From positions 868,001 to 932,000 of the forward strand of contig NZ_JAGFBF010000001.1 of the NCBI RefSeq assembly GCF_017583045.1: a stretch of 64,000 nt of DNA, in the 5' to 3' direction. The stretch is from Leucobacter tardus (GTDB lineage: Bacteria > Actinomycetota > Actinomycetes > Actinomycetales > Microbacteriaceae). Both the position numbers and the translations under genes were made by a program. The notes under the pieces are model-generated. The model saw only the letters and a list, made by a program, of their open reading frames with translations, was not told the origin of the DNA and made no database searches. Positions 1 to 64,000 of this stretch are shown here, piece after piece (within the stretch, counting starts at the first letter, position 1; every line of letters begins with the position of its first letter).

Positions 1-809
1 TCGATGAGGCCGCCGTCGTGAACCCCGCCACCTCGCCGCTGCGCGAGCAGTTCGCCGAGGAGTACGCCCGCCTGCGCGCGCACCGCGGCGTCACCCCCGA
101 AGCGGCCTGGGACATCGTCGCCGATGTGAGCTACTTCGGCACGATGATGGTCCACGCCGGTCTGGCGGACGGCATGGTCTCCGGGGCGGCGCACACCACG
201 GCCCACACGATCCGGCCGAGCCTCGAGATCATCAAGACCCGGCCGGGCGTCGCGGTCGTCTCGAGCGTGTTCTTCATGGCGCTCGCCGACCGCGTGCTCG
301 TCTACGGCGACTGCGCGGTCAATCCGGATCCCGACGCGGAGCAGCTCGCGGCGATCGCGATCTCCTCGGCCGAGACGGCGGAGCGCTTCGGCGTCGATCC
401 GAGGGTCGCCATGCTCTCCTACTCGACCGGAGAGTCCGGATCGGGCGCCGACGTCGACAAGGTGCGCGAGGCTACCCGGATCGTCCGCGCATCGAAGCCC
501 GATCTCCGCGTCGAGGGCCCGATCCAGTACGACGCAGCGAGCGATCCCGTCGCGGGGGCGGCCAAGCTCCCCGACTCCGATGTCGCCGGCCGCGCCACCG
601 TGTTCGTCTTCCCCGACCTCAACACCGGCAACAACACGTACAAGGCGGTGCAGCGCTCGGCCGGGGCGGTCGCCATCGGCCCGGTGCTGCAGGGATTGAA
701 TCGTCCGGTCAATGACCTGTCCCGCGGCGCGACCGTCGAGGACATCGTCAACACGATCGCCATCACCGCCGCGCAGCGCGAGCGCACGGACTCGGAGGAA
801 CGAAAGTGA
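1..809 (+). CDS. pta: Phosphate acetyltransferase, C-terminal part (5' end outside window)
   Basis: Interconverts acetyl-CoA and acetyl phosphate in the cytoplasm, the step before acetate kinase. The reading frame is open from the first bases of the window (frame of position 3), so the gene starts upstream; about 268 residues of the catalytic PTA domain are visible. Family motifs are [11 protein letters not shown] near the middle and [18 protein letters not shown] near the end. An in-frame GTG at 18 is internal and not the start. The stop overlaps the GTG start of ackA by four bases (GTGA), so the two are translationally coupled. Whether the N-terminal DRTGG/regulatory region of long-form Pta is present cannot be seen here. 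Confidence 0.93.
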
Positions 810-2005
810 GGTCGACGATGCCGACCGTGCTCGTGGTCAACAGCGGATCCTCATCGATCAAATACCAGCTCATCGATCCGGGATCGGGTGAGCGTCTCGC
901 CTCGGGTCTCATCGAGCGCATCGGGCAGGGCACGGCGCGATCCTCGCACCGGCACGACGGGTCGACGTCGGAGCGCAACGTATCGGCGGCCGATCACACG
1001 GAGGCGTTCGGTGAGATCGTGCGGTCGTTCGAGGCAGCTGGATCCCCCCTTCTCGAGCTCGGCGTCGCCGCAGTGGGACACCGGGTGGTCCAGGGCGGAG
1101 CAGACTTCGTCGGACCGACGGTCATCGACGACGCGGTCGCGCAGCGGATCGTCGACCTGTCGGAACTCGCACCGCTCCACAACCCCGCGCACGCCCAGGC
1201 GATCGACGCGGCGCGACAGCTCCTGCCCGATGTGCCCCATATCGCCGTCTTCGACACCGCGTTCCATCAGACACTGCCGGCCGACGCCTACACCTACGCC
1301 GTGGATCCGGACGTGGCGGCTCAGTACGGCGTGCGCCGGTACGGCTTTCACGGGACCTCTCACCAGGTGGTCTCGCAGCGGGCCGCCGACCTGCTGAAGC
1401 GACCGGTTGCTGAGCTCAGGCAGATCGTCCTCCACCTCGGGAACGGCGCCTCCGCCTGCGCCATCGACGGTGGCCTGTCGGTCGACACCTCGATGGGACT
1501 CACGCCGCTCGAGGGACTCGTCATGGGCTCGCGCTCGGGTGACATCGACCCGGGAGCGATCCTGCACCTGCTCCGCTCGGGCATGGACGCCGACGACGTC
1601 GATGCGCTCCTGAATCAGCGCTCCGGTCTGCGCGGATTGAGCGGCAGCGTCGACATGCGCGACGTGCAGCAGTCCGCGGCAGATGGAGACGAGCGCGCAG
1701 CACTCGCGCTGCGCATCTACGGGCGTCGGATCCGCCACTACCTCGGCGCCTACCTCGTCGAACTCGGCGGTGCCGACACCATCGTCTTCACGGCGGGAGT
1801 CGGGGAGAACGTTGCGGCCGTCCGGGCCGACGTGTGCCGCGACCTCGAATGGTTCGGCATCCGCCTCGATCCGGAACGCAACGCATCGCGCGCGTCGGAG
1901 GCGCGTCTGATCAGTGCGGATGACTCCCGGGTAGCCGTCCTCGTCGTCCCGACCGACGAGGAGGCCGAGATCGCGCGCCAGGCCGGGGAGGTCGTCGCGC
2001 GCTGA
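806..2005 (+). CDS. ackA: Acetate kinase
   Basis: Transfers phosphate between acetyl phosphate and ADP, making ATP and acetate; partner of the overlapping pta. At 399 residues it has the normal family length. Visible family motifs are NSGSSSIKY at the N-terminus (Asn12), GHRVVQGG near residue 92 with the substrate-binding Arg, [10 protein letters not shown] near residue 149 with the catalytic Asp, [10 protein letters not shown], the phosphate-loop region LHLGNGAS, and FTAGVGEN near the end. GTG at 806 is preferred over ATG at 818 because GGAGG at 794-798 lies seven bases upstream of it, and it overlaps the pta stop. Confidence 0.96.
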
Positions 2006-2025
2006 CGGATGTCGGAGCCCACCGG

Positions 2026-2031
2026 TACCAT
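2026..2031 (+). promoter_or_regulatory. Probable -10 box of dnaX (leaderless start)
   Basis: TACCAT lies six bases before the GTG start at 2038. No Shine-Dalgarno sequence precedes that GTG. This spacing fits transcription starting at or next to the start codon. Inferred from sequence only. Confidence 0.45.
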
Positions 2032-2037
2032 GGTCGA

Positions 2038-4803
2038 GTGGTCACCGCACTCTATCGCCGCTACCGGCCGGAAGCCTTCTCCGAGATGATCGGGCAGTCT
2101 CAGGTCACGGAGCCGCTCATGACGGCCCTGCGCTCCGAGCGCATCGGTCACGCCTACCTGTTCAGCGGCCCCCGCGGCTGCGGCAAGACCACTTCGGCGC
2201 GCATTCTCGCCCGGTGTCTGAACTGTGCGGAAGGGCCCACCGACACCCCGTGCGGCACCTGCCCCAGTTGCGTCGAGCTGAGCCGCGACGGCGGCGGTTC
2301 GCTCGATGTCGTCGAGATCGATGCGGCCAGCCACGGCGGTGTCGATGACGCGCGAGACCTCCGCGAGCGCGCCGTCTTCGCCCCGGCTCGTGACCGCTTC
2401 AAGATCTTCATCATCGACGAGGCGCACATGGTGACTCCCGGCGGGTTCAACGCGCTCCTGAAGATCGTTGAGGAACCGCCGCCGCACGTGAAGTTCGTCT
2501 TCGCGACGACGGAGCCGGACAAGGTGATCGGCACCATCCGCTCGCGCACCCACCACTACCCCTTCCGTCTCATCGCCCCGGCGACGCTCATCGAGTACGT
2601 GCAGTCGCTCTGCGACAGCGAGAGCATCACCGTCGAACCGGGCGTGCTGCCGCTCGTCGTGCGATCGGGCGGAGGGTCGGTGCGCGACACGCTCTCGATC
2701 CTCGATCAGCTCATCGCGGGTTCCGAGAACCGCACGGTGACCGCGACTCGCGCCGCCGGCCTGCTCGGCTTCACCCACACCGAACTGCTCGACGACGTCG
2801 TCGTCGCACTCGGCGCCGGCGATTCGGCGGCCGCCTTCACCGCCACCGACCGCGTCGTGCAGACCGGTCAAGATCCGCGTCGCTTCGTCGAAGACCTCCT
2901 CGAGCGCCTGCGCGACCTCATCGTAGTCAGCGCGACGACCGTTCAGGGCGCCGCCGCCGTCTTCCGCGGGGTTCCCGAAGACCAGTTGCAGCGCATGTTC
3001 GAGCAGGCGCAGGTGTTCAAGCGCGGTGAGCTGTCACGCATCGCCGACATCGTGAGCGAGGCGCTCGACCGGATGAGCGGGGCGACGGCACCGCGTCTTC
3101 AGCTCGAGCTCATGATCGCGCGCGCCCTCGTCGAACGTTCGACGCAGACCGACAGCGGCGGCGGCAGTCTCTCGCAGGCGCTCGCCGCTGGAGGAGCGCC
3201 GGCGGAGACGCACGCGGCGGCACCGACCGCAGCCCAGCCGCACACCTCTCCGGCGGCACCGGCCGCATCGGGGTCGGCCGCATCGGCATCGCCGGGAGCT
3301 CCGGCGTCGGCGGCGCACCCTCCGGCTTCCGCACCCCCGCAGGTTGAGACGCCCGCACCCCCGCAGGCCGACTCCTCGGAGATGAACGCCGCTGAGGCGG
3401 CTCGAGCGGCGCGAGAGTTCCTCCGCACTGACTCCGCGGGCACCGCATCGTTCGGGCGTCCTGTGACCGACGTGCTCGGCATGATGGATGAGCGCGCCGC
3501 TGCCACCCCGCCGCCGACTCAGCCGACGGATGCTTCCGCCGGTCCTGCGTCGCCCGCCCCGACCGGGGCGCCGACGGCCCCGGTCGATGCCGCCGGGACA
3601 CCAGCCAGTGGGGGCGCACCGAACCCGGCACTCGCTCCCGAACCGGCACCCCAGCCGACGCCAGAACCGGCATCCGAACCCGCATCGACGGCGGACGCGG
3701 CAGCCGCACCGTCACCCACCCCCGCGGCCGACGGCGACGTGAGCTTCTCCGAGCTCGCGGACATGTGGCCCGAACTTCTCGAAGAGATTCTCGAGACCGA
3801 TCGAGAAGCGTGGAACGCCGTGCGAGTCGCGGTTCCGCTCGGACTCGAGCGCGACATGCTGACGATCGGCTTCGCGAGCGGGTCCGACCTCGGCGCCTTC
3901 AAAGCCTCGGGCGCGGGCCCCCTCCGCGAGACCATCCTGGCGGCGGTCGGCGTACGGGTGCGATACGTGCCGAAGCAGGTGCCGCCCGGTTCGATCCCCT
4001 CGTCGCAGACGAACGAGAGCGCGCCCACGCAACAGGCTCCCCGCGAATCGGGGGAGGGCCCGAGTCCCGCCGCCGAACCGTCCGGCGACACCGAGGAGCC
4101 TCACCGAGCGGGGTCATCGCCGAACCCTGAGCCGCAGGCCCCCTCCGTCGACGATGTCCTCGCGCGAGCCGCTGCCCGCATCAGTACCCTGCAGGGCGGC
4201 TTCACGCAGCCGAGCGCTCCCACGTACACGCCGGCGAAGCCCGAACTCGACCCGGCGCCAAGTCCCGCGTCCGAGCCGTCGCTTGCACCTGAGCCCGAGG
4301 CCGAGACCGAGCCACCGCAAGCACCCGAGCCCGAGAACGCTCCCGCGTCCGAGCCACCGCAAGCACCGGAGCCCATGAGTGCTCCGGAGCCCGAGTCCGA
4401 GCCGGCCACCTCGGCAGCATCGGCGGCCCCAGCCGACCGCTCGAACGCTGACCCCTCGATTCCCGACCCCGCGTATCCCGATCCCGACGGGTACGGTGAG
4501 CCCGACGACGACCCCTACGCGAACGTCGCGGGCGACCCGTACGCCGAGCCGGATGCGCAGTCTGCAGCCTCGTCGCCCACGGTCGAGGCTGCGCCCACGG
4601 CTTCTGAGACGCAACCCCGCCCCGCCGCCGACGCTGCGCCATCACCGCCACCCGCGGTGCAGGGCGCCGACGGCGACCCGGCCGCACCCGAGCGCCGATC
4701 CACCGCCCCCGCATTCACGCGGTACGGTGAAGCAGTGGTTCGCGAGGTGCTCGGCGCGAAATTCATCGAGGAGCGTCCGCTCCCCGCGCGAGGAGAGGGG
4801 TAG
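2038..4803 (+). CDS. dnaX: DNA polymerase III subunit gamma/tau
   Basis: Clamp-loader ATPase of the replicative polymerase. The N-terminal ~360 residues hold the AAA+ motor: MVTALYRRYRP start, Walker A GPRGCGKT at about 44-51, a zinc module with Cys63, Cys72, Cys75 and Cys78, IIDEAH at about 124-129, and the TTEPDKVIGTIRSR sensor/arginine-finger segment. Two long Pro/Ala/Glu-rich stretches (roughly residues 380-560 and 650-880) flank a folded tau segment (about 565-645, SFSELADMWPELLEEIL). The 921-residue protein ends in FTRYGEAVVREVLGAKFIEE, the usual actinobacterial tau C-terminus. No A6G-type slippery site was seen, so separate gamma production by frameshifting is not supported. recR follows three bases later. 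Confidence 0.95.
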   Translation: MVTALYRRYRPEAFSEMIGQSQVTEPLMTALRSERIGHAYLFSGPRGCGKTTSARILARCLNCAEGPTDTPCGTCPSCVELSRDGGGSLDVVEIDAASHGGVDDARDLRERAVFAPARDRFKIFIIDEAHMVTPGGFNALLKIVEEPPPHVKFVFATTEPDKVIGTIRSRTHHYPFRLIAPATLIEYVQSLCDSESITVEPGVLPLVVRSGGGSVRDTLSILDQLIAGSENRTVTATRAAGLLGFTHTELLDDVVVALGAGDSAAAFTATDRVVQTGQDPRRFVEDLLERLRDLIVVSATTVQGAAAVFRGVPEDQLQRMFEQAQVFKRGELSRIADIVSEALDRMSGATAPRLQLELMIARALVERSTQTDSGGGSLSQALAAGGAPAETHAAAPTAAQPHTSPAAPAASGSAASASPGAPASAAHPPASAPPQVETPAPPQADSSEMNAAEAARAAREFLRTDSAGTASFGRPVTDVLGMMDERAAATPPPTQPTDASAGPASPAPTGAPTAPVDAAGTPASGGAPNPALAPEPAPQPTPEPASEPASTADAAAAPSPTPAADGDVSFSELADMWPELLEEILETDREAWNAVRVAVPLGLERDMLTIGFASGSDLGAFKASGAGPLRETILAAVGVRVRYVPKQVPPGSIPSSQTNESAPTQQAPRESGEGPSPAAEPSGDTEEPHRAGSSPNPEPQAPSVDDVLARAAARISTLQGGFTQPSAPTYTPAKPELDPAPSPASEPSLAPEPEAETEPPQAPEPENAPASEPPQAPEPMSAPEPESEPATSAASAAPADRSNADPSIPDPAYPDPDGYGEPDDDPYANVAGDPYAEPDAQSAASSPTVEAAPTASETQPRPAADAAPSPPPAVQGADGDPAAPERRSTAPAFTRYGEAVVREVLGAKFIEERPLPARGEG

Positions 4804-4806
4804 CCC

Positions 4807-5403
4807 ATGTACGACGGCATCGTGCAGGAGCTGATCGACGAATTCGGCAGGCTCCCCGGCATCGGCCCCAAGTCCGCGCAGCGCATCGCATTCCATATTC
4901 TGCAAACCCAGAACTTCGATGTGTCTCGTCTCTCCGAGCTGCTCATCGAAGTGCGCGAAAAGGTGCGGTTCTGCGAGGTATGCGGCAACATCACGCAAGA
5001 AGAACGCTGCGCCATCTGTCGAGACCCGCGGCGCGACCAGTCGCTGATCTGCGTCGTCGAAGAGCCGAAAGACGTGGTCGCGATCGAGCGGACCCGCCAG
5101 TTCCGAGGCCTGTACCACGTGCTCGGCGGCGCCATCAGTCCGATCGACGGCATCGGACCCGACGACCTCAGCATCCCGCAGCTCATGTCGCGTCTCTCCA
5201 GCACCGAGGTGCACGAGGTCATCATCGCGACCGACCCGAACCTCGAGGGCGAAGCGACCGCCGCCTACCTCTCGCGACTGCTGAACTCGATCGAGGTGCC
5301 CGTCTCCCGGCTCGCATCAGGCCTACCCGTAGGTGGCGACCTCGAGTTCGCCGACGAAGTCACGCTCGGCCGCGCCTTCGAGGGGCGGCAGAAGCTCAGC
5401 TGA
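4807..5403 (+). CDS. recR: Recombination mediator RecR
   Basis: Works with RecF/RecO to load RecA at gapped DNA. At 198 residues it has the standard length. Features in order are the helix-hairpin-helix segment [17 protein letters not shown], a four-cysteine zinc finger (Cys56, Cys59, Cys68, Cys71), and a Toprim domain beginning at [15 protein letters not shown], with the conserved [12 protein letters not shown] and [15 protein letters not shown] segments. ATG at 4807 lies three bases after the dnaX stop, with GAGGAGAGG overlapping the dnaX end as ribosome site. dnaX-recR pairing is conserved across bacteria. Confidence 0.96.
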
Positions 5404-5453
5404 TCCGCGTCACCCCGCGCGTCATCGAAACGACACCGACATGTTCGCTTCGC

Positions 5454-5459
5454 TACACT
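5454..5459 (+). promoter_or_regulatory. Possible -10 box for lysC-asd
   Basis: TACACT lies 40 bases before the lysC GTG in the 96-base recR-lysC gap. No clear -35 is visible at the expected spacing. lysC also has a good ribosome site, GGAGG at 5488-5492. Confidence 0.35.
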
Positions 5460-5499
5460 GGGCAACGGTGCGTGTCTTGACAGCGATGGAGGTTTCCCA

Positions 5500-7870
<2,371 letters not shown>

Positions 7871-7878
7871 GCGTGTGA

Positions 7879-7908
7879 GGTGTCGGCGGGCCCTGGCTCG
7901 CCGACACC
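7879..7908. terminator. Bidirectional terminator between asd and the phosphoesterase gene
   Basis: GGTGTCGGCG (7879-7888) pairs perfectly with CGCCGACACC (7899-7908) around a ten-base loop. It sits between two convergent genes. There is no long T run, which is common in high-GC actinobacteria. Confidence 0.65.
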
Positions 7909-7910
7909 CG

Positions 7911-8843
7911 TCAGCGCGGTGATTCGAGTGTGAGCAGGCTCGCTTCGGGCCGGCAGCAGAAACGCACCGGCGCGTAGATGGAGGCGCCGAGTCCGGCGCT
8001 CACGTTCAGGTAGGCGGCATGCTCGGCGTCGAACCAGACGCTGAGCCCGCGCGCCTGGTCGGTGGGCAGATCGCAGTTCGCGGTCAGTGCACCCGCGAAG
8101 GGCGCGCGCACCTGCCCGCCGTGCGTGTGGCCGGCGAAGATGACCGCCGCCCCGTCCTGCAGCAGAGCGCCGAGCGCCTCCTGGTACGGTGCATGCACGA
8201 CACCGAGCCGCACGGGCGTCGCGTCGGCGGATGCGTTCGGGAGCTGGGCGATCGCCGCGCGCATCGCGGGCACGTCGTGGAAGCTCACGTGTGGATCGTT
8301 GAGGCCGAACAGATCGAACTCCGTGCCGCGCACCGTGAGGCGGGCCGCCGAGTTGTTGAGATCGATGAACCCTCGCTCGGTGAAGGCCTGCGTGATCCGG
8401 TCGGTATCGATATCGGGTTCGCGCGTATGCAGCCGGCTCGGCGCCTGCAGGTACTTCAGGGGGTTCTTCGCGCGCGGACCGTAGTAGTCGTTCGACCCGT
8501 ACACGAACGCGACGGGGATGCCCGCGGCGTCGAACGGCTCGAGGGCACGCAGCAGACCGGGTCGCGCCTCGGCATGGCCCATCAGGTCGCCGGTCAAGAT
8601 GACGAGGTCGGGGGAGAGTTCGACGAGGGAGCGCACCCACTCGATCTTGCGATGCTGCCAGGGAGCGAGGTGCAGGTCGGAGAGCTGCAGTACACGCACG
8701 GGAGCGGCGCCATCGGGAAGGACGGGGAGGGTGTGGCGACGCACGGTGAACAGACGCGGTTCGACGAGCGTCGCCCAGGCGGCGGCGCCGGCGGCGACCA
8801 CTCCGACGGTGGTCGCCGCGCGGCGGAACGATCCGTCCGTCAC
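7911..8843 (-). CDS. Membrane-anchored metallophosphoesterase (YkuE/calcineurin type)
   Basis: A 310-residue member of the binuclear metallophosphoesterase superfamily. Metal-binding motifs are visible in order: QLSDLHLAP, ILTGDLMGH, YGSNDYYG (a variant of the usual GNHD, with Ser-Asn-Asp) and FAGHTHGGQV. An N-terminal hydrophobic segment (about 8-27) suggests a membrane anchor with the enzyme outside or at the membrane. GTG at 8843 overlaps the stop of the upstream PBP gene by four bases (GTGA), so the two are coupled. The substrate is unknown; the coupling suggests envelope or lipid-phosphate work, which is inference. Confidence 0.85.
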   Translation of the reverse strand: MTDGSFRRAATTVGVVAAGAAAWATLVEPRLFTVRRHTLPVLPDGAAPVRVLQLSDLHLAPWQHRKIEWVRSLVELSPDLVILTGDLMGHAEARPGLLRALEPFDAAGIPVAFVYGSNDYYGPRAKNPLKYLQAPSRLHTREPDIDTDRITQAFTERGFIDLNNSAARLTVRGTEFDLFGLNDPHVSFHDVPAMRAAIAQLPNASADATPVRLGVVHAPYQEALGALLQDGAAVIFAGHTHGGQVRAPFAGALTANCDLPTDQARGLSVWFDAEHAAYLNVSAGLGASIYAPVRFCCRPEASLLTLESPR

Positions 8844-11431
8844 GAGTCGCAGCTCAGCGTGACCTGGCTGCTGCGCTTGGCGTCGGAGCCACCGGACGGC
8901 GACATCGACGTGATCTCCTCATTCCGACAACTGCCCGGCAGCGAGACCGAACCGAACCCGGCGCTGCGAAGCTCGCGGAGCGCATCACTGCCGTCCTGCC
9001 CCGTGACATCCGGCAGTTCGGACATCGAGCCGTTGCTGCGGAAGAGTCGGATGCTCGAGCCCTGCGGTGCGCTGCTGCCCGCTTCGGGGTCGGTGCGGGC
9101 GACGCGCCCCTCGTCCTCGGACGAGTCGGTGTCTCCGCCGTCGCTCACCGTGAATCCGGCGTCCTCGAGCAGCTTCTTCGCGTCGTCGTAGCTCTGCCCC
9201 GACGTGTCGGGCACCTCCTGCGTGGTCACGCGCAGTGCGGAGTCGCCCGGCGAGGGGAACGGATCCCCACCGTACTTCTCGTCGGCGACGTTCATGATGG
9301 CGGGCCAGATGCGCTGATCGGCCGCCATGAGGCCTTCCCAGCCGCCGAACTGCTGCGTGCTGACATCACCGGTCACGTTGCCGACCCACACGGCGGTGGA
9401 GACCTTCGAGCTGCCGCCCACCGTCCAGTTGTCCTTGACGTTGTCGGTGGTGCCGGTCTTCGCGAAGTGCGGCGTGCCGATCGCCGACCTGGCATGCCCG
9501 GCGAGGCCGTTCTGCACGGTGCTCTCCAGCACATAGGCGACACCGGCGGCGACTTCGGGGGCGATCGCGGAGGAGCATTGAGAACCCGTGAAGTTCACTT
9601 CCTCGCCGTCGGGATCGAGGATCTTGTCGATCGGGACCGGCGTGCACACCTCGCCCTCGGCGCCGAACGCGCCGAACGCCGTCGCCATCGTGATGGGCGC
9701 GATCTCATCGGTACCGCCGTAGACGGTGGACGGCAGGATCGCGAGATCGCGGGTGCCGTAGTTCGACATCGATTCATCGGAGTTCTGCTCAGCGGCGCGG
9801 TGCACGCCGAGCTTCTTCGCGGTATCGAAGGTGTCGCAGAGGTCCATCTGCTGCTGCATCGAGACGACGCCGCCGTTGATGGACTGCTCGATGACGTTCT
9901 GCACCGTGCGGGTGCCGTACTGGCGCCCCTGGTCGTTCTGGAACGTCCAGTTGCCGTACCCGTAGATGCCACCGTCGAGGCAGTGCGCCGGGAAGTTCTG
10001 GTACTGCTCGGTGCGGCCGTTCGCGTTGACGCTCTGACGCACGGAGTGGCCGGATCGGATCCACTCGGTCAGCGTGATCGCCTTGAACGTCGATCCGACC
10101 TGGAACCCGCCCGAGCCGCCGTACTCGAAGTCGGTGCTGTAGTTGATACCGGTATAAGCCGCGTTGTCTTGCGTCACTTCGGGGTCGGCGCTGAAGGTAC
10201 GGTTCTGCACCATCGCCAGCACCCGACCCGTGCCGTTCTCGGTGCTCACGCCGACACCGCCGATATCGATGCCGTCCATCGTCGCGGGCACGTTGTCGCG
10301 CATCGCCTGCACGCCGGCGTTCTGCATGTCGATGTTGATCGTGGTGTGGATGTCGTATCCGCCGCGCTGGAAGTTGAAGAACCGCTCCTGGCTGGAGTTG
10401 CCGAAGCTCGGGTCGTTCAGGATGTATCGCTGCACGTAGTCGCAGAAGTAGCCGAGATTCATGCGGCTCTCGGCGATGTCGCACCCGGCGGGGCGCGGCG
10501 TGATGTTGGGCTCGACCGCCGTCGCGACCGCCTCGTCGTACTGCGCTTGCGTGATGCGACCGTGGTTCAGCATCGAACCCAGGATCTTGTCGCGTCGGTC
10601 CTGGTTCTTCTCGATGTTCTCGGGGAGGTCGATCTGCAGCTGGGACGGGTTGTTCACGATCGCCACGAGGCTCGCTGCCTCAGCGACGGTGACGTCGTTC
10701 GCGTTCTTGCCGTAGTAGTACTGCGCAGCCGACTGGATGCCGTAGATCTGGCGACCGAAGAGGGCGATGTTCAGGTACCCCAGCAGGATCTCGTCCTTCG
10801 AGAATTGCTTCTCGATCGAGACCGCGTAGCGCATCTCCTTCAGTTTGCGGTCCATGTCCTGGCGCATGGCGTCTTCGTAGGCCTCGTCGCGCTCGTCGGG
10901 ATCGACGATGGCCTCAGCCTCTTGCACCAGCACGTTGCGCACGTACTGCATCGTGATCGTGGACGCACCCGAGAGGTTGCTGCCCATCGCGTTCTGGGCG
11001 ACCGCGCGACTCGTGGCGAGCACATCGACACCACCGTGCGTGTAGAAGCGCGGATCCTCCTCGGCGACCGCCGCGTCCTTGATGTACTGCGAGATCTCGT
11101 CCCACTTCACCGGCTCGCGATCCTGCTCGTAGAAGGTCGCGACCTCGACGTCCTTGCCCTCGGAGTTCTTGGCGTAGATCGTGGACGGCTGCGCGAGCTG
11201 ACCCGGATTCAGGTGATCCGGCAGGTTCTCGAACACGTTGATGGCGGAGGACGCCGCAGCGCCCGTCACCGCCACGATGGGCGTGACTGCCGCGGTCAGC
11301 AGCACGCCGGCGACGACGCTCATCGCGATCGCGCCGAAGACGCCGCTGAGCGCGCCGCCCGCGGTGCGAGGCTTCAGAGAGCGCACTCCCCGGTTTTGAG
11401 CGCGCGAAGACTGAGGTGACTGTGGGGCCAT
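8840..11431 (-). CDS. Class A penicillin-binding protein with PASTA domains
   Basis: Bifunctional peptidoglycan synthase. Domains of the 863-residue protein: a short basic cytoplasmic tail; one membrane helix (about 25-50); a GT51 transglycosylase with the catalytic Glu in AVAEEDPRFYTHGG (near 124), GASTITMQYVRN and RKLKEMRYAVSIEKQ; a transpeptidase with the nucleophile Ser447 in GSTFK, SINGG, and the KTGT motif at Lys658; then two C-terminal PASTA repeats (VPDTSGQSYDDAKKLLEDAG and LPDVTGQDGSDALRELRSAG). ATG at 11431 is chosen because TATCCT lies seven bases upstream on the minus strand. An extra 52 residues upstream are in frame but look non-coding. Confidence 0.93.
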   Translation of the reverse strand: MAPQSPQSSRAQNRGVRSLKPRTAGGALSGVFGAIAMSVVAGVLLTAAVTPIVAVTGAAASSAINVFENLPDHLNPGQLAQPSTIYAKNSEGKDVEVATFYEQDREPVKWDEISQYIKDAAVAEEDPRFYTHGGVDVLATSRAVAQNAMGSNLSGASTITMQYVRNVLVQEAEAIVDPDERDEAYEDAMRQDMDRKLKEMRYAVSIEKQFSKDEILLGYLNIALFGRQIYGIQSAAQYYYGKNANDVTVAEAASLVAIVNNPSQLQIDLPENIEKNQDRRDKILGSMLNHGRITQAQYDEAVATAVEPNITPRPAGCDIAESRMNLGYFCDYVQRYILNDPSFGNSSQERFFNFQRGGYDIHTTINIDMQNAGVQAMRDNVPATMDGIDIGGVGVSTENGTGRVLAMVQNRTFSADPEVTQDNAAYTGINYSTDFEYGGSGGFQVGSTFKAITLTEWIRSGHSVRQSVNANGRTEQYQNFPAHCLDGGIYGYGNWTFQNDQGRQYGTRTVQNVIEQSINGGVVSMQQQMDLCDTFDTAKKLGVHRAAEQNSDESMSNYGTRDLAILPSTVYGGTDEIAPITMATAFGAFGAEGEVCTPVPIDKILDPDGEEVNFTGSQCSSAIAPEVAAGVAYVLESTVQNGLAGHARSAIGTPHFAKTGTTDNVKDNWTVGGSSKVSTAVWVGNVTGDVSTQQFGGWEGLMAADQRIWPAIMNVADEKYGGDPFPSPGDSALRVTTQEVPDTSGQSYDDAKKLLEDAGFTVSDGGDTDSSEDEGRVARTDPEAGSSAPQGSSIRLFRSNGSMSELPDVTGQDGSDALRELRSAGFGSVSLPGSCRNEEITSMSPSGGSDAKRSSQVTLSCDS

Positions 11432-11438
11432 ACAATCA

Positions 11439-11444
11439 AGGATA
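11439..11444 (-). promoter_or_regulatory. Probable -10 box of the PBP gene
   Basis: On the minus strand TATCCT is followed by seven bases and then ATG at 11431. No Shine-Dalgarno sequence is visible, which suggests a leaderless message. Confidence 0.45.
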
Positions 11445-11516
11445 AGCGACATCGCTGACAATCCGCTCGCGTCGTCGAGTGACGACCCGATATCGATTAT
11501 GGACGGAGAATATCGC

Positions 11517-11693
11517 GTGACCGAACCCACCGAAACCGCCGAAACACCGCGCTGGGAGTACTTCGTGACCCCGCTGCTGCTGCACAACGAGGCTCAGATC
11601 CTGAACAACTGGGGTGCGCAGGGCTGGGAGCTCGTGCAGATCATCGAAGGACCCGCCGGCGGCAACGTCGCGTACATGAAGAGGAAGGCGTAA
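11517..11693 (+). CDS. Small conserved protein (DUF4177-like)
   Basis: A 58-residue protein. Its core is WEYFVTPLLLHNE followed by LNNWGAQGWELVQI, the pattern of short DUF4177-type proteins found in many actinobacteria, ending in a basic KRKA tail. Function is unknown. GTG at 11517 is preferred over ATG at 11499 because GGAG at 11505-11508 is eight bases before it. It is divergent from the PBP gene and lies four bases before the RidA-family gene, so both are probably on one message. Confidence 0.7.
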   Translation: MTEPTETAETPRWEYFVTPLLLHNEAQILNNWGAQGWELVQIIEGPAGGNVAYMKRKA

Positions 11694-11697
11694 GCGC

Positions 11698-12171
11698 ATG
11701 TCAGTGATCGAGGATCGACTGCAGGAACTCGGATACACCATTCCCGAGGTCGCGGCACCCGTCGCCGCGTACGTGCCGGCGCTGCGGCGCGGCAACACCG
11801 TGACGACGAGCGGTCAGCTGCCGTTCGTCGACGGCGCACTCGCCGCGAGCGGCAAGGTCGGCGAGGGCGCCGGCCTCGTCTCGCCGGAGCAGGCGGAAGA
11901 GCTCGCCCGGGTCTGCACGTTGAACGCGCTCGCTGCAGCGCGGGGCGTGCTCGGCTCGCTCGACAAGATCACCCAGGTCGTCAAGGTGACGGCGTTCGTC
12001 GCGTCCGACCCCTCGTTCACCGGCCAGCCCGCCGTGGCGAACGGCGCATCGGTCTTCCTGGGTCGCGTGTTCGGCGACCTCGGCATCCACGCGCGCTCGG
12101 CGGTCGGGGTCGCGGTCCTGCCGCTCGACGCCCCGGTCGAGATCGAGTTCGTCTTCGAGGTCGCAGACTAG
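11698..12171 (+). CDS. RidA family protein (YjgF/YER057c/UK114)
   Basis: RidA proteins hydrolyse reactive enamine/imine intermediates. This 157-residue protein has the family layout: VAAYVPALRRGNTVTTSGQLP near the start, the helix RVCTLNALAAARGVLGSL, and ARSAVGVAVLPLDAPVEIE near the end. In the last of these the Arg before the beta strand matches the conserved substrate-binding Arg. It belongs to the longer RidA subgroup with a short N-terminal extension, so whether it acts on 2-aminoacrylate or another imine is open. It starts four bases after the small DUF4177-like gene. Confidence 0.88.
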   Translation: MSVIEDRLQELGYTIPEVAAPVAAYVPALRRGNTVTTSGQLPFVDGALAASGKVGEGAGLVSPEQAEELARVCTLNALAAARGVLGSLDKITQVVKVTAFVASDPSFTGQPAVANGASVFLGRVFGDLGIHARSAVGVAVLPLDAPVEIEFVFEVAD

Positions 12172-12308
12172 TCACCCGGCGTTCCGCTCTCCGCGGAGTG
12201 GACACCGATAGGCCGGGTCGGCCGTGGTCAGTGCGAGTGCCGCACTGCCGCGTTCGGCCCGGCCTCTCTCGTTCGGGCCTGCGCGGGTACGGGGAAGCTC
12301 CGCGCGGG

Positions 12309-13031
12309 TTACGCGAGCGCGGCTGACCAGATGCATGCGCCGACGAGGGCCAGCAGCGCGGTACCGAGGAGTAGCAGCGCGAAGCGTCGGTGCTCCGCGA
12401 ACCGCCAGCGCAGGTTCGTGCGCGGGTAGAGCCAGCGCCGGTCGGATCGCTCCGCACGGTACCCGTACCGGAGGTACAGCATGGCCGCCAGGAGTCCGAC
12501 GAGCGGACCCGTCACGATCGTCATCATGGCAGTCGCGTCCCGCGTCAGCGCCCACGCGACGATGCAGATCGCCGCGAAGACGGAGAGCAGCCACGCGATC
12601 CAGAGCAGTCTCGTGAGATGGGGCCTCCGTGGGCCTCCGACTCGCGGAGTGACCCCCTCGAGTGCGCTCATGGCGTCTTCGGCTCGACGATGCGCCGTCG
12701 TGCCGCTGAGGAGGTTCGGGAAGACGCTCGCCCGAACTCCTCGACCGGAGATGACGAGCGTGAGATCCGAATCGTCGGCGTAGGTGCTCCCCACGACGAC
12801 GGAGCGGATCTCATGAGGTCGCGACAGGTTCGCGAGCGCCGAGGCTCCGTCGCGGGCATCCTCCTCGCCGGAGACGCGGTGCACATCGATCTGCCGATCC
12901 GCTCCTGACGCCCCGCCCCGCTGCACGGCGGCGGCGATGCGCACCAGATGCTCGAGCGCCAGAACTCGAGGCCCGCTCTGCCGCACGTGGAAGAGGTCGT
13001 TCCCCGAGTCATCCCGCGGCGAGAAGTTCAC
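12309..13031 (-). CDS. Hypothetical membrane protein with three C-terminal TM segments
   Basis: Not recognised. The 240-residue product has a soluble N-terminal half of about 135 residues, with a predicted alpha/beta pattern around SVVVGSTYADDSDLTLVIS. Three hydrophobic segments follow at about 143-163, 168-190 and 218-238, with basic residues after the second. GTG at 13031 has TAGGAT six bases upstream on the minus strand and no ribosome site, matching the leaderless pattern of its neighbours. A strong hairpin separates it from acs, so it is a separate unit. The 137 bases after its stop (12172-12308) show no gene. Confidence 0.6.
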   Translation of the reverse strand: MNFSPRDDSGNDLFHVRQSGPRVLALEHLVRIAAAVQRGGASGADRQIDVHRVSGEEDARDGASALANLSRPHEIRSVVVGSTYADDSDLTLVISGRGVRASVFPNLLSGTTAHRRAEDAMSALEGVTPRVGGPRRPHLTRLLWIAWLLSVFAAICIVAWALTRDATAMMTIVTGPLVGLLAAMLYLRYGYRAERSDRRWLYPRTNLRWRFAEHRRFALLLLGTALLALVGACIWSAALA

Positions 13032-13037
13032 CCGCTC

Positions 13038-13043
13038 ATCCTA
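13038..13043 (-). promoter_or_regulatory. Probable -10 box of the hypothetical membrane protein gene
   Basis: On the minus strand TAGGAT is followed six bases later by GTG at 13031. Same leaderless arrangement as dnaX and purL. Confidence 0.4.
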
Positions 13044-13057
13044 TGGGAGCGAGCGTT

Positions 13058-13106
13058 CGCGCCCAGACCCCTCCCGCCCCGGAGGTCCGGGAGGGGTCTG
13101 GGCGCG
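13058..13106 (-). terminator. Terminator after acs
   Basis: A perfect 19-base stem (13058-13076 with 13088-13106, arms beginning CGCGCCCAGACC) around an eleven-base loop, 15 bases past the acs stop. It is the longest perfect stem found in the window. Confidence 0.8.
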
Positions 13107-13120
13107 CTCTCACCCGTGCG

Positions 13121-15097
13121 TTACGACGCGCGGGTGCGGATCTGATCCTGGATCGTGGACATGACCGCCGTGTCCGCCAGCGTCTGCGTATCGCCGACTT
13201 CCTTGCCCTCGGCGACCTGCTTCAGGAGCCGCCGCATGATCTTGCCCGAGCGGGTCTTCGGCAATTCGTTGACGATGAAGACCTGCCGCGGGCGCGCAAT
13301 CGCGCCGATGTGGGCGGCCACGTGCTTCCTCAATTCGGCCTCGGCGTCGTCCGCCGTCACGATCGACTGCTGGGACTTCAACACCACGAATGCGACGACA
13401 GCCTGACCGGTGGTCTCGTCATCCGCACCGACGACCGCCGACTCGGCGACGGCGTGGTGCTCGACCAGTGCCGACTCGATCTCCGTCGTGGAGAGTCGGT
13501 GGCCGGACACGTTCATCACGTCGTCGACGCGACCGAGGAACCAGATGTCTCCGTCGTCGTCGAGCCGAGCGCCGTCGCCCGCGAAGTACTTGTCTCCGAA
13601 CTTGGCCCAGTAGGTGTCGATGTAGCGCTGGTCGTCGCCCCAGATGGTGCGCAGCATGCTCGGCCACGGCTGCTCGACGACGAGCAGGCCGCTCTGACCC
13701 GGCTCCACCCGCTCGCCTTCCTCGTTCACCACGCTCACCGCGATGCCCGGCTGCGCGATCTGTGCGCTCCCGGGCTTCAGCGCGGTGAGACCGGGGAGGG
13801 GAGAGATCATGTGCGCCCCCGTCTCCGTCTGCCACCACGTGTCCATGATGGGAGCCTCGCCTCCGCCGATGACCTCGCGGAACCAGCGCCAGGCTTCGGG
13901 GTTGATCGGTTCGCCGACGCTGCCGAGCAGGCGAATGCTCGAGAGATCGTATTCGGCGGGCACCTGTCGTCCGACCTTCATGCAGGCGCGGATCGCCGTG
14001 GGGGCGGTGTAGAAGATGGTGACCCCGTACTTCTGCACGATGTCCCACCAGCGGCCCCAGTTCGGCGTCTCGGGGGTGCCCTCGTAGATGACCTGAGTGG
14101 CGCCATTGGCGAGGGGGCCGTAGACGACGTAACTGTGGCCGGTGATCCAGCCCACGTCGGCCGTGCACCAGAACACATCGGTCTCCGGCTTCAGATCGAA
14201 GACGTTGCGGTGGGTCGTGCTCGTCTGCGTGAGGTAGCCGCCCGACGTGTGGACGATGCCCTTCGGCTTGCCGGTGGTCCCCGACGTGTACAGGATGAAG
14301 AGCGGGTTCTCGGCGTCGAACCCTTCTGCGGTGTGCTCGCCGTCGTACGCCTGGATCTCCTCGTGCCACCAGAGGTCGCGGCCCTCCACGAAATCGATCT
14401 CGTTCTCACCGCGCTGCACGACCAGCACGTGCTCGACCGACAGTTCAGCGCCGGTGTCGGCGCTCAGTGCGTCATCCACGGTCGGCTTCAGCGGCGAGAC
14501 CCGGCCCTTCCGGAACCCGCCGTCCGCCGTGATGACGAGCTTCGCCTCCGCATCGTCGATGCGCGAGCGCAGGCTGTCGGCGCTGAACCCGCCGAAGACC
14601 ACCGAGTGGATCGCTCCCACGCGCGCGACCGCGAGCATCGAGATGATCGTCTCGGGGATGAGCGGCATGTAGATCGCGACGCGATCCCCCTGCCCGATGC
14701 CGAGACTGGCGAGCATGTTGGCGGCCCGCTTCACCTCGTAGGTGAGCTCCGCATAGGTGATCGTGCGGGTGTCACCCGGTTCGCCCTCGAAGTGGAAGGC
14801 GACGCGATCGCCGAGTCCCGCTGCGACGTGCCGGTCGAGGCAGTTCGCTGCAACGTTGAGCTTCCCGTCGCCGAACCAGCGCGCGAACGGCGGGTTCGAC
14901 CAGTCCAGAACCTCCGTGAACGGCTGCGTCCAGGTCAGCGATCGGGCCTGCTCGGCCCAGTACGCCTCGGGATCCTGCGCCGCGCGCCAGTAGACCGATG
15001 AGTCCGTCACATTGGCCTGCGCGCGGAACGCATCGCTCGGCGGGTACGTCTGACCCTGCAGCGGGTGACTTTCAATGGTGCTGTGCTGATCAGTCAT
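13121..15097 (-). CDS. acs: Acetyl-CoA synthetase (AMP-forming)
   Basis: Makes acetyl-CoA from acetate, ATP and CoA, the high-affinity alternative to the Pta-AckA route also encoded here. The 658-residue product has the usual length. Motifs are [11 protein letters not shown] (P-loop), [20 protein letters not shown], the hinge [14 protein letters not shown], and [13 protein letters not shown] near the end. Lys619 in the last motif is the lysine inactivated by acetylation in this family. ATG at 15097 is the likely start; ATG at 15115 and TTG at 15130 are in-frame alternatives, and none has a strong ribosome site. AGCGTA at 15160-15165 reads TACGCT on the minus strand and could be its -10 box. 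Confidence 0.94.
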
Positions 15098-15291
15098 AGA
15101 TTGCCGTAATCCCATCTCTGTCTCGGTCAAGGCCCCGTTGCGCCGACCGTCTGCCCGCTAGCGTACCGGCTTTCCACCGCCGCTCGTGCGTTCTTCGTCC
15201 ACACGGCCGCGGGTGACGATCTCGGGAGCGTGTCATCCACCGATGGGGGATCGGAGCGCAGCGCTGCGCTCGGAGTTGCTGGAGTGGCACC

Positions 15292-16269
15292 ATGCCGATC
15301 GCCGCACCATCCGCACGCAGCAGCCACCTTCCGCTCGACGCGAAACGCGCGTTCGGGGCGCTGCTGCCGCTCTTGGATGAACCGGACGTACGCGACATCA
15401 TGATTCAGGTCGCGGAACGTCGGGGCCGGTTGTGGGTCGATCGGGGTGAGCGGATCGAGGCTGTATCCGGGTGGTCCGTCGCGCCGGAAGCCGTCCGCGG
15501 GTTCGCGGTCGCGCTCATCGCCGCGGGTGGCCGGCACTTGGATGAGCGGCAGCCGTACGCTGATGTGCGACTCGGAGATGGCATCCGGGTGCATGCGGTA
15601 CTGCCGCCGGTGGCGGTGGCCGGTGCCGCGGTGTCGATCCGGGTGCCGCGCGTCTCGCGACTCGACTTCGACGAGCTGGTCGCGCAGGGACTCTGCGCGC
15701 ACGACGTCGCCGATGCGCTCGAGCGTGCGGTGCTGCAGCGGCGGAACATCCTGATCACCGGTGGAACGGGATCGGGGAAGACGACCGTGCTGTCCGCGCT
15801 GCTCGACCTCGTTCCGCGTGCCGAGCGGATCGTCACGATCGAAGACGTGGCCGAGCTGCGTCCCGCGCATCCCCATCGGGTCGCGCTCGAAGCGCGGCAG
15901 GCGAACACCGAAGGCGTCGGCGAGGTCAGTCTCGACCGACTGCTGAGAGAGGCGCTGCGCATGCGCCCCGATCGCATCGTGCTCGGAGAGTGCCGAGGCG
16001 CCGAGATCGCCACCCTGCTCGCCGCACTCAACACCGGTCACGACGGGGGCGCCGGGACACTGCACGCGAGCCGGCTCGTCGACGTTCCCGCACGTCTGGA
16101 AGCGCTCGGCGCGCTCGCAGGCATGGACCCGCGCGCGCTGGGGCGTCAAGCGGCCTCCGCAATTCACCTCGTCGTGCATGTGGAACGCTTCCGGGGCCGT
16201 CACCGTATCGCCGAACTCGGCACCCTCGGCCTCGGACGCACGGGCGACCTGGTCACCGGAGCACCGTGA
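15292..16269 (+). CDS. tadA: TadA/VirB11-family pilus ATPase
   Basis: Hexameric secretion ATPase that powers Tad/Flp-type pilus assembly. At 325 residues it is a short form, lacking most of the long N-terminal region of CpaF. Walker A GGTGSGKTT lies at about 157-165, followed by the Asp box TIEDVAELR and the Walker B-type segment PDRIVLGECRGAE, then the His-containing GTLHASR. GGAG eight bases before ATG 15292 supports the start. It is divergent from acs. The stop overlaps the next gene by four bases. Confidence 0.9.
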   Translation: MPIAAPSARSSHLPLDAKRAFGALLPLLDEPDVRDIMIQVAERRGRLWVDRGERIEAVSGWSVAPEAVRGFAVALIAAGGRHLDERQPYADVRLGDGIRVHAVLPPVAVAGAAVSIRVPRVSRLDFDELVAQGLCAHDVADALERAVLQRRNILITGGTGSGKTTVLSALLDLVPRAERIVTIEDVAELRPAHPHRVALEARQANTEGVGEVSLDRLLREALRMRPDRIVLGECRGAEIATLLAALNTGHDGGAGTLHASRLVDVPARLEALGALAGMDPRALGRQAASAIHLVVHVERFRGRHRIAELGTLGLGRTGDLVTGAP

Positions 16270-17207
16270 ATCTCGACAGCCTGCTGGCACTCGTGCCCCG
16301 ATCATGGAGACGTACGAGCGGGGACACCTGCACGGCGGCCACCGCTGCCGCACGCGCGGCGGTCCTTCTCCGCGGCGGGGTGCCTCCGCCGCGGGTGTTC
16401 GGTGCACTCGCGGCAGAGGACCCCGCGCTGCGGCACGTGCACGACCGCGTCGTCGACGGGGCGACCGTGTCCGAGGCGCTCGCCGCCGCCGATTCCCCCG
16501 ACTGGCGCCTGCTCGCCGCGGCGTGGTCCGTCGCCGACCGCACCGGGGCGCCGCTCGCGCACGCCCTCGAGCAGACGTCAGAAGCGCTGGAGCGTCTCGA
16601 GGCGCTCCACGAACGGCGCGAGGTGCTGCTCACCGGCCCGCGAATGACGGTCAGACTCGTGTCGGCGCTCCCAGCGCTCGCGGTCGTCAGCGGTGTCCTG
16701 CTCGGCTTCGACCCGGTCGGGGTGCTCTTCTCATCGACGGGAGCGGTCCTCGTCGTGGCCGGCACGGCACTGCTCGCCTCCGGCGTACACTGGGCGCGGC
16801 GGCTCACCCGTTCGGTCGGAGCGTTGGATCGCGCCCACGGGTGCGAACTCCTGCTCGTCCGCACGGCGCTCGCCGGCGGAGGTACCCCTGACGGGGCGAT
16901 ACGCACGGTCGCCGACAGCGCCGTCGCCGCGCGAGCGCACTGGATCGATCTCGCCGAACTCTGCCGTTCCGGTTCGGTGCGTGCCGTGCTGGCGAGCGCC
17001 ACCGCGACGGGCGCACCGGCGGGTCCGCTGCTCGTCGCCGAGTCGCGCGCGGTGCAGGTGCGCGCGCATGCGACGCTCGAACGCGAGGCTGAACGGCTCG
17101 GCATCCGCGTGCTCGTTCCCCTGGGGGTCTGCGTGCTCCCAGCCTTCATCGCACTGGGGGTCATGCCCGTGCTCGTGTCGATGCTCGGCGGGCTCGATGT
17201 GGGATGA
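16266..17207 (+). CDS. Type II secretion system F-domain protein (TadB/TadC-like)
   Basis: Inner-membrane platform protein that couples the TadA ATPase to pilin assembly. The 313-residue product begins at GTG 16266, overlapping the tadA stop (GTGA). Hydrophobic segments lie near residues 125-150, 155-180 and at the C-terminus (VLVPLGVCVLPAFIALGV). The F-domain pattern AHALEQTSEALERLEALHERRE is visible, and the family segment before the last TM includes EREAERLGIRVLVPLG. Classic Tad loci carry separate tadB and tadC genes; only one is present here. Confidence 0.8.
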   Translation: MNLDSLLALVPRSWRRTSGDTCTAATAAARAAVLLRGGVPPPRVFGALAAEDPALRHVHDRVVDGATVSEALAAADSPDWRLLAAAWSVADRTGAPLAHALEQTSEALERLEALHERREVLLTGPRMTVRLVSALPALAVVSGVLLGFDPVGVLFSSTGAVLVVAGTALLASGVHWARRLTRSVGALDRAHGCELLLVRTALAGGGTPDGAIRTVADSAVAARAHWIDLAELCRSGSVRAVLASATATGAPAGPLLVAESRAVQVRAHATLEREAERLGIRVLVPLGVCVLPAFIALGVMPVLVSMLGGLDVG

Positions 17208-17354
17208 GCGATGTCGCGGAGTCGTCCTCAGCGTCCTCATTCGTCTTCCATGCGGCGAGTCGCTCACAGGGGACCATCGTCGTCCACGAAGGCTTCGACG
17301 CTCGCGGGAGGATGCAGTTCCCGCTACGCACACCACCGAATCGAAGGAGTCACG

Positions 17355-17597
17355 ATGTCTCACCATCTCTCACCCGTCCGGAGCATCGCCGCATCAGCGC
17401 GCCGGCTCAGAACTCGTGTGCTGGCGGCCTGCGACCGACTCGCGGATGATGAACGCGGTGCGGTGACGGCGGAGTACGCCATCATCATCATGGCCGCCGT
17501 CGCGTTCGCCGGCGTGCTCGTCGCGATCATGCGGAGTCCCGAGATCCGAGCGATGCTCGTGAAGCTCGTCGAAGACGCCCTCAACGCCGCGGGGTGA
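17355..17597 (+). CDS. Flp-like pilin (DUF4244)
   Basis: Probable major pilin subunit of the Tad-type pilus. The 80-residue product has a basic leader, then DDERGAVTAEYA, followed by a single hydrophobic helix (about 41-60) and a short C-terminus. Gly35 followed by Glu40 at +5 is the pattern cut by prepilin peptidases. ATG at 17355 has AAGGAG at 17344-17349 with five bases between. The frame is open 48 codons further upstream, but that part has no ribosome site. It is followed three bases later by a TadE-like gene. Confidence 0.8.
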   Translation: MSHHLSPVRSIAASARRLRTRVLAACDRLADDERGAVTAEYAIIIMAAVAFAGVLVAIMRSPEIRAMLVKLVEDALNAAG

Positions 17598-17600
17598 ACG

Positions 17601-17981
17601 ATGGGAGCGACACCGGCGGAGCGGTACGCGGCGCTGCGCGATGACGAACGGGGAGCCGTGACCGCCGAGTTCGCGGTCGCTCTTCCGGCGGTGCTCATCG
17701 TGCTGGGACTGGTCATCGGGGGTGTCTCGCTCGTGACTCATCGGCTCACACTGACCTCGGCGGCCGCAGACGTCTCCCGTCTCGAAGCGCGCGGTGACCA
17801 CGATCTCGCCGCATCCAGGCTCGAGGCGCTCGCCGGCCGCGTCGAAGTCGAGCGCAGCGAGACGGGAGGCCTGCTCTGCGTGACCCTGCGGGCCGCCCCG
17901 GGGCTCGGTCTGCTCCGATCACTCGGCATCAGTGCGAGCGCCTGCGCGGCACGGAGCGGCGTCGCCGGGGACCCCGCATGA
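17601..17981 (+). CDS. TadE-like minor pilin
   Basis: A 126-residue pseudopilin-type protein. The leader ends in DDERGAVTAEFA, where Gly18 and Glu23 reproduce the prepilin-peptidase pattern of the upstream DUF4244 pilin. A hydrophobic helix (about 24-48, VALPAVLIVLGLVIGG) follows, then a short soluble domain with two Cys residues near the C-terminus. This is the layout of TadE proteins, which tip or prime Flp pili. It overlaps the next gene by four bases (ATGA). Confidence 0.75.
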   Translation: MGATPAERYAALRDDERGAVTAEFAVALPAVLIVLGLVIGGVSLVTHRLTLTSAAADVSRLEARGDHDLAASRLEALAGRVEVERSETGGLLCVTLRAAPGLGLLRSLGISASACAARSGVAGDPA

Positions 17982-18778
17982 GCGTTCCGGTCAGCGTCGC
18001 CGTCGCCGCCGCAGCGCTCCTCCTCGGCGTTCCGGTCATCGTGGCCGGCACGCAGCTCGAGGTGCGGCATCGCGTGAGCGCGACCGCAGACGCTGCGGCG
18101 CTCGCGGCAGCGGACGCCGCAGCAGGGTGGATCGACGCTTCGCCGTGCGCGCTCGCCGCCGAGGTGGTCACCGCCGCCGAAGCCGAGCTGGGTTCCTGCG
18201 AGGTCGAGACGGGCTCGGCGAGCGCCCGCATCGTCGTCACCGCGTCATCGGGGCTCGGCGAGGTGCGGGGGCGCGCGCACGCCGGCCTCGTCGACGGACC
18301 GGTCGACGGACCGGGGAGTAGCGGGCCGGTTGGAGAGAACGGCTGGGCCTGGCCCTCCGATCGCCGAGGGCTGACGCAGGGCCCCCATCAGGGGTACGCC
18401 ATCGATCTCGCGGTGTCCGACGACGGGGCACTGTTCGCTCCGTACGCTGGCGTGATCGTGCGCGCCGGCCCCGACGGTGCGGGGATTCCCGATGTCTGCG
18501 TGGCGAACCCCGGGTGGTGGCGCGGACCCAACCACCTCGTCATGATGCGGCACGAGGTCGATGGACAGGTGCTGTTCAGCGCGCACAGCCACATCGCACC
18601 CGGCTCGACGGGACGCCTCGGACTCCGACCGGGCAGCCGCGTCGCCGCGGGTCAGCGGGTCGGCACGGCGGGAATGACCGGGTGCACCGAGGGCCCGCAC
18701 AGCCACTTCACGCTGTCGCGCACGCCGCAGCACTCGGTGTCGGATGTCGACCCCTTGAGCTACCTCGGGCGGCCATGA
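17978..18778 (+). CDS. TadG/Rv3654c-like protein fused to an M23-like peptidase domain
   Basis: The 266-residue product starts with a TadE/G-type hydrophobic helix (about 5-27) and the segment VRHRVSATADAAALAAADA, typical of actinobacterial pilus-locus secreted proteins. From about residue 110 the sequence changes to an M23/LytM-like fold. Candidate zinc and catalytic residues are His137 and Asp143 (HQGYAID), His203 and His205 (FSAHSH), and His241 and His243 (GPHSHF). The first pair is spaced H-x5-D, not the classic H-x3-D, so activity is uncertain. In the pilus operon it could cut or bind peptidoglycan to let the fibre through; this is inference. Confidence 0.7.
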   Translation: MSVPVSVAVAAAALLLGVPVIVAGTQLEVRHRVSATADAAALAAADAAAGWIDASPCALAAEVVTAAEAELGSCEVETGSASARIVVTASSGLGEVRGRAHAGLVDGPVDGPGSSGPVGENGWAWPSDRRGLTQGPHQGYAIDLAVSDDGALFAPYAGVIVRAGPDGAGIPDVCVANPGWWRGPNHLVMMRHEVDGQVLFSAHSHIAPGSTGRLGLRPGSRVAAGQRVGTAGMTGCTEGPHSHFTLSRTPQHSVSDVDPLSYLGRP

Positions 18779-18965
18779 TGGCGGGAGCGCACGTCCGTGC
18801 CTCGGTCTGCGACGACAACGCGCTCGGCGTCGGGGCGTGGCCATTCTCAGGACCACCTGTGTAGGGTGTCGATGCAAGAGATATGTACCGGGTGCCGTTT
18901 CCGAGGGCGCCCAGATGGAGCCGGGCAGCAGGGCTGCCGCACCGTCGACATGAGTGAGGAGTCCC

Positions 18966-21785
18966 GTGAAGGGCGAGAAGAAGCTCGTAATCGTGGAGTC
19001 GCCGACCAAGGCGCGCACGATCAGCGGATACCTGGGCGATGACTACGAAGTGATCGCCTCGGTCGGACACATCCGCGACCTCGCAGAGCCGTCCGAGCTT
19101 CCGGCCGAACTCAAAAAGGGCCCCTTCGGCAAGTTCGCCGTCGACGTCGAGAACGACTTCACCCCCTACTACGTGGTCGGCGACAACAAGAAGAAGACCG
19201 TCTCCGAGCTCAAACGAGCACTGAAGGGCGCCGACGAACTCTGGCTCGCCACTGATGAGGACCGCGAGGGCGAAGCCATCGCGTGGCACCTGCTCGAAGT
19301 GCTGAAGCCGAAGGTCCCGGTCCGCCGCATGGTCTTCCACGAGATCACCAAAGACGCGATCGAAGAGGCGAAAGCCAATACCCGCGACATCGACCTCTCG
19401 CTCGTCGACGCGCAGGAGACCCGCCGCATTCTCGACCGGCTCTACGGGTACGACATCTCGCCCGTGCTGTGGCGCAAGGTCGCACCGAAGCTCTCCGCCG
19501 GTCGCGTGCAGTCCGCCGCCACGCGCCTCGTCGTCGATCGCGAGCGGGAGCGACTCGCCTTCACCACCGCCGAGTACTGGGACCTCTCCGCAATCTTTAG
19601 TCCGGGTGCGGACGCCGACGATCCCACCGATTTCCGGGCGAAACTCGTTCGACTCGGCGCGCAGCGGCTCGCGACCGGAGGCGACTTCGGCGACGACGGC
19701 GCGCTGAAGGCGAAGTCGTCGAGCGCAGGCGTGATCCCGCTCGAGCGCGACCGTGCCGAGCGGCTGGCCGAACTGCTCCGCGACGGACTGCGCGCCGCCG
19801 TCAGCTCGGTCGAGACGAAGCCGCACACCCGACGCCCGGCAGCACCGTTCACCACGTCGACCCTGCAGCAGGAGGCCTCGCGCAAACTGCGGTACACCTC
19901 GCGTCAGACGATGTCGTTCGCGCAGTCGCTGTACGAGAACGGTCACATCACCTATATGCGAACGGACTCGCCGTCGCTGTCGAAGCAGGCGGTCCAGGCG
20001 GCACGCTCGCAGGCCAGCGAACTCTACGGGTCGCAGACCGTGCCCGACAAGCCGCGCGTGTACACCGGCAAGTCGAAGGGCGCTCAGGAGGCCCACGAGG
20101 CCATTCGCCCCGCAGGTGACGTCTTCCAGCGCCCGAACGCGCTGAAGGGCAAGCTCACGCAGGGCGAGCACGCCCTGTACGAACTCATCTGGAAGCGGAC
20201 CGTCGCGAGCCAGATGGCAGACGCCAAGGGCTCCACCGACACCGTCACGCTCGCCGTCGACGTGCAGGAGGCCGGAGCCGACGCCCCGACCCGCGCCGAA
20301 TTCACCGCCAGCGGCACCGTCATCACGTTCCCCGGCTTCCTCCTCGCCTACGAGGAGGGACGCGACGAGAAGCGCGGCGACACCGACCAGAACGTCGCAC
20401 TGCCGCAGCTCTCCGAGGGGCAGAGCCTCGGCGTGATCGAGCCGGAGGCCAAGGGACACGAGACGAGCCCGCCACCGCGCTACACCGAGGCCAGCCTCAC
20501 GAAGCGGCTCGAAGACCTCGGCGTCGGCCGACCCTCCACCTACGCGGCGATCATCAGCACCATCATGGATCGCGGCTACGTGACGAAGAAGGGGCAGGCC
20601 CTCGTGCCTAGCTGGATCGCCTTCTCGGTGGTCCGTCTGCTCGAAGATCACTTCTCGGAACTGGTCGACTACGACTTCACCGCCTCGATGGAGAACGATC
20701 TCGACCGCATCGCGGCCGGCGACGCCGACCGAGGCACCTGGCTCGGCGAATTCTACTTCGGTACCGACGCCCACCCTGGGCTCCGCGGCGTGGTGGACAA
20801 CCTGGGTGAGATCGACGCCCGAGCGATCAACACCATCAAGATCGACGACGGCATCTCGCTGCGCATCGGCAAGTACGGTCCGTTCCTCGAGGTGTTCGAC
20901 GAGAAGTCCGAAGTGACGGAGGGCGGCGAGCTGAAGCCCCGCTCGGTCAACATTCCCGACGGTCTCGCGCCGGATGAGCTGACGGCCGCGAAGGCCCGCG
21001 AGCTCGCCGCCGCCGAGCCGGCCGAGGATCGCGTCGTCGGCCTGCACCCGCAGACGGGCAAGCGCATCGTGGCGAAGAACGGACGATTCGGTCCGTTCGT
21101 CACCGAGCTCCCGGATGAGGGTGAGGAACTGCCGAAGGGGCAGAAGCCGCGCACCGCATCGCTGTTCAAATCGATGGACCCCGCGACGGTCGACCTCGAC
21201 ACCGCGGTGGCGCTCATCGACCTGCCGCGCGTCGTCGGGGTGGATCCTGAGTCCGAGACCGAGATCACCGCGCAGAACGGACGCTACGGCCCCTACTTGA
21301 AGAAGGGCACCGATACCCGCACCCTGCCGAGCGAGGACGCGATCTTCTCGATCGATCTCGCCGGTGCGCAAGAACTTTTCGCGCAGCCCAAGTACGGTGC
21401 GAAGCGGGCCTCCAGTGCGCTGAAGGAGTTCGACGCCGATCCGGCGAGCGGCAAACCGATCAAGCTGCGCGACGGCCGGTTCGGCCCGTACGTGACCGAT
21501 GGTGAGACGAACGCGACCATCCCGCGGGGTGAGAACGTCGACGACGTCACGTTCGACCGCGCCGTCGAGCTGCTCGCCATCAAGCGCGCCAAGGGTCCGG
21601 CCAAGAAGAAGGCTCCCGCGAAGAAGAAGGCTCCGGCGAAGAAGGCCACGACGACGAAGAGTCCGGCGAAGTCCGCGGCTCAGAAGTCATCCGGTACGGT
21701 CGATCCCGCCCGCTCTGCGGCAGCGAAGAAGGCGGCCGCCACCCGTGCCGCGAACCGGGCGGCCGCCGAGGCCGCGCAGAGCTGA
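18966..21785 (+). CDS. topA: DNA topoisomerase I
   Basis: Type IA topoisomerase that relaxes negative supercoils. The Toprim domain begins at KKLVIVESPTKARTISGYLG and includes LATDEDREGEAIAWHL. The active site is HITYMRTDS with Tyr330 and Arg332. Beyond the core lie several tandem topo C-terminal repeats of the KYGPFLEV and NGRFGPFVTE type, then a Lys/Ala-rich tail in place of zinc fingers, as usual for actinobacteria. The 939-residue length fits. GTG at 18966 is chosen because TGAGGAG at 18955-18961 precedes it; GTG at 18954 has no ribosome site. The 187 bases upstream (18779-18965) contain no gene. tmk follows ten bases downstream. Confidence 0.96.
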   Translation: MKGEKKLVIVESPTKARTISGYLGDDYEVIASVGHIRDLAEPSELPAELKKGPFGKFAVDVENDFTPYYVVGDNKKKTVSELKRALKGADELWLATDEDREGEAIAWHLLEVLKPKVPVRRMVFHEITKDAIEEAKANTRDIDLSLVDAQETRRILDRLYGYDISPVLWRKVAPKLSAGRVQSAATRLVVDRERERLAFTTAEYWDLSAIFSPGADADDPTDFRAKLVRLGAQRLATGGDFGDDGALKAKSSSAGVIPLERDRAERLAELLRDGLRAAVSSVETKPHTRRPAAPFTTSTLQQEASRKLRYTSRQTMSFAQSLYENGHITYMRTDSPSLSKQAVQAARSQASELYGSQTVPDKPRVYTGKSKGAQEAHEAIRPAGDVFQRPNALKGKLTQGEHALYELIWKRTVASQMADAKGSTDTVTLAVDVQEAGADAPTRAEFTASGTVITFPGFLLAYEEGRDEKRGDTDQNVALPQLSEGQSLGVIEPEAKGHETSPPPRYTEASLTKRLEDLGVGRPSTYAAIISTIMDRGYVTKKGQALVPSWIAFSVVRLLEDHFSELVDYDFTASMENDLDRIAAGDADRGTWLGEFYFGTDAHPGLRGVVDNLGEIDARAINTIKIDDGISLRIGKYGPFLEVFDEKSEVTEGGELKPRSVNIPDGLAPDELTAAKARELAAAEPAEDRVVGLHPQTGKRIVAKNGRFGPFVTELPDEGEELPKGQKPRTASLFKSMDPATVDLDTAVALIDLPRVVGVDPESETEITAQNGRYGPYLKKGTDTRTLPSEDAIFSIDLAGAQELFAQPKYGAKRASSALKEFDADPASGKPIKLRDGRFGPYVTDGETNATIPRGENVDDVTFDRAVELLAIKRAKGPAKKKAPAKKKAPAKKATTTKSPAKSAAQKSSGTVDPARSAAAKKAAATRAANRAAAEAAQS

Positions 21786-21795
21786 CCGGCGCGTC

Positions 21796-22416
21796 GTGAG
21801 CGGACTGTTCATCACCCTCGAGGGTGGCGACGGCGCGGGCAAATCGACGCAGGTCGAACTCCTGCAGGCCTGGCTCGAAGCGCGCGGCCACGAAGTGGTC
21901 CGCACCCGCGAGCCCGGTGGAACCATGCTCGGCGTCGAGCTGCGGAAGCTGCTGCTGCACGGTGAACACGTCGACCCGCGCGCCGAAGCACTGCTGTACG
22001 CCGCAGACCGCGCGCAGCACATCGCGACGATCGTGCGCCCGGCACTCGAGCGCGGAGCGATCGTGGTGCAGGATCGCTACATCGACTCCTCGCTCGCATA
22101 TCAAGGCGCTGGCCGCGTGCTCGACATCGCAGACGTCAGACGGCTCAGCGACTGGGCGACAGAGGGCCTGCAGCCGCGAGTGACCGCGATCCTCGACATC
22201 GCACCTCAGGACGCCGCGGCGCGCAGGCATGCTCGCGGTGGAGCCGCCGACCGACTCGAATCCGAAGCCGCGACGTTCCATGAGGCGGTCCGTGACGGCT
22301 TCCTCGCGATTGCGGCGGCGGACCCGGATCGCTGCGTCGTCATCGACGCCACACTGCCCGTGGACGAGGTCCACGCGCAGATCCTCGCGCGCGTCACGCC
22401 GCACTTGCCGCAGTAG
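21796..22416 (+). CDS. tmk: Thymidylate kinase
   Basis: Phosphorylates dTMP to dTDP. The 206-residue product has the P-loop LEGGDGAGKST at about 8-18, TREPGGT, the DRYIDSSLAYQG motif, and a lid region around RRHARGGAADRLES. GTG at 21796 lies ten bases after topA, so the genes are likely co-transcribed. In many actinobacteria tmk is followed directly by holB (delta prime); here the next gene is purL on the other strand, so holB is not in this window. Confidence 0.93.
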   Translation: MSGLFITLEGGDGAGKSTQVELLQAWLEARGHEVVRTREPGGTMLGVELRKLLLHGEHVDPRAEALLYAADRAQHIATIVRPALERGAIVVQDRYIDSSLAYQGAGRVLDIADVRRLSDWATEGLQPRVTAILDIAPQDAAARRHARGGAADRLESEAATFHEAVRDGFLAIAAADPDRCVVIDATLPVDEVHAQILARVTPHLPQ

Positions 22417-22470
22417 CTCAACGTCGCCGTTCAGACGGCACTGGCGCGTCCAGATTCCGACCCCGGACAG

Positions 22471-22515
22471 CGCTGCGCCCCGACACCCGAGTGCATCGGG
22501 CGCCGGGGCGCAGCG
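22471..22515. terminator. Bidirectional terminator between tmk and purL
   Basis: CGCTGCGCCCCG (22471-22482) pairs perfectly with CGGGGCGCAGCG (22504-22515) between the convergent tmk and purL. Confidence 0.65.
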
Positions 22516-22529
22516 GGTCGGATCAGCGT

Positions 22530-24857
22530 TTACTCGGCGATGATCTGCCCGAAGCGATCGGGGAGCGTCGCCGACCAGGCCGAACGGAGTTCGGCGAGCG
22601 GCAGGGTGAAGCGATCCTGCAGTTCGATAGCCGCGTCTGCACCCCGGCCGTCGGTCACGCCGATCTTCAGCACCGGGTAGTCGCGTCCCTCGCAGAGACC
22701 GCGGAACTTCACGTCCTCCTCGTGCGGAACCGCGACGAGCACACGCGCCTGCGACTCGGAGAAGAGCGCCGCAGCGGCGTCGACGCCGTCACGCTCCATG
22801 ATCTCCTCGATCCAGACGCGGGCACCGGTGCCGAAACGGAGGGACCCGTCGGTGAGCGCCTGCGCGAGGCCGCCCTCGGAGAGATCCACCGAGCCGGAGA
22901 GCAGCCCGCCCTGGGTCGCGGCGTGCAGCAGATCGGCGAGTGACCGCTCGGCTGCGAGATCGGCCATCGGGGGAACGCCACCGAGGTGGTCGTGCACCGC
23001 TCCGGCCCAGGCGGAGCCGTCGAGCTCATCGCGCGTCGTGCCGAGGAGGTAGAGGTGGTCGCCCTCGTCCTGCCAGCCGCTCGGTACGCGCCGTGCCACA
23101 TCGTCGATGATGCCGAGCACGCCGACGACGGGCGTCGGGTGGATCGCGGTGTCGCCCGTCTGGTTGTACAGCGAGACGTTGCCGCCCGTGACGGGAGTCT
23201 CGAGTGCGAGGCAGGCGTCCGAGAGCCCCTCGACGGCGCGCGAGAACTGCCACATGACCTCGGGATCCTCCGGGCTGCCGAAGTTCAGGCAGTCGGTGAC
23301 GGCGGTCGGCACGGCGCCCGACGCGGCGACGTTGCGGTACGCCTCGGCGAGCGCGAGCTGGGCGCCGGTGTAGGGGTCGAGCTGGCTGTAGCGACCGTTC
23401 GCGTCCGTCGAGATCGCGACGCCGAGTCCGCTCTCCTCATCGACGCGGATCATGCCGGCGCCGTCGGGGAAGGAGAGCGCCGTGTTGCCGAGCACGTACG
23501 TGTCGTACTGATTGGTGACCCACGAGACATCGGCCTGGTTCGGCGACGCCGCGACGGCGATGAGCTGCGCCCGCAGGTCGTCACCGGTTTCGGGGCGTGC
23601 GAGGCCGTCGGCGCGAACGCCGGAGGCCTGCAGCGCGTCGATCCACGACGGGTATGCGACCGGGCGCTCGTAGACGGGACCGTCCACGGCGACGGTGCGC
23701 GGGTCGACGTTCACGATCTCTTCGCCGCGCCAGTTGATGACGAGGCGACCCGTGTCGGTGACTTCGCCGAGCACGCTGGTCTCAACATCCCACTTCGCGG
23801 TGACCGCGAGGAACGCGTCGAGCTGCTCAGGGCGCACGACGGCCATCATGCGCTCCTGGCTCTCCGACATGAGGATCTCCTCGGCCGTGAGCGACGGATC
23901 GCGGAGCAGCACGCTGTCGAGCTCGATGAACATGCCGCCGTCACCGTTGGAGGCGAGCTCGGAGGTGGCGCACGAGATGCCGGCCGCACCGAGATCCTGG
24001 ATCCCCTCGACGAGCTCGCCCTGGAAGAGTTCGAGGCAGCACTCGATGAGCACCTTCTCGGCGAACGGGTCGCCGACCTGCACGGCGGGCCGCTTCGTCG
24101 GGCCGCCCTCGCTGAAGCTGTCGGAAGCCAGGATCGAGGCGCCGCCGATGCCGTCGCCGCCGGTACGGGCGCCGAAGAGCACGACCTTGTTGCCGGTGCC
24201 CGACGCGTTCGCGAGGTGGAGGTCTTCGTGGCGCAAGACGCCGACGCCGAGCGCGTTCACGAGCGGGTTCGCCTGGTACACGCCGTCGAAGACCGTCTCA
24301 CCACCGAGGTTCGGCAGTCCGAGGCAGTTCGCGTAGAAGCTGATGCCGGAGACGACGCCGTGCACGACGCGGGCGGTATCGGGGTCGTCGACGGCGCCGA
24401 AGCGCAACTGATCCATCACCGCGACCGGCCGGGCGCCCATGGAGATGATGTCGCGGATGATGCCGCCGACACCGGTGGCCGCGCCTTGGAAGGGCTCGAT
24501 GTACGAGGGGTGGTTGTGGCTCTCGACCTTGAAGGTCACGGCCCAGCCCTCGCCGATGTCGATCACACCGGCGTTCTCGCCCATGCCGACGAGCAGGCGC
24601 TCGCGCATCTTGTCGGTGACCTTCTTGCCGAATTGCCGCAGGTAGATCTTCGACGACTTGTACGAGCAGTGCTCCGACCACATCACCGAATACATGGCGA
24701 GCTCGCCCGAGGTCGGTCGGCGGCCGAGGATCTCACGGATGCGGTCGTACTCATCGGGCTTCAGCCCGAGCGCGCCGTACGGCTGCTCCTTCTCCGGGCT
24801 CGCGATGGCGTCGGCGACAGTGTCTGGGCGGGGCTCTACGGCGGTGCTATCGGTCAC
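22530..24857 (-). CDS. purL: Phosphoribosylformylglycinamidine synthase, large subunit PurL
   Basis: Converts FGAR to FGAM with ATP and ammonia delivered by PurQ. At 775 residues it is the small form that works with PurS and PurQ, both encoded at 35.4-36.4 kb. Motifs are [34 protein letters not shown], the glycine-rich [17 protein letters not shown], and [15 protein letters not shown]. The start is GTG at 24857, with TAGACT six bases upstream on the minus strand and no ribosome site. It lies alone between two convergent or divergent neighbours. Confidence 0.96.
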
Positions 24858-24863
24858 CCCGAC

Positions 24864-24869
24864 AGTCTA
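24864..24869 (-). promoter_or_regulatory. Probable -10 box of purL
   Basis: On the minus strand TAGACT is followed six bases later by GTG at 24857, consistent with a leaderless message. Confidence 0.45.
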
Positions 24870-24921
24870 CCGGGGTCCTGCGCATTGCTCTTTTCCAGTG
24901 CGGCAGTGCACACTCAAGAGT

Positions 24922-25869
24922 ATGAATGATCCGAACACCCAGATGCAGGAACCGCAGCAGGTGCCGACCGCGAAGCCTCACGAGGGCGATCAGCACCGGC
25001 TTTCCCCGTTCCTCAAGGTCAGCATCATCCTGCTCGCCGCGCTGACGATCGCCTCGATCTCGCTGCTCTTCCTCGGTGACTTCGAAGGGCGCTTCGAGCG
25101 GGTGTTCTCGACCTTCGCGCTGTTCACCGTGTTCGTGCTCTTCACGGCGTTCGATACGAGTCGCGAGCGCAAGTCCGAGTGGTACGCGCCGGTCGCTCTG
25201 ATCGCGAACACCTACATTCTCGGATTGCTGCTCATCGTGATCTGGATGACGTCGTACGACCCCTTCACCCTCGGTTTCGAGATCTTCTGGAAGTCGGTCG
25301 TGGTGATCGGGGTGACGCGACTCGTCATCCTCTGCTGCCAGATCCTCCTGAGCCTCGGTGCGCATTTCCCGCCGGTCGTGCCCCGGTTCGGCTTCATCAC
25401 GAGCATTCTCGCGGTGCTCTCGGGCATCATGTTCACCGCTCCCGTCGGGATCGAGTCCTTCGACCTCACGGTTCCGGATCTGTACTGGAAGCTCGCGACG
25501 GCGACGCTGATCCTCACGGCGCTGGGGCTCGCCATCACGCTGCTGCTCCGGTGGACCTACGGGGCGGATCGCCGCGCCGCGGCGCGGGCCGAGCGCGAGG
25601 CGGCAGTTGCGCGTCGGGCGCCGCAGCTGCCCGGCCACCCGCCGCAGCAGGGTCAGCCGTACGGCCCCGGTGCGGGTCAGCCGCAGGCGCGGTCGGATCG
25701 ACACGCCCCCGCACCTCAGCAGCCAGCTGCTCCGCGGCCGCAGGTGCATGACGAGCAGCAGTTGCTCCCGTGGCCCACATACCCCGACGGCCGTCCGTTG
25801 CCCATGCGCCCGGACGGCCAACCCGACTTTTCGGCACTGCAGCACCCCGGGGGCCCCGGGCGCCCGTGA
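24922..25869 (+). CDS. Six-TM membrane protein with Pro/Gln-rich tail
   Basis: Not recognised as a named family. The 315-residue product has a short polar N-terminus and six hydrophobic segments between about residues 30 and 212 (for example ISLLFLGDF after TM1 and TSILAVLSGIMFTAPVG as TM5). A ~100-residue tail rich in Pro, Gln and Ala follows and ends near WPTYPDGRPLPMRPDG. ATG at 24922 has CACACT seven bases upstream, a weak -10 candidate. The gene is divergent from purL and ends at a strong terminator, so it is a single-gene unit. Confidence 0.65.
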   Translation: MNDPNTQMQEPQQVPTAKPHEGDQHRLSPFLKVSIILLAALTIASISLLFLGDFEGRFERVFSTFALFTVFVLFTAFDTSRERKSEWYAPVALIANTYILGLLLIVIWMTSYDPFTLGFEIFWKSVVVIGVTRLVILCCQILLSLGAHFPPVVPRFGFITSILAVLSGIMFTAPVGIESFDLTVPDLYWKLATATLILTALGLAITLLLRWTYGADRRAAARAEREAAVARRAPQLPGHPPQQGQPYGPGAGQPQARSDRHAPAPQQPAAPRPQVHDEQQLLPWPTYPDGRPLPMRPDGQPDFSALQHPGGPGRP

Positions 25870-25870
25870 G

Positions 25871-25911
25871 AAATGCGGTGGCGACGATATCCGTCGCCAC
25901 CGCATTTTTTG
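25871..25911 (+). terminator. Strong intrinsic terminator
   Basis: A 16-base perfect stem (25871-25886 with 25892-25907) around a five-base loop, followed by a T-rich run (CATTTTTTG). It is the best classic rho-independent terminator in the window and insulates the iron operon that follows. Confidence 0.9.
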
Positions 25912-25917
25912 TTCACC

Positions 25918-25954
25918 TTGAACATCTGATGATGTAGAGGATAGGCTTACCTCA
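25918..25954 (+). promoter_or_regulatory. Promoter with DtxR/IdeR-type iron box
   Basis: TTGAAC at 25918-25923 and TAGGCT at 25942-25947 form a promoter with an 18-base spacer. AGAGGATAGGCTTACCTCA at 25936-25954 matches 14 of 19 positions of the DtxR consensus TTAGGTTAGGCTAACCTAA and covers the -10 box. Repression by an iron-loaded DtxR/IdeR protein is the natural reading. It lies 90 bases before the siderophore-binding protein gene. Confidence 0.8.
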
Positions 25955-26043
25955 ATCCCACCGACAGCGTGGGATTCGCTGTGCCGCGAGACTGCGGGTC
26001 GTTCGTAGCCAGCTGTTCCTTTTCGAGCGAGGGAGTCACCCCC

Positions 26044-27033
26044 ATGTCCATTCGTCATGCCCGACCGGCCGCGTTCGCCGCGGCGACCCTGGGCGCCGCT
26101 CTGGCGCTGACCGGCTGCGCCGCAGGCGACTCCGGGGGCGCGAGCGAGTCGACCGCCGCTTCGACCGTCACGATCACGGACAATCACGGCGAGGTCGAGG
26201 TGCCGGTCAACCCCGAGAAGGTCGTCGCGCTCGACAACCACGTCTTCGAGACGCTGGACGAGTGGGATATCCCGCTGGCGGCAGCGCCGAAGGGCCTGAT
26301 GGGGGACAACTGGCCCGAGTACACGGACGACGAGGCCGTCGGCGATGTCGGTACCCACCGCGAGCCGAACCTGGAAGCCGTGGTCGCTGCCCAGCCCGAC
26401 CTGATCATCGGCGGGTACCGCTTCGGCGATTCCTACGACGACCTCGTGGCGCAGAACCCCGATGCCGTGGTCATCGAGATTGCCCCGCGGGAGGGCGAGG
26501 ACGCGATCGCCGAGCTGAAGCGCGAGACGGAGATTCTCGGGCAGATCTTCGCCCACGAGGACGAGGCTGCGCAGATCAACACGGATCTCGACGAGTCGAT
26601 CGCGGCGGCCCAGGACGCGTACGACGGCGAGGGCACCGTCATGGGTCTGCTCACGTCGGGCGGCAAGATCGAGTTCGCGGCCCCGGTCACCGGCCGCGCG
26701 GTCGGTCCGGTCTTCCCGGCGCTCGACCTCGTGCCGGCGCTCGACCGCGAAGCCGAGGACAGTTCCCACGGCGACGACATCAGCGTCGAGGCGATCGCGG
26801 ATGCGAACCCCGACTGGATCGTCGTGCTCGATCGCGACGCGTCGTTCACGGAGCCCGAACCAGGCTTCGTGCCGGCCGAGGAGCTCATCTCCGGTTCCGA
26901 AGCGCTGCAGCAGACGACCGCGGTGCAGAACGATCAGGTGGTCTACCTCGATCCGAGCTTCTACCTGACCGAGGACATTCAGGCGTACACGCACCTCTTC
27001 GATCAGCTGCAGGAGGCGTTCAGCGCCGCATGA
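26044..27033 (+). CDS. Iron-siderophore ABC transporter, substrate-binding lipoprotein
   Basis: Captures ferric siderophore outside the membrane. The 329-residue product has a signal peptide with lipobox LTGC (lipid-carrying Cys25), an Ala/Ser linker, then the two-lobed FecB/FhuD-type fold. Segments include VTITDNHGEVEVPVNPEKVVALDN cut into family blocks, AVGDVGTHREPNLEAV and AAQPDLIIGG. ATG at 26044 follows GAGGGAG. Overall it resembles YclQ/FatB-type binding proteins, so a catecholate-type ligand is plausible but not shown. Its stop overlaps the first permease start (ATGA). Confidence 0.9.
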   Translation: MSIRHARPAAFAAATLGAALALTGCAAGDSGGASESTAASTVTITDNHGEVEVPVNPEKVVALDNHVFETLDEWDIPLAAAPKGLMGDNWPEYTDDEAVGDVGTHREPNLEAVVAAQPDLIIGGYRFGDSYDDLVAQNPDAVVIEIAPREGEDAIAELKRETEILGQIFAHEDEAAQINTDLDESIAAAQDAYDGEGTVMGLLTSGGKIEFAAPVTGRAVGPVFPALDLVPALDREAEDSSHGDDISVEAIADANPDWIVVLDRDASFTEPEPGFVPAEELISGSEALQQTTAVQNDQVVYLDPSFYLTEDIQAYTHLFDQLQEAFSAA

Positions 27034-28121
27034 GCCGAGATCACGGCTCCGCGGCGGAGCGCCGTGCAGACGGGGCGCCCACCGACAGTGGTGGGCGCCC
27101 CGTCGGGCGCACCCCGGTGAGCGACGAGGTGCCGCCGGGTGCGGTGCCCGAACCCGATATCGCGGCGCATCGACCACCACGGCCGCGACCGTGGCGTCTC
27201 GGCGTCGCGGTCATCGTCGTGCTGCTGCTGCTGATCGCATCACTGGCCGTCGGGGTCTACGACATCGCCGACGGCGAGTTCGGGGCCGAGATGTTCTGGA
27301 TCACGCGGGTACCCCGTACGCTCGCACTGGTGCTCGCCGGTGCCGCGATGGCGACGAGCGGACTGGTGATGCAGATGCTGACGCAGAACCGGTTCGTCGA
27401 TGCCACGACCTCGGGCACCACCGAGTGGGCCGCGCTCGGCCTGCTCCTCACCACGCTGCTCGCCCCGACGGTCGGCCTGGTCGGCCGCATGGTCGTGTCG
27501 AGCGTGTTCGCCTTCGTCGGGGCGATGGCGTTCCTGCTGATCCTGCGGCGCATCGTGATCCGGACGACCCTGGTGGTCCCGCTCATCGGGATCATGCTCG
27601 GCGCCGTGGTCAGCGCCGTCACGACGTTCCTCGCGGCGCAGTTCAACCTGCTGCAGATGGTGTCCACCTGGTTCATGGGCAGTTTCACTCCCGTCGTGCG
27701 GGGCAACTACGAGGTGCTCTGGATCGTCGCGGTGGTGACGGTGCTCGTCTTCATCAGCGCCGATCGCATCACGGTCGCCGGCCTCGGCAAAGACGTCGCG
27801 ACGAGCGTCGGCGTGAAGTACGAGGCCGTGCTCATCGCGGGAACGGCGCTCGTCGCCGTCGCCGCAGGGGTGACCACCGTGGTCGTCGGGTTTCTTCCGT
27901 TCCTCGGTCTGGTCGTGCCGAACATCGTCGCGATGGTCCGCGGCGATCACGTGCGCAGCAATCTGCCCTGGGTGTGCCTCGGCGGCATCGCCTTGGTGAC
28001 CGTCTGCGACCTCATCGGAAGGACGATACGCATGCCGTTCGAGATCCCCGTCTCCATGGTGCTCGGCCTCATCGGCGCGACCGTGTTCGTGACGCTCCTG
28101 CTGAGGCAGCGTCGTGTCTGA
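27030..28121 (+). CDS. Iron-siderophore ABC transporter permease (FecCD family), first
   Basis: Membrane half-channel of the ferric siderophore importer. The 363-residue product has a ~55-residue polar N-terminal extension rich in Pro and Arg, then about nine hydrophobic helices. FecCD motifs seen are RVPRTLALVLAGAAMATSG, LGIMLGAVVSAVTTF in part, GVTTVVVGFLPFLGLVVPNI and a C-terminal LGLIGATVFVTLLL. It starts at ATG 27030, overlapping the binding-protein stop, and its own end overlaps the second permease by eight bases. All four genes form one tight operon under the iron box. Confidence 0.9.
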   Translation: MSRDHGSAAERRADGAPTDSGGRPVGRTPVSDEVPPGAVPEPDIAAHRPPRPRPWRLGVAVIVVLLLLIASLAVGVYDIADGEFGAEMFWITRVPRTLALVLAGAAMATSGLVMQMLTQNRFVDATTSGTTEWAALGLLLTTLLAPTVGLVGRMVVSSVFAFVGAMAFLLILRRIVIRTTLVVPLIGIMLGAVVSAVTTFLAAQFNLLQMVSTWFMGSFTPVVRGNYEVLWIVAVVTVLVFISADRITVAGLGKDVATSVGVKYEAVLIAGTALVAVAAGVTTVVVGFLPFLGLVVPNIVAMVRGDHVRSNLPWVCLGGIALVTVCDLIGRTIRMPFEIPVSMVLGLIGATVFVTLLLRQRRV

Positions 28122-29178
28122 GTCGATGCCGGCGGAGTCCCGGCCCTCGGGCGCGGGTATGGCTCCCGCGTCACGCGTCGACGCTCCGTCCCGCGCCTCG
28201 GACTCAGGCGAATCGTGGTGGCACCGTCGCGGCGGCCTCGTCGTCGTCTTCGCGATCGCCGTGGCGCTGGCCGTGGCGATCCTGGTCTATCAGAACCCGG
28301 CACCGGTCGGGAGCCTGGGGTTCTGGGTCATCGTGCAGACCCGTTTCGCGTCGCTCGGCACGATCGCGCTCGTCGCGGTCTCCCAGGCGGTGGCGACCGT
28401 CCTGTTCCACACGGCGACCTCGAACCGCATCCTCACCCCCTCGATTCTCGGCTTCGACGCGCTCTACGTGCTGACCCAGACGGCGCTCGTGTTCGTCTTC
28501 GGCACCGCCGCCGCGAGCATGGAGGGGATCCCGAAGATCATCGCCCAGAGCGCGCTCATGGTGGCGTTCGCGACCCTCCTCTACGGGTGGTTGTTCTCGG
28601 GCAAGCGCGCCAACCTCCACCTGCTCCTCCTCGTCGGGGTGGTGCTCGGCATGGGGTTCGGGTCCGTCTCGACGTTCATGCAGCGGCTCCTCACCCCCAG
28701 CGAGTTCGATGTGCTGAGCGCGCGTCTGTTCGGAAGCATCGGCAAAGGCAACACCGACTACCTGCCGATCGCCGCCGGGATCGTCGCGGCGGTGCTGATC
28801 TTCGTCTGGCGGAGGCGCCGTACGTACGATGTGATCGCGCTGGGGCGCGATGTGGCGGTGAGCCTCGGCGTGAACTACCGGCGCGAGGTCGTGACCATTC
28901 TGGTGATCGCGGCGGTGCTCGTCTCGGTGTCGGCGACGATGGTGGGGCCGATGACCTTCTTCGGATTCCTCGTCGCGACGCTCGCATACCAGTTCGTGCG
29001 GGGCGACCGGCACTCGGAGACGCTGCCTCTGGCGATCGGGATCGCGCTCGTCACACTGCTCGGGGCGACCTTCGTGCTGCGCAACGTCTTCGCCGCTGCG
29101 GGTCTCGTGACGGTCATCATCGAATTCGTCGGCGGTCTCACCTTCTTGATCGTCCTGTTGAGAAAGGGGCTGCGGTGA
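28114..29178 (+). CDS. Iron-siderophore ABC transporter permease (FecCD family), second
   Basis: Second membrane half of the importer, 354 residues. After a polar ~38-residue start come about nine hydrophobic helices. Family features are SNRILTPSILGFDALYVL, LLLVGVVLGMGFGSVSTFMQ, GRDVAVSLGVNYRRE (the loop contacting the ATPase) and VGPMTFFGFLVATLAYQFV. GTG at 28114 overlaps the first permease. YclN/YclO-type importers have the same pair of unequal permeases. The end overlaps the ATPase start (GTGA at 29175-29178). Confidence 0.9.
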   Translation: MSESMPAESRPSGAGMAPASRVDAPSRASDSGESWWHRRGGLVVVFAIAVALAVAILVYQNPAPVGSLGFWVIVQTRFASLGTIALVAVSQAVATVLFHTATSNRILTPSILGFDALYVLTQTALVFVFGTAAASMEGIPKIIAQSALMVAFATLLYGWLFSGKRANLHLLLLVGVVLGMGFGSVSTFMQRLLTPSEFDVLSARLFGSIGKGNTDYLPIAAGIVAAVLIFVWRRRRTYDVIALGRDVAVSLGVNYRREVVTILVIAAVLVSVSATMVGPMTFFGFLVATLAYQFVRGDRHSETLPLAIGIALVTLLGATFVLRNVFAAAGLVTVIIEFVGGLTFLIVLLRKGLR

Positions 29179-29936
29179 TCGAGCTGCGCGGCATCGACAA
29201 GCACTACGCCGGAAAGCGCGTGCTCGGTCCGATCGATCTGATGATCGAACGGGGCGGGGTCACGGCGCTCATCGGGCCGAACGGGGCGGGCAAGTCGACG
29301 ATGCTCACCATCATCGGACGACTGCTCGAAGCCGATCACGGCAGCGTCACGGTCGGCGGTCTCGATGTCCGCACAGGTTCGTCCTCCGAGCTCGCGAAGA
29401 CGATCTCGATCCTGCGTCAAGAGAATCACTTCATGGCGCGGTTGACGGTCAGGCAGCTGGTGAGCTTCGGCCGATTCCCCCACTCGAAGGGCCGGCTGAC
29501 CGCGGCCGACCAGGAGGCGATCGATGCGGCGATCGCGTTCCTCAACCTCACCGGGATGGAGGACCGATTCATCGACGAGCTCTCCGGTGGACAGCGGCAG
29601 CGGGCGTTCGTGGCAATGGTGCTCGCCCAGGACACGGATTACGTGCTCCTCGATGAGCCTTTGACGGGACTCGACATGCGGCACGCCGTCGGCATGATGC
29701 GGCAAGTGCGCGCGGCTGCGGACGCGCTGGGCAAGACGATCGTGCTCGTGATCCACGACGTGAACTTCGCAGCAGCCTACGCGGATCGGATCATCGCACT
29801 GGAGAGCGGGAGGATCGTGGCGTCGGGGACCCCCGAGGAGATCATGACTCCCGAAGTCCTCGAGCGCGTGTTCGAGACACCGGTCGAGGTGGTGGAGCAG
29901 GGCGGCAAGCGCGTCGCCATCTACTACCGGCCCTGA
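29175..29936 (+). CDS. Iron-siderophore ABC transporter ATP-binding protein
   Basis: Drives ferric siderophore import. The 253-residue product has Walker A GPNGAGKST, the Q-loop SILRQENH, signature LSGGQRQRAF, Walker B YVLLDEPLTGLD and the switch His in VIHDVNFAA. Length and motif spacing match FepC/YclP-type ATPases. GTG at 29175 overlaps the second permease stop by four bases. It is the last gene of the iron-boxed operon; the heme operon starts 84 bases later on the same strand. Confidence 0.93.
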   Translation: MIELRGIDKHYAGKRVLGPIDLMIERGGVTALIGPNGAGKSTMLTIIGRLLEADHGSVTVGGLDVRTGSSSELAKTISILRQENHFMARLTVRQLVSFGRFPHSKGRLTAADQEAIDAAIAFLNLTGMEDRFIDELSGGQRQRAFVAMVLAQDTDYVLLDEPLTGLDMRHAVGMMRQVRAAADALGKTIVLVIHDVNFAAAYADRIIALESGRIVASGTPEEIMTPEVLERVFETPVEVVEQGGKRVAIYYRP

Positions 29937-29977
29937 CGCGCGGATCAGTGACCGCGTGAGGTCATGGTACCCGATAG

Positions 29978-30012
29978 ATCTGATGAGCCAGATCAGATGT
30001 ATCCGGTACGCT
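29978..30012 (+). promoter_or_regulatory. Palindromic operator and -10 box of the heme operon
   Basis: ATCTGAT (29978-29984) and ATCAGAT (29992-29998) form a perfect inverted repeat with a seven-base spacer. TACGCT at 30007-30012 lies eight bases before the hemE ATG and fits a leaderless -10. The repeat then covers about -43 to -23, over the -35 region, where a regulator would block or help the polymerase. The regulator is not identified. Confidence 0.5.
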
Positions 30013-30020
30013 CGTGGCCG

Positions 30021-31115
30021 ATGAATGAGCTGCCTGAAAACCATCCCCTGAGCGACGGCCGCACGACGCACGCACCGCTCGTCCGCGCCCTGCGCGGCGA
30101 CCGCCCGGAGCGGTTGCCCGTCTGGTTCATGCGCCAGGCAGGCAGGTCTCTTCCAGAATACCGCGAGATTCGCAAGAGCATCGGCATGCTCGAAGCCTGT
30201 CTCGAGCCCGAGGTCGCGACCGAGATCACGCTGCAGCCGATTCGCAGGCACGGCGTCGATGCCGCCGTCTTCTTCAGCGACATCGTCGTGCCGCTCCTGC
30301 TCGCGGGCGTCGATGTGGACCTCGTCGCCGGTCGCGGCCCGGTCTTCGCCCATCCGGTGCGCACGGCCGAGGACGTCGCGCGGTGCCGTCGGGAGTTCGG
30401 TCCGGACCGGCTCCGCGAGGCCATCGAGCCCGTGCGCGCCGCGGTCAGTCGCACGGTCGAGGAGCTCGGCAGCACGCCGCTGATCGGCTTCGCGGGGGCG
30501 CCGTTCACGCTCGCCGCGTACCTCGTCGAGGGGGCGCCGTCGAAGGACCATCTGCGTGCGCGCAGCCTCATGCACTCGGATCCGGAGACCTGGCGCGAAC
30601 TGCTCGACTGGACCGCTGAACTCAGCGACGTCTTCCTCACGGCGCAGGTCGAGGCCGGCGCGAGCGCCGTGCAGCTCTTCGATTCGTGGGCCGGATCACT
30701 CGGCGTCGCCGACTACCGCGACCATGTCGCACCCGCTTCGCGCCGCGCGCTGCAGACCGTGCAGTCGATGCGCCTGCCCGGCGGTGGCGCACCGTTGCCG
30801 ACGATCCACTTCGCGGTGGGCTCGGGTCATCTGCTCGAGGAGGTCGCGACGCTCGGCACCAGCGCGCACGGGATCGACTGGCGCACCCCGCTCGACGAGG
30901 CCAGCGCCCGCTTCGGCGACCGTTTCCCGCTGCAGGGCAACCTGGACCCGGCATACCTGGATGCGCCGGCCGAGGTGCTCGAGGCGCATCTCGACGACGT
31001 GGTGCGTCGCGGTCGGCGCGCGCCGGGCCACGTGCTGAACCTCGGTCACGGCGTGCCGCCGTCGGCCGACCCCGACGTGCTCACGCGCATCGTGGAGTTG
31101 GCGCATGAACGGTGA
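30021..31115 (+). CDS. hemE: Uroporphyrinogen decarboxylase
   Basis: Decarboxylates uroporphyrinogen III to coproporphyrinogen III. The 364-residue product has the signature PVWFMRQAGRSLPEYR near residues 32-47, FFSDIVVPLLLAG with the conserved Asp, GFAGAPFTLAAYL, and LNLGHGVPP near the end. The start is ATG at 30021; a longer reading from 29964 runs through the -10 box and palindrome, so it is rejected. The stop overlaps hemY by eleven bases. It is the first gene of hemE-hemY-hemC-hemD-hemB. Confidence 0.95.
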   Translation: MNELPENHPLSDGRTTHAPLVRALRGDRPERLPVWFMRQAGRSLPEYREIRKSIGMLEACLEPEVATEITLQPIRRHGVDAAVFFSDIVVPLLLAGVDVDLVAGRGPVFAHPVRTAEDVARCRREFGPDRLREAIEPVRAAVSRTVEELGSTPLIGFAGAPFTLAAYLVEGAPSKDHLRARSLMHSDPETWRELLDWTAELSDVFLTAQVEAGASAVQLFDSWAGSLGVADYRDHVAPASRRALQTVQSMRLPGGGAPLPTIHFAVGSGHLLEEVATLGTSAHGIDWRTPLDEASARFGDRFPLQGNLDPAYLDAPAEVLEAHLDDVVRRGRRAPGHVLNLGHGVPPSADPDVLTRIVELAHER

Positions 31116-32580
31116 CGTACGTCAGGAGCGCTCGCGCGTCGTGGTGATCGGCGGAGGCGTCTCCGGTCTGATCGCCGCCCGTGATCTCGCTCGCGCCGGA
31201 GTGCCCGTCGAGGTGTTGGAGCGCGAGCCCGATCTCGGCGGTCGCATCGCGCAGGCGCGGATCGCCGGTCTCACGATCGATGTCGGCGCCGAAGCGTTCG
31301 CGACGCGCGGCGGAACGGTCGAGGAACTGCTCCGTGAGATCGGACTCGCCTCGGAGATCACGACTCCCGCAGCGCTCGGTTCCTGGGTCATCGCCGATGA
31401 CCGCGCCATGCCGCTCCCCGCCGCGGGCGCGGGCGGCATTCCCAGCGACCCGCTGTCGCGCACCTCCTCCACGGCGCTCGGCGTGCTCGGAGCGCTGCGC
31501 GCGGCCGTGGAGCCGCTGCTTCCGGCGCGCGTGGGCGCGACGAGCGAGACGCTCGCCGACCTCGTGCGCGCGCGCCTGGGTGCGCGCGTGCTCGACCGTC
31601 TGGTGCGGCCGGTGTCGCTGGGCGTCTACTCGACCGCTCCTGAGCGCATGCCGATCGACGCCATTCCCGGCCTGGGTGCCGCGTTCCGACGGCGCGGATC
31701 GCTCGTGTCAGCCGCGCGCGACCTCCGAGACAGCCGGACCGCCGCCGGCGGCGCCGTCGCCGGCCTGCAGGGCGGCATGGGGTCGCTGGTGCAGCGGTTG
31801 CGCGCGGAGCTCGATCGGCTCGGCGCGCAGATCCGCACGGGCGTCGAGGTCGGAGCTCTGGAGCGCGACGGCGACGCCTGGAGCGTTCGCGACCGAACGG
31901 GGTCGGAGATCAGTCGCGGGGGAGCCGTGGTGCTCGCCGTCGACGAGCGCACGGCGTCGCGTCTCGTCGAGCCGTCGACCGCGCCCGCCGATGCGCCGGA
32001 CGGCGAATCCGATCGCGTCGAGGTGATCGCGCTCGTTCTCGACGACGGACGGCTGACCCGCGCCCCGCGCGGCACCGGCGCGCTGGTCGCGCAGGAGCGC
32101 GACGCGCATCGGGGGTCGACGCACTCGACGACCGCGGACGACCCCATTCGCGCCAAAGCGCTGACCCACGCGAGCGCGAAGTGGCCGGTGCTCGCGAGAC
32201 GGGCCGGTCAGGACCGACAGGTCATCCGACTCTCATACGGCCGTGCCGGCAGTGCACCGGAGACCGAAGCGCTCGACGATGCGGCCGCGATGCACCAGGC
32301 GCTCGCCGATGCCTCGCGCATCATGGGCATCACGCTGCATGCGGCATCGGTGCGCGGCATGGCGCGGAAGGTCTGGGGGGTGAGCGGTCCGATCGTCGCC
32401 GGCGAGGGTCCGCACGTATCGGCTCCTCCCGGCGTCGTGCTGGCGGGCGACTGGGTATCGGGCACCGGTCTCGCCTCCGTGATCCCCGGGGCACGCGACG
32501 CCGCCAGACTCGCGCTCCGGGCCGTCTCCGGCTCGAATCCCGCGAGCACCGGTCCCGTCACCACTGGAGGGAGCTCATGA
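31105..32580 (+). CDS. hemY: Protoporphyrinogen/coproporphyrinogen III oxidase (HemY/CgoX)
   Basis: FAD-dependent oxidase of late heme synthesis. In Gram-positive actinobacteria this enzyme usually oxidises coproporphyrinogen III. The 491-residue product has the dinucleotide-binding loop VVVIGGGVSGLIAARDLA near the N-terminus, EREPDLGGRI, the substrate-domain segment RLVRPVSLGVYS in variant form, and a C-terminal GDWVSGTGLASVIPGARDAA FAD-contact motif (read in two blocks). ATG at 31105 lies inside the end of hemE, and the stop overlaps hemC (ATGA). Confidence 0.9.
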   Translation: MNGDVRQERSRVVVIGGGVSGLIAARDLARAGVPVEVLEREPDLGGRIAQARIAGLTIDVGAEAFATRGGTVEELLREIGLASEITTPAALGSWVIADDRAMPLPAAGAGGIPSDPLSRTSSTALGVLGALRAAVEPLLPARVGATSETLADLVRARLGARVLDRLVRPVSLGVYSTAPERMPIDAIPGLGAAFRRRGSLVSAARDLRDSRTAAGGAVAGLQGGMGSLVQRLRAELDRLGAQIRTGVEVGALERDGDAWSVRDRTGSEISRGGAVVLAVDERTASRLVEPSTAPADAPDGESDRVEVIALVLDDGRLTRAPRGTGALVAQERDAHRGSTHSTTADDPIRAKALTHASAKWPVLARRAGQDRQVIRLSYGRAGSAPETEALDDAAAMHQALADASRIMGITLHAASVRGMARKVWGVSGPIVAGEGPHVSAPPGVVLAGDWVSGTGLASVIPGARDAARLALRAVSGSNPASTGPVTTGGSS

Positions 32581-33578
32581 GCACCGTCACCCGGGTCGAA
32601 GGACCCATCGGCGCCCGCCCCGATCTCATCAGGATCGGCACACGCGGCAGCGCACTGGCGATCTCGCAGACCACGACGGTCGCCGAGGCGATCGCCGCGG
32701 CGACCGGCATCGACGTCGTGCTCGTCACGGTGAAGACCGAGGGCGACGTGTCGCGCCAGTCCCTGTCGCAGCTCGGTGGCACGGGGGTCTTCGTCAGCGC
32801 CTTGCGAGACGCGTTGATCGGCGACCGGTGCGACATCGCCGTGCACTCGCTGAAGGATCTGCCGACCGCGCCCTGCACGGGAATCGCGCTCGGCGCGATT
32901 CCCGTGCGCGCGGACGCCCGCGATGCGCTGTGCGCCCGTGACGGCATGACGCTCGCGCAGCTCCCGCACGGCGCGCGCATCGGTACGGGGTCGCCCCGCC
33001 GTGCCGCACAGCTGCTCTGCGCTCGTCCCGATCTCGACGTGCGCGACTTGCGCGGCAACGTCGACACCCGACTCCGGAGAGTCGAGAACGATCTCGACGC
33101 CGTCGTGCTGGCCGCGGCGGGCCTCGACCGGATCGGCCGCTCCGCCGCCATCACCGAGCGCTTCGCCCTCGATCAGACGCCCGGCGCTCCCGGCCAGGGT
33201 GCGCTCGCACTCGAGGTGCGCGAGTCCGACCTCGCACGCGACCCGTACGTCTCGGCGTTCACCGCGCTGAACGACGGCGAGGCGCGTGCCAGTGCGCTCG
33301 CCGAGCGCGAGCTGCTCGCCGCGCTCGAGGCGGGGTGCGCAGCGCCCGTCGGCGCCACTGCGCGCATCGAGGAGGACCGTCTGCGGCTGAGCGCGACGGT
33401 GTACCGCCTCGACGGTGCCGAGTCGCTGACGGCATCGGTCGAGTGCCGGGTGCCGAGCGGTGCCGCCGCCGCGTCGGACGCCGCCGACCGTGCTGCCGCC
33501 GACCTCGGACGCCGAGCGGCACTCGATCTCCTCGCACGCGGCGCGGCCTCGCTCGCTCCGCTGGGAAGCGCCAGGTGA
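32577..33578 (+). CDS. hemC: Hydroxymethylbilane synthase (porphobilinogen deaminase)
   Basis: Links four porphobilinogens into hydroxymethylbilane. The 333-residue product has IRIGTRGSALAISQT, HSLKDLPT with the catalytic Asp region, RRAAQLL, RGNVDTRLRR, APGQGALALE, and LEAGCAAPVG, where Cys254 carries the dipyrromethane cofactor. ATG at 32577 overlaps the hemY stop and has GGAGG a few bases upstream. The C-terminal ~60 residues are Ala-rich. The stop overlaps hemD (GTGA). Confidence 0.95.
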   Translation: MSTVTRVEGPIGARPDLIRIGTRGSALAISQTTTVAEAIAAATGIDVVLVTVKTEGDVSRQSLSQLGGTGVFVSALRDALIGDRCDIAVHSLKDLPTAPCTGIALGAIPVRADARDALCARDGMTLAQLPHGARIGTGSPRRAAQLLCARPDLDVRDLRGNVDTRLRRVENDLDAVVLAAAGLDRIGRSAAITERFALDQTPGAPGQGALALEVRESDLARDPYVSAFTALNDGEARASALAERELLAALEAGCAAPVGATARIEEDRLRLSATVYRLDGAESLTASVECRVPSGAAAASDAADRAAADLGRRAALDLLARGAASLAPLGSAR

Positions 33579-34363
33579 CCGGGCGCATCCTCATCGCCCG
33601 CGGCGGAGACGCCGGGGACCGCCTGGCTGCGGCCGTCCGAGCCCGGGGCGGCGACCCCGTGATCGCGCCTCTGATCGTTCAGGCACCACCGGAGGATCCC
33701 GCGGAGCTGGCCACCGCGATGACGCTGTGGAACGCCGGGATCTACGACTGGATGGTCGTGACGAGCGCGCACGGTGCGCGCGCGGTGGCGGACGCCGGCG
33801 CCGGTGCGAGTGCGCGCGTCGCGGCGGTGGGCCCCGCGACCGCCGACGCGCTCTCCGCGCGCGGACTCGAGGTCGCCCTCACGCCTCCGCACGACTTCTC
33901 GGCCGACGGCATCGCCGACGCGCTGCTGAGCGCGCTGGGCGATGAGCCCGTGCGCATCCTCTTGCCGGTCTCGGAGATCGCCGGCACCGTGTTCGAACGA
34001 GCGCTCCGGGAAGCCGGGCATCGCGTCGATCGGGTCACGGCGTATCGCACGCTGCCCGCGCCCGAAACGCCGGAGGCCGCGGCGATGGTCGCGGCGGGCG
34101 AGTGCGCGGCGATCCTCGTCACCAGCGGGTCGATCGCTCGCGAGGTCGCGCGCCGCTTCGCGCCGCTTCCCACGCACACGCGCCTCATCGCCATCGGCCA
34201 CCCGACCGCCCGGGCGCTCCGCGATGCCGCGCTGCACGTCGACGCCATCGCCGACCCGCACACGACCGACGGATTGCTCGCCGCGCTCGAACACTTGGCG
34301 CTCCTGCCAGACCCCGGCACCGCAGACCTCACCCCAGCCCCTGAATCGAGGACCAGCCCATGA
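33575..34363 (+). CDS. hemD: Uroporphyrinogen-III synthase
   Basis: Closes and flips ring D of hydroxymethylbilane to give uroporphyrinogen III. The family is poorly conserved; the 262-residue product shows its typical pattern: [18 protein letters not shown], the hydrophobic strand [53 protein letters not shown] and [12 protein letters not shown]. Position between hemC and hemB is the strongest support. GTG at 33575 overlaps the hemC stop, and the stop overlaps hemB (ATGA). Confidence 0.88.
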
Positions 34364-35349
34364 CCAGCGAACTCGCCGCCCGTCCCCGCCGCATGCGCCG
34401 CACTCCGGCGCTCCGACGCCTCGTCGCCGAGACCCGCCTCCATCCGGCCGAACTCATCCTGCCGGTGTTCGTGCGCGAGGGGATCGACGCCCCCCGTCCG
34501 ATCACGTCGATGCCCGGCGTGGTGCAGCACACCGTGGACACCCTGCGCCGCGCCGTCGTCGAGGCCGCCGAGGCGGGCATCGGCGGTGTCATGCTGTTCG
34601 GCGTTCCCGAGGTGCGCGACGCGCGCGGAAGCGCCGTCGACGATCCCGATGGCATTCTGAACGTCGCCCTCCGTGCCGCGATCGACGAGGTCGGCACCGA
34701 CATCGTCGTGCAGACCGACCTCTGCCTCGACGAGTTCACCGATCACGGGCACTGCGGAGTACTCGACGCCGCTGGGGTCGTCGACAACGATCAGACGCTC
34801 GAACGATACCGCTCAGCGGCGGTCGCGCAGGCGGAGGCCGGCGCGCACCTGCTCGGGCTCTCGGGCATGATGGACGGACAGGTCGCCGCGGTTCGCGACG
34901 CGCTGGATGCGGCCGGGCACCAGGACACCGGACTCATCGCCTACGCCGCCAAATACGCCTCGGCGTTCTACGGCCCGTTCAGGGAGGCGGTCGACTCGCA
35001 GCTCGTCGGCGGCGACCGGCGCACGTACCAGCAGGATCCCGCGAACCGGCGCGAGGGCCTGCGCGAAGTGCGCATGGACCTCGCCGAAGGGGCGGACGCC
35101 GTCATCGTGAAGCCCGCCATGTCGTACCTCGACGTGCTCTCCGACGTGGCCGCCGAGAGCCTCGTCCCGGTCTGGGCGTACCAGGTCTCCGGTGAGGCGG
35201 CGATGATCGAGGCCGCCGCCGCGAACGGCTGGATCGACCGGCGTCGCGTGATCGAAGAGGCCGTGACGAGCATCAAGCGCGCGGGAGCCGACGCGATCCT
35301 CACCTACTTCGCCATGGAGCTGGCGGGTTGGATGCGCGAGGAGCGCTGA
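34360..35349 (+). CDS. hemB: Porphobilinogen synthase (delta-aminolevulinic acid dehydratase)
   Basis: Condenses two 5-aminolevulinates into porphobilinogen. The 329-residue product has Schiff-base lysines Lys198 (YAAKYAS) and Lys251 ([10 protein letters not shown]). The metal-site segment reads [15 protein letters not shown]: the second of the three cysteines of zinc enzymes is Asp here, as in many actinobacterial and plant-type enzymes, so metal use may differ from the E. coli enzyme. SGMMDGQV and [10 protein letters not shown] are also present. It is last in the heme operon and followed by a strong hairpin. Confidence 0.95.
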
Positions 35350-35351
35350 CC

Positions 35352-35393
35352 CCGCGGGCGATCGGGGGCGCTGCGGCGCCCGATCGCCCGCGG
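35352..35393. terminator. Bidirectional terminator between hemB and purQ
   Basis: A 15-base perfect stem (35352-35366 with 35379-35393, arms beginning CCGCGGGCGATC) around a twelve-base loop lies between convergent genes. Confidence 0.75.
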
Positions 35394-35397
35394 CGGA

Positions 35398-36099
35398 TCA
35401 GACGCGAGCGGCGAGCGCCTCGACGGCGCTGGTGAAGCAGCGGAGACCATCGATGCCCGAGCTCATGGCCTGCGGTGTGTCGGGACCGAACCCGGCCTCG
35501 ACGGCGTGCTCGGGGTGGGGCATGAGCCCGACTACGTTGCCGCGCTCGTTCGTCAGGCCGGCGATGTCGTTCAGCGAGCCGTTGGGGTTCACCCCGGCGT
35601 AGCGGAACGCCACGAGTCCCTCGCCCTCGAGACGATTGAGGGTCTCGGCATCGGCGATGAAACCGCCGTCGCCGTTCTTCAACGGGATTACGATCTCTTC
35701 ACCCGCGCTGAACTGGTGCGTCCATGCCGTGTCGGCGTTCTCGACGACGAGTCGCTGGTCGCGACGGATGAACTGCTGGTGCGCGTTGCGGATGAGTCCG
35801 CCCGGCAGCAGGTGCGATTCCACCAGCATCTGGAAGCCGTTGCAGATGCCGAGCACGGGAACGCCGCGGTTCGCGGCGTCGACCACGTCGGTCATGATGG
35901 GGGAGAGCGAGGCGATGGCGCCCGGGCGCAGATAGTCGCCGTAGCTGAATCCGCCGGGCAGCACGATGGCGTCCACATGCTGCAGGTCGTGGTCGCCGTG
36001 CCACAGGGCGACCGGCTCGGCTCCGGCGAACCGGACCGCACGCTGCGCATCCCGGTCGTCGAGCGAACCCGGGAAGGTGATGACTCCGATGCGCACCAT
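35398..36099 (-). CDS. purQ: Phosphoribosylformylglycinamidine synthase, glutaminase subunit PurQ
   Basis: Class I glutamine amidotransferase that feeds ammonia to PurL. The 233-residue product begins [14 protein letters not shown]. It has [11 protein letters not shown], the nucleophile Cys86 in GICNGFQML, and the catalytic dyad region [10 protein letters not shown] near the end. ATG at 36099 overlaps the purS stop by one base (TAATG), so the two subunits are translationally coupled. The partner PurL is encoded 11 kb away. Confidence 0.96.
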
Positions 36100-36374
36100 T
36101 ACCGCGCCGCCGGAACGTCGACGGGAGTGCCGTCCACGGAGATCGCGACGACGTCTTCGATCACCGCGTTCGAGAGCATGTCGTCGGCGACCGTGCGCAC
36201 CTCGGCCAGCGTGGCATCGGTGACCTCGCCATCGACGGTCAGCTCGAAGCGCTTGCCGATGCGGACATCCTGGAACTGCGCGTGACCGAGTCGCTGGAGA
36301 GCGCCGAACGTCGCCTTCCCCTGCGGGTCGAGCAGCTCTGCCTTCGGCATGACTTCAACAACAATCGTGGGCAC
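36099..36374 (-). CDS. purS: Phosphoribosylformylglycinamidine synthase subunit PurS
   Basis: Small bridging subunit of the PurL-PurQ-PurS complex. The 91-residue product begins [18 protein letters not shown] and has the family segment [18 protein letters not shown] (Gln is more often Asp/Glu in relatives). GTG at 36374 is supported by GGAGG six bases upstream. Its stop overlaps purQ. The 123-base gap to purC upstream holds no gene. Confidence 0.93.
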
Positions 36375-36497
36375 GGAGGGCCTCCAACATCGGGAGTGGA
36401 CAGGTCGGACGTCATGAGCCAGTTTAGCCGGTCCGGTCGAAGCGCGCGGGCGCGGCGACGGGTCCGGTGGTGACGCAGCCGCGCTCAGGAGCCGCGC

Positions 36498-37400
36498 TCA
36501 GGAGACCTGCGGCGCCTCGAGCCCCGTCAGGCGGACGTAGAGCTCCCGGTAGCGGGCGAGGGTACGGTCGACGATCTCGGCGGGAAGGACCGGCGGCTCT
36601 CCGGTGCGGTCCCAGTGCGCCGACAACCAGTCGCGCACGATCTGCTTATCGAACGATGCGAGGCGCTCGGCGCGCGGAAGCGTCGGATCGAGATACGCCG
36701 CGGCGTCCCAGTAGCGGCTCGAATCGCTCGTCAGCACCTCGTCCGCGAGCACGATCTCACCGGAGATCGGGTCCACGCCGAACTCGAACTTCGTATCCGC
36801 CAGCACGAGACCGCGTTCCGCGGCGAGGTCGCGAGCCTCGGTGAAGATCCGGATCGAGGCATCTCTGAGTGCCTCGGCCGTTTCCCGGCCCAACACCTCG
36901 ACGCTCTGCTCGAACGAAATGTTCTCGTCGTGCTCGCCGAGCGGCGCCTTCGACGCCGGGGTGTAGATCGGCGTCTCGAGCAGATCGCCGTCGGCAAGGT
37001 GCTCGGGCAGCTCGATGCCGCACACCGCTCCCGTCCGTTCGTACTCGGCGAACCCGGATCCGGTGATGGCTCCGCGGACGACGCACTCGACCGGGAGCAT
37101 GTTCAACCGTCGCGACACCATGGCCCGACCGCGGACCGCCTCGGGCACCGTCGGGCCGGCGGGGTCGAGATGGTTCCGGATCCGGATCCGGTCGAACCAC
37201 CACTCCGACAGTGCGGTCAGCACTTCGCCCTTGCCGGTGATCGGCGGCTCGAGCGCGAAATCGAACGCACTGATGCGATCACTCGCCACTACGAGCAGGT
37301 GGGAGTCGGAGCCGTCAGCCGGCGCGTACAGGTCTCGGACCTTGCCGGAGTAGCGGTGTTCCCAACCGGGAATGGCGAGCGGGGCGGAGAGATTCGTCAC
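36498..37400 (-). CDS. purC: Phosphoribosylaminoimidazole-succinocarboxamide synthase (SAICAR synthetase)
   Basis: Joins aspartate to CAIR in purine synthesis. The 300-residue product has HRYSGKVRDLY, VVASDRISAFD, PVECVVRGAITGSG, LADTKFEFG and the C-terminal DKQIVRDWL. GTG at 37400 is chosen because homology begins right there (TNLSAPLAIPGWEHRYSG region). The frame is open for another 247 codons upstream, but that is the antisense of the divergent SRPBCC gene and is not coding. Confidence 0.95.
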   Translation of the reverse strand: MTNLSAPLAIPGWEHRYSGKVRDLYAPADGSDSHLLVVASDRISAFDFALEPPITGKGEVLTALSEWWFDRIRIRNHLDPAGPTVPEAVRGRAMVSRRLNMLPVECVVRGAITGSGFAEYERTGAVCGIELPEHLADGDLLETPIYTPASKAPLGEHDENISFEQSVEVLGRETAEALRDASIRIFTEARDLAAERGLVLADTKFEFGVDPISGEIVLADEVLTSDSSRYWDAAAYLDPTLPRAERLASFDKQIVRDWLSAHWDRTGEPPVLPAEIVDRTLARYRELYVRLTGLEAPQVS

Positions 37401-37487
37401 ACGGGTATTCTCGCAGACCACCGGCCAGCGTTCTCGCGGGTCGATGTCGGCGGTCCGCGTTATGCTGGAGGGGTCGTGAGGAGGGGT

Positions 37488-38324
37488 ATGGTTCCGGTTG
37501 GACCCGTGGTGGCGCGCTGCCAGACAGCGCAGCCGAGAAGGGTGCTCTGGGCGTATCTGAGCGACCCAGAACTCCGTGCGGACTGGTGGCCCGAGTTGCA
37601 CCTCGAGGCGCGACTCGGCGGAATCGTGCGCGAGCAGTGGTCCGAGGGCGATGCCAGCCGCGATGCGAGCGGAGAAGTCGACGTCATCGTCGACGGCCAC
37701 GCGCTCGGCTTCCGATGGACGGAGGCGGGCGATCCCCGGGCCACGGCGGTGCTCGTCACGTTGCGATCCATCGGCGCGGGCGCGAGTCTCACGGTCACCG
37801 AGACCGGGTTCGACATGCTTCCCGACCCGTCCGCGCGTGCGGCCGCCTCGCAAGAGGGTTGGGACGTGCTGCTCCGCGACCTGTCCGCCGCCGTCGACGA
37901 TCTCGATGAGACCGACGCCGTCGAAGCCGTGGCGGCGGCTGCTGCTGCGGTCGATGCGGCACCCATCGACACGGATTCGACCGAGTCGTCGAGCGCCGGC
38001 GAGGATGCCGATCCCGAACGCGCCGAGGGTGCAGACGCCGAGCCGGAGACAGCCGAGCTCGAGGAGGCCGTCAGCGACGATGACGCGGCCGATCTCGAGG
38101 CGGACGAAGGCGCCGAGGGTGCGGTCGAGGCACCGTCTCACGACCTGGAGCGCGTGGAGCCCGACGAGCCGGTCGAGCTGCCCGACGGCGAGATCGATTC
38201 CGAATCCGCCGCGTGGGCCGCGAGCGGCGTGAGCATCACGGTGAACGGCGCAGCGCCGGGCGACGGCGAGGACGACGAGATCGACGCCTCGACCGACTTC
38301 GATCGTCTTCTGCGGGGGCGCTGA
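37488..38324 (+). CDS. SRPBCC-domain protein with a long acidic tail
   Basis: The first ~135 of 278 residues look like a polyketide-cyclase/AHSA1-type START fold: ARCQTAQPRRVLWAYLSDPE, WWPELHLEARLGG and VTETGFDMLP, with SQEGWDVLLRDLSAAV as the C-terminal helix. The remaining ~140 residues are strongly acidic and Ala-rich, with no fold visible, ending in STDFDRLLRGR. ATG at 37488 follows GAGGAGGGG. It is divergent from purC and convergent with purD. The ligand is unknown; it is a relative only by fold of the other SRPBCC gene at 60955. Confidence 0.7.
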   Translation: MVPVGPVVARCQTAQPRRVLWAYLSDPELRADWWPELHLEARLGGIVREQWSEGDASRDASGEVDVIVDGHALGFRWTEAGDPRATAVLVTLRSIGAGASLTVTETGFDMLPDPSARAAASQEGWDVLLRDLSAAVDDLDETDAVEAVAAAAAAVDAAPIDTDSTESSSAGEDADPERAEGADAEPETAELEEAVSDDDAADLEADEGAEGAVEAPSHDLERVEPDEPVELPDGEIDSESAAWAASGVSITVNGAAPGDGEDDEIDASTDFDRLLRGR

Positions 38325-38342
38325 GACGCTCCGATCCCCTCG

Positions 38343-39593
38343 CTACACTCGGGCGGCGATGTCGGTCCGGAACTGGCCGCCCTCGAGCGAGATGAGCGAC
38401 ATCGCTTCGTATGCGCGCGCCCGCGCCGTCGCGAGATCGGCCCCGCGGCCCACGACGCCGAGCACGCGGCCGCCGGTGGCGATCCACGAACCGTCGTCCC
38501 GACGCTCCGTCGCCGCGTGCACGATGTGCACGCCCGGAAGCTCCGCCGCCTCCTCGAGACCGGAGATGACCCGCCCGGTCGTGACCGAACTGGGGTAGCC
38601 CTCGCTCGCCAGCACGACGATCACTGCGGGCTCGTCCGAGAACTCCGGAGCCGGCTGCGCCTGCAGCGTGCCGGACGCGGCGGCGTGCAGGTACCGGCTG
38701 AGCGGCGACGTGAGACGCGGCAGCACGACCTGGGTCTCGGGGTCGCCGAAACGCGCGTTGAACTCGATGACGCGCACTCCCGCCGGGGTGACGATGAGGC
38801 CGCAATAGAGCAGACCGATGAACGGCGTGCCCTCGCTCTCGAGCTGCCGAACGGTCGGCAGGGCAACGGTGCGCGTGATCTCGTCGACGAAGTCATCGGC
38901 GACCCAGGGGAGGGGGGAGTACGCTCCCATGCCCCCGGTGTTCGGGCCCTCGTCGCCGTCGAAGATGCGCTTGAAGTCCTGCGCCGGTGTCAGGGCGACG
39001 ACGTCGTGTCCGTCTGCGAAGAAGAAGAGCGAGACCTCCTGACCGTCGAGGAACTCTTCGATGAGGACCTCGCCGTGGGGTGCCCACGTCGTCACATGCG
39101 CGATCGCCGCATCTCGATCCTCGGTGACGAGCACACCCTTCCCCGCGGCGAGCCCGTCGGCCTTGACCACGTAGGGCGCACCGAACTCGTCGAGCACCAC
39201 TGCGGCCTCCTCCGCCGTCGACACGGGTGCGGCGCGACCGGTCGGGACTCCCGCTTCCGCCATGATCCGCTTCGCGAACGCCTTCGACCCCTCGAGCTGA
39301 GCGGCCGCTCGGCCCGGACCGAACACCGGGATGCCGCGCTCGCGGAGCGGGTCGGCGACGCCGGCGACGAGCGGAGCCTCGGGTCCGATGACGACGAGCT
39401 CGAACCCGTGCTGCTGCACGAAGTTGGTGACCGCGACCGGGTCGCTCGTCTCCAGCTGGGGGGTGTCGACGCCCTCCGCGGCCACTCCGGCGTTGCCGGG
39501 CGCGCACACCACCTCGTGGCCGTCCGGCTCCGACCGCAGAGCGCGGACGATGGCGTGTTCACGTGCACCTGGGCCCATCACGAGGATCTTCAC
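38343..39593 (-). CDS. purD: Phosphoribosylamine-glycine ligase (GAR synthetase)
   Basis: ATP-grasp enzyme joining glycine to phosphoribosylamine. The 416-residue product starts [18 protein letters not shown] and has [39 protein letters not shown] and [15 protein letters not shown] at 39593 is chosen: TAGTGT lies seven bases upstream on the minus strand and homology begins here. The frame is open 158 codons further, but that is antisense to the SCP_3 gene. Confidence 0.96.
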
Positions 39594-39600
39594 GCACCCC

Positions 39601-39606
39601 ACACTA
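39601..39606 (-). promoter_or_regulatory. Probable -10 box of purD
   Basis: On the minus strand TAGTGT is followed seven bases later by the GTG start at 39593. There is no ribosome site in between. Confidence 0.45.
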
Positions 39607-39633
39607 CCGAACGCCCTCGGCCCTCCGATCCCG

Positions 39634-39639
39634 TATGGT
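39634..39639 (+). promoter_or_regulatory. Probable -10 box of the SCP_3 gene
   Basis: TATGGT lies six bases before GTG 39646 with no ribosome site. It is divergent from the purD box only 28 bases away, so the two promoters overlap in their -35 regions. Confidence 0.45.
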
Positions 39640-39645
39640 GATCGT

Positions 39646-40008
39646 GTGGCTCGGCGAAAGATCAGCGAAGCGGACGGCATGAGCGCGCTCGACCGCATGC
39701 TCGACGGTGCGCGCGACCGCGCGACGATCGCGATGGCGACGCGATTCCTGCTCGAGGAGCTCGCGGTCATCGCGCCCGGCAACACGGTCGAGGTGCGGGT
39801 GCCGCCGTTCGGGGCGACGCAGTGCGTGCAGGGGCCGCGCCACACGCGCGGAACGCCGCCGAACGTCATCGAGACGGATCCGGAGACCTGGGTCATGCTC
39901 GCCGTCGGGCGGCTCTCCTGGGAGGAGGCGCGGGCGCAGTCGCGGGTCACGGCTTCCGGTGCTCGTGCGAATCTGGACGGGATCCTGCCACTCGTCCGGA
40001 GACCGTGA
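39646..40008 (+). CDS. Sterol-carrier-family protein (SCP_3 type)
   Basis: A 120-residue actinobacterial protein of the bacterial SCP2-like family. The signature is [20 protein letters not shown] followed by [17 protein letters not shown], and [20 protein letters not shown] closes the domain. It probably binds a lipid or acyl ligand in the cytoplasm, but the ligand is not known. GTG at 39646 is supported by the TATGGT box six bases upstream. It neighbours purD divergently, a pairing seen in related genomes from memory only. Confidence 0.8.
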
Positions 40009-40060
40009 GTGCGCCGCGCGCGAGATCTCGAGAGTCTGCGCATATCACCAGTCAGCAGCT

Positions 40061-40074
40061 GAGACAATAGTCTC
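40061..40074. repeat. Small inverted repeat before the two-TM protein gene
   Basis: GAGAC (40061-40065) and GTCTC (40070-40074) are separated by AATA, ending one base before ATG 40076. GACAAT at 40063-40068 inside it is a fair -10 box seven bases before ATG, so the repeat may be an operator. Confidence 0.35.
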
Positions 40075-40075
40075 T

Positions 40076-40465
40076 ATGAGCAGTACCGATCCGACCCCGC
40101 ACGATTCAGCCGCGACCGCTTCGGCCCCCGACCGGGTCGACGGGCACGCTGCGGAAGTGCCGGAGGCGGAGGTGGTGCCCGAGGTGACCGAGACTCGGGT
40201 GGAAGTTTCGCTGCAGCGCTCGGTGCGGTACACGCGCCTGCTGATCGTCGGCGCTGTGCTCGGAGCCGTCGCGTTCGCACTGGCCAGTCTCGCGTTCCCG
40301 GTCGCACCCGAATCGGAGTACACCGTCGGCCAGATCGCGGGCTTCATGGCCGTTGTCGGCGCCGTGCTCGGTTTGGCGCTCGGCAGCGTGCTGGGCCTCA
40401 TTCTCGGCGCGGCCGTCAAACGTCGCCGCGGAGCGGGTGTCGCCGTGCAGGCTGACGTGCGATAA
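40076..40465 (+). CDS. Small two-TM membrane protein
   Basis: Not recognised. The 129-residue product has a ~50-residue acidic, Ala/Pro-rich N-terminus and two hydrophobic helices at about 59-80 (LLIVGAVLGAVAFALASLAF) and 91-118. The second has the glycine-rich pattern LGLALGSVLGLILGAAV, followed by a basic KRRRGAG stretch, so the C-terminus is probably inside. It precedes the tatA pair by 32 bases but likely has its own start signal. Function is unknown. Confidence 0.6.
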   Translation: MSSTDPTPHDSAATASAPDRVDGHAAEVPEAEVVPEVTETRVEVSLQRSVRYTRLLIVGAVLGAVAFALASLAFPVAPESEYTVGQIAGFMAVVGAVLGLALGSVLGLILGAAVKRRRGAGVAVQADVR

Positions 40466-40466
40466 T
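40461..40466 (+). promoter_or_regulatory. Possible extended -10 box for the tatA pair
   Basis: TGC directly followed by GATAAT, overlapping the stop of the upstream gene and 32 bases before the first tatA. No clear -35 is seen, as is usual for extended -10 promoters. Confidence 0.35.
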
Positions 40467-40497
40467 CACGACGTCTGCGAGCGAACGGAGTCAGATC

Positions 40498-40725
40498 ATG
40501 CTGCAGAATCTCGGTGGAGCCCACCTCGTCGCGATCGTGTTTCTCATCGTCCTGCTGTTCGGCGCGCCCAAGCTGCCCCTCCTCGCGAAGAACTTCGGCC
40601 AGTCCATGCGCATCTTCAAGCGCGAAGTGTCGACGGACGACGGGACTCCCGATACGCGAGCGGACGATGCGGAGCCGGCGAGCCCTGCCCAGTCCCCCGC
40701 AGTGCCGAACGACCTCCCGAAGTAG
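40498..40725 (+). CDS. tatA: TatA-family twin-arginine translocase subunit, first copy
   Basis: Pore-forming component of the Tat export system for folded proteins. The 75-residue product has the standard plan: a short periplasmic start, one hydrophobic helix (LVAIVFLIVLLFGAPKLP), the FGAPKLP hinge in place of FG(P/T)xKLP, then an amphipathic helix KNFGQSMRIFKREV and a short Asp/Pro-rich tail. ATG at 40498 has GGAG eight bases upstream. A close paralogue follows 65 bases later. Confidence 0.88.
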   Translation: MLQNLGGAHLVAIVFLIVLLFGAPKLPLLAKNFGQSMRIFKREVSTDDGTPDTRADDAEPASPAQSPAVPNDLPK

Positions 40726-40790
40726 CTTGAGCGCCGTTCAGGGCGGCGTGACAGAATGGCCCTGAACTCGAACCAAGGAGCCCACGCCTC

Positions 40791-41138
40791 ATGTTTGGAA
40801 ATCTCAGCGGCCCGACGCTGCTCGTCATCGTCTTCATCGTGTTGCTGCTGTTCGGTGCCCCGAAACTACCGGCTCTGGCGAAGAGCCTCGGGCAGTCGAT
40901 GAAGATCTTGAAGAAGGAGGTCCGTTCATCCGAGGACGGCGACGCCGCCGACGCCAAGAATGACGGACGTCAGACGCAGCAGCAGGCGCCGACCGCCGGG
41001 CCGGCTCCTGCCGCCGGAACTGCCGCACCGGGCGCGGAGACGCCCGGGACCGCGGCCTCGCCCGGAGCGGAGAGCCCGGGAGCCCCGGGACCCGACGCCG
41101 TGCAGTCCCGACCGGATGAGCGAGACGACCGCGCCTGA
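40791..41138 (+). CDS. tatA: TatA-family twin-arginine translocase subunit, second copy
   Basis: Second TatA, 115 residues, with the same core as the upstream copy: hydrophobic helix LLVIVFIVLLLFGAPKLP and amphipathic helix KSLGQSMKILKKEV. The tail is longer (about 65 residues) and rich in Ala, Pro, Gly and Glu, probably disordered. AAGGAG lies eleven bases before ATG 40791. Tandem paralogues may have split roles or differ in expression. tatC is not nearby. Confidence 0.88.
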   Translation: MFGNLSGPTLLVIVFIVLLLFGAPKLPALAKSLGQSMKILKKEVRSSEDGDAADAKNDGRQTQQQAPTAGPAPAAGTAAPGAETPGTAASPGAESPGAPGPDAVQSRPDERDDRA

Positions 41139-41166
41139 GCCGTTCGTGAGCGTTCGGCGAGGCTGA

Positions 41167-41207
41167 ACGCCAGGGGGCGTACCGCGTTGCGGTGCGCCCC
41201 CTGGCGT
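41167..41207. terminator. Bidirectional terminator between tatA and purF
   Basis: A 19-base stem (41167-41185 with 41189-41207, arms beginning ACGCCAGGGGGCG) with one G-T type mismatch and a three-base loop lies between convergent genes. Confidence 0.8.
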
Positions 41208-41210
41208 CTC

Positions 41211-42683
41211 TCAGCTCTCCTGCGTCTGCTCGACCCACTCGAGGTATTCGGCGTTCACATCGCCGGCGACGTACTCGCCCGTGAAGCAGCTCTGCTCGAG
41301 CCGCGTGACGTGATCCTGTCCATCGAGGATCGCACGGTTCATGCCTTCGACCGTCTGGTAGATGAAGTGGTCGGCGCCCAGCACCTCGGCGACCTCGGCG
41401 GCGGTGCGATCGTGTGCGATGAGCTCGCTCCGGTTCGGCATGTTGATGCCGTAGACGTGGGGGAAGACGACCGGCGGCGCGGCCGACGCGAAGATGACCG
41501 ACTTCGCGCCCGCGGTGCGCGCCATCTCGATGATCTCGCGCGAGGTGGTGCCGCGCACGACGGAGTCGTCGACGATGAGCACGTTCTTGCCGACGAACTC
41601 GACGCTCATCGCGTTGAGCTTCTGCCGCACGCTCTTCTTGCGCACCGACTGGCCCGGCATGATGAAGGTGCGACCGACGTAGCGGTTCTTGAAGAAGCCT
41701 TCGCGGTACTCGATGCCGAGCTTCTGCGCCACCTGCATCGCGCTCGGACGAGCCGAGTCGGGAATGGGCATCACGACGTCGATCTCGATGTCGAGTTCCC
41801 GCATCTCGTCGGCGATCTTCTCGGCGAGCACGTCGCCGAGCCGCAGACGGGCGTCGTAGACGGAGATGCCGTCGAGCACCGAGTCGGGGCGCGCGAGGTA
41901 GATGTACTCGAAGGCGCACGGAACGAGTTCGGTCCGCTGCGCGCACATCCGCGATGTCATCGTGCCGTCGGGTGCGATCAGGATCGCCTCGCCCGGCTCG
42001 ACATCGCGCACGATGGTGTACCCGCCCGACTCGAGCACGAGGGACTCGGAGGCGACGATCCACTCTTCGCCGCCGTCGGGCCCGGTGCGCACACCGAGGA
42101 CGAGGGGCCTGATGCCGAACGGATCGCGGAAGGCGAGCACCCCGTGCCCGGAGATGAGGGCGATGGCGGCGTATGAACCGGTCACGCGATCGTGGACGCG
42201 TGAGACGGCGTCGAAGACCTGGTCCGCAGTGAGTTCCAGGCCGCGGTCAGCTGCAGCGGGCTGCAGCTCGTTCGCGAGAACGTTGAGCAGCAGCTCGGTG
42301 TCCGAGTGCGTGTTCAGGTGACGGCGGTCCAGCGTGTAGAGCTCTTCGGTGAGCTCGCGGGTGTTCGTGAGGTTGCCGTTGTGCACCATGATGATGCCGT
42401 AGGGAGCGCCGACGTAGAACGGCTGCGCCTCCTCCTCGGTGAACGCCGAACCGCGCGTCGCGTACCGCACATGGCCGAGGCCGACATTGCCGCGGAGGGC
42501 GCGCATGTCGCGCGTACGATATGCCTCCCGGACCTGGCCCTTCGCCTTCACCATGTGGAAGCGATCGCCCTCTGCGGTGGCGATGCCGGTGGAATCCTGA
42601 CCGCGGTGCTGCAGGAGCAGGAGGCTGTCGTAGATCTGCTGGTTGACGGGCTCGGACGAGACAATACCGACGATGCCGCACAT
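41211..42683 (-). CDS. purF: Amidophosphoribosyltransferase
   Basis: First committed enzyme of purine synthesis: makes phosphoribosylamine from PRPP and glutamine. The 490-residue product begins MCGIVGIVSS, so Cys2 becomes the N-terminal nucleophile after Met removal and no long propeptide is present. The glutaminase part has LQHRGQDSTGIA and MVHNGNLTN; the PRTase part has VLIVDDSVVRGTTS. Start ATG 42683 is fixed by the Cys2 requirement. It is divergent from purM across a 79-base gap. Confidence 0.96.
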   Translation of the reverse strand: MCGIVGIVSSEPVNQQIYDSLLLLQHRGQDSTGIATAEGDRFHMVKAKGQVREAYRTRDMRALRGNVGLGHVRYATRGSAFTEEEAQPFYVGAPYGIIMVHNGNLTNTRELTEELYTLDRRHLNTHSDTELLLNVLANELQPAAADRGLELTADQVFDAVSRVHDRVTGSYAAIALISGHGVLAFRDPFGIRPLVLGVRTGPDGGEEWIVASESLVLESGGYTIVRDVEPGEAILIAPDGTMTSRMCAQRTELVPCAFEYIYLARPDSVLDGISVYDARLRLGDVLAEKIADEMRELDIEIDVVMPIPDSARPSAMQVAQKLGIEYREGFFKNRYVGRTFIMPGQSVRKKSVRQKLNAMSVEFVGKNVLIVDDSVVRGTTSREIIEMARTAGAKSVIFASAAPPVVFPHVYGINMPNRSELIAHDRTAAEVAEVLGADHFIYQTVEGMNRAILDGQDHVTRLEQSCFTGEYVAGDVNAEYLEWVEQTQES

Positions 42684-42749
42684 GCTGAGTGGTTGCTCCC
42701 TGGAGGACGGGGTGGCTCTAGATCAAGAGGCCACCCCAGTGTACCCCTG

Positions 42750-42755
42750 TAGAGT
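42750..42755 (+). promoter_or_regulatory. Probable -10 box of purM
   Basis: TAGAGT lies seven bases before GTG 42763. The intervening GGGGAGA could instead be a ribosome site. On the minus strand the same gap holds TACACT (42736-42743 region), a candidate for purF. Confidence 0.4.
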
Positions 42756-42762
42756 GGGGAGA

Positions 42763-43872
42763 GTGAGCGAGAATGCGTCGATCTATGCCCAGGCCGGAGT
42801 GGACACCGAGGCGGGTGATGTCGCGGTCGAGTTGATGAAGTCGGCGGTCGCCAGGACCCAGGGGTCTGAGGTCCTGGGGGGAGTGGGCGGTTTCGCCGGG
42901 CTCTTCGACGCTTCAGCGCTGCTCGGCTACCGACGACCGCTGCTCGCGAGCTCGACGGACGGCGTCGGGACGAAGGTCGCCATCGCGCAGGCCATCGATA
43001 AGCACGACACCGTCGGGCAGGACCTGGTGGCGATGGTGGTCGACGACATCGTGGTCGTCGGTGCGAAGCCGCTCTTCATGACCGACTACATCGCCTGCGG
43101 TCGCCTGGTTCCCGAGCGGATCGCCGACATCGTGCGCGGTATCGCTGCGGCATGCGAGGCGACCGGAACGGCCCTGGTCGGCGGCGAGACGGCCGAGCAT
43201 CCAGGACTGCTCGGCGTCGATGAGTACGATGTGGCCGGCGCCGCGACGGGTGTGGTTGAGGCGGACCGCGTCCTCGGTCCGGATCGCGTGCAGAACGGTG
43301 ACGTCGTGCTCGCGATGGCCGCATCCGGCCTCCACTCCAATGGCTTCTCACTCGTCCGGCACATTCTTGCCGGACGCGATGTGCTCATGACCGATCGCAG
43401 CGACGAGCTGGGTGCGACCTACGGCGAGGCACTGCTCGAACCGACGGCGCTCTACACCGCGCCGCTGCTGCGCGTCATCGAGGATCCCGAGCTCGACGGC
43501 GCGATCCACTCGCTCAGCCACGTGACGGGCGGCGGGATCGCGGCCAACCTGGCCCGCGTGCTCCCGAACGGCGTCTGGACCGAGGTGGATCGCTCGACCT
43601 GGTCGCCCCTCCCCGTGTTCCGGCATCTGGCCGCGCTCGGCGGCCACGAATTGACGTCGCTGGAATCGGCGTGGAACCTCGGTGTCGGTATGTTCGCCGT
43701 GGTGGACGCGGCGCGCGCCGAGCAGGTCGCGGCGAAGCTCGAGGCCGAGGGGCTGCGCACCTGGCAGGTCGGCACCATTTCCGGCGCTCAGCGTGACCTC
43801 GAGGGTTTCGAGCAGGGGGCGAAGGGCGTCGACGGCGGGGCCGTCAAGCTCGTCGGCTCATACGCCGACTGA
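42763..43872 (+). CDS. purM: Phosphoribosylformylglycinamidine cyclo-ligase (AIR synthetase)
   Basis: Closes FGAM to AIR, the step after PurL. The 369-residue product has YAQAGVDTEAGD, ASSTDGVGTKVAIA, VDDIVVVGAKPLFMTDY, GGETAEHPG and SHVTGGGIAANLARVLP. GTG at 42763 is preceded by both GGGGAG and TAGAGT. It is divergent from purF, so the two committed purine genes share one short control region. Downstream DUF3073 is convergent. Confidence 0.96.
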   Translation: MSENASIYAQAGVDTEAGDVAVELMKSAVARTQGSEVLGGVGGFAGLFDASALLGYRRPLLASSTDGVGTKVAIAQAIDKHDTVGQDLVAMVVDDIVVVGAKPLFMTDYIACGRLVPERIADIVRGIAAACEATGTALVGGETAEHPGLLGVDEYDVAGAATGVVEADRVLGPDRVQNGDVVLAMAASGLHSNGFSLVRHILAGRDVLMTDRSDELGATYGEALLEPTALYTAPLLRVIEDPELDGAIHSLSHVTGGGIAANLARVLPNGVWTEVDRSTWSPLPVFRHLAALGGHELTSLESAWNLGVGMFAVVDAARAEQVAAKLEAEGLRTWQVGTISGAQRDLEGFEQGAKGVDGGAVKLVGSYAD

Positions 43873-43946
43873 GGAGTGCCCGCCGTTTCGGCTGCGGCAC
43901 GACGCGCCCTGGTCGAAACGGCACCGCATCGCGCGGCTGACGACGG

Positions 43947-44147
43947 TCAGCGGTCGTCGTTCGCCGCGTCGTCCTCGTCGTCATCCACGTTGTACTTGTC
44001 CGCATACTCAGCCCAAGCATCCTCGTCGGAATGGCTCTGCTTCGAGGCGAGCTCACGTTCCAGTTCGGAGTAGTTCGTCGCCGGGCTGTAGTACTTCAGC
44101 TCCCGTGCGACCTTGGTGTGCTTTGCCTTCTGACGGCCGCGCCCCAT
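43947..44147 (-). CDS. DUF3073 protein
   Basis: A 66-residue actinobacterial small protein with the DUF3073 pattern: MGRGRQKAKHTKVARELKYY, then YSPATNYSELERELAS and an acidic Asp/Glu/Asn tail. The basic start suggests nucleic-acid contact, but no function is known. ATG at 44147 has AAGGGGG about six bases upstream. It lies next to purM, as often in related genomes (recalled, not shown). Confidence 0.85.
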   Translation of the reverse strand: MGRGRQKAKHTKVARELKYYSPATNYSELERELASKQSHSDEDAWAEYADKYNVDDDEDDAANDDR

Positions 44148-44263
44148 GCGTGACCCCCTTACACATTCGGGCCCCGCGCAAAAATGACGCGAGGCAGGAC
44201 CTTATTCGAGTAGACGTATGGGCCAAAGCCTACCACGTGCCGCACCCCGCACTCGCAGCGGAC

Positions 44264-44269
44264 TACCAT
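44264..44269 (+). promoter_or_regulatory. Probable -10 box of the secreted protein gene
   Basis: TACCAT lies six bases before ATG 44276; the same box and gap precede dnaX. Confidence 0.4.
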
Positions 44270-44275
44270 GAAGGC

Positions 44276-44905
44276 ATGGCGCATTCCACCCGGTTTCGAG
44301 CTCTGTGGCTCGGGCTCCTCGGGGGTGCCGTTCTCGCCCTGGTCGCCGCGATCGCCGTGACGATTCCGATCCTGTCGCACAGCAGTGCCGGCCCGTCGGG
44401 ACAACGTCTGCCGGAGAACTTCGCCGCGGAGTCGCAGGCCGAGGGCGCCGATGGTCGTACCCGGGTGCTGCAGGTGCAGGACTCCACCGGATCGCCTGCC
44501 GACCTCACCGCACTCACGCCCGGCGAGACGCTCACTGTGCGCGGAACAGGCTTCGATGCCGGTATCGGCATATATGTGTCCGTGTGTGCGATTCCCGAGA
44601 CCGGTGAGAAGCCGACTCCCTGTCTCGGCGGGATCCCGGAGGGGGCGGAGACCGGGGGTGCGGAGGGCACCGATCAGGCACTGACGAGCGTGTGGATCAC
44701 CGACGACTGGGCGTGGCGCGCGTTCGCCACTCAGCGCTACGACGAAGCGACGACCGGTGCGTTCACTGCTCGGCTCACGGTTCCACTCGCGGCGGACGAC
44801 GGACTCGACTGCCGCGAACAGCGCTGCGCGATCACCACGAGAGCCGACCACACCGCCGCCCGCGACCGGGTGCAAGACATGCAGCTGCCGGTGGCATTCA
44901 GGTAG
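44276..44905 (+). CDS. Secreted or membrane-anchored neocarzinostatin-like protein
   Basis: The 209-residue product has an N-terminal hydrophobic segment (about 9-33) acting as signal or anchor. The extracellular part shows the pattern TALTPGETLTVRGTGF, then AGIGIYVSVCAIP, of Ig-fold proteins annotated as neocarzinostatin-like in actinobacteria. Four cysteines (in VSVCAIP, PTPCLGG, LDCRE and RCAIT) could form two disulfides. WITDDWAWRAFATQ and TGAFTARLTVPL follow. Ligand and role are unknown. ATG at 44276 is supported by the TACCAT box; the gene is divergent from DUF3073. Confidence 0.65.
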   Translation: MAHSTRFRALWLGLLGGAVLALVAAIAVTIPILSHSSAGPSGQRLPENFAAESQAEGADGRTRVLQVQDSTGSPADLTALTPGETLTVRGTGFDAGIGIYVSVCAIPETGEKPTPCLGGIPEGAETGGAEGTDQALTSVWITDDWAWRAFATQRYDEATTGAFTARLTVPLAADDGLDCREQRCAITTRADHTAARDRVQDMQLPVAFR

Positions 44906-44939
44906 GCCGGTGCGCTCCGCGCCGGCCAGCGCTCGTCCG

Positions 44940-46232
44940 TCAGGCGGCGAGCGGGGCGATGACGAGGTTCGCGACGGCGTAGATCACGACGCCGGCGAGT
45001 GACCCGACGACGGTGCCGTTGATCCGGATGAACTGCAGATCCTTGCCGACCTGCAGTTCGATCTTCTCGGCGGCCTCGCGGGCGTCCCATTGATGCACGG
45101 TGTCGGTGACGACGCTTGCGAGGTCGTGACGATAGCGATCGACGAGGTGCTCGACGACGCTCATCACCCAGACGTCGACCTTGTACTGGAGGGTCGCGTC
45201 CTCCCGCAGGCGGACGCCGAGATCCTGCGCCGCGCGCAGCATGCGGAGGCGCAGATCGCTCTGCGGATCCTGCAGCATCGTCACGAGCGCCTCGCGGGCC
45301 GACTGCCAGACCATCGCGGCGAGCGAGCGCACCCGGGGGCTGTCGAACACCTCATGCTTCAGATGCTCGAGTTGGGACTGCAGGGTGCCGTCGTGCTGCA
45401 AGTCTCGCGCGAAGTCTGCGAGGAATCGGCTCGTGGCGATGCGGAACGGGTGTTCGCGATCCGCCGCAACCGCCTCGGCCCACCGCACCGCTTCAGTGTG
45501 GAGGCGCTGGTCCACGAATCGGTCGACGATGCTCGGCATCCAGCTGGGGAGGCGGGCCGAGACCATCCGGTCGAATGCCTGCGGGTGTTCGCGCAGCCAG
45601 CCGGCCAGTCGATCCGCCGCGATGTCGATCAGCGTCTGGTGATGGGCGCCGTCGATCGCCGTCTCGACCGCGCGACCCGAGAGCGGACCCCACTCGGGTT
45701 CGAGCAGGTGGCGGCGCGCGAGGGCTTCGAGGAGTTCTTGGACATCGGAGTCATCGAGGACCGTCAGCATGCCGAGCCCGGCCGAGGATGCGAGATCGCA
45801 GAGGTGCGATGCGTTGCGCTCGTGCTGCAGCCAGTCACCGGCGGCGCGCGCTCCGCTGATCTGCGAGAGCTTGTCGTGCACGACGTCGTCGGCGAGAAAG
45901 TTCTCTTCGATGAAGCTGCCGAGACCCTCGCCGATATCGTCCTTCTTGCGGGCGATGAGGTTCGTATGGGGCACCTTGATGCCGAGCGGATAGCGGAAGA
46001 GCGCGGTCACGGCGAACCAGTCCGCCAGTCCGCCGACCATGCCGCCCTCGCTCGCGGCCCGCACGTAACCCAACCAGGGATAGTGATCCTGCAGCGCGAA
46101 CGACACCGCGAAGACGATCGCCATGAAGACCAGCAGGGCCAACGCGATCTTCTGCATTCGACGCAGCTGGGCGAGGCGTTCGAAGTCGTCGGGGGAGACC
46201 GCACCGAGGGTCCGTCGCGCTGAGCCTGTCAC
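44940..46232 (-). CDS. DUF445 membrane protein
   Basis: A 430-residue protein of the DUF445 (YheB-like) family. It has one N-terminal hydrophobic helix (about 24-42), the signature SEGGMVGGLADWFAVTALFRYP with HTNLIARKKDDIGEGLGSF close behind, and a long mainly helical middle. A glycine-rich C-terminal membrane segment (NGTVVGSLAGVVIYAVANLV) closes it. Function is unknown; it is probably an envelope protein. GTG at 46232 is chosen because CATAAT lies six bases upstream on the minus strand. It is divergent from the RND gene across 40 bases. Confidence 0.82.
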   Translation of the reverse strand: MTGSARRTLGAVSPDDFERLAQLRRMQKIALALLVFMAIVFAVSFALQDHYPWLGYVRAASEGGMVGGLADWFAVTALFRYPLGIKVPHTNLIARKKDDIGEGLGSFIEENFLADDVVHDKLSQISGARAAGDWLQHERNASHLCDLASSAGLGMLTVLDDSDVQELLEALARRHLLEPEWGPLSGRAVETAIDGAHHQTLIDIAADRLAGWLREHPQAFDRMVSARLPSWMPSIVDRFVDQRLHTEAVRWAEAVAADREHPFRIATSRFLADFARDLQHDGTLQSQLEHLKHEVFDSPRVRSLAAMVWQSAREALVTMLQDPQSDLRLRMLRAAQDLGVRLREDATLQYKVDVWVMSVVEHLVDRYRHDLASVVTDTVHQWDAREAAEKIELQVGKDLQFIRINGTVVGSLAGVVIYAVANLVIAPLAA

Positions 46233-46238
46233 TCCGCC

Positions 46239-46265
46239 ATTATGCACGCCGAAGCGTGAAATACT
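46239..46265. promoter_or_regulatory. Divergent -10 boxes for DUF445 and the RND permease
   Basis: Minus-strand CATAAT (46239-46244) is six bases before the DUF445 GTG. Plus-strand AATACT (46260-46265) is seven bases before the RND ATG. Both promoters are packed into 40 bases, so they must interfere or be co-regulated. Confidence 0.4.
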
Positions 46266-46272
46266 GGACCTC

Positions 46273-51182
<4,910 letters not shown>

Positions 51183-51186
<4 letters not shown>

Positions 51187-52811
51187 CCCAGCGGAAGAAA
51201 CGCGGATACAAAGCGCCCGGCAATTACGAGCCGTATCGCGGCAAGAAACCTCGCCGATTCGCGCGGGGCGAGGATCCCGCGCCCCGCGGAGGCGCTGACC
51301 CGCGCGACGAGAACGCCGGACGGAAATCCGCCTCGCGCGACGAGCCGGCCGGGCGGAAGTCCGCCCCGCGCGATGAGCGCAGGCCCGCTGCGGGCTCGAA
51401 GCGCACGCAACGCGGAGAGCGTTCATCGGCGCCAGCGCCGTCCCGAGCCGGTCGGCCGGCGAAGCCCGCGGAGGTGCGTGAGCCGCGCACGACATCGAGC
51501 CCGCCGCCGCACCAGCGCTCCGCCCGGGTGTTCACCTTCGGAGCCGACGGCGAACCCGGACCGCAGTCGAGTGCGCGAGGCAGTGATCGTACGATTCCCG
51601 CTGACGCGTCGTTCGCGGAACTCGGCCTCGGGGGCAATATCGTGCGCACCCTCGGAGAGCTCGGCGCCGATCGACCGTTCCCGATCCAGTCGGCGACGAT
51701 CCCCGATGTGCTCGCCGGAACAGACGTGCTCGGACGAGGACGCACGGGATCCGGTAAGACGATCGCCTTCGCCGCGCCCCTTGTCGAGCGCATGCTGCAC
51801 CTGAAGGCGTCGGGCGCCTTCGCGGCAGACGCCGCACCCCACAAGTCGAAAGCACCACTCAAACGGGGTGAGCGTCAGCGCGGCACGCGAGCGCGCACGC
51901 GAAACCCGAAGGCTCTGATCCTCGCCCCCACGCGCGAACTCGCGCTGCAGATCGATCGAACCGTGCAACCCATCGCGCGATCCGTCGGCTTCTACACAGC
52001 GCAACTCGTCGGGGGTGTGCCGATCGATCCGCAGATTCACGCGCTGGAACGGGGGATCGACATCGTCATCGGCACGCCCGGACGCATTCAAGACCTCGTA
52101 CAGCGCCGGAAACTCGACCTGCGCGAAGTGCTCATCACCGTGGTGGACGAGGCCGACCACATGTGCGAGCTCGGGTTCCTCGAGCCGGTGCAGCGGATCC
52201 TGCGGGACACCGTGCGCGGTGGGCAGCGATTGCTGTTCTCAGCGACGCTCGACCGCGATGTCGACGCGATCGTGGAAGAGTTCCTCCGCAATCCCGTTGT
52301 CCATGAAGTCGCGTCCGAGGCACCCGAGGACACGAGGCACCGCGTATTCGTCGTGCTCAGAGAGCACAAGGACGACGTGCTCGTGCAGCTCGCGCGGCAC
52401 CGTCGACGCACCATCGTGTTCACGCGAACGCGGGCCTACGCGGAACGCGTGGCCGGCATGCTCGCCGACGCCGGGGTGCGGTCCGTCGCTCTGCACGGCG
52501 ACCTCAAGCAGGCGGTGCGCGAGCGCGGACTCGCCAAGTTCTCGGAGGGCAAGGCCGACGTGCTCGTCGCCACGGACGTGGCGGCACGGGGCATCCACGT
52601 CGACGACGTGGAACTCGTCGTGCAGGCCGATCCGCCGGATGAGGCCAAGACCTACCTCCACCGCGCAGGACGCACCGGCCGCGCGGGCAACCGGGGAGAG
52701 GTGATCACCGTGATCCCGCGCACCAGGCAGAAGCGCACGCGGGAGATGCTCGATGAGGCTGGGATCGAACCGGAAGTCTTCCAGGATTTCGTTCCCGGCC
52801 AGCAACTCTGA
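51183..52811 (+). CDS. DEAD-box RNA helicase
   Basis: ATP-dependent RNA helicase of 542 residues. A basic, Arg/Lys/Pro-rich N-terminal tail (~125 residues) precedes the core. Core motifs are the Q motif FPIQSATIPDVLAG, motif I GRTGSGKT (about 186-193), PTRELALQ, GTPGR, VVDEADHM with Asp322, SAT, and in the second domain ATDVAARGIHVDDV and HRAGRTGRAG. A Lys/Arg-rich insertion sits between motifs I and Ia. ATG at 51183 overlaps the RND stop by four bases, so the two are co-translated; no functional link is obvious. Confidence 0.92.
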
Positions 52812-52852
52812 GCCAATACTGATTTCGCACCACCGTCACTCGAGGAGGCACC

Positions 52853-53644
52853 GTGCCTGAGAACGAACAGCCAGAGAACGAACCGCAGGAGCAGCAGCCC
52901 AGGTACGCGCCGCCGACCGCCGGAGCGAGTGTGCCACCGCCGTACGAGCCGCGAGAACCGCAAGCACCTCACGAGCCGCAGCCCCCCTACAGTCAGCAGG
53001 CTCCTTACGGCCAGCAGGCTCCTTACGGCCAGCAGGCTCCTTACGGCCAGCAGGCACCGTATGGTCAGCAGGCTCCCGTCGGCCAACAGCCCCCGCAGCA
53101 GCCACCGTACGGACAGCAGCCTCCGTACGGGCAGCAGCCCGGATACGGCCACCAGCCCCCGCAGGATCCGAACGCGCCGTATGCGCAACCGGCCTACGGA
53201 CAGGCTCCGTATGCTCAGGCGCCCTACGGGTACGTCATGCCGAGCGGTCGCCGGTTCTGGGCGATGGGGTTCCTGACCTACATTCCGTACGTCGGGTTCA
53301 TCGTCTTCCTGATCGTCGCACTCGCCATGAACGCGAGCGCCCGGCGCGACGCGAACGCCGTTGTTCGTGAGAACGCCCGCTGGGCGGCGAACTGGGCGCT
53401 CAGTGTCGCGACGTTCATCGTGGGCGCGATCATCCTCATGATCATCGGCGGTGCCACCGGCGCGTCGCTGCAGTCGAGCGGCAGCAACCCGAGCATCGCG
53501 TTCGTGATCGTCGCCATCGGCGGTCTCGTGATTCTCGCCACCGGTATCACGCACCTCGTGTTCACCATCATGGGCACGGTCCAGGCGGACCGACGCGTCT
53601 TCAAGCCGGCGCTCGTGATCCCCTACCTCCGCGAGCGCAGCTGA
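52853..53644 (+). CDS. DUF4870 membrane protein with QQAPYG repeats
   Basis: The first ~125 of 263 residues are Pro/Gln/Tyr-rich, with a run of QQAPYG hexapeptides. The rest is a DUF4870-type membrane domain with three hydrophobic segments (about 143-162, 178-202, 210-240). It starts at RRFWAMGFLTYIPYVGF and includes RENARWAANWALS, the family's conserved helix. GTG at 52853 has GAGGAGG at 52842-52848. Role unknown; such proteins are widespread in actinobacteria. It is 41 bases after the helicase gene and may share its message. Confidence 0.78.
   Translation: MPENEQPENEPQEQQPRYAPPTAGASVPPPYEPREPQAPHEPQPPYSQQAPYGQQAPYGQQAPYGQQAPYGQQAPVGQQPPQQPPYGQQPPYGQQPGYGHQPPQDPNAPYAQPAYGQAPYAQAPYGYVMPSGRRFWAMGFLTYIPYVGFIVFLIVALAMNASARRDANAVVRENARWAANWALSVATFIVGAIILMIIGGATGASLQSSGSNPSIAFVIVAIGGLVILATGITHLVFTIMGTVQADRRVFKPALVIPYLRERS
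52994..53083 (+). repeat. Tandem 18-bp coding repeat
   Basis: Three identical 18-base units (52994-53011, 53012-53029, 53030-53047; CAGCAGGCTCCTTACGGC) and two diverged ones encode QQAPYG. Identity between units at the DNA level suggests recent copy-number change by slippage. Confidence 0.85.
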
Positions 53645-53754
53645 CACCGATCCGGTGCCCGATGCGGGGCGCGCGTGCTCCAGGAGTCCGACGGGAGTGA
53701 TGCTCGATTCCGGAGGGTTCCCACAGTGCTGGTCGCGCGCGATTGGAGATGATC

Positions 53755-53792
53755 GACAAATGGGGAGCGGTGTGTGCCGCTCCCCATTTGTC
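53755..53792. terminator. Strong hairpin in the DUF4870 to acyl-CoA oxidase gap
   Basis: A perfect 16-base stem (53755-53770 with 53777-53792, arm beginning GACAAATGGGG) with loop TGTGTG lies 111 bases past the DUF4870 stop and 121 before the oxidase start. There is no T run beyond ATTTGTC. It is most likely a terminator for the upstream gene. The remainder of 53645-53912 shows no gene. Confidence 0.6.
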
Positions 53793-53912
53793 TGCCCAGT
53801 CAGGCCCGATTCGTGCTGCGCACCTCTCGGCTTACGCTGAGGGCATCTGGCGATCGCAGGCCGATCGCGATCTCCGCGGCGCGAAGTGCCGCGGCCGTGC
53901 GAAGGAGGACAC

Positions 53913-56009
53913 GTGGCACAGAACGACCCCCGTATCGATACCGACCTGGTGAGCGACCTGCTGCTGGGCAAATGGAAGCAGGAGCGGCTGGAGGCCCGCG
54001 AGCTCGCTGCTGACCCGCGCGTTCAGTCCCCTCCGGGCATCACCATGGACGAGCATCGTGCGCGCGTCTTCGAGCAGCTCCAGGTGCTGGTCGACGAAGG
54101 CGCCATTCAGCGGGCGTTCCCCCGCAGCGTCGGCGGCGGCGACAACCACGGCGGCAACATCGCCGCGTTCCAGGAGCTCGTGCTCGCGGATCCCTCGCTG
54201 CAGATCAAGAGCGGCGTGCAGTGGGGCCTGTTCGGTGCGGCGATCCTGCACCTCGGCACGCAGCGGCACCACGAGCGCTGGCTGCCCGACGTGATCAGCC
54301 TCAAGCTGCCGGGCGCATTCGCCATGACGGAGATCGGCCACGGATCGGATGTCGACGCCGTCGGCACGACCGCGACCTACGATCCCGACGCGCAGGAGTT
54401 CGAGATCCACACGCCGTTCACCGGCGCCTGGAAGGACTACCTCGGCAACGCCGCGGTGCACGGACAGGCCGCGGTCGTGTTCGCGCAGCTCATCACCCGC
54501 GGAGTGAATCATGGCGTGCACGCGTTCTTCGTGCCGATCCGCACGCCCGAAGGCGAGTTGATGCCGGGTGTCGGCGCCGAGGACGACGGAGTGAAGGGCG
54601 GTCTGAACGGCATCGACAACGGGCGACTGCACTTCACGCACGTGCGGATCCCGCGCGAGAATCTGCTGAACCGCTACGGCGATGTCGCTGCGGACGGCAC
54701 GTACAGCTCGCCGATCGAGAGCCCGGGTCGACGCTTCTTCACGATGATCGGCACGCTGGTGCAGGGCCGGGTGTCGCTCGACGGTTCCGCGGTGCGCGCG
54801 ATGGAGGCGGCGCTGCTTGTCGCCATCACGTACGGGAACGAGCGTCGTCAGTTCGCCGGGGCCGACGGTCGCGACACCGTGCTGCTCGACTACGGCCAGC
54901 ACCAGCGGCGCCTGATCCCGCGACTTGCGCAGACGTACGCGATGGCGTTCGCCAGCGAGCGACTGCTCACCGTCTTCGATGAGGTGTTCTCGGGTGAGCA
55001 CGACACCGACGAGAACCGTCAGGATCTCGAGACACTCGCTGCCGCGCTGAAACCGCTCTCGACCTGGGCCGCGCTCGACACGCTGCAGGAGGCGCGCGAA
55101 GCCTGCGGTGGAGCGGGATTCATCGCGAAGAACCGTCTCACGTCTCTCCGCGCCGATCTCGATATCTACGCGACTTTCGAGGGCGACAACACGGTCCTGC
55201 TGCAGCTGGTCGGCAAACGGCTGTTGACCGATTACGCCGCCCAGTTCAAGGGTGCGGATCGGGCGGCGCTCGCCCGCGCCGCCGCCGGGCAGATCGGTGA
55301 GCGGGTCACCCGGTTCGGCCTGCGGCGTATTGCCCAGAGCGTGGCCGATTTCGGACAGGTGGGGCGCTCGGTCGAAAACCTGCGGAACACCGATACCCAG
55401 CGCGCCCTGCTCACGGACCGCGTGGAGTCGATGGTCGCCGAGGTCGCGCTCGCGCTCAAATCGGCGGGTACGGGCGTCTCCGGTCAGGAGCGCGCCGTGG
55501 CTACCGAGGCGGCGTTCAACGCGCAGCAGCACACCCTCATCGAAGCCGCGAGGTCGCACGCCGAACTCCTGCAGTGGGAGGCGTTCACCGAGGCGCTCGA
55601 ACGCGTCGAAGACCCCGACACCCTGCGGGTGCTCACCTGGTTGCGCGACCTGTTCGGTCTCAGCCTCGTCGAGAAGAACCTCGCCTGGTACCTCATGCGC
55701 GGACGCCTGAGCGCGCAGCGCGCAGATGCGGTCACGGCATACGTCGACCGACTCATCGGTCGCCTCAGGCACCAGGCGCTCGACCTCGTCGAAGTGTTCG
55801 GGATCAGTCCCGAGGTGCTGCGAGCCGAGATCGCGACCGGCATCGAAGCGGAGCGGCAGGACGAGGCGCAGGCGTACGTGGATGCGCAGATCGCGGCGGG
55901 CACCCGGCCGGTGCACGAGAAGGAGCTGCGCAAGCAGCGGCAGCGCGAGCAGCGTGCGCAGACGACCCACGTGGCCGAGGCAGTTGCTGAAGGTGTGGCC
56001 GCGGGCTGA
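53913..56009 (+). CDS. Acyl-CoA dehydrogenase/oxidase family protein
   Basis: FAD-dependent acyl-CoA oxidase-like enzyme of 698 residues, about twice the length of ordinary acyl-CoA dehydrogenases and like peroxisomal ACOX. Segments include FAMTEIGHGSDVDAVGTTA (FAD/substrate contact), the middle beta domain with FTGAWKDYLGNAA, RQFAGADGRDTVLLDYGQHQ, and CGGAGFIAKNRL with ATFEGDNTVLLQLVGK, where the Glu is the candidate catalytic base. The extra C-terminal helical domain runs from ~450. GTG at 53913 has AAGGAGG at 53902-53908. It likely oxidises fatty acyl-CoA; chain length is unknown. Confidence 0.88.
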   Translation: MAQNDPRIDTDLVSDLLLGKWKQERLEARELAADPRVQSPPGITMDEHRARVFEQLQVLVDEGAIQRAFPRSVGGGDNHGGNIAAFQELVLADPSLQIKSGVQWGLFGAAILHLGTQRHHERWLPDVISLKLPGAFAMTEIGHGSDVDAVGTTATYDPDAQEFEIHTPFTGAWKDYLGNAAVHGQAAVVFAQLITRGVNHGVHAFFVPIRTPEGELMPGVGAEDDGVKGGLNGIDNGRLHFTHVRIPRENLLNRYGDVAADGTYSSPIESPGRRFFTMIGTLVQGRVSLDGSAVRAMEAALLVAITYGNERRQFAGADGRDTVLLDYGQHQRRLIPRLAQTYAMAFASERLLTVFDEVFSGEHDTDENRQDLETLAAALKPLSTWAALDTLQEAREACGGAGFIAKNRLTSLRADLDIYATFEGDNTVLLQLVGKRLLTDYAAQFKGADRAALARAAAGQIGERVTRFGLRRIAQSVADFGQVGRSVENLRNTDTQRALLTDRVESMVAEVALALKSAGTGVSGQERAVATEAAFNAQQHTLIEAARSHAELLQWEAFTEALERVEDPDTLRVLTWLRDLFGLSLVEKNLAWYLMRGRLSAQRADAVTAYVDRLIGRLRHQALDLVEVFGISPEVLRAEIATGIEAERQDEAQAYVDAQIAAGTRPVHEKELRKQRQREQRAQTTHVAEAVAEGVAAG

Positions 56010-56036
56010 CGCCGGCGGCGGGCATAGGGTGGGAGC

Positions 56037-57026
56037 ATGACGGATCAGTTGCGCTCCCTGTACCCGCCGATCGAGCCTGATCGGTTCGGCAAGCTTCTCG
56101 TCGGCGACGGGAACGAGATCTACTGGGAGGAGTGCGGCAACCCCGCCGGCAAGCCGGTCGTCTTCCTCCACGGCGGCCCTGGCGGCGGCTGCGCTCCGGA
56201 TCACCGCCGCTACTTCGACCCGTCGCGGTACCGGATCGTGCTGTTCGATCAGCGCGGGTGCGGGCGCAGCACGCCGCACGCGAGCGCGCCCGACGCCGAC
56301 CTTTCGACCAACACCACGTGGCACCTCGTAGCCGATATCGAGCGGTTGCGCGAGTACCTTGGCATCGACCGCTGGCAGGTGTTCGGCGGGTCGTGGGGGT
56401 CGACGCTCGCGCTCACCTACGCCGAGACGCACGCCGATCGGGTGTCCGAGCTGGTGCTGCGCGGCATCTTCACGCTGCGACGCAGTGAGATCGAGTGGTT
56501 CTATCAGAACGGGGCCTCGCACCTGTACCCGGACGCCTGGGAGGAGTACCTCGCCCCGATCCCGGAGGAGGAGCGCGGCGACCTCGTGGCCGCGTACCAT
56601 CGGCGACTCTTCGATACCGACCCGGCGGTCCACGTGCCTGCGGGTGTCGCGTGGACGGTGTGGGAGAACTCGACGATCCGCTTGTTCCCCGATGAGGCGT
56701 CGATCGCGGAGGCGCGCGCCGATGAGGCCTCGGCGGTCGCGTTCGCGAGGATCGAGAACCACTATTTCTCGAACGGCGGCTGGCTCGAGGAGGGGCAGCT
56801 GATCCGCGACGCCTCGACCACGCTCAGCGGGATTCCGGCGGTGATCGTGCAGGGTCGGTACGACGCGTGTACGCCGCCGCGCACGGCCTGGGATCTGCAC
56901 CGCGCCTGGCCCGAGGCCGACTTCGTCATGGTGCCGGATGCGGGTCATGCGGCGAGCGAGCCGGGCATCGTGGACGCCCTCGTCCGTGCCACCGACCGGT
57001 TCGCGGGTGAGGGTTCCGCGGCGTAA
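56037..57026 (+). CDS. pip: Prolyl aminopeptidase (proline iminopeptidase)
   Basis: Alpha/beta hydrolase that removes N-terminal proline. The 329-residue product has VFLHGGPGGGCAPDHRRYFDP, the catalytic Ser in GGSWGSTLAL, FDQRGCGRSTPHA, RGIFTLRRSEIEWFYQ (the cap region typical of S33 iminopeptidases), GRYDACTPP with the catalytic Asp, and DAGHAASEP with the His. ATG at 56037 is 27 bases after the oxidase gene. No signal peptide, so it acts in the cytoplasm on peptides. Confidence 0.92.
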   Translation: MTDQLRSLYPPIEPDRFGKLLVGDGNEIYWEECGNPAGKPVVFLHGGPGGGCAPDHRRYFDPSRYRIVLFDQRGCGRSTPHASAPDADLSTNTTWHLVADIERLREYLGIDRWQVFGGSWGSTLALTYAETHADRVSELVLRGIFTLRRSEIEWFYQNGASHLYPDAWEEYLAPIPEEERGDLVAAYHRRLFDTDPAVHVPAGVAWTVWENSTIRLFPDEASIAEARADEASAVAFARIENHYFSNGGWLEEGQLIRDASTTLSGIPAVIVQGRYDACTPPRTAWDLHRAWPEADFVMVPDAGHAASEPGIVDALVRATDRFAGEGSAA

Positions 57027-57038
57027 TCCGGCTCGGGA

Positions 57039-57818
57039 TTAGCGCCGTTTCCGGCGCTTCGCGGCGGCGAGCTGCGCGCCGCGGGACCCCGGAGGCGGAC
57101 CGGCCTTCTTCGACGCCGGTTTCGGCTTGCGGGTCGGCGACGAGGCCCGCGGGGGTTCCGGATCAGCGGTCTCACGTTCGGCACGCGCGCTGCGGGCGGT
57201 GCGACCGCGCAGCACTCCGGCGAGTTGCTGCACGTCCTCCGCGTCGCGGGCGACGGACCAGGTGGCCCACACGTCGGCCCCCGGGGGGACGGGATCGCCG
57301 ATGAGGGTGAGGATCGCGTGCTCGCGCTTGCGCGTCAGGTGCCGGGCGAGGGGGAGCGGCAACAGCATGCCGCCGAGTCCCGCGGCGACGAGATCGAGAG
57401 CCGCCGGCACATGCTTCGGTGCCAGTGCGGGATCCGCCCAGGGGTGCGGGGCTCCCCACTCGGGCGGGTGATCCGGGTGCGCCAGGAGCGTGATGAGTGC
57501 GAGGTCGGCGACCGGGATCCCGGTCGCCTCGGCGAGTTCGTGATCGCGGGGCAGCACCAGCGCGGTCTGCTCGGTGTAGAGGTGCATGGCGTGCCGGGGT
57601 GCGGCCTCGTCCTGTTCGGGTCGCCGCCCGGGGAGGGTGCGTTCGATCATGACATCGATGGGGGCGTCGAGGGCTGCAGCTGGCGCCGCGCCGTAGGCCA
57701 CGTCGACGGGAACCAGTTCCAGCGGGGATCCGGGGCGCGCTGCGGTCCACCGCCTCGCCCAGGTGTTCGGGGCCACACCTCGTGCGAAGCCGAGCCTGAT
57801 CGGAGGGTGCGAAGTCAT
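57039..57818 (-). CDS. LysR-type substrate-binding domain protein lacking the DNA-binding domain
   Basis: The 259-residue product begins IRLGFARGVAPNTWARRWTA, the usual first strand of LysR effector domains, and has LVPVDVAYGAAP, ALVLPRDHELAEA and ALDLVAAGLGGMLLPLPLARHL. There is no helix-turn-helix upstream: ATG at 57818 (with GGGAGA before it) starts right at the effector domain. A ~50-residue Lys/Arg/Pro tail ends the protein. It could bind a small molecule or sequester a partner. The start overlaps the end of the ATL gene by four bases, so the two are coupled. Confidence 0.75.
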   Translation of the reverse strand: MTSHPPIRLGFARGVAPNTWARRWTAARPGSPLELVPVDVAYGAAPAAALDAPIDVMIERTLPGRRPEQDEAAPRHAMHLYTEQTALVLPRDHELAEATGIPVADLALITLLAHPDHPPEWGAPHPWADPALAPKHVPAALDLVAAGLGGMLLPLPLARHLTRKREHAILTLIGDPVPPGADVWATWSVARDAEDVQQLAGVLRGRTARSARAERETADPEPPRASSPTRKPKPASKKAGPPPGSRGAQLAAAKRRKRR

Positions 57819-58156
57819 GGCGTCTCCCGCCGGTAGATGTCGTGGTCGAAGCGCAGTCGCGCGGTCGAGAGGGCGAGTCGGTAGCGATCGGGATCCGTCA
57901 CGGGCTCGCGCAGCGGCGTGCCCTCGTTCCGGTAGTGCGGCAGCGCGAGACGGGCGTGCCCCTGCGGCGGGTCGCCGCTCACCGGCACCACCCGCCACCA
58001 CGGGACCGCGTGCCCGTAGTGGGCGAGGACCCGCCCCACAGCGCGGGGCGCATTCGAGCCGATCGCGTGCGCCACGTCGCCGTATGTCATGACCCGGCCC
58101 GCGGGGATGCGTGCGACGACGTCCAGGACGTCTTCCACGAACTCAGCGGACGGCAT
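57815..58156 (-). CDS. Alkyltransferase-like (ATL) DNA-binding protein
   Basis: A 113-residue relative of O6-methylguanine methyltransferase. It keeps the DNA-binding wing (AGRVMTYGDVAHAIG) and the base-flipping Arg region (PRAVGRVL). The active-site PCHRV motif reads PWWRV, with Trp53 in place of the acceptor cysteine. ATL proteins bind O6-alkylguanine without repair and hand it to nucleotide excision repair. The start is ATG at 58156. Its end overlaps the HTH-less LysR-like gene. Confidence 0.9.
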   Translation of the reverse strand: MPSAEFVEDVLDVVARIPAGRVMTYGDVAHAIGSNAPRAVGRVLAHYGHAVPWWRVVPVSGDPPQGHARLALPHYRNEGTPLREPVTDPDRYRLALSTARLRFDHDIYRRETP

Positions 58157-58170
58157 CCCTCAAGGGTACG

Positions 58171-58890
58171 TCAGAACTCGGAGACCCCGAGGAGCATGCC
58201 GATCGAGTACGTCACTGCGACGGCGATACCTCCGAAGAGCAACTGTCGCGCCGCGCCCAGCAGGCGGTTGCGTCTCGTGAAGCCTGCGGCGAGTCCGCCG
58301 GCCAGCAGCAGGCCGACCCCGCCGAAGGCGAGACCCGACCAGATCGAGCCGAAGTCGAAGATGAACGGGGCCACGGGAATGAAGGCGCCGATGCTGAACG
58401 AGGCGAGCGACGAGAACGCCGCGACCCAGGGCGACGCCTTCTCTTCCGGGTTGAGCCCGAGCTCGTGCGCCAGGTGCACGCGCAGGGCGCGTTCGCCGTC
58501 GGTGTGCACCTCGGCCGCGGCCTGCACGGCCACATCGTCCGACATGCCGAGGCGACGGAAGAGCGCCGCGAGTTCTGCTTCTTCACCTTCGGGGTTGCGC
58601 GCGAGCGCGGCGCGTTCGATGTTCACTTCGGCGTCGAGCTGCTCGTTCTGGGTGCGCACCGACGTGTACTCGCCGAGGGCCATCGAGATGGCGCCGGCGA
58701 TGAGTCCTGAGACACCGGTGAGGACGATGACTCCACGCGGCGCACCGGCCGCGGCGATGCCCGCGATCAGGCCGATGTTCGAGACCAGCCCGTCCATCGC
58801 GCCGAAGACGGTGGCGCGCAACCAACCGGACGAGACGTCCGCGTGGCGGTGGTCGTAGTCGTGGGGCTGGGAGATATCGATGTCTGGCAC
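58171..58890 (-). CDS. VIT1/CCC1-family iron or manganese transporter
   Basis: Membrane protein of 239 residues. It begins PDIDISQPHDYDHRHADVSSG, then GWLRATVFGAMDGLVSNIGLIAGIA, the VIT1 signature with the substrate Asp in TM1. Then come TM2 with GAISMALGEYTSVRTQ and a cytoplasmic helical insertion rich in Glu (about 80-140, with EEAELAALFRRLG). Three further helices include GAFIPVAPFIF. This is the usual five-helix plan. GTG at 58890 is preferred because homology starts there; longer reads to 58971 or 59028 are possible. It probably exports or stores Fe2+/Mn2+. Confidence 0.88.
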   Translation of the reverse strand: MPDIDISQPHDYDHRHADVSSGWLRATVFGAMDGLVSNIGLIAGIAAAGAPRGVIVLTGVSGLIAGAISMALGEYTSVRTQNEQLDAEVNIERAALARNPEGEEAELAALFRRLGMSDDVAVQAAAEVHTDGERALRVHLAHELGLNPEEKASPWVAAFSSLASFSIGAFIPVAPFIFDFGSIWSGLAFGGVGLLLAGGLAAGFTRRNRLLGAARQLLFGGIAVAVTYSIGMLLGVSEF

Positions 58891-58991
58891 GTGAGGCAAC
58901 GCTAGCAACGTTCGCGCGTGAGGCAGTAGCGTCCTCGCGACGTCGTGGTGCCGCCGTCCCGAGTTCGACATGGCGAACTCGGAACGGGCGC

Positions 58992-60746
58992 TCAACGTCC
59001 GTTGAGCGCGAGCACTCGCCCCTCCCAACGGCGACGCAACCAGCGGTCGTGCGAGGCGACGACCACGGTCCCGGGGTACTCGACGAGTGCCGCCTCGATG
59101 GCTTCGACGAGCGCCAAGGAGAGGTGGTTCGTGGGCTCGTCGAGGAGCAGCACGTCGGGCGGGTCGGCGAGCAGGATCGCGAGCGCGAGCCTCCGCTGCT
59201 GGCCGACGCTGAGCTCGCCCACCGGCCGGTGCTCGTCGCGACCGGCGATGAGCCCGAACGTCGCGAGGGGCACCGAGTCGGCCCGGGGGATCCCGACCCC
59301 GTCGGCGTACACCTCGTGGACGGTGCGCGAGTGCCCCCGTCCCTGCGGATCCGGCAGGTCGACCTCCTGCGCGAGCACGCCGATGCGCACGCCGCCGCGC
59401 ACCGATACCGCCCCGGCGGTGGGCGTGATCCTGCCCGAGAGCGCGCCGAGCAGCGTCGATTTGCCCGATCCGTTCGGGCCGGTGAGCAGCCAGCGCTCGC
59501 CGTCACTCACCGCGAGATCCACCGGGGCGAGCCGATCGCGCACGGTGAGTCCCGTCGCGGTGAGGACGGGGCCGCCGCTCGACGCGGTGTGCGCGACCGA
59601 GGCGATCCGGTCCGCGCCGACCGTCAGTCCCGCGAACGTGAGTTCGGTCGGAGGCTTGCGGATCTGCTGTTCCTCAAGCGCGTCGAGTCGTGACCGAGAA
59701 TCGTTGACTCGCCGCGAGACGACCTTGGCATTGCGGTCGGCATAGAACTTCTGGGCCCCGCGCTGCTCGGTGCGGGGTGTCCAGTCGGCGTGCCCGACGA
59801 GGTGGCCGCCGCGGACGGTGGCACGGAGTCTCGAGATCTCTCCCTGCTCATCGCGATAGCGCTGCTCCCAGCGCTGTCGATCCGCGGCGCGCGCGGTCAG
59901 ATACTCGGAGTAGGCGCCCGTGAAGCGGGTGGCACCGATGCCGGTTCCCGTTCCGCCTTGGACCAGCGGTCCGGTGTCGGCGTGCGGACGCGGTGCCGGA
60001 TCGAGGTCCAGCAGCGACGTCGCGGCGTCGTCGAGGAACGCTCGGTCGTGACTGGCGAAGAGCACCGGCCCGCGCCAGCGCTCGAGCACGCGCAGGAGAT
60101 GCGTCGTCGCCCGGTCGTCGAGGTGGTTCGTCGGTTCGTCGAGCAGCAGCACGTCGGGCGCGTTGAGCAGCAACCACGCCAGGGAGAGTCGCGCGCGCTG
60201 GCCGCCGGACAGGGTCCCGGTGGGGCGGTCCCGTGCGATGCTCGCCAGCCCCATGCCCGCAAGCATGGCATCCACGCGCGCATCGACGTCCCACACCGAC
60301 AACTGCTCCGCGGTGTCGAGGGCTGCGGCGTAGGCGTCGGCGGACGCGGGGTCGTCGGGGCGTTGTGCGAGCAGCTGCGCACATCGATCCACCTGATCGA
60401 TCGCCTCGCGGACCGGCGCGATCGCGGTGTCGAGACTGGCGGCGACCGTCTCGTCCGGGCCGAACGGTGGCTCCTGCTGCAGGAGGCCGATGCGGGGGCT
60501 CCCGCCACCCGACGCGATCGCGTGCACGACGCCGGTGTCGGCGGGGAGCGTTCCCGCCAGGACGCGGAGCAGCGTGGACTTGCCCGACCCGTTCTCGCCG
60601 ATCAGGCCGAACCGTTCGCCCGGGGGCACCGTGAACGAGATGTCGGTGAGGACGCGGCGGGCGCCGTAGGCGTGCGAGAGGCCCGCGACGCGGAGCTGGG
60701 TCGTGGGCTGGGCGGACGCGGAAGCGGAGAGTGCAGAGAACGACAT
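58992..60746 (-). CDS. ABC-F family ATPase
   Basis: Duplicated ATPase without membrane helices, 584 residues. The first nucleotide-binding domain has GENGSGKST (50-58), LSGGQRARLSL and LLLDEPTNHLDD. A charged linker near 290-360 (RWEQRYRDEQGEISRLRATV) could reach into the ribosome. The second domain has GPNGSGKST, the variant signature LSVGQQRRLAL and LLLDEPTNHLS. Members act on the ribosome, some protecting it from antibiotics (inference for this one). ATG at 60746 has GAGGAA just upstream. A promoter lies ~80 bases before it. Confidence 0.9.
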   Translation of the reverse strand: MSFSALSASASAQPTTQLRVAGLSHAYGARRVLTDISFTVPPGERFGLIGENGSGKSTLLRVLAGTLPADTGVVHAIASGGGSPRIGLLQQEPPFGPDETVAASLDTAIAPVREAIDQVDRCAQLLAQRPDDPASADAYAAALDTAEQLSVWDVDARVDAMLAGMGLASIARDRPTGTLSGGQRARLSLAWLLLNAPDVLLLDEPTNHLDDRATTHLLRVLERWRGPVLFASHDRAFLDDAATSLLDLDPAPRPHADTGPLVQGGTGTGIGATRFTGAYSEYLTARAADRQRWEQRYRDEQGEISRLRATVRGGHLVGHADWTPRTEQRGAQKFYADRNAKVVSRRVNDSRSRLDALEEQQIRKPPTELTFAGLTVGADRIASVAHTASSGGPVLTATGLTVRDRLAPVDLAVSDGERWLLTGPNGSGKSTLLGALSGRITPTAGAVSVRGGVRIGVLAQEVDLPDPQGRGHSRTVHEVYADGVGIPRADSVPLATFGLIAGRDEHRPVGELSVGQQRRLALAILLADPPDVLLLDEPTNHLSLALVEAIEAALVEYPGTVVVASHDRWLRRRWEGRVLALNGR

Positions 60747-60828
60747 GTGTTCCTCGAGGTCGAGATCGACCCTGCCGGGCACTGCCGCGGACGCAGGGGT
60801 TCATCGATGCTCAAGACTTCACACCGGA

Positions 60829-60856
60829 ACTCTAACAAATCTGAGGCGGTGGTCAA
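60829..60856 (-). promoter_or_regulatory. Promoter of the ABC-F gene
   Basis: On the minus strand TTGACC (60851-60856) and TAGAGT (60829-60834) are separated by 16 bases. This gives a 5' untranslated region of about 75 bases before ATG 60746, long for this window and large enough for leader control. Confidence 0.6.
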
Positions 60857-60954
60857 GAGTGCGGGGTCAGCGCGGTGGCGTACCCTGGATCGCGGGCCGG
60901 CGATCCGCATCGCCGACCGTTCGCCTGTTCACTCGCACGCAAGGAGGTCGCCAC

Positions 60955-61464
60955 ATGCCCGAGGTCACCGGTCAGGTTGTCGAAACGCCCGAGGGGCGCG
61001 ATCTTCGTCTCGTTCGGTCGCTCGCGGTTCCGCTCGAGGAAGCGTGGCAGTTCCTCACGGACTCCGAGCGCACCGCGCTCTGGTTCGGGGAGTGGGAGGG
61101 CGATGGTCGTCCCGGCGGGGCGATTCGCATTCGGATGGCGTTCGAGGAGGAAGCCCCAGCGGCGAAGGCGAGGATCGTCGCGTGCGAGGCACCGCACCGG
61201 CTCGCGATCGAGACCTCCGATGAGATGGGGTCGTGGCGCCTGGAGCTGGTGCTCGAAGCGGACGGCGACGATGAGAGCCTGCTCGGATTCGTGCATCATC
61301 TCGATGCCGACACGGACGTCGGGGCGGTGGGGCCCGGCTGGGAGTACTACCTCGACATGCTCGTGGCCGCGACCGAGGATGCGGAGCACCCGCACTTCGA
61401 CGACTACTTCCCGGCGCTGATCGAGACCTACCTCGAGCGCGCCAAGCATCCGCTCGCGGGCTGA
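60955..61464 (+). CDS. SRPBCC-domain (AHSA1-like) protein
   Basis: A 169-residue START-fold protein. Family pattern: RLVRSLAVPLEEAWQFLTDSE, ALWFGEWEGDGRPGGAIRIRM, ACEAPHRLAIE and GPGWEYYLDMLVAA near the end. ATG at 60955 has AAGGAGG at 60941-60947. Such proteins bind hydrophobic ligands or assist other proteins; the actual role is unknown. It is divergent from the ABC-F gene and convergent with HxlR. Confidence 0.82.
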   Translation: MPEVTGQVVETPEGRDLRLVRSLAVPLEEAWQFLTDSERTALWFGEWEGDGRPGGAIRIRMAFEEEAPAAKARIVACEAPHRLAIETSDEMGSWRLELVLEADGDDESLLGFVHHLDADTDVGAVGPGWEYYLDMLVAATEDAEHPHFDDYFPALIETYLERAKHPLAG

Positions 61465-61467
61465 CGC

Positions 61468-61833
61468 CTACGCGACTCCCGCGGTCTCGCCACGCGCCGC
61501 CGCGACATCGGACATGTGCGCGCGCACCCAGCCCTCGAGGGCGGCGAGCGGCTCCCGCAGAGACTGGCCGGCCTCGGTCAGCGCGTAGTCCACTCTGACC
61601 GGGACCTGGGCCGTTACGGTGCGCGTCACCAATCCGTCGTGCTCGAGGCCGCGCAGTGTCTGGGCGAGCATCTTCTGCGAGACGCCGTCGACCGCAGCGG
61701 CGATCTCGTTGAAACGCCTCGGACCCGATGCGAGCGTGCCGATCACCAGGATGCTCCACCGGTTCGAGACGCGATCCAGCAGGGTTCGGCTCGGACAGTC
61801 CCGATTGTAGGGATCCCATTCGGCGTCGGACAT
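61468..61833 (-). CDS. HxlR-family transcriptional regulator
   Basis: A 121-residue winged-helix regulator. It has NRDCPSRTLLDRVSNRWSILV at the N-terminus, with Cys13 where HxlR/YodB-type sensors hold a redox or quinone-reactive thiol. The recognition region is RFNEIAAAVDGVSQKMLAQTL, and the wing HDGLVTRTVTAQVPVRVDY. It is divergent from the NAD(P)-oxidoreductase gene, the classic arrangement in which HxlR represses its neighbour and is relieved by an oxidant or electrophile (inference from family). Confidence 0.92.
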   Translation of the reverse strand: MSDAEWDPYNRDCPSRTLLDRVSNRWSILVIGTLASGPRRFNEIAAAVDGVSQKMLAQTLRGLEHDGLVTRTVTAQVPVRVDYALTEAGQSLREPLAALEGWVRAHMSDVAAARGETAGVA

Positions 61834-61876
61834 AGCGGCTCCTCTCGGCGATCGCGGGCACTCGGGACTTTCTCAT

Positions 61877-61918
61877 GATACCAAGTTGCGTACAGGTATC
61901 TAGTTACCTATAGTAACT
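61877..61918. promoter_or_regulatory. Two palindromes in the HxlR/oxidoreductase control region
   Basis: GATACC (61877-61882) with GGTATC (61895-61900), spacer 12, and AGTTAC (61902-61907) with GTAACT (61913-61918), spacer 5, lie within the 160-base divergent gap. The second resembles the AGTTAC/GTAACT type bound by HxlR/CatR-like repressors. TATAGT at 61909-61914 within it could be a plus-strand -10 box. Confidence 0.6.
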
Positions 61919-61993
61919 CATGGAGGGGCCGATGATCGGAGAACGACCGATCGGGCCCGACGGACCGCATTCCACGCATCGACAGGAGCTCCC

Positions 61994-62644
61994 ATGACTC
62001 GCATCACCGTTCTCGGCGGCACCGGCTACGCCGGCCGCAACATCGTTCGCGTCGCCGCGGAACGCGGCCACAGCGTGACGGCGTACAGCCGACGCGCACC
62101 CGAATCGCCAATCGTCGGCGTCGAGTACCGGACCGGGGACGTGCAGGACGCTTCGGTGATCCGGGCGGCCGTCGCCGACACCGACGTGGTCGTGTCGACG
62201 CTCTCACCGCGGGGCGAGCTCGAGGGGACCGGCAAGCTGCGCGCCATCGAACAGCAGATCGCCGCAGAGGCCGAGCGCGCCGGTGTGCGTTTCGGCGTCG
62301 TCGGCGGCGCCGGATCGTTGGTCGTCGCCGAGGGCGGGCCGCGCGTCGCCGACACCCCCGACTTCCCCGACGCCATCAAGCCGGAGGCAGCCGAGCTGGC
62401 AGCCGTGCTCGAGGACCTGCTGGCCTCATCGACCGAACTCGACTGGTTCTACGTGAGCCCGGCGGGCGGGTTCGGCGAGTGGGCGCCAGGCGAGGCGACC
62501 GGCACCTACCGCATCGGCGGTGACGTGCTGCTCGTCGACGAGTCCGGTGAATCCCAGATTTCAGGCGCCGATTTCGCAGACGCGTTCGTCACCGAGATCG
62601 AGCGGCCCGAGCATCGCCGCCAGCGGTTCACCGTCGCCTACTGA
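61994..62644 (+). CDS. NAD(P)-binding oxidoreductase (NmrA/SDR-like)
   Basis: A 216-residue atypical short-chain dehydrogenase. The dinucleotide loop is TVLGGTGYAGRNIV at about 5-18, followed by the basic-binding strand VTAYSRRAP (Arg pair favours NADPH), DTDVVVSTLSPRG, FGVVGGAGSLVV and DWFYVSPAGGFG. The classic YxxxK pair is absent, as in YwnB/NmrA-like members. ATG at 61994 has CAGGAG six bases before it. Divergent from the HxlR gene and probably its target; it may reduce quinones or similar electrophiles. Confidence 0.82.
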   Translation: MTRITVLGGTGYAGRNIVRVAAERGHSVTAYSRRAPESPIVGVEYRTGDVQDASVIRAAVADTDVVVSTLSPRGELEGTGKLRAIEQQIAAEAERAGVRFGVVGGAGSLVVAEGGPRVADTPDFPDAIKPEAAELAAVLEDLLASSTELDWFYVSPAGGFGEWAPGEATGTYRIGGDVLLVDESGESQISGADFADAFVTEIERPEHRRQRFTVAY

Positions 62645-62687
62645 CTTCGGTCACTCCGACCATTCGAGCGCGGCGCGGGCGGGGGCA

Positions 62688-63140
62688 TCACCCTCCCGCT
62701 GCCGCGCCGAGGAGACACGCGTAGCGTTGACGGTCGGGCCAGCGCGGATCGGGATCCCGCGGTACCACCGCGAACCCGAGTCGGCGATAGAACTCCACGG
62801 CATCGTCGTCGGTCTCCGCGTACACGGCGCCGTCTCGGGCCGCCGAACGAGTCGCCTGCACGAGCGTGGAGCCGTGACCGCGCCCTTGCTGGTCTGGTGC
62901 CACCGCCATGTACTCGATCACTGCCGGGTCGCGATCGACGTCGAACGCGACGAATCCGACGACGCGATCCTCGTCGGTGATCCCGAGTACCGAGAGGTGC
63001 CTGAGCTCATCGAGCATGAGTCGTCGCAGGCGCTCGCCGTCGGCGTCTGAAGCGAGCCGGATGAGGGCTTGGACGTCTGCGCGCTGCATGGCGCCTTTGC
63101 TGAGCACGCGGACGGTACGTCGATCTTCCACGCCTTTCAC
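62688..63140 (-). CDS. GNAT-family acetyltransferase
   Basis: A 150-residue N-acetyltransferase. Motif A is EYMAVAPDQQGRGHGSTLV with the acetyl-CoA loop QQGRGHG. Motif B follows as DDDAVEFYRRLGFAVV. The substrate is unknown. The start is probably GTG at 63140; GTG at 63131 and ATG at 63089 are in-frame options. It is convergent with the oxidoreductase gene and is followed, across a terminator upstream, by a truncated gene on the same strand. Confidence 0.82.
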   Translation of the reverse strand: MKGVEDRRTVRVLSKGAMQRADVQALIRLASDADGERLRRLMLDELRHLSVLGITDEDRVVGFVAFDVDRDPAVIEYMAVAPDQQGRGHGSTLVQATRSAARDGAVYAETDDDAVEFYRRLGFAVVPRDPDPRWPDRQRYACLLGAAAGG

Positions 63141-63172
63141 CGTATCTTGCGTCGGTGAGTCTCGCGAGGGCA

Positions 63173-63223
63173 GCCTGAACCCCGCACCGAGGAAGCAGAC
63201 GGATCTCGGAGCGGGGTTCAGGC
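63173..63223 (-). terminator. Terminator after the truncated gene
   Basis: GCCTGAACCCCGC (63173-63185) pairs perfectly with GCGGGGTTCAGGC (63211-63223), with a second short stem (CCGAG/CTCGG) inside the loop. It lies just past the stop of the truncated minus-strand gene. Confidence 0.7.
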
Positions 63224-63237
63224 GGGGGCGGGGGCGC

Positions 63238-63360
63238 TCAGATCGCGTCGCCCGTGACCGGCCCCTCGGTGTTCGGCTTCCAGCCGAGCGCGGGTGCGAC
63301 GTGCTGCGCGAACGACTCGAGCACGTGCAGGTTGTACTCCGGTCCCAACTGATTGGGCAT
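63238..63360 (-). pseudogene. 3' fragment of an interrupted gene, probably LLM-class flavin oxidoreductase
   Basis: Forty codons plus TGA, read from ATG 63360 on the minus strand, give PNQLGPEYNLHVLESF, then AQHVAPALGWKPNTEG and a stop. NLHVLESFA-HVAPALGW is a typical C-terminus of bacterial LLM (luciferase-like) flavin oxidoreductases, from memory. It has its own terminator and no promoter or ribosome site. The gene's remaining ~300 codons are missing: directly upstream lies the start of a serine recombinase gene. The fragment marks the point where an element entered the gene. Confidence 0.55.
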
Positions 63361-63368
63361 TGACTTTG

Positions 63369-64000
63369 ATGTACATTGAATTCGTGACGGAGCGCAGCGG
63401 GAACCGAGCAGTAATCTACGCGAGAATCAGCCGCGACAAGAAGGATGAGGGCGAAACGCTCGACGGTCAGATCGAGCTCTGCGAGAAGCTCGCGGTGAAG
63501 AATGGACTCACCGTTGTTGCGACATACCGTGAATCTGATGGCACAGGCGCATCCGAGCGGTCTCAGTCAAAGAGTCGCGTTGAGTACGACAAGATGCTCG
63601 CCGCGGCACGAACGGGCGAGTTTGACTACATCCTCGCCTACGCGGACGACCGTCTCACAAGACGACCCGCTGAACTGGAAGAGCTGATCCAGCTCGTCGA
63701 GACCACTGGAATCAAGATCCGCACTCATCGATTCGAGCACTACGATCTCTCCAGCAATCAGGGCATCATGGCGGCTCGCATACTCGGAGCAGTCGCGGCA
63801 GGGGAGGCGCGCACAATCTCTGAGCGCCAGAAAGCCACCTTCGAACGTCATGCGTATGCGGGCAAGCCCAAGCGGCAGCGACAGCGACCCTTTGGCTGGG
63901 AAGAAGATGGAATCCACATCCGCGAGAGCGAAGCAAGCCTCATTCGCGGCGCCGTCGAGAAGGTTAAGGCTGGCGCCTCGATTGCGAGCATTCAGCACGA
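63369..64000 (+). CDS. Large serine recombinase/integrase, N-terminal part (3' end outside window)
   Basis: Site-specific recombinase of phages and integrative elements. The frame is open from ATG 63369 (or GTG 63384) to the window end. The catalytic domain begins RAVIYARISRDKKDEGETLD, with the nucleophile Ser21 (from ATG) in YARIS. It has YILAYADDRLTRRPAELEEL, containing the conserved Asp/Arg region, and the helix ILGAVAAGEARTISERQKATFERH. A recombinase domain opens at RPFGWEEDG, so it belongs to the large (long) class. G+C is visibly lower than in neighbours: about 50% in 63361-63420 by count. Confidence 0.9.
   Translation, partial: MYIEFVTERSGNRAVIYARISRDKKDEGETLDGQIELCEKLAVKNGLTVVATYRESDGTGASERSQSKSRVEYDKMLAAARTGEFDYILAYADDRLTRRPAELEELIQLVETTGIKIRTHRFEHYDLSSNQGIMAARILGAVAAGEARTISERQKATFERHAYAGKPKRQRQRPFGWEEDGIHIRESEASLIRGAVEKVKAGASIASIQH

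Follow-up and report, generated by a model that had tools for sequence, protein, structure and literature searches.

SCC and ECC elements are serine-recombinase islands inserted in the 3′ region of a conserved protein gene, rlmH; they are flanked by att repeats, have inverted repeats in the island site, carry variable cargo and are accompanied by remnants (PMC6222049), and their target gene is kept whole, with a displaced gene end on the far side. In the ssrA islands of Dehalococcoides, a CcrB-like serine integrase lies beside the displaced end and a second, small serine recombinase is present; many displaced ends stand in tandem, and some of the resulting units have no integration module (PMC3146451). 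Streptococcal ICEs at rumA and other genes have serine integrases with dedicated protein-gene targets, and the 3′ part of rumA is exchanged on insertion (PMC4701971). Among large serine recombinases (LSRs) with predicted sites, distantly related enzymes converge on one conserved site, in one gene (PMC10083194). The locus described here has a counterpart to each of these features. As to what becomes of the target, all 29 serine-integrase ICE insertions surveyed in PMC4701971 disrupt protein genes, and serine-recombinase IMEs are likewise described as gene-disrupting in a review (PMC5704250).

The window analysed is a stretch of 64,000 nt (contig C1, C1:868001-932000) from the 2.95-Mb genome of Leucobacter tardus, assembled in seven contigs. 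We propose, at a probability of about 0.9, that its right edge holds the left end of a 22.1-kb island integrated by a large serine integrase, and that this insertion swapped the 3′ end of an LLM flavin oxidoreductase gene while keeping the gene open.

Junctions and extent of the island

The earlier note on this window had reported a 40-codon LLM C-terminal ORF on the minus strand (63238-63360) and, just beyond it on the plus strand, a large serine recombinase. Both are present. The C-terminus is 73% identical over 40 residues (78% over 79 bases) to that of an intact LLM gene on the same contig, and 90% identical to the C-terminus of a relative, G011. As a fragment of the host gene, the ORF holds for 63238-63351, from codon Q312 to the stop, severed by the island from its 5′ part; it does not hold for the first three codons, M-P-N (63352-63360). 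These come from the island's attachment arm, which makes the ATG fortuitous, and homology with the C-terminus of the intact gene begins at the core. Directly past the displaced stop, a repeat search found an inverted repeat (63173..63223; 19 nt, 95%, 13-nt spacer), possibly the former transcription end signal of the LLM gene; it is absent from a terminator scan of 63100-63600.

The integrase gene (63369..64000, plus strand, continuing past the window to C1:932979) is assigned from its ORF, its Pfam domains and its relatives, which also adjoin orphaned LLM ends. From the ATG at 63369 it encodes 536 aa, with an in-frame GTG at 63384 as an alternative start. Its N-terminal Resolvase catalytic domain (PF00239) scores 86.4 bits against a cut-off of 23.3 (E 2.7e-24) and its Recombinase domain (PF07508) 27.8 bits against 21.1 (E 3.1e-6), while a zinc ribbon (PF13408) stays under its cut-off (18.6 against 25.3 bits). 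Residue S21, presumably the catalytic serine, is invariant in all three aligned sequences.

The 5′ part of the LLM gene had been expected at the other end of the element, outside the window, and was found there, 22.1 kb away. At this far end of the island lies an open LLM gene of 349 codons (C1:953334-954383, minus strand), whose product matches Pfam Bac_luciferase (E 1.6e-28). The host gene was thus cut, as had been supposed, in that its original 3′ end was displaced, but it was not left truncated. With the crossover in codon 312 of 349, the last ~38 codons come from the island; since the end that the island encodes is homologous to the original one, insertion exchanges the 3′ end of the gene and leaves it open. 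Past the island-borne stop is a 14-pair hairpin (C1:953211-953242; L005:3212-3243), a pattern match that is not in itself evidence of function; a transcription end signal of the island's own may arrive with the gene end.

The putative crossover dinucleotide is at 63350..63351 (TG on the plus strand, CA on the gene strand), inside the interval 63345-63385 predicted for the att core, and its far-end counterpart is at C1:953446-953447. It is common to both junctions, which read, on the gene strand, CCGAAC-CA-ATTGGGTAGTGC at the intact gene and GCCCAAT-CA-GTTGGGACCGGAG at the orphan. The island-side attachment arm in the window (63352..63376, plus strand), one 25-bp half of attP, is an inverted-repeat match to the arm at the far junction: when the two inner halves are joined as a deduced attP, the arms form an inverted repeat centred on the CA, matching at 18 of 25 positions, and none of 5000 shuffles was as good. 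To judge by sequence, the deduced attP would thus have the form typical of large serine integrases, an inverted repeat around a dinucleotide. The corresponding arms in the islands of two other genomes considered below, G325 and G735, match at 13 of 25 positions each (11 of 5000 shuffles as good). The direct repeat of 63345-63385 that had been anticipated was not found as a long exact match at the core; among exact words common to the two junction stretches compared, the longest has 8 bases and lies outside the core. A match of 22 of 23 bases between the ends falls in the homologous coding part. The 5-bp shift of a zinc-domain motif between attP and attB described in PMC3783163 was not reproduced at this site; a GTACA block shifts by 7, by hand count.

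From core to core the island spans 22,096 bp (C1:931350-953446). Its G+C content is 0.576, against 0.70 in both flanks, in agreement with the lower G+C noticed earlier on the recombinase side, and its DNA is probably mobile. The host side is marked by a GNAT-like gene (62688..63140, minus strand) and, as a second synteny marker, an NAD-binding-type gene (61994..62644, plus strand), both named from sequence reading. Their G011 orthologues are 87% and 86% identical, respectively, and the G011 LLM protein is 93% identical to that of the window genome. The distance from the start of the GNAT-like gene to the LLM stop is 1,256 bp in G011 versus 22,194 bp in the window genome, and that from the start of the NAD-binding-type gene 2,297 bp versus 22,693 bp, so that the comparison proposed in the note, with a relative lacking the insertion, places the flanking genes 1.3 and 2.3 kb from the LLM stop rather than 22 kb. 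G011 is not a bare empty site, because a small unit of its own follows its LLM gene.

The island's cargo includes an Lsr2-type protein, a GmrSD_N protein, a Replic_Relax protein (28.1 bits in Pfam, cut-off 25.3; 23.8 against 200 for the NCBIfam MobC-type model), a second serine recombinase of 267 aa, and a 976-aa frame with Prim-Pol and P4-family primase domains. The Prim-Pol match (PF09250, 52.8 bits, cut-off 22.8) marks the last as a replication protein of the AICE type, and the island resembles an IME in having its own site-specific integrase. Two overlapping ORFs match HerA (1.8e-225) and SIR2 (2.3e-101) in PADLOC, and the NCBIfam anti-phage HerA and SIR2 models stay far under their cut-offs; these genes are a putative adjacent pair of the anti-phage defence type. 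No capsid, terminase or tail genes were found among the island ORFs compared (10 with PHROGs, 17 with Pfam). Two further island ORFs (C1:944932-946035 and C1:951547-952617) have, one, a sub-threshold SprT-like match and, the other, a weak prepilin/pilin-like one.

This arrangement would result if the integrase had recombined attP, on a circular form of the island, with attB near the end of the LLM gene, with strand exchange at the CA in codon 312. The attP side would have supplied the divergent but homologous last ~38 codons and the stop, and the original 3′ end would have been pushed 22 kb away, to lie beside the integrase. Excision, transfer between cells and a working enzyme from the regenerated gene could also be expected. 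A quite different account would make the neighbourhood accidental, with the 40-codon ORF either a small gene or part of a copied paralogue, and the integrase derived from something unrelated. The genome does have further LLM-class paralogues, but these are distant matches (at most 34% identity), and the account was rejected as very improbable given the matching far junction, the recurrence of an integrase beside an orphaned LLM end in four genomes and the joined flanks in G011. Entry by serine integrase is consistent with what can be read from the DNA itself: both junctions, the open regenerated gene, the displaced end, the flanks joined in the relative, the cargo matches and the like placement of three other integrases. 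The island might have entered in this way and since lost excision and movement, leaving a fixed remnant. Of the island ORFs scanned, none matched a relaxase, T4SS or capsid family, nor was a recombination directionality factor identified, as such a remnant would lead one to expect; the integrase frame, however, is intact and both attachment halves are present, and we consider the loss of movement rather doubtful.

Related integrases and a second site in the gene

A search of 54 genomes of the same genus with the integrase gave six matches at 1e-20, the five others being 32-38% identical, and a search of 396 genomes of the order gave two at 1e-70, the window's own and that of G325. A pattern search of a named genome collection matched 10 stretches, one of which was confirmed (L044, a Microbacterium MAG), and G735, from another genus of the family, was found through a search with the LLM C-terminus. 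The integrases of L044, G325 and G735 each begin beside an orphaned LLM C-terminus. Together with the window's integrase they make up a single branch (support 100/100) in a tree of 14 integrases, with identities of 41-47%, and we regard all four as dedicated to the LLM target. In G325 and G735 the far-side gene ends are divergent and open, as in the window genome (QLGIAYSLHILESF... and QLGVSFCTRLLESF...); in L044, where only the orphan side is covered, a search for the 5′ part of the LLM gene found nothing. G720 was left aside; its two distant matches to the family lie on opposite strands.

Relatives of the integrase are of Microbacterium, Streptomyces-phage and mycobacterial origin, which, with the G+C content and the Lsr2 gene, points to a high-G+C actinobacterial host. 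At E 1e-30, two plasmid and 34 Streptomyces phage records match it in the plasmid and phage collections, with 33-37% identity over 61-63% of the query among the matches listed (15 of the 34 for phage); in the viral collection, no stretch matched the integrase patterns.

The cargo of the related islands differs. That of G325 includes an N-6 methylase/HSDR_N protein, an FtsK-like protein and a small serine recombinase, and that of G735 an FtsK-like protein and transposase-like ORFs (the recombinase and transposase names are from sequence reading). Defence or restriction genes are thus found in two of the three islands known end to end, as SIR2/HerA in the window's and N-6 methylase/HSDR_N in that of G325. 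The small serine recombinases of L044 and G325 match each other at 47%; that of the window island matches neither at 1e-4, and so a common second recombinase is not claimed.

Another serine-integrase family has inserted at about codon 81 of the LLM gene in five genomes (G042:C1:1003408-1011351; G017:C1:2737191-2743432; G002:C49:5609-12677; G325:C29:46143-54437; and G735, L148:1-1156). These five integrases form one branch (support 100/100), unrelated to the family of the window integrase, and four of the five, from three genera and two families, share 90-94% identity; that of G735 is incomplete at the edge of the stretch compared. Insertion here splits the gene, the N-terminal piece in G325 reading into a stop, and in G325 and G735 both LLM sites are occupied. 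Two integrase families at two sites in one gene raise the question of why the LLM gene should be a safe target.

Tandem gene ends and small units

The DNA downstream of the gene was searched with a profile of native LLM 3′ ends in 53 loci, several of which end early at contig ends: those of G325 and of 52 of the 54 same-genus genomes (in G001 the gene is cut by a contig end, and G057 gave no match in the C-terminus search). The search found 19 further copies of the LLM end, all in the direction of the gene, in 12 loci: G325 and 11 of the 52 same-genus loci, namely the window's and those of G004, G005, G008, G011, G024, G043, G044, G045, G047 and G059. Two nhmmer rows had been dropped before this count (G019, opposite strand, E 7.5e-4; G042, 72 bases, E 0.0055), and the best E in a reversed-sequence control was 0.42. 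For 16 of the 19 copies the start lies 1-21 bases ahead of the core, and three decayed ones begin past it; none starts earlier, with the profile extended 150 bases upstream. Other gene ends in these loci served as a control: 3 of 274 have a downstream copy (one being itself an LLM fragment), versus 7 of the 31 LLM ends that pass the ORF filter. Outside the genus, two of nine family loci (G495 and G560) have such copies, and G735 has the island already described. In G771, from another genus (L150, G771:C10:8000-22000), an orphaned LLM 3′ end lies at 5691-5777, with no LLM gene or integrase relative within the 14 kb; a large island may extend beyond this stretch.

The window genome and G325 aside, the copies delimit 17 units in ten genomes. 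Fifteen of these are small (0.45-1.0 kb), each lying between two att-like ends; with no integrase among the 14 products scanned, they resemble CIMEs. The two larger ones are in G043 (6.1 kb) and G059 (3.6 kb, with a methylase-like gene, so named from sequence reading). In 11 of the 15 small units a single complete ORF takes up 75% or more of the insert, whereas random windows from the same loci (300 draws) gave 2.85 of 15 on average and 7 at most; for two of the units counted as misses (G008 unit 2 and G044 unit 3), the low score reflects an ORF that starts inside the trimmed-off repeat. Genes within the units are of mixed orientation. The 14 unit products scanned with Pfam comprise five GNATs, one each of S51 peptidase, RDD, SnoaL-like and ASCH, and five without a match above cut-off, with no integrase among them. 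The left arms of the small units were inspected by eye, and no motif is claimed for them.

Two of the unit genes were followed across the same-genus genomes. A unit membrane protein is found in 8 of the 54 genomes, within about 3.1 kb downstream of the LLM gene in seven of the eight, and is flanked by copies in G044 and G059 only; the GNAT of a G047 unit is found in 29 of the 54, and in 15 of these it shares a contig with the LLM gene at a distance of no more than 7 kb (hand count), mostly without a flanking copy.

The core of the LLM gene has been used repeatedly, and the units may have originated as mobile cassettes, by decay of larger islands or by duplications starting at the core. Decay, with integrases lost and att-like ends retained in the manner of CIMEs, has a probability that we place a little short of even. 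It is a route reported for other islands (PMC5704250, PMC3146451), and the 6.1-kb unit of G043 retains a serine-recombinase-like ORF (named from sequence reading). In G004 an island-type gene end, 80% identical to the window's, is followed by a single GNAT gene and then an orphan, which in sequence terms is a link between islands and small units. Outside G004, however, the gene-side arm is native-like, not island-like, and decay does not readily account for so many inserts being filled by one ORF, well above the random expectation. Neighbouring genes might instead have been duplicated or shuffled locally, beginning at the core and with no incoming mobile unit. Several copies match the gene end of their own genome best, and the membrane protein and the GNAT are often close to the LLM gene with no copies beside them, as local duplication would predict; the concentration of copy starts just before the core, and the rarity of downstream copies at other gene ends, do not suit it, and we consider it possible but unlikely.

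It is also conceivable, if distinctly improbable, that serine integrases drive an integron-like assembly site at the LLM 3′ end. The core would then be the point of entry and the ~110-bp ends reusable sites, with single small genes as cassettes that have no integrase of their own and are served in trans by LLM-directed integrases; the GNATs, the SnoaL-like, ASCH and RDD proteins, the S51 peptidase and the membrane proteins would be the candidates. The frequent occurrence of the membrane protein and the GNAT near LLM genes without flanking copies weakens any reading of the small units as freely mobile cassettes. Whatever their origin, the tandem units are a set in which cassette-like gene capture is directly testable.

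Comparison with known systems

The window island is not a member of the SCC/ECC group, because no ccrA or ccrB was found above the model cut-offs (CcrB 32.5 bits against 900, CcrA 24.5 against 700) and because its target is the LLM gene, not rlmH. In ECC the att repeats are about 50 bp (PMC6222049); at the LLM gene the island supplies a divergent end of ~38 codons. The ssrA islands differ in targeting the tmRNA gene, with a 20-bp repeat, rather than a protein gene, and in the content of their 15 units without an integration module, which carry 38 rdhA genes and others (PMC3146451); those at the LLM gene are mostly of 0.45-1 kb, with one gene. The rumA ICEs alter the sequence, length and frame of the C-terminus (PMC4701971), unlike the homologous end supplied here, with which length and frame are kept. 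Compared with AICEs, the window island has the Prim-Pol but no FtsK-type translocase (the HerA protein alone scores, at 22.6 bits, below the cut-off of 24); the islands of G325 and G735 do have an FtsK-like protein.

The LSR survey gives as examples of targets a magnesium chelatase/protease-like gene and a prolyl isomerase, and its main text does not contain the words luciferase-like or monooxygenase; the LLM site may be among the 6,207 LSRs of its supplement (PMC10083194). With these tables excepted, we recognized no account of insertion at the LLM 3′ site in the literature searched, and, because surveys report gene disruption, a serine-integrase family that restores a protein gene with a homologous end would be a new form of an already known type.

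The deduced attB/attP pair is a candidate site for genome engineering, and the LLM site is a hotspot for the entry of defence-type genes into a high-G+C lineage. Integrons hold single small genes with repeats between them and one entry site, and GNATs are among their products. The small units have the same elements, in runs of single small genes with ~110-bp repeats, one entry site and GNATs among the products; unlike those of integrons, the repeats are decaying LLM gene ends, the recombinases nearby are serine integrases and gene orientation is mixed. The island itself works like SCC: a matching replacement end would make a conserved protein gene reusable as a target without loss, much as at rlmH.
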